DNA of 37,108 nucleotides, taken from NCBI GenBank assembly GCA_944388725.1, contig CALXJW010000003.1:1-37108 (forward strand). Reading direction: 5' to 3'. This stretch comes from an uncultured Clostridia bacterium. GTDB taxonomy: Bacteria > Bacillota > Clostridia > TANB77 > CAG-508. Under the pieces are notes generated by a model. It was not told the DNA's origin. It did no database searches and worked only from the letters and a program-made list of their open reading frames with translations. Shown piece by piece: positions 1-37,108 of this stretch. Position numbers and translations under genes: made by a program. Within the stretch, counting starts at the first letter, position 1. Each line of letters opens with the position of its first letter.

Positions 1-454
1 CTTCTGGTATATCATGAAAACATATAGCTATGGCTAAAGAATAACCTAATTTAATAGATGCATCAAATCCAGATCCTATTGCTAAACCTTCTGGAATATT
101 ATGTATTGCTAAACCTATACTAACTATAATTCCTGTTTTTAATAAACTAATTTCTTTTTCTTGTTTTTTTACTTTTTTACTAATTTTATTGTCTACAATA
201 AAATCACAAAATATCATTATTACTATACCTAACAATATTCCAATTATACTTTGTGATAATTTACTTATTTCTAAAGCTTCTGGTATTAAATCAAAACATA
301 TAACTGCCATCATTAACCCTGCTGCAAAAGATAGTATAAAGCTTAAAAACTTATTAGATTTACTTTTTATTGTACAGCCTATAATTCCACCAATAGTTGT
401 TCCTATTGTACCAAAAAACAATCCTAATGTTGTTGTACTTAATATTTCTTGCAT
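1..454 (-). CDS. ZIP family metal transporter (3' end cut by window edge)
   Basis: Membrane permease of the ZIP family, expected to carry divalent metals such as zinc or iron into the cytoplasm. The visible 151 residues begin MQEILSTTTLG. They contain several hydrophobic segments, a His/Lys-rich charged stretch near residues 85-100 between helices, and the two ZIP signature motifs HNIPEG and HDIPE that form the metal site in helices 4 and 5. The last helices lie outside the window. The ATG start is supported by AAAGGAG about 8 bases upstream. The gene lies downstream of prfA on the same strand, and its ribosome binding site is inside the hairpin at 457-509. ZupT and the Gram-positive ZIP group are both possible, so no symbol is given. 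Confidence 0.88.
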   Translation of the reverse strand, partial: MQEILSTTTLGLFFGTIGTTIGGIIGCTIKSKSNKFLSFILSFAAGLMMAVICFDLIPEALEISKLSQSIIGILLGIVIMIFCDFIVDNKISKKVKKQEKEISLLKTGIIVSIGLAIHNIPEGLAIGSGFDASIKLGYSLAIAICFHDIPE

Positions 455-456
455 AT

Positions 457-509
457 AAAAAACTCCTTTAAAACATATTTTATATAATAATATTTTAAAA
501 GAGTTTTTT
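457..509 (-). terminator. prfA terminator hairpin that also buries the ZIP gene RBS
   Basis: Two 17-base arms (457-473 and 493-509) pair fully with one G-U pair around a 19-base loop. Read on the minus strand, the 3' arm contains AAAGGAG followed by six T, and the ZIP ATG follows at once. The structure therefore looks like an intrinsic terminator for prfA, and it also sequesters the Shine-Dalgarno sequence of the next gene. The pairing is seen directly; a regulatory role is inference. Confidence 0.75.
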
Positions 510-517
510 TATTACTT

Positions 518-1579
518 TTATTCTTCTTCTCCTTTTAATTTTTCAGCTCTATCTGCCGCTATTAAATTATCAATCATTTCATCTAAATCTCCATTCAAGA
601 AATTTTCCATTTGAAATATACTCATTCCAATTCTGTGATCTGTTATTCTACCTTGAGGATAATTATATGTACGTATCTTTTCACTTCTATCTCCACTACC
701 AACTTGTGTTTTTCTTGCATTTGCTATCTCTGAATCTTGTTTTTCTTTTTCTATATTATATAGTCTTGATCTTAACATTTTCATAGCATATTCTCTATTT
801 TGTAATTGTGAACGTTCTGTTTGGCATTCTACAACAATTCCTGTTGGTTCATGTATAAGTCTTACGGCTGATGAGGTTTTATTAATATGTTGACCACCAG
901 CCCCAGAAGCTCTAAATACTTCCATTTTTATATCAGCTGGATTTATTTCTATTTCTACATCTTCTACTACTGGAAGTACTGCAACCGTAGATGTTGAAGT
1001 ATGTATCCTACCACTACTTTCTGTATCAGGTACTCTTTGTACTCTATGTACTCCACTTTCAAATTTTAATCTACTATATGCACCTTTTCCTGTAACCATA
1101 AAAGATACTTCTTTATATCCACCAAGTTCTGTTTCATTTTCATTTAATATTTCTATTTTCCAATGTTTTCTTTCTGCATACATTGAATACATTCTAAATA
1201 ATGTTCCCGCAAATAATGCTGCTTCTTCTCCCCCAGCTCCTGCACGTATTTCACATATTATATTTTTATCATCATTAGGATCTTTAGGTATTAATAACAT
1301 TTTTAGTTCTTCTTCTATTTGTGGAAGTTTTTCTTTAGCCTCATAATAGTCTATTTCCGCAAGCTCTTTTAATTCTTTATCTTGCATCATTTCTTGGGCA
1401 TCTTCCATTCTTTGTTTTTCTTTTTTGTATTCTCTATATTTTTGTACAACTTCTTCTATTGAACTATGCTCTTTAATTAATTTTTGCCATTCAGCTTGAT
1501 TAGCAATTATTTCGGGATTGCTTATATCCTTTGTTAATTCTTCATATCTTTTTTCTACTGCTTCTAATTTGTCAAACAT
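518..1579 (-). CDS. prfA: Peptide chain release factor 1
   Basis: Class I release factor that recognises UAA/UAG stop codons and triggers peptidyl-tRNA hydrolysis on the ribosome. Visible features are an N-terminal helical domain, the conserved [12 protein letters not shown] segment, the codon-recognition loop with PDT in the context [15 protein letters not shown] (the RF1 PxT type), and the catalytic [15 protein letters not shown] motif with the GGQ tripeptide. The length of 353 aa is normal for RF1. An upstream in-frame ATG at 1588 sits on the ribosome binding site (AAAGGATG). The ATG at 1579 has proper spacing and is preferred. The gene has its own promoter at 1611-1639. prmC, a frequent neighbour, is not in the window. 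Confidence 0.97.
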
Positions 1580-1610
1580 AACTTTCATCCTTTCAATTTA
1601 AACTTTAAAT

Positions 1611-1639
1611 ATTATACTATATATTGGTATTTTTTTCAA
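1611..1639 (-). promoter_or_regulatory. Sigma-A type promoter of prfA
   Basis: On the minus strand, TTGAAA (1634-1639) is separated by 17 bases from a perfect TATAAT (1611-1616), about 30 bases before the prfA start. The left end of the 1649-3891 element lies only 9 bases upstream of the -35 box. Confidence 0.75.
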
Positions 1640-1648
1640 GGGGAATTT

Positions 1649-1850
1649 GGGAACGGTTCATGATAAAAACATGATTTTTTTAATATTAATCGAACAATAT
1701 ACTAATACTAAAGTAATTGCTGGATTATATCTTAAGAATTTTCCACTTTTTTAGCTAATATATTAAATATTATTTCTATTTCTTTTGGAGCATTTAATCC
1801 TATTTAAAATCTTATTTTTTCAAGCTAGATTTATATTTTTCTTTTATTAG
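1649..1850 (-). repeat. Left inverted repeat arm
   Basis: This is the inverse copy of the arm at 3655-3891. Identity is strongest at 1703-1818, with mismatches only at 1720, 1744, 1745 and 1772, and fades inward toward 1850. The outer end is GGGAACGGTTC. On the minus strand it carries a short open frame ending NILAKKVENS and a stop. The arm fills the gap between the prfA promoter and the surface protein gene; no other gene is seen here. Confidence 0.8.
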
Positions 1851-1882
1851 GTTAAGTGTATTTAGTGCAAATTTTTTGATAA

Positions 1883-1930
1883 ATATTGACTTTTTTTTAT
1901 ATTTTTGATTAAATATTATTGTATGATAAA
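1883..1930 (+). promoter_or_regulatory. Candidate promoter of the surface protein gene
   Basis: TATGATAAAAT at about 1922-1932 resembles an extended -10 region and lies about 30 bases before the ATG at 1960. An upstream TTGACT near 1886 is too far away for an ideal 17-base spacer, so the -35 assignment is uncertain. A similar TATGATAAAAT precedes the glycosyltransferase gene at 14221. Confidence 0.4.
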
Positions 1931-1959
1931 ATATAAAATAATAAACAAGGAGAAAACAA

Positions 1960-3561
1960 ATGAAAAAGAAAATAATAGGCATTATAATCGTAATGCTAAT
2001 AATATTTATGTGCAATATGTCAAGTATTTATGCATATAATGAAAATTATAAAGTAAGTGATGATAAAAATCGATATGATGCTATTGCTTATACAAGTAAT
2101 GGTGGTTATGTAGTAGTAGGGAATGCAAGCGATAGAAAATCAGCATATATATCGGTGTATAATTCTGATGGAAAAAAGATAAAAGAAAAAGCATACGGTG
2201 GACAATTTGATTACTTTTATTCAGTTATACAAACAAATGATAATAATTACATTGCAGTAGGACAAAAAAGTTCACGTTATTCTGATGCACTAATTGTGAA
2301 GTTTGATTCGGATTTAAATGTTATTTGGGAAAATAAATATACTAGTTCTAAATATGCAATATTTAACTCAGTTATTGAAACATCGGACGGAAATCTTGTT
2401 GCAGTAGGAACAGCAGATCAAATTAATGGTAATATTGCACCTGCAAAAGGATTAATAGTAAAATATGATAAAAATGGAAATCAATTATGGGCAAATACAA
2501 TTGGTGGCACATCATATGATGTGTTTAGTTCTGTAGTTGAAACTTCAGATAATTGCTATGCCGTAGTAGGAACATTTAAATCGAAAGATTTAGAAAATCT
2601 TGAAATAAAAGATGAAGCAGATGCTGTTATTTTCAAATATAATAATGATGGTGAACTATTATGGAAAAAAACATATGGTGGTAATAGTTATGATGAATTT
2701 AATTCTATAATAAAAACTTCCGATGGTGGATATATTGCTGTTGGTAGTACTGCTTCAAATAATATTGAAGATATTACAGATAGTGCACAATGGAAATGTT
2801 TAATTGTTAAATATGATAAAAATTTTAATTTGTTATGGAATAGAGGGTACGGCTCTGGACATCAATCAGGATTTTTAGATGTTGTAGAATTACAAAATAA
2901 TGACATTATTGCAGTGGGTGAAACATATAGTATTGCTCCAATTCAACATGGAATCATAATACAATATGATTCTAATGGAAATACAATTTCTACTGAAAGT
3001 ACTTCACCAGAAGATAATGTGCAATATAGTTCTATTACTACAGGTGATAATAATTTTATAATTATAGAGACTAATCTTACGACTAACACGAGTAAAGTAA
3101 TAAAATACAGCTATGATATAGAAAATAACGAAGAAATCGCAATTGAAAATATAAGTTTAAATAAAACAGAATTAAATATAACAGAAGGAGATAGTTATAA
3201 TTTAATTGCTACAATTACACCTTCTGAAGCAACAAATAGAACTTTAACTTGGTCAAGCAATAATGAAAATGTCGCTAAAGTTGAAGATGGAAAAGTAACA
3301 GGACTTTCAGAAGGCACAGCAATTATTACTGTTACAACAAAAGATGGGAATTATTCCACAAGCTGTAGAGTAACTGTTTCAAAAAAATTAGATACATCAG
3401 ATGATGTGAAAGGAGATACAGATAAAAAAGACACAACAATATCAACTGAAAAATTGCCACAAACAGGTGTTAGTATAGCACTAAAAATTAGTATTTTTAG
3501 TGTGATAATAATAGCATTATTATGTTATAAAAAATATTATAATTATAGAGATATAAAATAG
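1960..3561 (+). CDS. LPXTG-anchored surface protein with beta-propeller repeats and a Big_2 domain
   Basis: Secreted, wall-anchored protein of unknown ligand. A signal peptide (Lys-rich start, hydrophobic core, SSIYA cleavage region) covers residues 1-25. Residues about 39-375 hold seven repeats of roughly 45-60 residues with the pattern S-V/I-I-x-T-x-D-G/N-x-Y-x-A-V-G followed by I-V-K-Y-D-x-N-G-N-x-L-W. This fits a seven-bladed propeller related to delta-60/PQQ-like repeats. Residues about 388-470 match a bacterial Ig-like (Big_2) domain (LTWSSNNENVAKVEDGKVTG). The C-terminus is a sortase signal: LPQTG at 499-503, a hydrophobic helix, then KKYYNYR. The RBS AAGGAG precedes the ATG. It is the only gene of the inverted-repeat element, which suggests transferred or exchangeable cargo. 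A role in adhesion or glycan binding is inference. Confidence 0.9.
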   Translation: MKKKIIGIIIVMLIIFMCNMSSIYAYNENYKVSDDKNRYDAIAYTSNGGYVVVGNASDRKSAYISVYNSDGKKIKEKAYGGQFDYFYSVIQTNDNNYIAVGQKSSRYSDALIVKFDSDLNVIWENKYTSSKYAIFNSVIETSDGNLVAVGTADQINGNIAPAKGLIVKYDKNGNQLWANTIGGTSYDVFSSVVETSDNCYAVVGTFKSKDLENLEIKDEADAVIFKYNNDGELLWKKTYGGNSYDEFNSIIKTSDGGYIAVGSTASNNIEDITDSAQWKCLIVKYDKNFNLLWNRGYGSGHQSGFLDVVELQNNDIIAVGETYSIAPIQHGIIIQYDSNGNTISTESTSPEDNVQYSSITTGDNNFIIIETNLTTNTSKVIKYSYDIENNEEIAIENISLNKTELNITEGDSYNLIATITPSEATNRTLTWSSNNENVAKVEDGKVTGLSEGTAIITVTTKDGNYSTSCRVTVSKKLDTSDDVKGDTDKKDTTISTEKLPQTGVSIALKISIFSVIIIALLCYKKYYNYRDIK

Positions 3562-3588
3562 GAGAAGGACATGAAGTCTTTCTTCTAT
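3558..3588 (+). terminator. Terminator of the surface protein gene
   Basis: Arms 3558-3570 and 3576-3588 pair over 13 bases with two G-U pairs around a 5-base loop. The structure overlaps the stop codon and is followed by a T-rich stretch. Confidence 0.55.
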
Positions 3589-3654
3589 TTATATGTTCGG
3601 TTCCTAATAAAATAATTTAAAAGGTGCATAATTAAAATTTATGATATAATGTTA

Positions 3655-3891
3655 GGCTAATCAAAATTTAATTATAGATGTATCTTGAAGAAAATAAGAT
3701 TTTAAATAGGATTAAATGCTCCAAAAGAAATAGAAAGAATATTTAATATATTAGCTAAAAAAGACGAAAATTCTTAAGATATAATCCAACAATTACTTTA
3801 GTATTATATATTGGTTGATTAGTATTAAATAATCATGTTTTTATCACAAGTAACGGTTCCTCTTTTGTATATAAAAAAGAGAACCGTTCTC
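3655..3891 (+). repeat. Right inverted repeat arm
   Basis: This is the inverse copy of the left arm. The core at 3691-3806 is nearly identical to 1818-1703. The outer end differs from the left arm by an extra hairpin. AACGGTTC at 3852-3859 pairs with GAACCGTT at 3881-3888 through an A/T-rich stem, giving a palindromic terminus. It contains a short frame ending NILAKKDENS and a stop at about 3777. The gap between the surface gene and yhaN holds only the terminator above, this arm and a GTTCGGTTCC motif near 3595. Confidence 0.8.
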
Positions 3892-3903
3892 GAATTTAAC
3901 ATT

Positions 3904-5856
3904 TTATATTTTTATAAGATTAAATTTAATTTTTTCTTTATTTAGAATTTCTTCTTCCCTTTGGGTACAAGTTAATATGATTATTTGTCTATCATCATAT
4001 TCTGAACTTAGATATTTTAAAATATTTTCTAATCTATTAGTATCAAAATAAGCAAAAGCTTCGTCTAAAATTATAGGAACTTTTTCGTTCGATATTTCAT
4101 CTAACATTGCCAATCTTAAAGATAAATATAATTGATCTATTGTTCCTATACTTAATCTCTCTGCCGATACATAATTTCCATCATTTAATTCTACTGTTAA
4201 ACCTTTTTCATCGTTAAAAAATAAATTATTGTATTTTCCATTTGTAATCTTAGAGATATTTTGTGATAATTTTTTTGTAAAAATAGGACTAACATTATTT
4301 TTCATTTTTTCATAAGCTCTTTCTAATAATTTCTTTGTAAGTTCAATACTATTATTCATTTTTTGTAGATTTTCATATTGTTCTTTTAATGAAATTAATT
4401 CTTCTTCTATTTTAGCTAAATCTTCTAATTGAGGTTCAATATTTTCTTTTCTTAAATCTAATTTGTTTATTTCAATTTTATCATTATTTATTTTATTTTC
4501 TATAAAATAAATTTCATCTTCTATTTTATTCAAATTAAATGAATAATTTATTTCATTTTTTTCAATTTTATTTGAATATTTATTTATTAATTTTTCTCTT
4601 TCTAAATTATTTTCAAAATCATTTTTTATTTTTATTTTATTTATTTCATTTAAAATTTCCTGAGAATTTTTTTCTATTATTTTTTCTTCGTTTTCCAAAT
4701 TATTTTTTTCTAAATTTATCTTTTCTTTTTCAATATTATAATTTTTTTCAATGTTTTTTATTTTTTTATTTAATTTATTTTTCAAAAATATTGAACAAAT
4801 TAAAAACATTGGTACTGTAAGAAGAAAAATATATTTAATTAATTTACTTTCTGTTGTTTTTGGAATAAATATTAGCCACAAAATATTAAGTAATAAAATT
4901 ATTGTTCCTATTATTTTTATTTTTTTGTTTAATTTATTTTTTTCATTTTTATTATCAAATTTATTTTTAAAATTGTTTTTTTCATTAATTTTTTCTTCAA
5001 CTGTTTTAATTTTATTTTTTATTTCAGTTATTTTATTTTTATTTTCTTCAATTATTTTTTCTTTTATTTTTATTTTTTCGTTTTCCAAATTATTTTTTTC
5101 TTTTATTTTTTTTATTTCTTTTAATAATTCATTTTTTGTTTTATTTTTTTCCAAATTATTTTTTATTTCATTTTTATTGTTTTCAATTTCGTATTTTAAT
5201 TTATCATATTTTTTTAATTCGATAATTTTTTCTTCATTTTTTTCTATATTTTTTCTAATTATATTTATTGGTTTTTCCCTACTTCTTTCTGTTCCAATTT
5301 CATCCAATTGTTTTTTATTAAGTTTCTCCATTGCTTTTTTATACGAAATACTATCCTCGCCTGTCCCTAAGAGATTAGATATTTTTTGTATAAGGAGATT
5401 TTGCGTATCTCTTCCAATTTTTACCTCTTGTTGCATGGCAATTGATGTTGCTAAAAACATTTCTTCTGTTATCTGTGTTTGCTCATAAAAAAATTCACTT
5501 CCCTTATTTTTATCAATATTAAATTCTTTTGTTATTTCTTCCCCATTTTGATTAAATATTTTTGGATTTTTTTTATTAAATTGTCTAAATATTTCATATT
5601 TATTTTTATTATCTAATTCATATATTAATTTCCCTGAAAATTCTTCACTTTCCCATGGTTTATATTTTTCAAAATCAGATATATCTCTTCCTTTTTTATT
5701 TTTTGATGTTCCATATAATATATTTAATATGAATTTTAACAATGTCGATTTTCCACTTTCATTTTCTCCATAAATTATATTTATATTATTTGTTAAATTT
5801 ATTTCTTTATTTTTTAGCTTCCCATATGCATTTACTTTAATTGAGTTAATTTTCAA
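3904..5856 (-). CDS. yhaN: YhaN-like SMC/Rad50-type ATPase with membrane hairpin
   Basis: Partner of YhaO in a SbcCD/Mre11-Rad50-like complex, probably acting on DNA ends. Near the N-terminus is Walker A (YGENESGKSTLL). A long coiled coil, extremely rich in Lys, Glu, Asn and Ile, follows from about residue 170 to 520. Near the C-terminus are the signature-like RLSIGTIDQLYLSLRLAML and Walker B IILDEAFAYFDTNR. In place of a Rad50 CxxC zinc hook, the middle of the coil holds two adjacent hydrophobic helices (about residues 315-360), which suggests membrane attachment. The first in-frame GTG (5865) abuts AAGGAG, so the TTG at 5856, eight bases after the SD, is preferred. It starts 5 bases past the end of yhaO, so the two are translationally close. 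Confidence 0.85.
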   Translation of the reverse strand: MKINSIKVNAYGKLKNKEINLTNNINIIYGENESGKSTLLKFILNILYGTSKNKKGRDISDFEKYKPWESEEFSGKLIYELDNKNKYEIFRQFNKKNPKIFNQNGEEITKEFNIDKNKGSEFFYEQTQITEEMFLATSIAMQQEVKIGRDTQNLLIQKISNLLGTGEDSISYKKAMEKLNKKQLDEIGTERSREKPINIIRKNIEKNEEKIIELKKYDKLKYEIENNKNEIKNNLEKNKTKNELLKEIKKIKEKNNLENEKIKIKEKIIEENKNKITEIKNKIKTVEEKINEKNNFKNKFDNKNEKNKLNKKIKIIGTIILLLNILWLIFIPKTTESKLIKYIFLLTVPMFLICSIFLKNKLNKKIKNIEKNYNIEKEKINLEKNNLENEEKIIEKNSQEILNEINKIKIKNDFENNLEREKLINKYSNKIEKNEINYSFNLNKIEDEIYFIENKINNDKIEINKLDLRKENIEPQLEDLAKIEEELISLKEQYENLQKMNNSIELTKKLLERAYEKMKNNVSPIFTKKLSQNISKITNGKYNNLFFNDEKGLTVELNDGNYVSAERLSIGTIDQLYLSLRLAMLDEISNEKVPIILDEAFAYFDTNRLENILKYLSSEYDDRQIIILTCTQREEEILNKEKIKFNLIKI

Positions 5857-5861
5857 AAATA

Positions 5862-6938
5862 TCACTCCTTATCTAATATTTCCATGCCAATTTCTAATGC
5901 TTTTTCTATTGTTTGTTCATCATAATTTAGTTTTTTCATTTCTTCTATTACTTCTTTTACAAATAATCCTTTTAATGTATTTTCTTTTGAAATTTTTTCT
6001 ACATCATAATTTGGTTTTGTTTGGTCTTTTATTTTTATTATTTTTTGGTTTAGTTCATATTTATATAAATCATAAATATTTATTTCAAAATTTCTTTTTC
6101 CAGATAAAATTATTTTATATAATTTATTTTCTGCTAATTCTATTTCATTTATTTTTTCTATTAGTTGTTCCACAGAATTTATTTCTGTACATTTTAATTC
6201 TGCTTCTACAAATTTTGTTTCATCTAATTCAATAAATTCTAATTCATTTTTATCTTTTTTTATTTCTCCTGTTATCATTCCGTGTTTACCAAGTTCATCA
6301 AATCCTAAAGATATAGTAGAACCTGGATATATTATTTTTCCATTTGGTATAAAATTATTTTTATGTATATGCCCTAGTGCAACATAGTCAAACCCTATTT
6401 TTTGTAATTGAGCACTACTTATTGGATTATAATCTTTTAAATCTGTTAAACAAGCATCTAATGTACCATGTACTAGAAATATATTTATTTTTTCTTTATT
6501 TTCTATTTTTATTTCTTCGAGATTCATTTTTGAGCAATAAAAATCATCAAATCCAAATCCATATATATTTACTTCTTCCAACTCCACTTTATCTATTTTA
6601 GATTTAAATATATAAACATTTTTATTCCAATTATAATTACAGTAATATGAATTTTTTAAATATGGATCATGATTTCCTGGTGATATAAATATTTTTGTAT
6701 TCTCTATCTCTTTAAATAAATTATTTATATATTCTATTGTAGATTGTCTTATGTATTGTTGATCGTATAAATCTCCTGATATAAACAAAAATTCTATATC
6801 ATTTTCTTTTATATAATTAATTACTTTTTTAAATATTTTTCTTTGTTCTAATCTTCTTTTTTCTCCTAAATTTCCTTTATCTGATAGTGTAGTAAATGGT
6901 GTATCAAAATGTATATCTGCTATATGTACAAATTTCAT
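5862..6938 (-). CDS. yhaO: YhaO-like metallophosphoesterase (SbcD/Mre11 family)
   Basis: Calcineurin-like phosphoesterase expected to be the nuclease subunit paired with YhaN. The metal-binding motifs of the family are visible in order: HIADIHFDTPF near the N-terminus, ISGDLYDQQY, SPGNHDPY, LVHGT and ALGHIHKNN. These supply the Asp, His and Asn ligands of the two-metal site. The length of 358 aa is close to known YhaO/SbcD proteins. The ATG is preceded by GGGAG. Its last codons carry the ribosome binding site of yhaN, which indicates one transcript. A promoter candidate lies at 6995-7023. Confidence 0.92.
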   Translation of the reverse strand: MKFVHIADIHFDTPFTTLSDKGNLGEKRRLEQRKIFKKVINYIKENDIEFLFISGDLYDQQYIRQSTIEYINNLFKEIENTKIFISPGNHDPYLKNSYYCNYNWNKNVYIFKSKIDKVELEEVNIYGFGFDDFYCSKMNLEEIKIENKEKINIFLVHGTLDACLTDLKDYNPISSAQLQKIGFDYVALGHIHKNNFIPNGKIIYPGSTISLGFDELGKHGMITGEIKKDKNELEFIELDETKFVEAELKCTEINSVEQLIEKINEIELAENKLYKIILSGKRNFEINIYDLYKYELNQKIIKIKDQTKPNYDVEKISKENTLKGLFVKEVIEEMKKLNYDEQTIEKALEIGMEILDKE

Positions 6939-6994
6939 TTTTTTCTCCCTCTCTTATATATATTATAAATATTTATAATATTCTTTGTTTGTAT

Positions 6995-7023
6995 ATTCTA
7001 TAATATATTTATATTTTTTTCAA
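6995..7023 (-). promoter_or_regulatory. Candidate promoter of yhaO-yhaN
   Basis: On the minus strand, TTGAAA (7018-7023) is followed after 17 bases by TAGAAT (6995-7000). It sits about 57 bases before the yhaO start. Confidence 0.5.
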
Positions 7024-7098
7024 GTTTTTAGCGAATATTTTTTCGCTTTTAGAATTATTTAATTAATTATTAAATTTACAATAAAATATTTTTAAAAA

Positions 7099-7126
7099 AA
7101 GAAAACACTTAAATTAGTGTTTTCTT
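7099..7126 (-). terminator. Terminator of the virD4-like operon
   Basis: Perfect 11-base arms (7099-7109 and 7116-7126) enclose a 6-base loop. On the minus strand the stem is followed by seven T. It lies just downstream of the stop codon at 7157. Confidence 0.85.
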
Positions 7127-7156
7127 ACTTTGTTTTAACTTTTAAAGATATACTTT

Positions 7157-9196
7157 TTATTCATCATCTATAGGTCCAAACAATTCATCAAATTTTGCTT
7201 CCAATTCTTTTTGCAAATCATATGTATCTTCTTCTTCCTCAACTTGAGGAGTTACCTTTTTGCTTTCTTTTTCTACTGAAGTATTATCTTCAAATAAATC
7301 ATCTATAGATTGTATTTCTTCAGATTGTTTTGATTCTATATTCTGTTTTACTTCATTGTTTTCTTTTTTTTCTTCTTTTGATGGTGTATCATCTTCAAAT
7401 AAATCATCTAAGGATTCAACCTTTAAATTTTCTCTTTGTTTATCATTATTGTCTTCTGTCCATGGATTATATGGATTAAATTTTCTCCAATTTCCTCTTC
7501 GGATCTCTCCTATATCATTATGACTTATTTCTACTTTCGCTAAGTCATTAGACATCTTTTTATGTTTAAAATAATAAAATTTATTTGCTTTTACAGGTTT
7601 TATACCCTTTTCAAATATTATACATAAGTCATTATCCATTCTCCTAAGTTCATCAGGTGTCATTAATGCTCTTGCCATTACCTGGTCTGATGTACTTTGT
7701 CCTGTTTTAAAATATTTTCTATCCCTATTTATTGATATACTATCTCTTTCTATTGTTTTTTCACCTAATGCTTTTGAAAAATATTCTACTGTTTTATATG
7801 AGTTACTACCCAAAAATACATGTGTATCACAGTTACCTATGATTGTTTCATAAGATTTTTCATAAACAGCTTCTAATTGATCTAAGTTTTGTAATATTAC
7901 ACTAAATGATATCTTCCTACTTCTTGATGTTGATATTTTTTTATCAAAATCAGGGATTTTTCCTATATTAGCAAACTCATCTAATATAAAATATGTTGGT
8001 ACTTTTAATTTTCCACCATTTCGATCAGCAAAGTCATACAATTGTTGTATCATTTGTGAGAAAAATATTGTTAATAAAAAGTCATATGCTGTATGTGTGT
8101 CTGAAGATATAACATATACTGCTGTTTTTTTACTACCTATTTCTTCAAAATTTATTGTGTCTGTTGATGTTAGTTCTGCAATTTCTTTAGAGTCAAATTT
8201 TCCTAATTTTGATTGTAAAGTACTTAATATAGAACTATATGTTTTCTCTGGCGCTATTTCTATTGACTTATAATTCATTCTTGCTGGATGGTCATATGGT
8301 AATTTACTTATTAATTCTGTTAATAAATTGCTTCCTCCATTAGAATTTGCTGCTCTTACTAGTTCTGCACAACTTGCTAAGTTTTGTTCTTCTTCCGGTC
8401 TTGTTGCCATTAAATAATATATTAATGCTTTTAATAACATTTCTGCAGAGTCATCCCAAAATGGTTCCGCAGTAGATCCTTCTGTTTTTTGTCCTTTTAC
8501 TATGGTATTTGCAATAACATCTACATCTATCTCTGATGCAATATGCATTAATGGGTTATACCCATCACTATATTGTGGTCTAACTAAATTTAACACCTTA
8601 ATATCATATCCATTTGCTTTTAAATATCCAGCAGTTCTATCATATAGCTCTCCCTTTGGGTCTGTAAAAACATATGACCCTAATAATTGGTATGCATTTG
8701 GTATTGAGTATGATGCTGATTTACCAGAACCTGAACCTCCGACTACTAACACATTGACGTTTCCTCTTTTATCTACTGGTAAATAATTATCTTCCGCTAA
8801 TATTATTCCTTTTTTATTACTTAATATTTGATATTGCTCTCCATTTTTGCTCCAATCACTTGATCCATGTTCAAAATCTGTATATTCATTTTTAGGAGCA
8901 GACCTTGCAACTCCTACTATAAAAAATATTGCATAAATTATTGAAAATATTGCTAAATTTTTTATATATAATGACATATAACTTCTATTTACTAACTCTG
9001 CAAATCCTTTAGCAGGATTCGTTATAGTAGTTGTAAATATTTTTATGCCTTCTTCAAAGTTTTTCTGATCAGTTGCAACATTAAATCCTAAAGTTATAGG
9101 CACGATTAATACTATGGCTATAAATAACCATAGTATTCCAAATAATATAAAATATTTTTTATTTCTTCTTAAAGCTCCTTCTACTTTATAGTTCAT
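7157..9196 (-). CDS. VirD4/TraG-type type IV coupling ATPase (orphan)
   Basis: Membrane-anchored hexameric ATPase family that delivers DNA or protein to a type IV secretion channel. Two N-terminal transmembrane helices (about residues 13-35 and 75-95) precede the nucleotide-binding domain with Walker A VVGGSGSGKSASYS (near 150), VFTDPKGELYDRT, and Walker B YFILDEFANIGKIPDF (near 400). The last 110 residues are acidic and repeat the core D-D-L-F-E (see finding). A GTG at 9205 lies in the SD; the ATG at 9196 follows AAGGTG at proper spacing and is chosen, giving 679 aa. It resembles the Clostridial conjugative transposon VirD4 proteins, but no relaxase, VirB4 or integrase lies nearby. It is cotranscribed with the two small genes upstream, at an 18-20 base spacing. 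Confidence 0.9.
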   Translation of the reverse strand: MNYKVEGALRRNKKYFILFGILWLFIAIVLIVPITLGFNVATDQKNFEEGIKIFTTTITNPAKGFAELVNRSYMSLYIKNLAIFSIIYAIFFIVGVARSAPKNEYTDFEHGSSDWSKNGEQYQILSNKKGIILAEDNYLPVDKRGNVNVLVVGGSGSGKSASYSIPNAYQLLGSYVFTDPKGELYDRTAGYLKANGYDIKVLNLVRPQYSDGYNPLMHIASEIDVDVIANTIVKGQKTEGSTAEPFWDDSAEMLLKALIYYLMATRPEEEQNLASCAELVRAANSNGGSNLLTELISKLPYDHPARMNYKSIEIAPEKTYSSILSTLQSKLGKFDSKEIAELTSTDTINFEEIGSKKTAVYVISSDTHTAYDFLLTIFFSQMIQQLYDFADRNGGKLKVPTYFILDEFANIGKIPDFDKKISTSRSRKISFSVILQNLDQLEAVYEKSYETIIGNCDTHVFLGSNSYKTVEYFSKALGEKTIERDSISINRDRKYFKTGQSTSDQVMARALMTPDELRRMDNDLCIIFEKGIKPVKANKFYYFKHKKMSNDLAKVEISHNDIGEIRRGNWRKFNPYNPWTEDNNDKQRENLKVESLDDLFEDDTPSKEEKKENNEVKQNIESKQSEEIQSIDDLFEDNTSVEKESKKVTPQVEEEEDTYDLQKELEAKFDELFGPIDDE

Positions 9197-9216
9197 ATGT
9201 ATCACCTTCTCTTTTG

Positions 9217-9438
9217 TTAATGCGTTATTTCTTCTTCTTTTCTCTTTGCTCTTTTTGGGTTTCCACCAGGATATGCTTTTATTGATAAAAATTCTCCTGC
9301 TGTCATTAAATTATCTCTGTCTATTTTTCCTTCTGCTATCAATTCTTTTTCTTGTCTTATTGACATTCCTGTTATTCTTGTTATATCTTTAATCCCTGCT
9401 GCCTTACCAATTTTTTTATTTACTGTGTGATTTCCCAT
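9217..9438 (-). CDS. Unknown 73-aa basic protein upstream of the coupling ATPase
   Basis: Not recognised. It is a soluble small protein with a Lys/Arg-rich start and a basic tail (GGNPKRAKRKEEE). The middle (ITRITGMSIRQEKELIAEGK) could form a short helix-turn-helix-like fold, but this is not certain. The start is well supported: AAGGAGG lies 9 bases before the ATG. It sits 20 bases upstream of the VirD4-like gene and 18 bases downstream of the 174-aa gene, so the three form an operon. A role as a DNA-binding or adaptor partner of the ATPase is a guess from position. Confidence 0.8.
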   Translation of the reverse strand: MGNHTVNKKIGKAAGIKDITRITGMSIRQEKELIAEGKIDRDNLMTAGEFLSIKAYPGGNPKRAKRKEEEITH

Positions 9439-9456
9439 AGTAAATTTGCCTCCTTA

Positions 9457-9981
9457 TTATTTTTCATCACCAGGTCTTACTTCAAAAGCGAAATAAGATT
9501 TATATGGTTTTAATTTGCATCTTCCTTTAACTTTATTTTCTTTTTCATCAAAATAAAGTCTTGGTTTTATTTCTTCTGTAGTTTCAGGATCTATAACACA
9601 TATGTCTCTTTTTAAGTTAGGTGTATAGTTAAAATCTTTAAATTCCTGTTCTTCTTCTGAATATAAAGTATTGAACTTAAATGGTGTTGGTTTTTTTGAT
9701 ATTCTTACTTCGTCATCAATTAGTATTCCTGTATTTATTACTACATTTTCTTTACCAAATGATAATATTACTAATTGATTTCCTTCTGGTTGTGGCTCGT
9801 CAATATAAAAGGTTTTTCTTTTAGTTTCTCCTCTAATTTCTTCACTAAATTCTAACCTCTCTACTGTATATTTTGGATATTGTTTTAAATATTCTTTTTC
9901 TGTTTTATTGATTTGATAAATTACTGTGTTTATTCCTTTTGGATCTGTTATACTAAAATGTTTTCCTTGTAACATATCCAT
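9457..9981 (-). CDS. Unknown 174-aa protein, first gene of the coupling ATPase operon
   Basis: Not recognised. No signal peptide or membrane helix is visible. The sequence alternates short beta-like stretches with charged turns (for example NQLVILSFGKENVVINTG near residue 85 and YKSYFAFEVRPGDEK at the end). This suggests a compact, mostly beta cytoplasmic protein. A GTG at 9990 overlaps the SD; the ATG at 9981 after GAGGTG is chosen. It is the promoter-proximal gene of the operon, behind a perfect consensus promoter. Confidence 0.82.
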   Translation of the reverse strand: MDMLQGKHFSITDPKGINTVIYQINKTEKEYLKQYPKYTVERLEFSEEIRGETKRKTFYIDEPQPEGNQLVILSFGKENVVINTGILIDDEVRISKKPTPFKFNTLYSEEEQEFKDFNYTPNLKRDICVIDPETTEEIKPRLYFDEKENKVKGRCKLKPYKSYFAFEVRPGDEK

Positions 9982-10047
9982 TTTTTGCACCTCATTTCTA
10001 TGATTTTAATCCATAGTTTATCTTATGTTTACGAACTCACATAATTA

Positions 10048-10076
10048 ATTATACTAAAAATTCGTTGTTTTGTCAA
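10048..10076 (-). promoter_or_regulatory. Consensus sigma-A promoter of the coupling ATPase operon
   Basis: TTGACA (10071-10076) and TATAAT (10048-10053) on the minus strand are both perfect and separated by exactly 17 bases. This is the cleanest promoter in the window and lies about 67 bases before the 9981 start. ACGAA and TTCGT flank the -10/spacer region (10030s and 10061-10065) as a loose inverted pair that could be an operator. Confidence 0.85.
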
Positions 10077-10098
10077 TAGTTTAAAGGGTTTTAAACAT

Positions 10099-10974
10099 TT
10101 AGACTCTCCTTGGATTAAATTTTGATATTTCTTTTAATTTTTTAAACATATCTTTTTCTTCTTTTGTAAGTTTTTCTGGAACCACAATTTGGACTTGTAC
10201 AATAAGATTTCCTCTTTCTCCATTTATATTTTTATATCCTTTATGTGGTATTTCTATCTTTTCTCCAGATTTTATTCCATTTGGTATATATATTTGTGTT
10301 TTTGTATCATCTATAGAGCGTACTTTTGCTTTAGTTCCTAAGGCTGCTTCCCATGGTGTTATTGGTATAATGGTATATAGGTTGTTTCCATTTAATGTAT
10401 ATTTTTTATTATTTTCTATGTTTATTTTTATATATAAATCTCCATTTTTTCCACCATTTTTTCCTTGCTTTCCTTGTCCAATTAATCTTATTTTTTCATC
10501 ATTTTGTATTCCTTCTGGTATTTTTATTGTAATTGTTTTAGTTTTTCCGTCTACATCTTTTAAAGCTATTTTTTTATCTGCGCCATAAAATCCTTCTTCT
10601 ATCTTTATATTTATTTCTGTTTCAATATCTTCGCCTCTTACAGGAGGTAGTTTACTTTGTTCTAATTCTTCTTTAATTTCATTATTCCCAAAAAACATAT
10701 TTAGAAAATCTCCAGATGTTTTTTGTCTTGCCTTTCTTTCTCTACTTCTAACATTATAATTCCATGTTCTATCATATTTTCTTTTTAATGTTGTATTTGA
10801 TAAAGTTCTATATGCTTCATTTATATCTTTTATTCTTTCTTCTGCTAATTTATTTCCAACATTTACATCTGGATGATATTTTTTTGCTTGTTTTCTATAT
10901 GCTGATTTTATTTGTTCTATTGATACTTTGCTATTATCTAACTCTAATATTTTGTAATAATCCTTAAATTTCAT
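10099..10974 (-). CDS. DnaJ-family co-chaperone without zinc finger (CbpA/type II-like)
   Basis: Stimulates a DnaK/Hsp70 partner. The N-terminal J domain (about residues 1-70) contains the essential HPD in AKKYHPDVN and the usual YRTLSN/RKYD helix end. A short linker follows, and then two DnaJ C-terminal beta domains (about 100-280) with KIPEGIQNDEKIRLIGQGKQG. The CxxCxGxG zinc repeats of true DnaJ are absent. An in-frame TTG upstream (10989) would place the SD inside the coding region; the ATG at 10974 after GGGAGG is preferred. It may feed read-through into the coupling ATPase operon, as no clear terminator follows. Confidence 0.92.
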   Translation of the reverse strand: MKFKDYYKILELDNSKVSIEQIKSAYRKQAKKYHPDVNVGNKLAEERIKDINEAYRTLSNTTLKRKYDRTWNYNVRSRERKARQKTSGDFLNMFFGNNEIKEELEQSKLPPVRGEDIETEINIKIEEGFYGADKKIALKDVDGKTKTITIKIPEGIQNDEKIRLIGQGKQGKNGGKNGDLYIKINIENNKKYTLNGNNLYTIIPITPWEAALGTKAKVRSIDDTKTQIYIPNGIKSGEKIEIPHKGYKNINGERGNLIVQVQIVVPEKLTKEEKDMFKKLKEISKFNPRRV

Positions 10975-11030
10975 TTGACATCCTCCCAAAAAATTGGTAT
11001 TTGTATTATATCAATTTTTTGCCAAAAAAT

Positions 11031-12410
11031 CTATAGTTTTTGACAAATTTCGTAAAATTTCATTCCGTTGGATGCCTTAACCAAAATCACATCTCCTTGT
11101 TTTGATTCTTCTCTTATTTTTTCTAAAATCTCTTCATTATTTTTTAAATAATAAGTTTTAATTTTGCCATTTTTTTCCTTTGTTTTTTGTATTATATGTT
11201 TTGAATTTTCTCCTGAACAAATTAAAATATCTATTTTGCTTTTAGAAACTGCTTCTCCAACTTTTTCGTGTAGCTCTTCTGAGTACTCTCCTAATTCAAA
11301 CATATCTCCAAATACAGCAATTCTTCTATTCGCATTATAATTATCTAAATATTCTATACTTGCTTTCATTGATTCATAACTTGCATTATAACTATCATTT
11401 ATAAGTATCGCTCCATTTGCTAATGTTCTTATATCCATTCTTTTTTTGGTTAATTCAAATTCTTTTATTCCTTTTTTAATTTTTTCATTTGCTATATTTA
11501 AAAACTTTCCAACTGCTACTGCACATAATGCATTATAAACAAAATGACTTCCTCCTACAGGTACTTCTATATTGATTTTTTCGTTTTCTATTTCTGCTGT
11601 AAACATACTATTTTCTGTTCCTAATATAATATCACTTGCATTAACTTCACTTTTATTTTCTATTCCATATGTATGTATTTCTATTTTATTTTTATTTTCT
11701 AAATACCATTTATGCAATAAGTCATTATCATTATTTATTATTATTTTAGGAATTTTCATTCCTTCTAATATCTCTAATTTTGCTTTTAATATATTTTCTC
11801 TTGAACCCAAATTTCCAATATGTGATGTTCCTATATTTGTTATTATAGCAATAGTAGGTTTTGCAATTTTTGTTAATAAACTAATTTCTCCAAAATGGTT
11901 CATTCCCATTTCTACAACAAGTGCTTCATGATCTCTTAGTTTTAATATCGTTAATGGCAAACCTATATTATTATTGTTATTTCCTTCTGTTTTTAGTGTA
12001 TTATATTGTGTTTTTACAACACTTGCAATAATGTCTTTTGTACTAGTTTTCCCTACACTTCCGGTAATTGCAATAACTGGTATATTGTATAAACTTCTTT
12101 TATAGCTAGCAATTTTATATAGAGCTTCTAATGTATTTTGCACTTTAATAATTGTCTTATCTGAATATTTTTCTTGTTCCTCTAATGAAATTTCAACATT
12201 TTCAATTATTACAACATTTGCTCCATTTTCTAAAGCTTGCTTCCAAAATACACTTCCGTCAAATTTTTCTCCTTTTATGCCTATGTATACATCTCCTTTT
12301 TGTATTGTTCTTGTATCTTTTGAAAAGTTTTCACAAATTGTGCTTTTATCTCCTATAATTAATTCTCCATTAGTCACATTTAATATATCTTCAACTGTAA
12401 TATTTTTCAT
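11031..12410 (-). CDS. murF: UDP-N-acetylmuramoyl-tripeptide--D-alanyl-D-alanine ligase
   Basis: Cytoplasmic Mur ligase that adds D-Ala-D-Ala to the UDP-MurNAc-tripeptide, the last cytoplasmic step of the peptidoglycan stem peptide. The N-terminal substrate domain (1-100) is followed by the ATP loop ITGSVGKTSTKD, the central-domain motifs EGNNNNNIGLPLT and EMGMNHFGEI, and INDSYNASYESM at the start of the C-terminal domain with VFGDMFELG. The length of 459 aa is typical. AGGAGG precedes the ATG. It stands alone between dnaJ and the spore protein gene, not in a dcw cluster. Confidence 0.96.
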   Translation of the reverse strand: MKNITVEDILNVTNGELIIGDKSTICENFSKDTRTIQKGDVYIGIKGEKFDGSVFWKQALENGANVVIIENVEISLEEQEKYSDKTIIKVQNTLEALYKIASYKRSLYNIPVIAITGSVGKTSTKDIIASVVKTQYNTLKTEGNNNNNIGLPLTILKLRDHEALVVEMGMNHFGEISLLTKIAKPTIAIITNIGTSHIGNLGSRENILKAKLEILEGMKIPKIIINNDNDLLHKWYLENKNKIEIHTYGIENKSEVNASDIILGTENSMFTAEIENEKINIEVPVGGSHFVYNALCAVAVGKFLNIANEKIKKGIKEFELTKKRMDIRTLANGAILINDSYNASYESMKASIEYLDNYNANRRIAVFGDMFELGEYSEELHEKVGEAVSKSKIDILICSGENSKHIIQKTKEKNGKIKTYYLKNNEEILEKIREESKQGDVILVKASNGMKFYEICQKL

Positions 12411-12479
12411 ATTTTTTACCTCCTAGTGTTTTTTCTATTATATTCTAAAACATTTTTATATGCAATAAAAATAAAAAAA

Positions 12480-12503
12480 TACATCTCAAATTTATGAGAT
12501 GTA
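12480..12503 (-). terminator. Terminator of the spore protein gene
   Basis: Nine-base perfect arms (12480-12488, 12495-12503) with a 6-base loop are followed on the minus strand by a run of seven T. It lies 7 bases beyond the stop at 12510. Confidence 0.85.
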
Positions 12504-12509
12504 CTTAAA

Positions 12510-12686
12510 TTAATAATTTTCAACAGCTCTATTTGCAATTTCTATTGCTTTTGAAACAATTTTCCCGCATGTTGTAGAAGGTACATTTTGCCAACTACCA
12601 CCATCTTTTTTTACTTGTTCATATACTCCTAATTCTTTTGCTATTTCCTCTTTTAGTTTCTCAGACATTAACTTATGATTTGACAT
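12510..12686 (-). CDS. Alpha/beta-type small acid-soluble spore protein
   Basis: Small DNA-binding protein that saturates and protects spore DNA and is degraded at germination. The 58 residues start MSNHKLMSEKLKEEIAKELG. EEIAKELG matches the family's conserved block, where the germination protease cuts, and the C-terminal block GKIVSKAIEIANRAVENY fits the second conserved helix. A single Cys (residue 40) is unusual but known in some clostridial members. AAAGGA precedes the ATG by about 8 bases, and a strong terminator follows. It is expected to be forespore-expressed (sigma-G), but I could not identify a confident sigma-G promoter. Confidence 0.9.
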   Translation of the reverse strand: MSNHKLMSEKLKEEIAKELGVYEQVKKDGGSWQNVPSTTCGKIVSKAIEIANRAVENY

Positions 12687-12784
12687 TATTTTATTCCTTT
12701 CAGTGATTGATTAAAAAAATTAATTAATTTTTTCATTATTATTATTTGCAATAATTATTTTTTTATTTTTGTAAATTTTTCCAG

Positions 12785-14116
12785 TTATTCTGTTAATGTT
12801 CCATTAGATGTGTTAGTTATTATTAATATATCTTCTTCTTTACCTGTTTGAGCATTTATATATGCTATAAAATCTATATCTTCTATTTTTCCTTTAAACT
12901 CATAACAAAATACCTCTGTATTCCATTCTGTTGGAATTATTGCTAGTTTTTCACTTGTTATTTGAACTTTATTACTCAAACTTTCTTTTGCTTGTTCTAT
13001 ACTAATTTTATCACTAGGTATTTGTCTTTCATAATGACAATTTAAATATCCTGTTGTTTCTAATCCTATAACTTCTGCATTATCTAATGCTATTTTTACT
13101 TTTATTAAATCTGGATACATTATTACATCGTTTTGGGTATAAGCATAATTTACAGTTATAAAACCTTCTTCTTTTAAATAATATGTTTGTTGCATATTAT
13201 TAAATCCTTTTTGTGCCAAATATTCCTTTCCTTTTTCTATAGCTTCCTCTGGACTTATTTTTTCTTCTGTAACTTCTCTATTATAATTTAAATATACTAC
13301 ATGTCCACCTTTTTTTGAAATAGATATTCCTATTGTTTTTTCATCATTTGTCTCTATTTCAAACCTATATACTGGTATGTCTCCATTTTCTACATATCCA
13401 TTGTTTTTAGTTTCTTTAATATTTTCTCCCCCTATAAATTCCTCTGCTTTTTTCTTTGCTGTTTCTTCATCAATATCTTCACCTGTTAAACCCTTTTTTT
13501 CTGAACTTGTAATATGTTCAGAAAATGCTCCATCATATATTAACCCAGTATATTCATGAAAATTTTCTTCTACAACATTAAAACTACTTACTTCCGCTAT
13601 TTCAGCTCCTTCTGTATTTTTCATCAAATCATTCCAATTTAATGTGCCATTGTTTAATTCTAATGAAATTTCATTTAGTGTATTTGATAGGTCATTACTA
13701 TAATTATATAGTTCATTTACTTTTTGAATATCTTCATCTGATAAATTTTCACCATCCATATTCTTTCTTGATAAAGAATAACTATATTCACTTACCTGAT
13801 TTAAAAATTTGGCTGTATTTTCTAGTTCTTGACTTTCTATTGGTAACATTCCAACATAAGATTGTGCCAAATTTGCTTCTTTCCAAACATGCGTTAATAT
13901 TTCCGCACCATGTTTTGATGATTTAGATACCATGGCTTTTGCTAAATATGTTTTTACATTTTGCACATAATCAACAACTTCATAAAACGCCATATTGTAA
14001 TCATTTTCTTTTACAATTTGATATTGTTTGTTTTTATTATATAAATTGTATCCCAATATCCCTATAATAATTACTAATATTGCTGTCAAAGCAATCCACA
14101 CTTTATTTTTTTGCAT
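12785..14116 (-). CDS. ypeB: Germination protein YpeB
   Basis: Spore protein needed for localisation and stability of the cortex-lytic enzyme SleB in Bacillus. An N-terminal transmembrane helix or signal anchor (VWIALTAILVIIIGILGY) precedes a helical region with the family block AKAMVSKSSKHGAEILTHVW. C-terminal PepSY-type repeats begin near residues 215, 285 and 365 (EETAKKKAEEFIG, SPEEAIEKGKEYLA, SIEQAKESLSNKV). The length of 443 aa is typical. The start has AAGGAGG. The usual neighbour sleB is absent here; the next gene downstream is the spore protein. Confidence 0.93.
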   Translation of the reverse strand: MQKNKVWIALTAILVIIIGILGYNLYNKNKQYQIVKENDYNMAFYEVVDYVQNVKTYLAKAMVSKSSKHGAEILTHVWKEANLAQSYVGMLPIESQELENTAKFLNQVSEYSYSLSRKNMDGENLSDEDIQKVNELYNYSNDLSNTLNEISLELNNGTLNWNDLMKNTEGAEIAEVSSFNVVEENFHEYTGLIYDGAFSEHITSSEKKGLTGEDIDEETAKKKAEEFIGGENIKETKNNGYVENGDIPVYRFEIETNDEKTIGISISKKGGHVVYLNYNREVTEEKISPEEAIEKGKEYLAQKGFNNMQQTYYLKEEGFITVNYAYTQNDVIMYPDLIKVKIALDNAEVIGLETTGYLNCHYERQIPSDKISIEQAKESLSNKVQITSEKLAIIPTEWNTEVFCYEFKGKIEDIDFIAYINAQTGKEEDILIITNTSNGTLTE

Positions 14117-14220
14117 AATTTCCTCCTTATTTTTTATTATTTTGGCTTTTTTTAAGAAAAATATACCAACATTTTTGTTTTTATGATAAAATATAAAAAA
14201 ATCTTAAGGGGAAATATTAT

Positions 14221-15348
14221 ATGAAAAAAGTAATTATATTTTATGCAGCTTATGGTGGTGGTCACTTATCAGCTGCTCGTTCAATAAAAGAAACAATTGA
14301 AAATAATTATAAAGATATTGATGTTATTTTAGTTGATTGCATGGAATATGTTAATAAAATGGTTAATAGAGTTACAACAAAAGCATATGCCGAAATGGCA
14401 AAAAAAGCACCACGTACTTGGGGAAGAGTTTATTGGCATTCACAAAAAGGTCCTTTAGCACATTTAAGTACAGCTTCTAATAAAGTTTTATCTATAAAAT
14501 TAAATAAACTTTTAAAAGATTTTGAGCCTGATTTTATTATTTCAACACACCCATTTGGAACACAAATGTGTGCATATTTAAAAAAATTGGGTAAATTAAA
14601 TGCAAAAATTGCAACTGTAATGACTGATTATGCGCCACATGACCAATGGCTTGTTTTTAATAAATATGTTGATTATTATTTTGTATCACATAATGGAATG
14701 AAGAAAAAATTACACGAAAAAGGTATACCAAATGAAAAAATATTTGCAACAGGTATTCCTCTTTCTAATAAGTTTTTATTAAAATATGATAAAGCACAAA
14801 CATTGGAAAATTTTGGATTATCCCCAAACAAAAAAACTGTACTTTTCTTTGGTGGAGGAGAATTTGGATTAGGTAAAACACAAACATTTAAAATATTTAA
14901 ATCTCTTGTAGAAAGTCACCAGGATATACAAACTGTAGCAATCTCTGGCAAAAATCCCAAAATGAAAGAAAATTTTCAAAATTTAGTAGATAGTTTAGAT
15001 AAAAAAGATTGTGTAAAAATTCTTGAATATACAGATAAAATCCCTGAACTTATGAGTATATCTGATTTAGTTATTACAAAACCTGGTGGTTTAACAACAA
15101 CAGAAAGTTTAGCCTCCGGATTACCTATTGTAGTTATAAATCCTATACCTGGTCAAGAAGAAGAAAATGCAGAATATCTTGAAAAAAATAAAGTTGCTAT
15201 TTGGATTAGAAAAAATGATAATGTAGAACAAATACTAAATGATTTATTTTCTAATCCTAGCAAAATGCGTGAAATGAAAATTAGGGCAAGACTTATTTCC
15301 AAAAAGAATTCTACCAAAGATATTTGTAAAATTTTATTTGAAAATTAA
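14221..15348 (+). CDS. MGDG synthase/UgtP-like glycosyltransferase
   Basis: GT28-type glycosyltransferase that adds sugar from a UDP-donor to diacylglycerol to make membrane glycolipids. The N-terminal MGDG-synthase domain carries AAYGGGHLSAARSI at the start and ISTHPFGTQMCAYLKKLG. The C-terminal donor domain has LFFGGGEFGLGKT and the nucleotide-binding KPGGLTTTESLASGLP. The length of 375 aa matches UgtP and its clostridial homologues. The RBS AAGGGG precedes the ATG, with TATGATAAAAT about 30 bases upstream as a -10 candidate. It is divergent from ypeB. The exact donor and acceptor cannot be read from sequence. Confidence 0.9.
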   Translation: MKKVIIFYAAYGGGHLSAARSIKETIENNYKDIDVILVDCMEYVNKMVNRVTTKAYAEMAKKAPRTWGRVYWHSQKGPLAHLSTASNKVLSIKLNKLLKDFEPDFIISTHPFGTQMCAYLKKLGKLNAKIATVMTDYAPHDQWLVFNKYVDYYFVSHNGMKKKLHEKGIPNEKIFATGIPLSNKFLLKYDKAQTLENFGLSPNKKTVLFFGGGEFGLGKTQTFKIFKSLVESHQDIQTVAISGKNPKMKENFQNLVDSLDKKDCVKILEYTDKIPELMSISDLVITKPGGLTTTESLASGLPIVVINPIPGQEEENAEYLEKNKVAIWIRKNDNVEQILNDLFSNPSKMREMKIRARLISKKNSTKDICKILFEN

Positions 15349-15354
15349 CATTAA

Positions 15355-15390
15355 AAAAGACACTTCATATTATATGGTGAGGTGTCTTTT
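15355..15390 (+). terminator. Terminator hairpin after the glycosyltransferase; also contains the RBS of the next gene
   Basis: Arms 15355-15367 and 15378-15390 pair over 13 bases with one G-U pair and a 10-base loop, ending in TTTT. The 3' arm contains TGAGGTG, which is correctly spaced as Shine-Dalgarno for the ATG at 15391. It is the same arrangement as at 457-509. Confidence 0.7.
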
Positions 15391-15555
15391 ATGGATTATA
15401 ATAATTGTTCTGGTTATAATTTAGTTGGATTGGCTAGTTCTTTAGCGATTCTTATTAGCAAAGATTTCAATTCAGAAAATCTTGCTATTTTAGCTACTTT
15501 TATTACTGTTCTTGGCGACAATTTAGCATTATTAGCTGCTACAAAAGATTTATAA
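15391..15555 (+). CDS. 54-aa small hydrophobic protein
   Basis: The protein begins [20 protein letters not shown] and ends [14 protein letters not shown]. It has two amphipathic-to-hydrophobic helices (about residues 11-23 and 31-51) joined by a short acidic linker. The pattern, with LAxLAxFxxxLGDxLALLAA, recalls a group of short uncharacterised clostridial proteins (I think DUF6774), but that match is from memory. The ATG directly follows the hairpin whose arm holds its SD. The last 6 bases overlap the convergent recR stop. Function is unknown. Confidence 0.72.
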
Positions 15556-16149
15556 TTCTCTTCTGCCTTCTAGTGCTTTTGTCAGTGTTATTTCATCTGT
15601 ATATTCTAAATCTCCCCCAACAGGTATTCCATGTGCTATTCTTGAAACTTTTATTCCTAATGGTTTGATTAACTTTGATAAATACATGGCTGTTGCTTCA
15701 CCTTCGACTCTAGGGTTTGTAGCAAGTATTACTTCTTTTACTTGTCCATCCATTAGTCTTGAAAGTAATTCTTTTATTTTTATATCATCTGGTCCTATCC
15801 CATTCATAGGTGATATTGAGCCATGTAAAACATGATATACTCCTTTAAATTCATGTGTTCTTTCCATTGCAATTATATCTCTTACATCTTCTACTACACA
15901 TATTTCACTTTGATCTCTTTTAGGGTTTGCACATATTGGGCATGGATCTGTATCTGAAATATTATAACATTTACTACAATATTTTAAGTTCCTTTTTGCA
16001 TTTACTATTGAATCAACAAATTCTTTTGTTTCTTCTTCAGATGCATTTAATATATAAAATGCAAGTCTTGCTGCTGTTTTATTACCTATACTAGGTAATT
16101 TTTCAAAACTTTGTATTAATTTTTCTATTGATGGTGAATAATATGACAT
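15550..16149 (-). CDS. recR: Recombination protein RecR
   Basis: Works with RecF/RecO to load RecA on gapped DNA. At 199 aa it has the normal RecR layout: N-terminal helix-hairpin-helix ([20 protein letters not shown]), a four-Cys zinc finger (CSKCYNIS and CPICAN), and a Toprim domain with [13 protein letters not shown] and the Walker-B-like tail [25 protein letters not shown] precedes the ATG. It is the last gene of the dnaX-ybaB-recR cluster, in the same order as in Bacillus. Confidence 0.97.
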
Positions 16150-16174
16150 TTTTTTCTCCTTCTTTACTAAACAT

Positions 16175-16213
16175 AGACATTGTTAATAGCAACTTATGCC
16201 TATAACAATGTCT
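16175..16213. repeat. Hairpin between ybaB and recR with plus-strand T run
   Basis: Arms 16175-16185 and 16203-16213 (AGACATTGTTA and inverse) pair perfectly over 11 bases and extend with one bulge. The T run lies on the plus-strand side (16213-16218), so it resembles a terminator for transcription antisense to recR, not for ybaB. Confidence 0.5.
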
Positions 16214-16221
16214 TTTTTACT

Positions 16222-16563
16222 TTACATTAATCCTGGAATATTATATTTTCCCATAGATGCTGCTTGTGCATCATCTACTTGTTTAAATGCTTGATTTATA
16301 CAAGTTACTATTAAATCTTGTAGCATTTCTATATCGTCTGGATCTACTACATCTTTTTGTAATATTAATTCTTTTATTTCTTTTTGTCCTGTTACTTTTA
16401 CTGTAACTGCTCCGCCTCCTGCTGATGCCTCAAATTCTTTTGCTGCAAGCTCTGTTTGTGTTTTTTCTAAATCTGCTTGCATTTTTTTTGCTTCTTTCAT
16501 TAAATTATTGATGTTCATTCCACCAAATCCTCCCATTCCAGGGAATCCTCCTCTTTTTGACAT
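16222..16563 (-). CDS. YbaB/EbfC family nucleoid-associated protein
   Basis: Small dimeric DNA-binding protein of the YbaB/EbfC family. At 113 aa it begins with a Gly/Met-rich tail (GGFPGMGGFGGMN) followed by NLMKEAKKMQADLEKTQTELA, which is the family's long helix. EFEASAGGGAVTVKVTGQKEIKEL follows, and then the C-terminal helix region ending MGKYNIPGLM. It lies 12 bases downstream of dnaX, matching B. subtilis yaaK. Confidence 0.95.
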   Translation of the reverse strand: MSKRGGFPGMGGFGGMNINNLMKEAKKMQADLEKTQTELAAKEFEASAGGGAVTVKVTGQKEIKELILQKDVVDPDDIEMLQDLIVTCINQAFKQVDDAQAASMGKYNIPGLM

Positions 16564-16575
16564 TTCATTTTCCTC

Positions 16576-18201
16576 CTATTCTATTACATCAAATGGTATA
16601 TCAAATCCACTAGCAAAATTTGATATTTCTTGTTCTTCTGTCAATTGTGTTTCTTGCTGTGGTTTTGTATCTATATATTTTATATTCATTTCTTTTCCAC
16701 AAGCTATTGATACTTGATTAGAAATTTCTTTCATGTTTTCTGCTTTTTCTAGAACAGTCTTTCCAAATGGCGTTAATCCTTTTGGAAATTCAATTCCTAT
16801 TGTCATATCATTTATTTCCACTGCTTCAGTATTTAATAAATTCGTATATAACATTATCTTGCCATTTTTTTTGAAATTATTTACAATTTCTTTCCAGTAT
16901 TGGGCTGGTTTACTATTTCTGCCTATTCCTGCTATTGCATCTGTATTAATTGTTTTAGTTTTTTCTGTTTCATCTTTTGATGTCCTTCTTTCTGTTGTTA
17001 CAGTTCTAGTTGTTCTTCCCAATGTTCTTAAATAATTTTCTATTTTATCCAGTCTTGCATATATATCACTATTTCCACTTGTTCCATCTGTGTTTGTATT
17101 TTGCATTTGTGATACTGTTTCAACTTCATTACTACATAATTTTATTATTCCTGCTTGAAATACTATCAGTCTTTGTGTTGAAGTTTTCATATCATTTTCT
17201 AATTTTGATAATTCATATATCAATTTTATTGCTCTCTCTTTTGTAACTTTTTCTGATAATTCTTTCAAGTTTTGAAAGTCTTGTTCATTATATATATCTA
17301 GTTTTTGATTTGTTTTTACCATTAAAATATCTTTAACATATTTTATAATTTCCCATAATAAATTATTTAAGTCTTTTCCTTCTTCTAGTACTTTTGTTAT
17401 TGTTTCCATGGCTTTATCTATATTATATTCTATTATTGCTTCTGTAATACCATGTATATATGTTATTTTAGGTATTCCAACCAATTCTTTTATTTTATTT
17501 TCATCAATATTGTTTTCTCCATCTTGAACACATCTTTCTAATATTGATAATGCATCTCTCATTGCTCCTTCTGACAATGATGCTATTATATTTAATGCTT
17601 GTTTTGTTATTTCTATGTTACTTTCTTTACTAACAATTTCAAGCCTTTTTATTATATCTTCATTTGATATTCTTTTAAAATCGAATCTTTGACATCTTGA
17701 TAAAATTGTAGCTGGTAATTTTTGTGGTTCAGTTGTTGCTAGTATAAATTTTACGTGTTCTGGTGGTTCCTCTAATGTTTTTAACAATGCATTAAATGCT
17801 CCTTGTGACAACATATGAACCTCATCTATAATATAAACTCTATATTTAGCTTTTGTAGGTAAAAAATTTACTTCTTCTCTTATTGAACGAATATCTTCTA
17901 CACTGTTATTTGATGCAGCATCCATTTCTACAATATCTGTTAATGCTCCCGATAGTGCTCCTTTGCATATTTCACATTCATTACATGGTTCTCCATCTTT
18001 TGGATTCAAACAATTTATGGCTCTTGCTAATATTTTAGCAGCTGATGTCTTTCCTGTTCCTCTTCCTCCATTAAATAAATATGCATGTCCAACCCTATTA
18101 GCTATTATTTGATTTTTTAATGTTCTTGTTATATGCTCTTGCCCTACCATTTCTTCAAAGGTTTGTGGTCTAAATTTTCTATAAAGAGCTGTGTACCCCA
18201 T
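16576..18201 (-). CDS. dnaX: DNA polymerase III subunit gamma/tau
   Basis: Clamp-loader ATPase of the replisome. Visible motifs are YRKFRPQTFEEMVGQEH at the N-terminus, Walker A GGRGTGKTSAAKI, a zinc module CLNPKDGEPCNECEIC, Walker B/DEVH box IIDEVHMLSQGAFNALLKTLEEPP, sensor I ATTEPQKLPATILSRC, and the arginine-finger SRCQRF. The C-terminal half (about 370-541) is variable with a Thr/Lys-rich linker. The 5' end of the open frame includes eight extra residues before MGYTALYR; the SD AAAGGATG supports the start at 18201 (541 aa). The SRP RNA gene lies just upstream. Confidence 0.97.
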   Translation of the reverse strand: MGYTALYRKFRPQTFEEMVGQEHITRTLKNQIIANRVGHAYLFNGGRGTGKTSAAKILARAINCLNPKDGEPCNECEICKGALSGALTDIVEMDAASNNSVEDIRSIREEVNFLPTKAKYRVYIIDEVHMLSQGAFNALLKTLEEPPEHVKFILATTEPQKLPATILSRCQRFDFKRISNEDIIKRLEIVSKESNIEITKQALNIIASLSEGAMRDALSILERCVQDGENNIDENKIKELVGIPKITYIHGITEAIIEYNIDKAMETITKVLEEGKDLNNLLWEIIKYVKDILMVKTNQKLDIYNEQDFQNLKELSEKVTKERAIKLIYELSKLENDMKTSTQRLIVFQAGIIKLCSNEVETVSQMQNTNTDGTSGNSDIYARLDKIENYLRTLGRTTRTVTTERRTSKDETEKTKTINTDAIAGIGRNSKPAQYWKEIVNNFKKNGKIMLYTNLLNTEAVEINDMTIGIEFPKGLTPFGKTVLEKAENMKEISNQVSIACGKEMNIKYIDTKPQQETQLTEEQEISNFASGFDIPFDVIE

Positions 18202-18227
18202 AATTTCACATCCTTTATAATACATTT

Positions 18228-18370
18228 AAAAAATGGCGTGAGCTCTAATCTCTCTATGGAAAGCAATTCTCACATAAAAGTATCTACTTATTGCTGCTTC
18301 CTTCCGGACCTGACAAGGTTCATAGGCTTTTATTGAGTTTGCTCTCCATACAGAAATTAGTTCTCATACC
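18228..18370 (-). ncRNA. ffs: Signal recognition particle RNA (4.5S-like)
   Basis: RNA scaffold of the signal recognition particle that binds Ffh. The minus strand contains the diagnostic apical hairpin GTCAGGTCCGGAAGGAAGCA (GGTCCGGAAGGAAGCAGC conserved core), near 18290-18320. Flanking sequences pair in a long irregular stem (ATGAG...CTCAT-like and GTATGGAGAGCAA with TTGCTTTCCATA). The transcript ends at six T (18228-18233). A separate Alu domain, as in B. subtilis scRNA, is not evident. The position directly upstream of dnaX matches Bacillus. Exact ends are estimated from promoter and T run. Confidence 0.93.
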
Positions 18371-18376
18371 ATTGAT

Positions 18377-18405
18377 ATTATATACTGTATTAAACAATTT
18401 TGCAA
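18377..18405 (-). promoter_or_regulatory. Promoter of SRP RNA
   Basis: On the minus strand, TTGCAA (18400-18405) is followed after 17 bases by a perfect TATAAT (18377-18382). Initiation is expected near 18370. Confidence 0.8.
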
Positions 18406-18423
18406 GTGTTTTAGAGTTTCTTT

Positions 18424-19167
18424 TTAATTTTCTATTCTCTTAAAAATCACATCATTAAAATCTGTAATTTCTATTCCATTTGTTCCTTTTTCTATTACTT
18501 CTTTTGCTGGAATATTAATACTTACTTCTGCTTGATATTGTCTTTTTGTTGTTAATGTAATCGTTATATTAAAGGATATTGTTGCTTGTATATCTTCTTC
18601 TTTTATGTTTGTTAATTGTAATAATTTACTATGATCTATTTCATTATTTGAATTTGATATATATTGTGATAAATTGTTTATTGAATATCTAAATGCAACT
18701 ATTCCTCCTTGGTTTGATATTTTTTGTTCTTTTATATTTGATTCTAATTCTCCACTATATGTTATTTCTGTTATTTCATTTTCCTGAGAATTTATAAACA
18801 TTCTTTTTTCATCTGTAGTTGGTTTATATATTTTACTTTCTCCTTTATCACTATTTTTTATAAATTTTATATTATCTATTTTTACACTATCTATTATTTC
18901 TGTTTTTCCATATCCGGCATTTTTCTCAATATATATATATATGTCATTATTTTCATTAACATTAAAATTCCACATATCTTCTGTATCTTCTACTTCATTT
19001 CCTTCTACACTTTGTACAATTGAAATTTTTGTAAGTTTGAATGGCATATTGGTTTCGCCTTCTACTTGATATTTAAGCAAAAACATTCCCACAATAAATA
19101 CAATTATAAATATTGTAGTAATAATTAATATTAAATGAACTATTTTTTTATTTGTATTTCTATACAT
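18424..19167 (-). CDS. Unknown single-pass membrane-anchored extracytoplasmic protein
   Basis: Not recognised. After a short Lys/Asn-rich start, an N-terminal transmembrane helix (IVHLILIITTIFIIVFIVGMF, written here only in part of its range, residues about 10-31) anchors an outside domain of about 215 residues. The domain is rich in Ile, Asn, Thr and Glu and looks mostly beta. It has no Cys, no catalytic motif and no wall anchor. The open frame starts six codons earlier, but GGAGG directly precedes the ATG at 19167, which gives 247 aa. It is 21 bases downstream of tadA and so cotranscribed with it. It sits between tadA and SRP RNA, where Bacillus has no gene. Confidence 0.85.
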   Translation of the reverse strand: MYRNTNKKIVHLILIITTIFIIVFIVGMFLLKYQVEGETNMPFKLTKISIVQSVEGNEVEDTEDMWNFNVNENNDIYIYIEKNAGYGKTEIIDSVKIDNIKFIKNSDKGESKIYKPTTDEKRMFINSQENEITEITYSGELESNIKEQKISNQGGIVAFRYSINNLSQYISNSNNEIDHSKLLQLTNIKEEDIQATISFNITITLTTKRQYQAEVSINIPAKEVIEKGTNGIEITDFNDVIFKRIEN

Positions 19168-19188
19168 ATTTTTTCCTCCGTTCATTTT

Positions 19189-19659
19189 TTATTTTTTTAA
19201 TTTTCGCAATTCTTTAAAAAAATCTTTTAATATTTTTTCACATTCTTTTTTTAATAGCCCTTTTTCTACTTCCACTTTATGGTTAAACTTGTAATCATTA
19301 AATAAATTCAAAACTGAACCTGCTGCTCCTGTTTTTTCATCATTTGCTCCTATATATATTTTTTTTATTCTTGAATTTATTATTGCTCCTGCACACATAG
19401 AACATGGCTCTAATGTTATATACATTTCGCAGTCTATTAATCTCCATGATTGTAATTTTTTGCTTGCTTTTTGTATCGCTAATATTTCTGCATGTTTTGT
19501 TGTATCTTTTTTTTCTTCTTTTTGATTATGTGCTCTTGCTATAATTTTTCCATTTTTTACAATTATTGCTCCTACTGGAACTTCTAGTTTTTTATATGCT
19601 TTTTCCGCTTCTTTTAATGCTTGTTTCATATAATATTCGTGTGTTTTTTCTTTTTCCAT
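19189..19659 (-). CDS. tadA: tRNA-specific adenosine deaminase
   Basis: Converts A34 to inosine in tRNA-Arg(ACG). The zinc site of the cytidine/deoxycytidylate deaminase fold is complete: TKHAEILAI supplies the His and catalytic Glu, and LEPCSMCAGAI supplies the two Cys. VPVGAIIVKNGKIIARAHNQ and the C-terminal FNHKVEVEKGLL block fit TadA. The length of 156 aa is normal. It heads the tadA, unknown gene, SRP RNA, dnaX, ybaB, recR series. Confidence 0.95.
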   Translation of the reverse strand: MEKEKTHEYYMKQALKEAEKAYKKLEVPVGAIIVKNGKIIARAHNQKEEKKDTTKHAEILAIQKASKKLQSWRLIDCEMYITLEPCSMCAGAIINSRIKKIYIGANDEKTGAAGSVLNLFNDYKFNHKVEVEKGLLKKECEKILKDFFKELRKLKK

Positions 19660-19698
19660 ATATTCTCTCTTTCTTCATTTATATTCTATATCAATCCA

Positions 19699-19731
19699 AA
19701 AAAAATAGCAAGTGATTATTGCTATTTTTTT
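19699..19731. terminator. Bidirectional-looking terminator between SDR gene and tadA
   Basis: Arms 19699-19711 and 19719-19731 are 13-base perfect inverted repeats with a 7-base loop. The outer parts are A runs on one side and T runs on the other, so the stem can end the dehydrogenase transcript on the minus strand. Confidence 0.8.
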
Positions 19732-19772
19732 ATATTTTGATTTATTACCATAATAATAAATTTTCATATTTC

Positions 19773-20489
19773 TTAATAATTTTTTATGTGTCTTACCTCT
19801 ATGCTTGGTATTGTTATTTCATGAGGTAGTTCAAAAACATATTTAACAGTTTTTGCAACTTCTTCTGGCGTTAATCCGTTTTTCATTATTTCTCTAGGTA
19901 ATTCATTATTTGCTCTTATATAAAAGTCTGTTTTAATTAATCCAGGACATACATCAGTTATTTTTATATTATTTCTTGCCAAATCATCTTGAATTGCTTT
20001 TCTAAAAGCATTTGTACTTTGTTTAGTAGCATTATATATTGGGAATGGTGGTTCACACATAACTCCACTTTGGGAATTAATGTTAATTATTTGTCCATAA
20101 CCTTGTTTTTTCATTATAGGGAAAATACTTTTTATCATTGCTATAGTACCAAATACATTTGTGTCAATAACCTTTTTTATTCTTTCTAAGCTATTCATTT
20201 CATCAAATATAGGTTGTTCTAGTTTTGACATATCCCCAGAAATCCACATGCCTGCACAATTTATTAAACAATCTATTTTGTTATAATTTAGACTTATAAC
20301 ATTGATTATTTCTTTTATATTATCAACATTTGATAAATCACAAACATAATATTGTGAATTTGTATCTTTTGCAACATGTAATAAATTTTCTTTGTCTATA
20401 TCTATTAAAATTAAGTTTTCTTGTTTTAAAATATTAGAAACTGCTTCACCTACACCGTTAGCGGCACCTGTTATAATTACATTTTTCAT
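19773..20489 (-). CDS. Short-chain dehydrogenase/reductase family protein
   Basis: NAD(P)-dependent oxidoreductase with a Rossmann fold. The cofactor loop ITGAANGVGEAV (TGxxxGxG) lies at the N-terminus. DLSNVDNI and CLINCAGMW follow, and then INSQSG, which supplies the catalytic Ser, and YNATKQSTNAF, which supplies YxxxK. The length of 238 aa is standard for classical SDRs. An Asp at the end of beta-2 (LIDID) favours NAD over NADP. The substrate cannot be told. AGGAGG precedes the ATG, and it is a single-gene unit with its own terminator. Confidence 0.92.
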   Translation of the reverse strand: MKNVIITGAANGVGEAVSNILKQENLILIDIDKENLLHVAKDTNSQYYVCDLSNVDNIKEIINVISLNYNKIDCLINCAGMWISGDMSKLEQPIFDEMNSLERIKKVIDTNVFGTIAMIKSIFPIMKKQGYGQIININSQSGVMCEPPFPIYNATKQSTNAFRKAIQDDLARNNIKITDVCPGLIKTDFYIRANNELPREIMKNGLTPEEVAKTVKYVFELPHEITIPSIEVRHIKNY

Positions 20490-20645
20490 TTATAATACCT
20501 CCTATCATTTTTTTAATAATTTTTAATTTTAGGTCTTTCATTAATTTTTTAATTTTATTTTTAATTATAGTCATTTCTTCAAATATTCAATAATCTTTAT
20601 TGTTTGCTTTTAGAATATGAGTTTTAATTTAAATAAATTTATCAT

Positions 20646-20721
<76 letters not shown>

Positions 20722-20767
20722 ATTTACTATATAATAACAGATTTATTTAATTTTGTAAATACACATC

Positions 20768-20796
20768 TTGACAAACATGTTATAATATTTTATATA
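20768..20796 (+). promoter_or_regulatory. Promoter of the TtcA-like gene
   Basis: TTGACA (20768-20773), 17 bases, TATATA (20791-20796), about 20 bases before the ATG at 20817. An overlapping TATAAT at 20781 is too close to the -35 to be its partner. Confidence 0.65.
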
Positions 20797-20816
20797 AACT
20801 TTGAAAGGAATTTATT

Positions 20817-21524
20817 ATGCAACAGATATTAAGTAAAATGCGAAAAGCAATTGAAGAATATAATATGATAGATGAAGGAGATAAAATTGCAGTGTGTCTT
20901 TCTGGCGGAAAAGATTCAATCACATTATTAAATGGCTTAAAAGCATTACAAAGATTTTATCCAAAACATTTTGAATTAATAGCAATTACAATTAATCCAG
21001 GTTTTGATTTTTTCGATACAGATTTTTTGCAAAAAACTTGTGATGAACTTAATATTCCTTTATTTATTGAAGAAAGTCATATTAAAGAAATTGTATTTGA
21101 TATTAGGCAAGAAAAAAATCCTTGTTCTTTATGTGCAAATTTACGTAGAGGAATAATAAATAGTGTGGCCATTAGAGAAAATTGTAACAAAATCGCTTTA
21201 GGGCACAATAAAGATGATGTTTTAGAAACATTTTTATTAAATTTATTATATACGGGTAGTTTGTCTACGTTTGCACCTAAAAGCTATATGGATAGAAGTA
21301 AAATTACTTTAATACGACCTCTTATATTAGTTGATGAAAAAGATACTAAACGTTTTATTAAAAGAAATAATAAATCTATAATGAAAAAGGTTTGTCCAAT
21401 GGATGGAATTTCAAAAAGAGAAACTATGAAAGAGCAAATATTTTTATGGCAAAAAGATATTCCTATGGTTAGAGCAAATATCTTTGGTGCAATTTCTAGA
21501 AATTTAGATGGATGGAAAAAATAG
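20817..21524 (+). CDS. TtcA-family PP-loop tRNA thiolation-type protein
   Basis: ATP-pyrophosphatase of the TtcA/TilS superfamily, predicted to modify (thiolate) a tRNA base. The PP-loop CLSGGKDSITLL lies near residue 28. The Cys pair of the TtcA group appears in NPCSLCANLRRG (near 102), with ALGHNKDDVLETFLLNL following. A further Cys in KKVCPMD (near 191) may be a third iron-sulfur ligand. The length of 235 aa is a little shorter than E. coli TtcA. The substrate is not certain, so no symbol is given. AAAGGA is the RBS, and a strong terminator overlaps the stop. Confidence 0.85.
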   Translation: MQQILSKMRKAIEEYNMIDEGDKIAVCLSGGKDSITLLNGLKALQRFYPKHFELIAITINPGFDFFDTDFLQKTCDELNIPLFIEESHIKEIVFDIRQEKNPCSLCANLRRGIINSVAIRENCNKIALGHNKDDVLETFLLNLLYTGSLSTFAPKSYMDRSKITLIRPLILVDEKDTKRFIKRNNKSIMKKVCPMDGISKRETMKEQIFLWQKDIPMVRANIFGAISRNLDGWKK

Positions 21525-21554
21525 AAACTAGTTTTTTAACTAGTTTCTATTTTT
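21517..21554. terminator. Bidirectional terminator between convergent TtcA-like and phosphohexomutase genes
   Basis: Perfect 17-base arms (21517-21533 and 21538-21554) with a TTTT loop overlap the TtcA-like stop codon. T-rich ends serve both strands. Confidence 0.85.
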
Positions 21555-21558
21555 AGTT

Positions 21559-23289
21559 TTATGCATTTCTAACTAAGCTTTCCATAGCTTGTTTTAATTC
21601 TTCTAATTTCTTTTCTGCATTTTCCATGGTATCTGCTTTGATTCCCATATATAGTTTAATTTTAGGCTCAGTTCCAGAAGGACGTACACAACACCAAGAA
21701 TTATTTTCTAAATCATAATATAAAACATTTGATTTTGGAAGTCCTGTTTCTCTTGTTTCACCTGTTTCCATATTTTTTATTATATTTTTATCATAATCTC
21801 TAAATTCTAATACTTTATATTCTCCTATTTTATCTATATTTTTATTTCTCATTGCGGTCATCATTTCTTTAATCTTTTCAGCTCCATCCGCTCCTTCTAA
21901 TACTATTGATACTTGCCCTTCTTTATAATATCCATATTTCTCATAAATATTAATCATTTGATCCCATAATGTTAAACCTTTAGATTTGTAATATGCAGCA
22001 GCTTCGCAAAGTGCCATAACAGCCCCCACTCCATCTTTATCTCTAGCATATGTGCCAATTAAGCATCCATAACTTTCTTCAAATCCAAATATATATTTTT
22101 TGTCATTTTTTTCTTCTGCTTTTCTCATTACTTCACCTATATATTTGAATCCTGTTAAAACTTCTACTAATTCTAAGTCATATTCTTTTGCAACAGCATC
22201 TGTTAAATTTGTTGATACTATTGTTTTTATTATCATTCCATTTTTAGGTAATATACCTTTTTCTTTCTTTTGAGAAATTTCATATTCTGCAATTAGTAAT
22301 GCAGACATATTTCCTGTATAATTTTTATATTCTCCTGTTTTTGTATCTTTTGCATATATACCTAATCTATCTGAATCTGGATCTGTTGCTAAAACTACAT
22401 CAGCATCTTTTTCTTTAGCAAGTTCTAATGCTAATTTAAATGCATTTGGATCTTCAGGGTTTGGATAACTTACTGTTGGGAAATTTCCATCAGGTTTTTC
22501 TTGTTCTGGTACAACATAAACATTTTCAAAACCTAATTCTTTTAATATTCTTTGTACCATTTCATTTCCAGCACCATGTAATGGTGTATATACAATTTTT
22601 AAATTCTTGCCTTGTTCTTTTATTATTTCAGGATTTAGTACACATTTCTTCAATTCTTCTATATATCTATCATCAATTTCTTTTCCTATTACATTGTACA
22701 ACCCTTTTTCTTTTGCTTCTTCCTCTGATATTGTCTTAATTTCTGCATAATCTTTTATTGCTCTTACTTCTGTAATAATATCTTTATCATTTGGTGGAAC
22801 TATTTGTGCTCCATCTTCCCAATATACTTTATATCCATTATATTTAGGTGGATTATGACTTGCTGTTATCATTACTCCTGCTGTAGCTTTTAATTCCCTA
22901 ACCGCAAAAGATAATTCTGGAACAGGTCTTAAGTGGTCCATAATGTATGTTTTTATTCCATTCGCATTTAAGGTCAATGCTGTTAATTTACTAAATTCTG
23001 GAGACATTTTTCTTGAGTCATAACTAATAACCACACCTTTATCTTGTACACCTTTTTTAATTATAAAATTTGCTAATCCTTGTGTTGCTTTACCTACTGT
23101 GTATTTGTTCATTCTATTTGTTCCCATTCCAATTACTCCACGTAATCCTGCTGTCCCAAATTCTAATTCTTTATAGAATCTATCTTTTATCTCTTCTTCA
23201 TTATCTTTTATGCTTAATAATTCTTTTTTTGTTTCTTCATCAAATGCTGGATTTTCACACCATTTTTTATATTCTTCTAAATAATTCAT
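21559..23289 (-). CDS. Phosphoglucomutase/phosphomannomutase (alpha-D-phosphohexomutase)
   Basis: Interconverts hexose-1- and 6-phosphates, probably glucose, and so feeds UDP-glucose synthesis for glycolipids and wall polymers. The active-site loop TASHNPPKYNGYK carries the phosphoserine, the metal loop is DPDSDRLG, the sugar-binding loop is FGFEESYGC, and the phosphate-binding loop is RPSGTEPKIK. The length of 576 aa is the long form seen in Firmicutes PgcA. The gene lies downstream of the UDP-sugar pyrophosphorylase on the same strand, but a terminator separates them. Confidence 0.94.
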   Translation of the reverse strand: MNYLEEYKKWCENPAFDEETKKELLSIKDNEEEIKDRFYKELEFGTAGLRGVIGMGTNRMNKYTVGKATQGLANFIIKKGVQDKGVVISYDSRKMSPEFSKLTALTLNANGIKTYIMDHLRPVPELSFAVRELKATAGVMITASHNPPKYNGYKVYWEDGAQIVPPNDKDIITEVRAIKDYAEIKTISEEEAKEKGLYNVIGKEIDDRYIEELKKCVLNPEIIKEQGKNLKIVYTPLHGAGNEMVQRILKELGFENVYVVPEQEKPDGNFPTVSYPNPEDPNAFKLALELAKEKDADVVLATDPDSDRLGIYAKDTKTGEYKNYTGNMSALLIAEYEISQKKEKGILPKNGMIIKTIVSTNLTDAVAKEYDLELVEVLTGFKYIGEVMRKAEEKNDKKYIFGFEESYGCLIGTYARDKDGVGAVMALCEAAAYYKSKGLTLWDQMINIYEKYGYYKEGQVSIVLEGADGAEKIKEMMTAMRNKNIDKIGEYKVLEFRDYDKNIIKNMETGETRETGLPKSNVLYYDLENNSWCCVRPSGTEPKIKLYMGIKADTMENAEKKLEELKQAMESLVRNA

Positions 23290-23355
23290 TTTTATCTTCC
23301 TTTCATTTTTATAATTTATTTTGTTTTTGCTCTTCTACACCTCCTATAAAACAAA

Positions 23356-23385
23356 AAAGCTACTGCTTAATACCAGTAGCTTTTA
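23356..23385 (-). terminator. Terminator of the UDP-sugar pyrophosphorylase gene
   Basis: Eleven-base perfect arms (23356-23366, 23375-23385) with an 8-base loop are followed on the minus strand by T residues. It lies directly after the stop at 23388. Confidence 0.8.
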
Positions 23386-23387
23386 TT

Positions 23388-24617
23388 TTAAACTTTATAA
23401 AATTTTTTATATAGCTCTCTTGCTGTTTCAGGGCTATCTGTTCCTGTAGCATTTTTTACAGGAGCAAATTCTTCTTCTCTTTTTACTCTTAGAATAGCCA
23501 TATCATCTAATTCTCCAAAAGCATCAAATAAGAAAGCTTCAAATTTATATGCATTTGGTCCATCTGGTACAACTTTATTTCCATTTTTATCTATATATGT
23601 TGCTTTTTTGAAGGCTGTATGGTATGGAAGAGGTGTTCTTCCCATTCTTTCAACTGCATCTATATTAAATAAATTACATAATATATGAGATTCTCCATAT
23701 ATTAATTCTCCTCTTTCATCTGTGGCTTCTGCCATATCTTTAGATATCTCTGTATATTCTACAACAGAAGGTCTACCATTCTTTTTGCAGAAAACCCCTA
23801 CTTTTTCCCCTGGATTTGCTTTTACTACAGATTTTCCTGCAGCTGTTACATGTTTTTGGATAGCGATTCCCATAAGTACTGGATCTACCATTTTTACTAA
23901 ACAGTTATCCACTCCACCTATAAATATCCATTCTACACCTAATTCTCTCATTTTATTTGTCATTCCATTTTTTACAAGCGCTTCATATATTCCACCATGT
24001 CCATCTGCTGCTTCTTTTATTAACCCGTCTTCTCCTATTAATATTTTTCCTTCTGTATCTACCATTGGAAGCTCTCCTTGTTTAAAGAAAAATATATTTT
24101 TATCTTTTTCATAACCAAAAAATTTATGTTTTGCGAAAAAGTCAACTGTGTCATTATTGTTTTCTTCACTTGTCATTATAAACCATGGTATTGTAACATC
24201 ATATTTTTTTCCTTGCTCTTTTAATGAGTCACTTAATAACTCAAATAAAGATTTGTGTGAATCTAGTCCTATATCAAATGTACCTTTTGGTCCATTATGC
24301 CCTAATCTTGTTCCTTGCCCTCCAGCCATTGTTACTGCAGCAAGTTTTCCACTTCTTATTGCTTTTTCTCCAGTTTCTTGAAAACTTTTATAATAACCAT
24401 TTAATTTTTCTTTATCTAAATATTCTATCGGTGTAATTTGTGTTTCTGGTATTTGTACTTCTTTTTGAGAGTTTTGGTATAAACTATTTATTAATTCAAA
24501 ATTTATATTTTCTATTTGATTTAATAATTTTTTTTGTTTTGATTCATCTAATTTGTCATATCCATTTAATAAATGCTCTTGTGAATATTTTTTTAAAGTT
24601 CTTTTGATTGCTTCCAT
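23388..24617 (-). CDS. UDP-sugar pyrophosphorylase (UDPGP/UAP1 family)
   Basis: Nucleotidyltransferase forming UDP-GlcNAc, UDP-GalNAc or UDP-glucose from the sugar-1-phosphate and UTP. The family signature VTMAGGQGTRLGHNGPKG is near residue 97, followed by the helix LFELLSDSL, and later IFIGGVDNCLVKMVDPV and a substrate loop near VVEYTEI. This is the eukaryote-like UDPGP fold, not the GalU or GlmU type. The length of about 409 aa is usual for bacterial members. Two ATGs compete: 24629 (after AAGGAAG) and 24617 (after GGAGG, the stronger SD), and 24617 is preferred. Which sugar is used cannot be decided. Confidence 0.9.
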   Translation of the reverse strand: MEAIKRTLKKYSQEHLLNGYDKLDESKQKKLLNQIENINFELINSLYQNSQKEVQIPETQITPIEYLDKEKLNGYYKSFQETGEKAIRSGKLAAVTMAGGQGTRLGHNGPKGTFDIGLDSHKSLFELLSDSLKEQGKKYDVTIPWFIMTSEENNNDTVDFFAKHKFFGYEKDKNIFFFKQGELPMVDTEGKILIGEDGLIKEAADGHGGIYEALVKNGMTNKMRELGVEWIFIGGVDNCLVKMVDPVLMGIAIQKHVTAAGKSVVKANPGEKVGVFCKKNGRPSVVEYTEISKDMAEATDERGELIYGESHILCNLFNIDAVERMGRTPLPYHTAFKKATYIDKNGNKVVPDGPNAYKFEAFLFDAFGELDDMAILRVKREEEFAPVKNATGTDSPETARELYKKFYKV

Positions 24618-24656
24618 TTTTTCCTCCATATGTATCTTCCTTTCTTACTGCTTTTA

Positions 24657-24685
24657 GTTATATACTATTTTTTGCTTTTTTTCAA
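24657..24685 (-). promoter_or_regulatory. Promoter of the UDP-sugar pyrophosphorylase gene
   Basis: On the minus strand, TTGAAA (24680-24685), a 17-base spacer and TATAAC (24657-24662) lie about 40 bases before the start codon. Confidence 0.65.
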
Positions 24686-24702
24686 TAGTTTATACCAATT
24701 TT

Positions 24703-25137
24703 TTATTTTTTGTTATATCCTAGTGTATTTAAACTTTTATTATATCTACAAATAATTTCATTTATTTTATCTTTTATCTCTTCAAATTCATAGCAATCTA
24801 CAATATCTTTACAATCTATATTATTATTTTTTATTTTACTATTTATTTTTTCAATATAATTTTGTTTTCCTATTATAATTATGTTTGAATTTTGTTTTAA
24901 TTCCTTTTCACCTTTTTGCCATCCTAATTTTAATATCTTTAATTTTTCTTCATCTTTTAAATTCATTTTTGTAACTAATATCTCTATAGTTTGTGTTAAA
25001 TCTTTTTCTGTTTGTATAATAATATCTTCATTATTTTTTAATTTTTCATTTATATATGGAACTAATATCATTTCTAAATGAAAATCACTTACATAAATAC
25101 TATACATTTTTTCATTAACATTATTCTTAACAACCAT
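24703..25137 (-). CDS. Unknown 144-aa cytoplasmic protein
   Basis: Not firmly recognised. The sequence starts MVVKNNVNEKMYSIYVSDFH, followed by LEMILVPYINEKL, two mixed alpha/beta segments and a lone NIIIIGKQNYIEKI strand-helix near residue 90. There is no membrane segment or signal. The open frame runs 18 codons further upstream, but that stretch contains the -10 box of the promoter at 25182-25210. AAAGGA precedes the ATG at 25137 by 9 bases, so the shorter form is chosen. It is divergent from spoIIR, which might hint at a sporulation link, but nothing in the sequence proves it. Confidence 0.8.
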   Translation of the reverse strand: MVVKNNVNEKMYSIYVSDFHLEMILVPYINEKLKNNEDIIIQTEKDLTQTIEILVTKMNLKDEEKLKILKLGWQKGEKELKQNSNIIIIGKQNYIEKINSKIKNNNIDCKDIVDCYEFEEIKDKINEIICRYNKSLNTLGYNKK

Positions 25138-25181
25138 TTCGTTCATTCCTTTCGATTGTTTTGGTCTTTTGTTTCTGGTAA

Positions 25182-25210
25182 ATTTTACCATTATTTTAAA
25201 ATTTTGTCAA
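25182..25210 (-). promoter_or_regulatory. Sigma-A type promoter of the 144-aa gene
   Basis: Perfect TTGACA (25205-25210), 17-base spacer, TAAAAT (25182-25187) on the minus strand. It overlaps the upstream part of the open frame and so fixes the start at 25137. Confidence 0.7.
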
Positions 25211-25248
25211 GGCTATTATTTGTTTTTATAGAAGATTTTTTCGACAAT

Positions 25249-25277
25249 GTATATTTTATTTTTTTTTGTTAATAATT
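25249..25277 (+). promoter_or_regulatory. Possible sigma-F promoter of spoIIR
   Basis: GTATA (25249-25253) followed after 14 bases by GTTAATAATT (25268-25277) partly fits the sigma-F pattern (GYATA, about 15 bases, GGNNANAHTR). spoIIR is a known sigma-F gene, so a site is expected here; the match itself is weak. Confidence 0.3.
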
Positions 25278-25333
25278 ATCTTAGAATTATTTTTTTTACA
25301 TAAAAGTTTTATTTTTTATAAGGAGGAATTTAT

Positions 25334-25999
25334 ATGAAAAAAATCTCTTTTTTATTTAAGAATAATTATCTAAAACAAATTTCTATATTAACTTTTTTAT
25401 TATTATTATTTATCTTTATTTCAGCTCACTCTTATGTTATTGCTGTATCAAATGATCTATCTGATTCTGTTTTTAGACTTCATGTAATAGCTAATAGTGA
25501 CTCTGATGAAGATCAATCTTTAAAATTAAAAGTAAGAGATTCTTTAATAAATTATATGAACTCTATTAGTTCAGATTGCTCTACAAAAGAAGAAGCAATT
25601 GCTTCGGCTATGGAGCATCAAGAAGATTTTAAAAATATAGCAGAAAAAACAATATTAGAAAACGGTTATGATTATACTGTAAAAATTAATATAGACAATT
25701 TCTATTTTCCAACCAAAAATTATGGTGATATTTCCTTACCTGCTGGAAATTATGATGCTTTACGAGTTGAAATAGGAAAAGCGGAAGGTCAAAATTGGTG
25801 GTGTGTAATGTTTCCTTCTTTATGTTTCATTGATTTAAATAATGGTATTGTTGATAGTGACGCAAAAGAAAATCTTAAAAATAATTTAGAAGAAGAATCT
25901 TATGATGTAATTTCAGATAAAAGAAATACAGAAATACAATTCAAATTTAAATTAATAGAATTTTTTGCCAACAATAGTCTTTTTACAGCAAAACATTAG
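25334..25999 (+). CDS. spoIIR: Stage II sporulation protein R
   Basis: Forespore-made secreted signal that triggers SpoIIGA to process pro-sigma-E in the mother cell. The N-terminal signal/transmembrane segment (residues about 15-35, ILTFLLLLFIFISAHSYV) is followed by the hallmark FRLHVIANSDSDEDQSLKLK and VRDSLINYM. The central WWCVMFPSLCF motif completes the family signature. The length of 221 aa is normal. AAGGAGG precedes the ATG. A terminator-like stem follows at 26001-26042. Confidence 0.95.
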   Translation: MKKISFLFKNNYLKQISILTFLLLLFIFISAHSYVIAVSNDLSDSVFRLHVIANSDSDEDQSLKLKVRDSLINYMNSISSDCSTKEEAIASAMEHQEDFKNIAEKTILENGYDYTVKINIDNFYFPTKNYGDISLPAGNYDALRVEIGKAEGQNWWCVMFPSLCFIDLNNGIVDSDAKENLKNNLEEESYDVISDKRNTEIQFKFKLIEFFANNSLFTAKH

Positions 26000-26000
26000 A

Positions 26001-26042
26001 ATATCAAAAAAAATATTGTAATATTTGTTTTTTTATGATATA
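26001..26042 (+). terminator. Terminator of spoIIR
   Basis: ATATCA and TGATAT bracket an A-rich arm and a T-rich arm (AAATATT/AATATTT core near 26011-26027), giving a long weak stem with a run of seven T. It lies in the 78-base gap before murA. Confidence 0.6.
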
Positions 26043-26077
26043 TTTCTTAAGAAGATTATTTTTAAGGAGGAATTCTT

Positions 26078-27337
26078 TTGGAAAAACTAGTAATAACAGG
26101 TAAAACACATTTAAAAGGAGAAGTAACAATTAGCGGTGCAAAAAATGCTGCTGTAGCTATTCTCCCAGCAACTCTTTTAATTGACGGTATTTGTACCATA
26201 GATAATTTACCTAATATTAGCGATGTAAAAATGTCTTGTAAAATATTAGAAGATTTAGGAGCAAAAATAACATGGAATACTCCTAATGAAATTACTATAG
26301 ATACAAGACATATTAATAAAACTGTTGCTTCTGAAGAATTAACAAGAAAATTCAGAGCATCATATTATATGATTGGAAGCATGCTTGGACGTAAAGGAGC
26401 TATAACTGTTGGTATGCCTGGGGGTTGTAAACTAGGTGCTAGGCCTATTGATCAACATATAAAAGGTTTTGAAGCTCTTGGTGCTACTGTTGAAGTTAGT
26501 CAAGGCAAAATTACTGCAACAGCTTCTGAATTAACAGGCACTTCTATTTATATGGACGTTGTTTCTGTCGGTGCGACTATTAATGTAATGTTAGCATCTG
26601 TTTTAGCAAAAGGAACAACAGTTATTGATAATGCTGCTAAGGAACCACATATTGTTGATGTAGCAAATTTCCTAAATACAATGGGCGCTGATATTAGAGG
26701 AGCCGGAACAGATGTTATAAAAATAAATGGTGTAGAAAAATTAACTGGGAATAGTACATATTCTATCGTACCTGATCAAATTGAAGCAGGAACATTTATG
26801 CTTGCTGCAGTTGCATCTCAAGGAGATATTTTAATAAAAAACTGTATATCAAAACATTTAGAATCTCTTACTGCCAAAATTATTGAAATTGGTGGACAAG
26901 TTGAAGATTATGGAGATAGTATTAGAGTAAAAATGGATAAACGACCTTCTAAAGCAACTATTAAAACACTTCCTTATCCTGGATTTCCTACTGACTTACA
27001 ACCACAAATGGGTGTAACCCTTTCTATTGCGGAAGGAACAAGTAGAATTATTGAAAGTATTTGGGAATCTAGATTTCAATATACAGAAGAATTAAATAAA
27101 ATGGGAGCACAAATTACTGCACAAGGAAAAACAGCCTTTTTTGAGGGAGTTTCTTCCCTTTATGGTTCTCCTGTTTATGCTTCAGATTTACGTGCTGGTG
27201 CAGCATTAATTATCGCTGGTATTATTGCAGAAGGAAAAACTGAAGTATATAATCTTGAACACATAGATAGAGGTTATGAAAATATTGAAGAAAAATTTAG
27301 AAAACTTGGTGCAAAAATTGAGAGAGTGGAAGAATAA
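26078..27337 (+). CDS. murA: UDP-N-acetylglucosamine 1-carboxyvinyltransferase
   Basis: First committed step of peptidoglycan synthesis: transfers enolpyruvate from PEP to UDP-GlcNAc. SGAKNAAVAILPATLL with the substrate Lys/Asn pair is at the N-terminus. The catalytic loop PGGCKLGARPIDQH carries the Cys attacked by fosfomycin, so the enzyme is of the sensitive type. The C-terminus has FPTDLQPQM and SDLRAGAALIIAGI. The length of 419 aa is typical. Translation starts at TTG, six bases after AAGGAGG. It is 21 bases upstream of walJ and forms an operon with it. Confidence 0.96.
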   Translation: MEKLVITGKTHLKGEVTISGAKNAAVAILPATLLIDGICTIDNLPNISDVKMSCKILEDLGAKITWNTPNEITIDTRHINKTVASEELTRKFRASYYMIGSMLGRKGAITVGMPGGCKLGARPIDQHIKGFEALGATVEVSQGKITATASELTGTSIYMDVVSVGATINVMLASVLAKGTTVIDNAAKEPHIVDVANFLNTMGADIRGAGTDVIKINGVEKLTGNSTYSIVPDQIEAGTFMLAAVASQGDILIKNCISKHLESLTAKIIEIGGQVEDYGDSIRVKMDKRPSKATIKTLPYPGFPTDLQPQMGVTLSIAEGTSRIIESIWESRFQYTEELNKMGAQITAQGKTAFFEGVSSLYGSPVYASDLRAGAALIIAGIIAEGKTEVYNLEHIDRGYENIEEKFRKLGAKIERVEE

Positions 27338-27358
27338 ACATTAGGAAGAAGAAAAAAT

Positions 27359-28150
27359 ATGCTAAACTTTTGTAGTTTATATAGTGGTAGCAGTGGTAAT
27401 AGCCTATTTGTTGAAACAGAAAACACTAAAATTTTAGTTGATGCAGGTATGAGTTGTAAAAAAATTGAAGAAGCATTAACTTCTTTGGAAGTTGATCCTT
27501 CTTTAATTGATGCTATATTAATTACACATGAACATTCTGATCATATTAAAGGATTATCTACAATTTCAAAAAAATTTGATATTCCTGTTTTCTCTACTAA
27601 AGAAACATTTGAGGCAATGCCCACATGTACTGAAAAATTATTAAGTAAAAACATTAAATTTATTGAACCAACAACTAAATTTTGCATCAATGATTTAGAA
27701 ATACTACCATTTAAAATTCCTCATGATGCAGCTAATCCATGTGGATTTAATATTATAAAAGATTCTAATCAAATAAGTATTGCTACAGACATTGGACATA
27801 TGACCAATTCTATTTTGAAGCATCTTGAAAACAGTAATTTTATTTTACTAGAATCTAATTATGATACTGAAGTTTTAAAATGTTGCTCATATCCATTTAA
27901 ATTAAAATCTCGTATTGCTGGAGCTACTGGTCATTTATCTAATACTATTGCAGGCAAAACAATTTCTTATCTTATACAAAATGGTAATTTAAAAACTGCC
28001 ATGCTTGGTCATTTAAGTAAGGAAAGTAATTTTCCGGAATTAGCTTATAGAACAGTAATAGATGAAATGATTAGCTCTCATTATGAAAAGGATTCAATTA
28101 GTTTATCAGTTGCTAATAGAGATTACCCTTCTAAATTGATACAGTTATAA
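27359..28150 (+). CDS. walJ: WalJ/YycJ-family MBL-fold metallo-hydrolase
   Basis: Metallo-beta-lactamase-fold hydrolase. In Bacillus, WalJ (YycJ) is an exonuclease linked to the WalRK wall stress operon. SLYSGSSGNSLFVET opens the protein, then the metal motif THEHSDHIKGL (HxHxDH), a later KIPHDAANPCGF, and ATDIGHMTNS. The length of 263 aa fits the family. Here it is placed after murA and not with walRK. The SD is AGGAAG. Confidence 0.92.
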   Translation: MLNFCSLYSGSSGNSLFVETENTKILVDAGMSCKKIEEALTSLEVDPSLIDAILITHEHSDHIKGLSTISKKFDIPVFSTKETFEAMPTCTEKLLSKNIKFIEPTTKFCINDLEILPFKIPHDAANPCGFNIIKDSNQISIATDIGHMTNSILKHLENSNFILLESNYDTEVLKCCSYPFKLKSRIAGATGHLSNTIAGKTISYLIQNGNLKTAMLGHLSKESNFPELAYRTVIDEMISSHYEKDSISLSVANRDYPSKLIQL

Positions 28151-28159
28151 TATATGGTA

Positions 28160-28305
28160 TTGTAAAGGGAATAACTTTGAACAAATAAATGATATAATAG
28201 TAATAAGGTTTAGGGGGCCTGTTTTTTATTTAACATTTGATTTAAATTTTATATAATTAAATTTTTGTTCGATTTATGGGGAATTATATATTATTCCCTT
28301 TACAA
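28160..28305. repeat. 146-bp element with 15-bp perfect inverted ends
   Basis: TTGTAAAGGGAATAA (28160-28174) and its exact inverse (28291-28305) bound a non-coding AT-rich block. Inside are GAACAAA and TTTGTTC (28180s and 28264-28270) as a second inverted pair, GGGAAT/ATTCCC at the right end, an extended -10-like TGATATAAT (28190-28198), and a weak hairpin followed by six T (28206-28227) that may serve as the walJ terminator. It could be a miniature transposable element or a structured RNA. No clear target duplication is seen. The rest of the 300-base gap to 28453 shows only a short weak stem (TGCCT/AGGCA near 28430) after spmB. Confidence 0.6.
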
Positions 28306-28453
28306 GATTAAAAACTTTTTATTGAAATTAAATTTTTATGATTTTTAATTAAATTGATTAATTTTTATATCAATATAATACACCATTTTTTTCCAATTGT
28401 CAATAAAAACTTTTCGACAAAATCTGCCTTTTAATAGGCATTCTTTTATTTTT

Positions 28454-28984
28454 TTAAACAAATATTATATTACAGATTATTATGGCAGAAATCATTCCAA
28501 CAATGTCTGCTATTAATGCTGCAAATAATACAAATCTAATATTTTTTATCTTTACACAACTTGAATAAACAGCAATTGTATATATCGTCGTCTCTGTTGA
28601 TCCCATAATAACTGAAGCAAGCTTACCTACAAATGAATCTACCCCATTTTGTTGCATAATATCTGTGGCTATAGCTAAAGATGCACTTCCTGAAATTGGC
28701 CTTATTAAAGCTAATGGTATTATTTCTTTTGGAACATGAAAAATATTTATTATTGGAGATATTATATTTATAATAAAATCTAATATTCCTGAATTTCTTA
28801 AAAATCCAATTGCAAAAAATAATCCAACTAGTGTTGGTAAAATTTTAAAAACAATTTCAATCCCCTCTACCGCCCCTTTTAAAAAAATATCAAAAACATT
28901 TTTTCTTTCTTTTACACCATTCATTAATATTATAAATATTAATATTGGCATTGAAACTATAGAAACATAATTTATTATTTTCAT
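28454..28984 (-). CDS. spmB: Spore maturation protein B
   Basis: Nucleoside-recognition (Gate) domain membrane protein which, with SpmA, is involved in spore core dehydration. About five hydrophobic helices are visible. The Gate-domain block FKILPTLVGLFFAIGFLRNSG is followed by LIRPISGSASLAIATDI and VIMGSTETTIYTIAVY, which are strongly conserved in SpmB. The length of 176 aa is typical. It starts one base beyond the spmA stop region, so the pair is tightly coupled. Confidence 0.94.
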   Translation of the reverse strand: MKIINYVSIVSMPILIFIILMNGVKERKNVFDIFLKGAVEGIEIVFKILPTLVGLFFAIGFLRNSGILDFIINIISPIINIFHVPKEIIPLALIRPISGSASLAIATDIMQQNGVDSFVGKLASVIMGSTETTIYTIAVYSSCVKIKNIRFVLFAALIADIVGMISAIIICNIIFV

Positions 28985-28985
28985 T

Positions 28986-29564
28986 TTACATTCCCTTTTT
29001 TATTAATATTTTTGTAATTGTAATTCCTGCCAATGCTGCACATATTGTTGCAACCCATACAGGAAAAATAATTTCTGTAGGATTATCTGATTGTAAAGAG
29101 TTTCTTAATGATAATACTGTAGTTGGTATTATTTGTAAAGATGCTGTATTTAAAAGAATTAACATTATCATATTATCGCTTAATGTTTCTTTATGATTAT
29201 TTTCTTTTTGTAATTCTTCTATTGCTTTTAAGCCCAGTGGAGTAGCAGCATTTCCTAATCCTAATATATTTGCAATAATATTCATTGTAATATCTTTACT
29301 TGCCTTATTTTCTGGTTCTAAATCTGGAAAAAGCTTTTTCATAATTGGTTTTAACACTTTATTTAAAAATCTTATGATATTTGTATTAACAGCAATTTCC
29401 ATTAACCCGCTCCACAAACATGTCATTCCAAGTAAATTTATTGAAAATTTTACTGCATTATCTACAGAATCAAATATACTTTTATTAACATTTTCAATAT
29501 TTCCAGACAAAATTGCATAAATAATTGATATAATTATAAATATTGGCCATAATACATTTAACAT
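28986..29564 (-). CDS. spmA: Spore maturation protein A
   Basis: Partner of SpmB in the spore membrane. Hydrophobic helices and the conserved blocks LLGMTCLWSGLMEIA, ANILGLGNAATPLGLKA and LILLNTASLQIIPTTVLSLR identify it. The length of 192 aa is normal. GAGGG precedes the ATG. It is divergent from the AbrB-type gene. Mother-cell expression (sigma-E) is known for the Bacillus operon; no clear site is seen here. Confidence 0.94.
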   Translation of the reverse strand: MLNVLWPIFIIISIIYAILSGNIENVNKSIFDSVDNAVKFSINLLGMTCLWSGLMEIAVNTNIIRFLNKVLKPIMKKLFPDLEPENKASKDITMNIIANILGLGNAATPLGLKAIEELQKENNHKETLSDNMIMLILLNTASLQIIPTTVLSLRNSLQSDNPTEIIFPVWVATICAALAGITITKILIKKGM

Positions 29565-29650
29565 TTATTTTCCCTCTTATTGATTTATATTTATATATAT
29601 TTTTTCTATGATTTTTTTATGAATTTTTATTTCATTTTTTTGTAAATTAA

Positions 29651-29679
29651 TTGACCATTTTTGTTATTTATGCTATTAT
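29651..29679 (+). promoter_or_regulatory. Promoter of the AbrB-type regulator
   Basis: TTGACC (29651-29656), 17 bases, TATTAT (29674-29679), about 39 bases before the ATG. Confidence 0.65.
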
Positions 29680-29717
29680 ATATGTGAATTCGATTAAATG
29701 TTTAAGGAGGACTTGTT

Positions 29718-29975
29718 ATGAAATCAACAGGAATTGTTAGAAAAGTTGATGAGCTAGGAAGAATTGTTATCCCAATAGAAATAAGAAATAAATTTGATAT
29801 TTCTGAAAAAGATCCTATTGAAATATATGTTGATGGTTCATCAATAGTATTAAAAAAATATGAACCAAATTGCGTTTTTTGTGGAAACACAAAAAATTTA
29901 GTTACTTATAAAGATAAATTAATTTGTTCAAAATGTGCTCAACAAATTGCTGAATTAGAAAAAAAAGAAGAATAA
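29718..29975 (+). CDS. AbrB/SpoVT-type transition-state regulator with zinc-ribbon tail
   Basis: DNA-binding swapped-hairpin regulator. The AbrB domain (residues 1-50) reads KSTGIVRKVDELGRIVIPIE at the start, nearly the Bacillus AbrB consensus. The C-terminal 35 residues contain two CxxC pairs (CVFCGN and CSKC), forming a small zinc ribbon as in many clostridial AbrB proteins. The length is 85 aa. AAGGAGG precedes the ATG. It lies convergent to rsmI, its neighbour in Bacillus too. Confidence 0.93.
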   Translation: MKSTGIVRKVDELGRIVIPIEIRNKFDISEKDPIEIYVDGSSIVLKKYEPNCVFCGNTKNLVTYKDKLICSKCAQQIAELEKKEE

Positions 29976-29979
29976 TAAT

Positions 29980-30028
29980 AAATGAAGCAAACTAACTTAA
30001 AATTTATTAAGTACAGTTTACTTCATTT
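29980..30028. terminator. Terminator between the AbrB-type gene and rsmI
   Basis: Arms 29980-29993 and 30015-30028 pair over 14 positions with one mismatch. An inner ACTTAA/TTAAGT extends the stem. The plus-strand side ends in a T run. Confidence 0.75.
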
Positions 30029-30030
30029 TT

Positions 30031-30855
30031 TTATTTTATAAAATGCATATATATTTCATTTTTATTAACATTTCTATCTTTAGCAATTTTTTTAATAATT
30101 TCTTTTTTTTCTAACCCCATATTTTTATAAAAATTAAAGTGTTCTTCTAGAGATAATTTATTTAAATCATTTTCTATTTTTTCTTCACTTTTATTTCCTT
30201 CTATTATTAAAATCATTTCTCCTTTTAAATTATCTATTTTTTTTAATATTTCTCCTATATCTTCTCTAATAAACTCTTCATGTATTTTTGTTAACTCTCG
30301 TGCTAATACAACCTTTCTATTTTTTAATATTTTTTGTAAATCTATTAATGTATTTTTCATTTTATGCGGAGCTTCATATAAAATAATTGTTCTTGATGAT
30401 TTTTCTATCTGATTTAATTTTTCCTCTCTATTTTTTTTATTAGTTGGTAAAAAACCTAGAAAAGTAAATTCTTTTGTATCAATTCCAGAAGCTATTAATG
30501 CATTTATCATAGCACATGCTCCTGGAATAGGAATTATAGTAATTCCTTTTTTAATAGCTTTTTTTATTATTTCTTCTCCAGGATCACATATCCCTGGAGT
30601 TCCAGCATCAGAAACTAATGCTATATCTTCCCCATTCTCTAATTTTTCTAGTAATATATCACTTTTTATTTCTTCATTATGTCTATGGTAACTAATAAGA
30701 GGTTTTGAAATTTCATAATGATTTAAGAGTTTTAATGTTTGTCTTGTATCTTCTGCTGCTATTAATGAAACTTCTTTCAATATTCTTATTGCTCTCATCG
30801 TTATATCTTCTAAATTTCCAATCGGTGTTGCTACTATATATAATATTCCTTTCAT
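30031..30855 (-). CDS. rsmI: 16S rRNA (cytidine1402-2'-O)-methyltransferase
   Basis: SAM-dependent methylase of C1402 in the 16S rRNA decoding centre. LYIVATPIGNLEDITMRA opens the protein, then AAEDTRQTLKLLNHY, ISYHRHNEE, LVSDAGTPGICDPG and IPGACAMINALIASG, all RsmI hallmarks of the tetrapyrrole methylase fold. The length of 274 aa is normal. The ATG at 30864 directly abuts AAAGGA, and the ATG at 30855 has proper spacing. Confidence 0.95.
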   Translation of the reverse strand: MKGILYIVATPIGNLEDITMRAIRILKEVSLIAAEDTRQTLKLLNHYEISKPLISYHRHNEEIKSDILLEKLENGEDIALVSDAGTPGICDPGEEIIKKAIKKGITIIPIPGACAMINALIASGIDTKEFTFLGFLPTNKKNREEKLNQIEKSSRTIILYEAPHKMKNTLIDLQKILKNRKVVLARELTKIHEEFIREDIGEILKKIDNLKGEMILIIEGNKSEEKIENDLNKLSLEEHFNFYKNMGLEKKEIIKKIAKDRNVNKNEIYMHFIK

Positions 30856-30976
30856 TTTTATCATTCCTTTTTTATTTTTATTATATTATTATTTTATCAT
30901 ATTTTTTAATATTTTTAAAACATTAATTTATTTTTTTCATATTATATATAAATAACCATAAGTGAGTGTGATTATT

Positions 30977-31192
30977 ATGAATAATTCTTTTTATAAACAT
31001 AATTATCTATCTAATAATTCCAAAGATATTATTTTTTCGCCAAATAATTTAAAAAGAAATCAGGTAGATAATAAATTATCTTTTAAAACACTAAAGTGTA
31101 ATACTTGCCAATCTTTAAATGATGTTGAATATTTTTTATGTAATTTTAGTACTTTTTTAAAATATATAAAGTTATATAATTTATTAAAATAA
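30977..31192 (+). CDS. Possible 71-aa hypothetical protein
   Basis: An open frame not overlapped by a larger gene, in a gap of about 350 bases. The product is rich in Asn, Lys and Leu and has CNTC plus one more Cys (DVEYFLC). No standard SD precedes the ATG; only AAGTGAG lies nearby, and a GTG at 30962 is an alternative start. CATATTATATA lies about 30 bases upstream as a possible -10. It could be a real small (perhaps sporulation) protein or a chance frame. Confidence 0.35.
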   Translation: MNNSFYKHNYLSNNSKDIIFSPNNLKRNQVDNKLSFKTLKCNTCQSLNDVEYFLCNFSTFLKYIKLYNLLK

Positions 31193-31209
31193 TTAAATAT
31201 TTTGTTATT

Positions 31210-31230
31210 AAGCTGTTAAAATTTTTAACA
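31210..31230. terminator. Small hairpin downstream of the GerMN gene
   Basis: GCTGTTAAAA and its inverse TTTTAACAGC form a short stem between convergent genes. T runs are weak on both sides. Confidence 0.4.
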
Positions 31231-31234
31231 GCCT

Positions 31235-31780
31235 TTATTCATTTGTTCTTACATAAACATCTTTTAATTCTTCACATTCTTCCCCATTAATTAAAAATTT
31301 AACAGAAGTAATTTCTTTTAAGTTTGTAAGTGTATTTACAATACTATTTATAACTTTTAGCTTTTGTTCTTCATTTTCATAATTTAAAAATTCTTGTGAT
31401 AAATTTATTTTAGTACATGAATTTTCTACTGTTACATCATGTACAATAGTTCCTTCTGGAATTAGTTTCTTTAGATTACTACTTTGAGGTCCTTTTACTA
31501 ATAAATTTATTAGTTCTTTATAAGGATTTTCTATTAAATTTTTTGCATCTATTACTTTTATTTCTGTTTCTAACTCTCCTGTTTCGCTATTTTCAAAATA
31601 TAATATTACTTTTGTTTGCCTCATTTGTTCTTCTGTTATTTCTTCTTGGGGTGTATAATCTTGATATTCATCTTCATTACTTTTTTCTATACTTACATTT
31701 TTATAAATATAGCCTCCAACTATAATAACTAATATTATTGTTATTATAAAAATAATTAATTTTTTTTTCTTTTTTTTCAT
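31235..31780 (-). CDS. GerMN domain lipid/membrane-anchored protein
   Basis: Extracytoplasmic protein with one GerMN (sporulation/spore germination) domain. A Lys-rich start and a transmembrane helix (residues about 8-25) are followed by an acidic linker and the domain from about residue 60. Diagnostic are TKVILYFENSETGELETE, NPYKELINLLVKGPQ, LKKLIPEGTIVHDVTVENSC and VINSIVNTLTNLKEITSVKFLING. The length of 181 aa shows a single GerMN copy, where Bacillus GerM has two. AGGAGG precedes the ATG. Confidence 0.9.
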   Translation of the reverse strand: MKKKKKKLIIFIITIILVIIVGGYIYKNVSIEKSNEDEYQDYTPQEEITEEQMRQTKVILYFENSETGELETEIKVIDAKNLIENPYKELINLLVKGPQSSNLKKLIPEGTIVHDVTVENSCTKINLSQEFLNYENEEQKLKVINSIVNTLTNLKEITSVKFLINGEECEELKDVYVRTNE

Positions 31781-31895
31781 TTTTACCTCCTTGTCTATTT
31801 ATAATGATAATATTATACTCTTATATTTTTTAGAACAAAAAAAACAAACATTAATATCTCATTTTTTATTTTTTAATATTTTTTGTTAAAAAAAA

Positions 31896-31930
31896 TATCT
31901 AAACTTATATTCTACATATAAGTTTAGATA
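31896..31930 (-). terminator. Terminator of the ABC exporter operon
   Basis: Fourteen-base perfect arms (31896-31909, 31917-31930) with a 7-base loop are followed on the minus strand by a long T run, 5 bases past the permease stop. Confidence 0.88.
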
Positions 31931-31934
31931 AAAT

Positions 31935-33569
31935 TTAAAATATTTTATTAAATATTTTTTGTATATTTTTATCTATATATCTATTTAATAATAATAATAA
32001 AATAATTAAAATTATATTTATTGCAATTATAGAAATTATAAAATTTATATTTTCAAAAATAGAAGAATAATATAGAATTATTAAAATAAAAATAATTGTA
32101 ATAAAATATTTATATATCTTATTATTTCCTCCTTTTGCTATTGCTTCTTTATTGGTCCAATTTAAATTTGGTTTTTTACAGTCAATTAATAATAATAAAA
32201 TATTATAGATAATATTTAAAATAAATGCTGTTATAAAGGTTATAAAATAATACCATATTGAAATTTTAGGCACCTTTGTAGATATAACAATTAAAACAGA
32301 AATTATCATTATAGCATTTAATATTATTGCCGGAATTATTTTTAATTTAAATTGTTTATTTAATGATAACGGAATATATTTCATAAATACAGCGTTTTTT
32401 CCCTCTTTTGAAATAGCTACTATAGCAAGATTATTAAATGTAGCTATTATTTGTATAGTAATTAAAACTGTACAAAATATTTGAATTTTTAATGAATTAA
32501 TTTCAAATTCTTCTACGTTTATTTCTTGCACTAGCATTGGTGTTATAGTATTAATGATAATTAAGGCAATTATTAAAATACTAATAAAATTATAAATTAA
32601 TTGTGTAAAGTAAGTATTATTTCTAAACAACGTCCTAATTTCATTTATAAGATAACTTTTCTTAGAATTATTTTTATTATATTTATATTTTTTATTTATA
32701 TTATTGGTATTTTTCTTACAATTTGTTAATAAATTTTGATGATATGTTTTTTTACCTAATAAATAGAAAATACCAAATAAAACCCCTTCTATAAAAATGA
32801 TTTTTGCTATATTTATGATATTGTTTATCCAGCTTTTTTCAGTTAATAATTTGATTATTGGATTTGTTATTAAAAAATAATTGTTTAGTTTTGATAATTT
32901 TTCATCTACTATTTCTATAGAAGTGGTTTGATGTATTAAACTTATATTGTCTTTAAAAACATAATATGTTATTGCAAAAAGGCAAGTTGTTAATATTATA
33001 ATTATTAATGATTGTATAATATTTTCATTTTTAATATTTTTAAATAATTGCATTAATATTATAGTTATTATACCTATTATTAGAGTATACACAATTGGAA
33101 ATATAGCTAATACAAAAATCATATACACTAAAAACCTAATCGTCCCTATAATAAACCACCAGTAAGTTAATAGTGGTATTAATAAAAATATTATTTCTGT
33201 TAAATACATTATTCCTATTACAGTAAATATTTTCGAACACAATATTTCTGTTGATTTAATTGGCAATGGTAGTATATATTCTATATCCTTTGAATAATAT
33301 AATATATTACATAATATTATAATTATTTGAAAACACATAATAAACGCAACTATTGGTAAAAAAATTTTCAAAACTATTTCTGGATTATTTGCATTGCTCA
33401 TATTTCCTATAATATAAACACTAATGTAGGTTATACAAAAAATTAGTACTACTAATACCCAAAAAATAGAAGATTTTTTATCTATTTTATTATTTTTTAA
33501 TATATTTATTTTTTCTATATAATCCATAAAAAAGATTTTTGTTAGATTTTTTATTTTTTTATTTATCAT
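31935..33569 (-). CDS. ABC exporter permease
   Basis: Large hydrophobic membrane protein (544 aa) with about twelve predicted helices in two groups, separated near residues 285-310 by a Lys/Asn-rich cytoplasmic loop. It has no ATP-binding motif. It overlaps the ATPase gene by 11 bases, with the ATG lying in the ATPase stop region and GGAG upstream, so the two are translationally coupled. The layout resembles two-domain ABC-2-type exporters. The substrate is unknown. Confidence 0.85.
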   Translation of the reverse strand: MINKKIKNLTKIFFMDYIEKINILKNNKIDKKSSIFWVLVVLIFCITYISVYIIGNMSNANNPEIVLKIFLPIVAFIMCFQIIIILCNILYYSKDIEYILPLPIKSTEILCSKIFTVIGIMYLTEIIFLLIPLLTYWWFIIGTIRFLVYMIFVLAIFPIVYTLIIGIITIILMQLFKNIKNENIIQSLIIIILTTCLFAITYYVFKDNISLIHQTTSIEIVDEKLSKLNNYFLITNPIIKLLTEKSWINNIINIAKIIFIEGVLFGIFYLLGKKTYHQNLLTNCKKNTNNINKKYKYNKNNSKKSYLINEIRTLFRNNTYFTQLIYNFISILIIALIIINTITPMLVQEINVEEFEINSLKIQIFCTVLITIQIIATFNNLAIVAISKEGKNAVFMKYIPLSLNKQFKLKIIPAIILNAIMIISVLIVISTKVPKISIWYYFITFITAFILNIIYNILLLLIDCKKPNLNWTNKEAIAKGGNNKIYKYFITIIFILIILYYSSIFENINFIISIIAINIILIILLLLLNRYIDKNIQKIFNKIF

Positions 33570-34287
33570 TATTTGTTATCTCCATAAATAATTCTTCTAA
33601 AGATTTATCTTCTTCTAATTTTTGTTTCATTTCCTGTAGAGTTCCTACAAAAATTAATTCTCCTTTATTTATTATACCTATTCTATCACAAATTTTTTCT
33701 GCAACTTCTAAAATGTGCGTAGAAAAAAATACAGACTTATTTTCTTTTGTTAATTTTTTCATAATGTTTTTTAATTCATATGAAGCTTTAGGATCTAATC
33801 CAGTCATTGGCTCGTCTAAAATTAAATTATTTGGATTATGTAATAATGCTCCTACTATTGCTATTTTTTGTTTCATTCCATGGGAATAACTTTCTATTTT
33901 TTTGTTTAATACATCATTTATTTCAAATAATTTTGTTAAATTTTCAATTTGTATTTTTCTTTGTTTTTCATCAACTTCATATATATCTGCCATAAAATTT
34001 AAAAATTCTATTCCTTTTAATTTTAAAAACATTTCTGGATTATCTGGAACATACCCAAAACCTTTCTTGGCTTTTAATGGCTCTTTTTGTATACTATAAT
34101 TATCTATAAAAATATCTCCTTCATCAATTCCTAATATACCTGTAATCATTTTTATTGTAGTTGTTTTACCAGCACCATTTAATCCTAAAAATCCAAATAT
34201 TTCATTGTTATTTATTTTTAAATTAAGATTATTCACTACTTTTTTATTTTTCTCGTATGATTTTGTTACTTGTTTTATTTCTATCAT
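33559..34287 (-). CDS. ABC transporter ATP-binding protein
   Basis: Energises the downstream permease. Walker A GLNGAGKTTTIKM, Q-loop region FGYVPDNPEMF, signature YSHGMKQKIAIVGALL (SHGMKQ in place of LSGGQ, as in many ABC-2 exporters), Walker B NLILDEPMTGLDP, and the switch His in FFSTHILEV are all present. At 242 aa it is a single nucleotide-binding domain. AGGAG precedes the ATG. Confidence 0.95.
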   Translation of the reverse strand: MIEIKQVTKSYEKNKKVVNNLNLKINNNEIFGFLGLNGAGKTTTIKMITGILGIDEGDIFIDNYSIQKEPLKAKKGFGYVPDNPEMFLKLKGIEFLNFMADIYEVDEKQRKIQIENLTKLFEINDVLNKKIESYSHGMKQKIAIVGALLHNPNNLILDEPMTGLDPKASYELKNIMKKLTKENKSVFFSTHILEVAEKICDRIGIINKGELIFVGTLQEMKQKLEEDKSLEELFMEITNNDK

Positions 34288-34320
34288 TTTATCTCCTCAC
34301 TTTTTGAAAATTATAACATA

Positions 34321-34356
34321 AAAAAACGATAAAATAAACCAATTTTATCGTTTTTT
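34321..34356 (-). terminator. Terminator of the hydrolase/unknown gene pair
   Basis: Fifteen-base perfect arms (34321-34335, 34342-34356) with a 6-base loop end in T runs on the minus strand. It separates the pair from the ABC operon downstream. Confidence 0.85.
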
Positions 34357-34363
34357 ATGTTAT

Positions 34364-35728
34364 TTATACTGAAAAAGATATTTCAAAATTCCTATTATCT
34401 AATAATTGTATTAATATTGTTACACTTTTTAAATTATCTGAAGAATTCTCTTTGTTTTTTAATCCTATTGTACATACATAAACATTTCCCTCTTGTTTAT
34501 AAGAAAATTCTACAACTTCATTTATTTCATAGAAATTATTTTCTATAAATTTTTCAAATATAGATATATCACTAAAATTATTGTTTCTAAATGTTTCGTT
34601 TAGTTTATTGTATACATATTCATAATCTTTATTATTAATAGCTTCTATAACTTTTCCTACATTTAATGTTAATTTTGTTTCATCATTTCCTGAATCATAT
34701 TTTTCTATGAATTCTGGCAAATCTAGTGTGTATGTATCTAGAATTACTGTATATTGCATAATAGATGATACATTGAAAATATAATTATTACCATATGAAT
34801 CTATGCATATATACCTTTTCCCATTCTCTGTCTCTTCTATACTATATTTTGATAAACCAAAATTAGAAACTGTTCTATAGTATTCTTCATATTCTTCATA
34901 AGTACTGAAATCCGTATATTGTTTCCTAGCATTTTTACACATTTTTAACATTTTGCTTTGATTAGACTGAATATAATTTTGAAAATCTTCCATACTCTTA
35001 AATCTATTTTCTCTATATTCATCATTTAAAAACTCGTAGGCCTTTTCTATATCGTATAACATATTATTTAAGTAATCCTGAAAATATTTTTCTACTATAT
35101 CTTGTTCCGAAAAATACTGATAACTTATAGTATTATAGCTATTATTTGTTATTTCTTTTTCATATTTTTCCGATGTTTCTATTGTTTCATTTATTTTACT
35201 ATTAAATGTTTGCTCATCAATAGGTAAAATAGAAAATGATTTGTTTATATCATCTGTATTAACAATTAAATAGATATTTTTATTAGAATCCGTTCCTTTT
35301 ACATAGTATGTCGAATAGGTTACCCCTGTGATGGAATACATTTGACTTGTTCTATAACTATTATTATATGTTGGTATCTTATCATATACATTTTGTTCAT
35401 TAATACCATTTTCATTAATATATTGCTCATCTATTAATTTACATATAAGTGGATTCTGTTCAATTAGATATTTAATATATTTGTTAATACAACTGTCTAC
35501 TGTAAAATATAAACTTTCAAATTTTAATTCTTCCGGTTTTTTCCCATTAATACTCTGAGCTGGATTATCCAGTGTATTAAGAAATTTTTCTTGTTCTTCT
35601 TTTAAAATATTACTTTCTTGATAATTATTTTGATTTTTAATCATAAAAATTAAAATAATTATTATAGCTGATATTATTATAAGTACTATCGTTCCAATGA
35701 TTAATATAAATTTCTTGCTTTTATTCAT
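34364..35728 (-). CDS. Unknown single-pass membrane protein, possibly NTF2-like
   Basis: A short basic start is followed by one transmembrane helix (residues about 8-30) and a large extracytoplasmic part of about 420 residues. The last 95 residues (VGKVIEAINNKDYEYVYNKL and onward) have the helix-then-sheet pattern of NTF2-like domains; an earlier region near 130-180 may be related. This anchor plus NTF2-like layout recalls VirB8/TcpC proteins of type IV secretion, but sequence identity is not evident to me. AGGAG before the ATG at 35728 decides against the ATG at 35746. It lies 18 bases after the hydrolase gene, in one operon. Confidence 0.82.
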   Translation of the reverse strand: MNKSKKFILIIGTIVLIIISAIIIILIFMIKNQNNYQESNILKEEQEKFLNTLDNPAQSINGKKPEELKFESLYFTVDSCINKYIKYLIEQNPLICKLIDEQYINENGINEQNVYDKIPTYNNSYRTSQMYSITGVTYSTYYVKGTDSNKNIYLIVNTDDINKSFSILPIDEQTFNSKINETIETSEKYEKEITNNSYNTISYQYFSEQDIVEKYFQDYLNNMLYDIEKAYEFLNDEYRENRFKSMEDFQNYIQSNQSKMLKMCKNARKQYTDFSTYEEYEEYYRTVSNFGLSKYSIEETENGKRYICIDSYGNNYIFNVSSIMQYTVILDTYTLDLPEFIEKYDSGNDETKLTLNVGKVIEAINNKDYEYVYNKLNETFRNNNFSDISIFEKFIENNFYEINEVVEFSYKQEGNVYVCTIGLKNKENSSDNLKSVTILIQLLDNRNFEISFSV

Positions 35729-35746
35729 ATTGAGTTCTCCTATCAT

Positions 35747-37108
35747 TTATTTATTTATACTAAAATAACCATATATTAATGAAGAATTAATAGAATATGA
35801 TGTTGTAGCAACCCAACTATTACTCCAATTAGTCGCCCCTTCGCTATAACCTGTATTTCCTTCTACTGTATAAACTCTTGAACCATCACATGATGTAACT
35901 ATTCCAGTATGATAAGATGTAATACCATTATTATCTGTAAAAAATATTATATCTCCTGATTCTGGTATATATCCAGTACTTTTATCAATAAATTCTCCTC
36001 TTGATTTTAAATTCCTAACCTCAGTTGTACATCCAAAATATACTTCATTTAATGCATCAGGTATTAATCCGCAATTATCATAACAGTAACTTACAAACAT
36101 TGCACACCAATCTGCCTCAATAAAATTCACTCCAGTACTAGATGTATAACTTGTAAATATTGCATGGTTTTGTCCCACAAATTGCAATGCAAATTCCGCA
36201 ACATTAGATCCCCCTACAAGTTCAGTTCCATCATTTAATATATATCTGCCTTCAGTGAATAGAAGCCAATTTTTTTGTTTTCTACTAGATGAATCATCGA
36301 AGAAATGTACATAACTACCACCTGCGGTTTCAGCTTGTGCTTTTTCTTTAAACTCTTGTACTTTTCCTGCTTGATATAAATTATTGTATAAATTAGCAAT
36401 GTTATTTTCTCCACTTATATACTGTCCGCAATTTCCATATTGATATGCCACATTTACTAATGCGTCTAATTCATAATTTTTTAAGTCTGCCCCTTTTTCT
36501 GACATCATATCCTTAATAAGTTGTTTCTTATCATTAATTATCTTGTCAAATATTCTTTCTATAATCTCTACATCTATAGTTACTTCCTGCCCATTTTCAT
36601 AGTTATTTACTAGTGTTTGCAAATCTATTCCATCTTCTGCAAAATATTGAGCATTGTTTAATTGTCCTTTTTTATTTCTAACCATAATTCCATATGAAAA
36701 ATTCAAACATCCATCTACACTTGTATAATACATTTTATATTTACTTTTATCTTGAGTTACATATGTTTCAACATTAACATAATCTCCCAATTCTCCATTC
36801 ATATATTTTCTTAATGCATCATTTTCATAACTTTTTAGTAATTCTTTCAATTTGTTACTATTTATACTTACATTGTTCAAACTGCTTGGTTCAAATATAC
36901 TAAAATCAAATGTCAAACTTGTATCATCCGGGTTTTTGGCTTTATTTATTAGATATTGAGTTAATTCTACCATATTAGCCGTATTCGAATTTGCAGAAAG
37001 TATATCACATAACCATATAACATTTATTGGAGTAAATAACATGGTTCTTGCATTATCATCGGCTCTTAATAATTTAACAAAATTTTGGTCTGAATTTGGA
37101 TCAATATC
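35747..37108 (-). CDS. Two-domain cell wall hydrolase, GH24-like plus CHAP-like (5' end cut)
   Basis: Predicted secreted peptidoglycan hydrolase. The frame stays open to the right edge, 22 codons before the first visible Met, so the gene starts outside. Visible residues about 110-280 resemble a GH24-type lysozyme (GCLNFSYGIMV, ELDALVNVAYQYGNCG and RKQKNWLLFTEGRYIL). The C-terminal 150 residues form a CHAP/NlpC-like amidase domain with catalytic Cys in ADWCAMFVSYCYDNCG, His in SYHTGIV, and VEGNTG. Muramidase plus peptidase fusions are typical of conjugation-linked wall hydrolases (Tn916 Orf14/CwlT type) and phage lysins. Its partner downstream is membrane anchored. Confidence 0.82.
   Translation of the reverse strand, partial: DIDPNSDQNFVKLLRADDNARTMLFTPINVIWLCDILSANSNTANMVELTQYLINKAKNPDDTSLTFDFSIFEPSSLNNVSINSNKLKELLKSYENDALRKYMNGELGDYVNVETYVTQDKSKYKMYYTSVDGCLNFSYGIMVRNKKGQLNNAQYFAEDGIDLQTLVNNYENGQEVTIDVEIIERIFDKIINDKKQLIKDMMSEKGADLKNYELDALVNVAYQYGNCGQYISGENNIANLYNNLYQAGKVQEFKEKAQAETAGGSYVHFFDDSSSRKQKNWLLFTEGRYILNDGTELVGGSNVAEFALQFVGQNHAIFTSYTSSTGVNFIEADWCAMFVSYCYDNCGLIPDALNEVYFGCTTEVRNLKSRGEFIDKSTGYIPESGDIIFFTDNNGITSYHTGIVTSCDGSRVYTVEGNTGYSEGATNWSNSWVATTSYSINSSLIYGYFSINK

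Follow-up and report, generated by a model that had tools for sequence, protein, structure and literature searches.

A probable decayed composite-type transposon with outward ISAs1-family right ends around a predicted LPXTG beta-propeller gene in an uncultured Clostridia bacterium

Introduction

Two of the described systems closest to the locus reported here are the mobile insertion cassette, in which the left and right ends of one insertion sequence (IS) lie around a passenger gene, and the ISAs1 family of ISs, which has CAGG-type ends and duplicates 8 to 10 bp of its target. Composite transposons, in turn, are arranged as IS-gene-IS (available text of PMC3281130). Within the ISAs1 family, ISArsp11 is described with CAGGG ends and a 10-bp repeat (available text of PMC6305408). 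IS1397, ISPsy8, and ISPpu9/10 insert into repetitive extragenic palindromes, as set out in the available part of PMC1525189.

The present locus lies in a 37,108-nucleotide stretch of DNA from an uncultured Clostridia bacterium, the whole of which is here called the window. The locus resembles a composite transposon in having IS sequence on both sides of a passenger gene and a putative target duplication beyond the outer ends; its IS sequences are inverted, with like-type ends outward. Unlike in a composite transposon, the ISs are only 3' stubs with altered tips, and a transposase is absent. With mobile insertion cassettes (MIC231 and others, as far as the available text of PMC3913671 describes them), the locus shares IS-related terminal inverted repeats, a passenger gene, the absence of a transposase, and a target duplication; however, it has two right (3') ends with coding remnants and no left end. 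A transposase C terminus encoded in its arms likens it to ISAs1 insertion sequences, which in relatives have CAGG ends and 9-bp duplications, although it is not itself an IS; a left end and a functional transposase are absent. Finally, as for the palindrome-inserting elements in the available part of PMC1525189, the unit apparently landed in one member of a dispersed palindrome family. In contrast to those elements, this is a single case, and the duplications of ISAs1 copies in relatives are unrelated, so a target preference is not supported.

Results

Inverted arms. The original prediction, made from the window alone, placed a surface-protein gene between long inverted arms. These arms are real: positions 1703 to 1818 and 3691 to 3806 form an inverted pair of 116 nt that is 97% complementary. 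With the runner-up pair in the first 8 kb spanning 57 nt at 70%, the arms are the longest by a wide margin. Searching for them in relatives, as had been proposed, traced their source to an ISAs1-family IS present in congeners. The left arm (1659 to 1880) matches the 3' end of an ISAs1 transposase gene and the right tip in one congener (G076) at 88%, while the right arm (3673 to 3845) matches the identical IS 3' end at 84% (blastn alignments of 223 and 174 columns, respectively). The G076 match consists of the end of the transposase gene (NF033564, E value of 4.5e-67; PF13808, E value of 1.6e-19) and the adjoining terminal repeat, the start of the gene being cut by a contig edge. Fragments of transposase peptide are still legible in both arms (Table 1). 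Judging from these alignments, both arms are ISAs1-family 3' ends, comprising transposase C terminus and terminal repeat, in opposite orientation with their right ends outward.

In the core columns, the left and right arms are equal at 112/117 positions, compared with 100/117 and 99/117 between the arms and G076, and both arms have a stop codon at a position where G076 encodes glutamine. The shared columns and stop codon point to a single IS lineage as the source of both arms. The left arm agrees, in the outermost columns, with G076 at 42/44 positions and with the right arm at 36/45. The IS sequence left in the unit amounts to 3' stubs of ∼220 bp and ∼175 bp; two complete IS copies are absent. 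A search of the same genome's assembly, which is 91% complete, turned up no ISAs1 transposase. Because this incomplete assembly yields no ISAs1 transposase and both tips are altered, the unit is probably immobile today.

Table 1. Positions of the unit, its parts, and its neighbors in the window
Feature	Positions	Strand	Basis or remark
prfA, flanking gene	518..1588	-	promoter-like TTGAAA-17-TATAAT (1639-1611) unbroken
Interrupted host palindrome, left part GAATTTGGGAACGGTTC	1643..1659	.	joined with 3860-3897, gives a hairpin like the dispersed family
AACGGTTC, left copy	1652..1659	+	candidate target duplication; its final base is possibly the terminal C of the element
Left arm, ISAs1-family IS 3' end, tip CATGATAAAAACATGA	1659..1880	-	frameshifted transposase C-terminal codons, then right terminal repeat
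Residual transposase codons, ...KKFALNTLNLIKEKYKSSLKK	1812..1880	-	readable peptide
Cargo, 533-aa predicted secreted protein: beta-propeller, Big_2 domain, LPQTG sorting signal	1960..3561	+	ORF, profiles, model
Right arm, 3' end of the left arm's IS lineage	3673..3849	+	tip degenerate: GTTTTTATCACAA instead of GTTTTTATCCTG
AACGGTTC, right copy	3852..3859	+	candidate target duplication
Host palindrome, remainder	3852..3897	.	folds on its own
SbcC/Rad50-like ATPase gene, other flanking gene	3904..5865	-	profile matches

ISAs1 elements in related genomes. With the genome under study included in each count, a query from the right-arm region had matches in 4/97 genus genomes, and the left-arm query had matches in 5/210 genus genomes and in 7/390 sampled family genomes. 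Among the family matches, those in G093 and G214 are clear. Those in G254, G324, G351, and G460 were rejected as weak; the IS tip pattern is absent from them, and only G254 shows transposase similarity. Of the 210 genus genomes, four besides this one hold single arms, some of which sit at contig edges. Outward arms as a pair turned up solely in the genome under study, among 210 genus and 390 family genomes in which two to three candidates were scored per genome and pairs at contig edges were unreadable. Within the same scope, other cargo between like arms, a possibility raised by the original prediction, did not appear.

A structurally complete relative in G102 is 1,421 bp long, with its frame broken by one stop; its ends are CAGGATAAAAACATGA and CAGGATAAAGACATGA, with a 9-bp duplication. 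Five further distinct ISAs1 elements, obtained from the 6/23 ISAs1 loci where our script could define ends, have a 9-bp duplication each. The ISAs1 relatives have CAGG ends and 9-bp target duplications. In G016, an IS right end shares ∼90% identity with the arms. Contig edges in this genome hold four right and two left IS ends, and its assembly gave no transposase match. Two of the right ends pair with the two left ends, located on separate contigs, by sharing a 9-bp flank (CTTGCCATG in one pair, TAATTTTCA in the other) and therefore look like ordinary single insertions; the remaining two right ends are without a partner. G016 suggests that IS bodies can drop out of assemblies while their ends stay. 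Separately, the right end of the arms' IS is found at a contig edge in G214 (L173), a member of another genus of the family, where it equals the G016 copy in 43/43 tip columns and 71/73 further columns. This likeness suggests that the IS may have moved between genera recently.

Boundaries and direct repeat. The unit extends from ∼1659 to 3849, with copies of an 8-bp direct repeat (AACGGTTC) on both sides. At equal tolerance, an exact 8-bp repeat turned up in 351 of 200,000 trials with position pairs drawn at random from the window. If the IS boundary is set exactly as in the relatives, a 9-bp repeat agrees at 8/9 positions, and the exact 8-bp repeat lies one base over. The tips in the window are CATG on the left and a degenerate sequence on the right, compared with the CAGG ends of relatives. 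The outer ends carry a duplication near the IS's own size, that is, 8 bp exact versus 9 bp in relatives. AACGGTTC, which adjoins the IS tips on the outside, is a better candidate for the target duplication than GAATTT, which the original prediction had proposed.

Target palindrome. When the unit and one repeat are removed, the joined flanks fold as a 24-pair hairpin of -30.0 kcal/mol; the lowest value among 500 random joints was -17.9 kcal/mol. The occupied right side alone (3840 to 3905) forms 16 pairs at -16.7 kcal/mol. GGGAACGGTTC at 1649 to 1659 has a one-mismatch partner at 3881 to 3891 on the minus strand (2 matches versus 0.01 expected). Across the same genome, the pattern GAACGGTTCYTCTTTT with up to three mismatches has 106 matches, compared with 60 for the reversed control. 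In 20 short stretches picked from the listed pattern sites, mostly those listed as facing pairs, the exact core is present in both arms in 19 and in one arm in 1. The common form of the dispersed palindrome is approximately AAATTTGGGGACGGTTCTCTTTTT...AAAAAGAGAACCGTCCCCAAATTT, with AAATTT as the outer stem. By this comparison, the joined site in the window belongs, in diverged form, to a palindrome family scattered through its own genome.

Because the joined flanks fold as the dispersed palindrome does, GGGAACGGTTC/GAACCGTTCTC and GAATTT make up both sides of the target hairpin. On this ground, and given the AAATTT outer stem, we rejected the earlier assignment of GGGAACGGTTC/GAACCGTTCTC as element termini flanked by a GAATTT duplication. 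They are the outer halves of a single pre-existing palindrome, with the IS-derived ends lying inside, at ∼1659 and 3849. REP/RAYT-type mobilization of the unit, which the palindromes bring to mind, was set aside as a hypothetical route. A preference of the IS for the palindrome as a target was also rejected because the duplications at defined-end ISAs1 copies in relatives are unrelated. A terminator scan found none, although the hairpin folds well. Elsewhere in this genome (e.g., L193 to L212), the dispersed palindrome is nearly perfect and roughly 50 to 70 bases long; the copies at L198 and L212 have matched changes in both arms, from CTC/GAG to CTG/CAG.

Flanking genes and the locus in relatives. 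The tail of the SbcC-like gene was found in 75/97 genus genomes, the one under study included, and the best 30 of these 75 loci were examined, 29 of them from relatives. prfA is present in 21/29 relatives' loci, the other 8 being without prfA in the examined stretch. In 15/29 relatives, 68 to 428 nt lie between the SbcC-like gene and prfA (aligned ends), and the unit is absent; in 6/29, one gene lies between the two. The IS tip and the palindrome core were absent by pattern from all 21 relatives' loci with prfA, and among the 30 loci the cargo matched its own locus only. The dispersed palindrome, as far as such patterns tell, is particular to this lineage among the loci compared. The SbcC tail of relatives is at most 76% identical to that in the window, which marks them as other species and not strains of the same species. 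Unit-free SbcC-prfA loci, the empty sites anticipated by the original prediction, therefore exist but in other species only; the place is commonly free, and a same-species empty allele is not among them.

The promoter-like site of prfA agrees at 11/12 positions and lies 20 bases past the insertion; across the region, sites of this kind occur at background level. Six relatives' loci (L045, L046, L050, L054, L057, and L061) have at the unit's place a gene of ∼340 codons that looks membrane-protein-like by eye. A gene for a TraG/VirD4-type conjugative coupling protein (7157 to 9205 of the window, minus strand; PF02534, E value of 5.9e-86) is close to the genes for a DnaJ-type protein and the SbcC-like ATPase and to prfA.

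Cargo gene. The single ORF between the arms encodes 533 amino acids, with a signal peptide and, at the C-terminal end, an LPQTG-type sorting signal, both read by eye. The same genome has five sortase matches, all above the Pfam cutoff. The cargo has a Big_2 domain match (E value of 9.4e-15), and propeller profiles score under their curated cutoffs (NF047494, 47.1 of 400 bits; TIGR02608, 27.2 of 76.5). A single-sequence AlphaFold2 model (mean pLDDT of 69.9; pTM of 0.65; residues 388 to 431 and 475 to 509 low) has ∼28 strands within residues 27 to 384. PDB matches of the model were headed by CylK (3.4e-19), followed by NHL, WD40, and lectin propellers, and we take all of these best matches to be propellers. 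The model supports a predicted beta-propeller formed by residues 27 to 384. That one LPXTG propeller gene lies between the arms, as originally predicted, thus agrees with the ORF, the sorting signal, the Big_2 match, and the structural matches.

Full-length relatives of the cargo were not found in 97 genus genomes (E values up to 1e-20) or, using the first 390 residues, in 390 family genomes (E values up to 1e-15). Matches in 9/97 genus relatives (E values up to 1e-20) are all confined to residues 371 to 533. The first 390 residues gave repeat-level matches in 26/390 family relatives, in open frames of 517 to 7,428 codons. Searched against genome contigs, the cargo had one match, at 28%; against viral contigs, it had none. 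Plasmid matches comprised 34 records, all at <60% identity and none covering 80%. An IS-supplied promoter was considered and rejected, as promoter-like sites in positions 1500 to 4000 are at background (24 found versus 21.5 expected).

Discussion

We consider it likely that a composite-type transposon, bounded by two ISAs1 right ends that face outward, brought the LPXTG beta-propeller gene to this site and then decayed. Such a transposon, after losing its IS bodies, would be expected to show what is seen here: outward right ends on either side of a passenger and a duplication near the size typical of the IS. Two inverted IS copies with their right (3') ends outward would have bracketed the gene, and transposase from a then-intact copy would have acted on both outer right ends. 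The whole block would then have entered a dispersed palindrome situated between prfA and the SbcC-like gene, landing in one of its arms with duplication of ∼8 to 9 bp, and later loss of the IS bodies would have left the present stubs. Since only one genome was found to hold the unit, we infer from a single site that it moved as one block by an ISAs1 transposase, that the IS copies were once full, and that the events followed this order. Against the composite reading stand the absence of a complete IS from the unit, the failure to find an ISAs1 transposase in the 91%-complete assembly, the degenerate right tip, the restriction to a single site, the fact that unit-free sites come from other species, and the outer columns of the left arm, which are nearer to G076. 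The broader claim of the original prediction, a transposon-like unit that lacks a transposase and carries a surface-protein gene, is borne out by arms that correspond to IS ends and by unit-free sites in relatives.

The unit might instead resemble a mobile insertion cassette, consisting of two IS ends around a passenger, without ever having held two full IS copies, and mobilized by a resident ISAs1 transposase acting in trans. It is without a transposase and has only terminal IS sequence on both sides, and published cassettes, in the available text of PMC3913671, are inverted repeats around a transposase-less gene, usually with a target duplication. We regard this origin as unlikely, however, since both arms are the right end and carry transposase-coding remnants, and a second copy of the unit was not seen in 210 genus genomes (two to three candidates scored per genome; some ends at contig edges). 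The closer agreement of the arms with each other than with G076 and their common stop codon make a local duplication possible. Separate events, in which one IS end was duplicated in inverted orientation or two insertions occurred independently around a pre-existing gene, with the repeat partly a by-product of the palindrome, would fit this agreement and the single site. Such a history is nonetheless quite improbable: the AACGGTTC copies form a direct repeat where a palindrome would give inverted copies, the hairpin grows from 16 to 24 pairs once the unit and one repeat are taken out, and the cargo was not found in the loci of 29 relatives.

The original prediction also offered inversion of the gene by recombination between the arms; read further, this would be an invertible switch for phase variation. 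The length and identity of the inverted arms and the surface-protein cargo speak for such a switch, but a recombinase gene is absent from the unit, and identity to IS ends already explains the arms. Moreover, the start codon and upstream region lie within the segment that the arms enclose, and it is not obvious that inverting this segment would part the gene from a promoter; we find this reading extremely hard to credit.

Read as a decayed composite-type transposon, the locus is a readable case, in a small-genome lineage, in which an IS-built transposon apparently delivered a surface-protein gene and the landing site can still be recognized as a broken palindrome of the genomic family. A further lesson is that a pre-existing palindrome can pass for element termini. 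The unit seems to be an old, mostly explained instance of an already-known route of gene mobility. That, in these small-genome bacteria, ISAs1-type right ends repeatedly pick up genes for surface proteins and carry them to dispersed palindromes is, in our estimation, very unlikely; if true, such recurrent carriage would be a route to swap surface antigens while leaving genes undisrupted.
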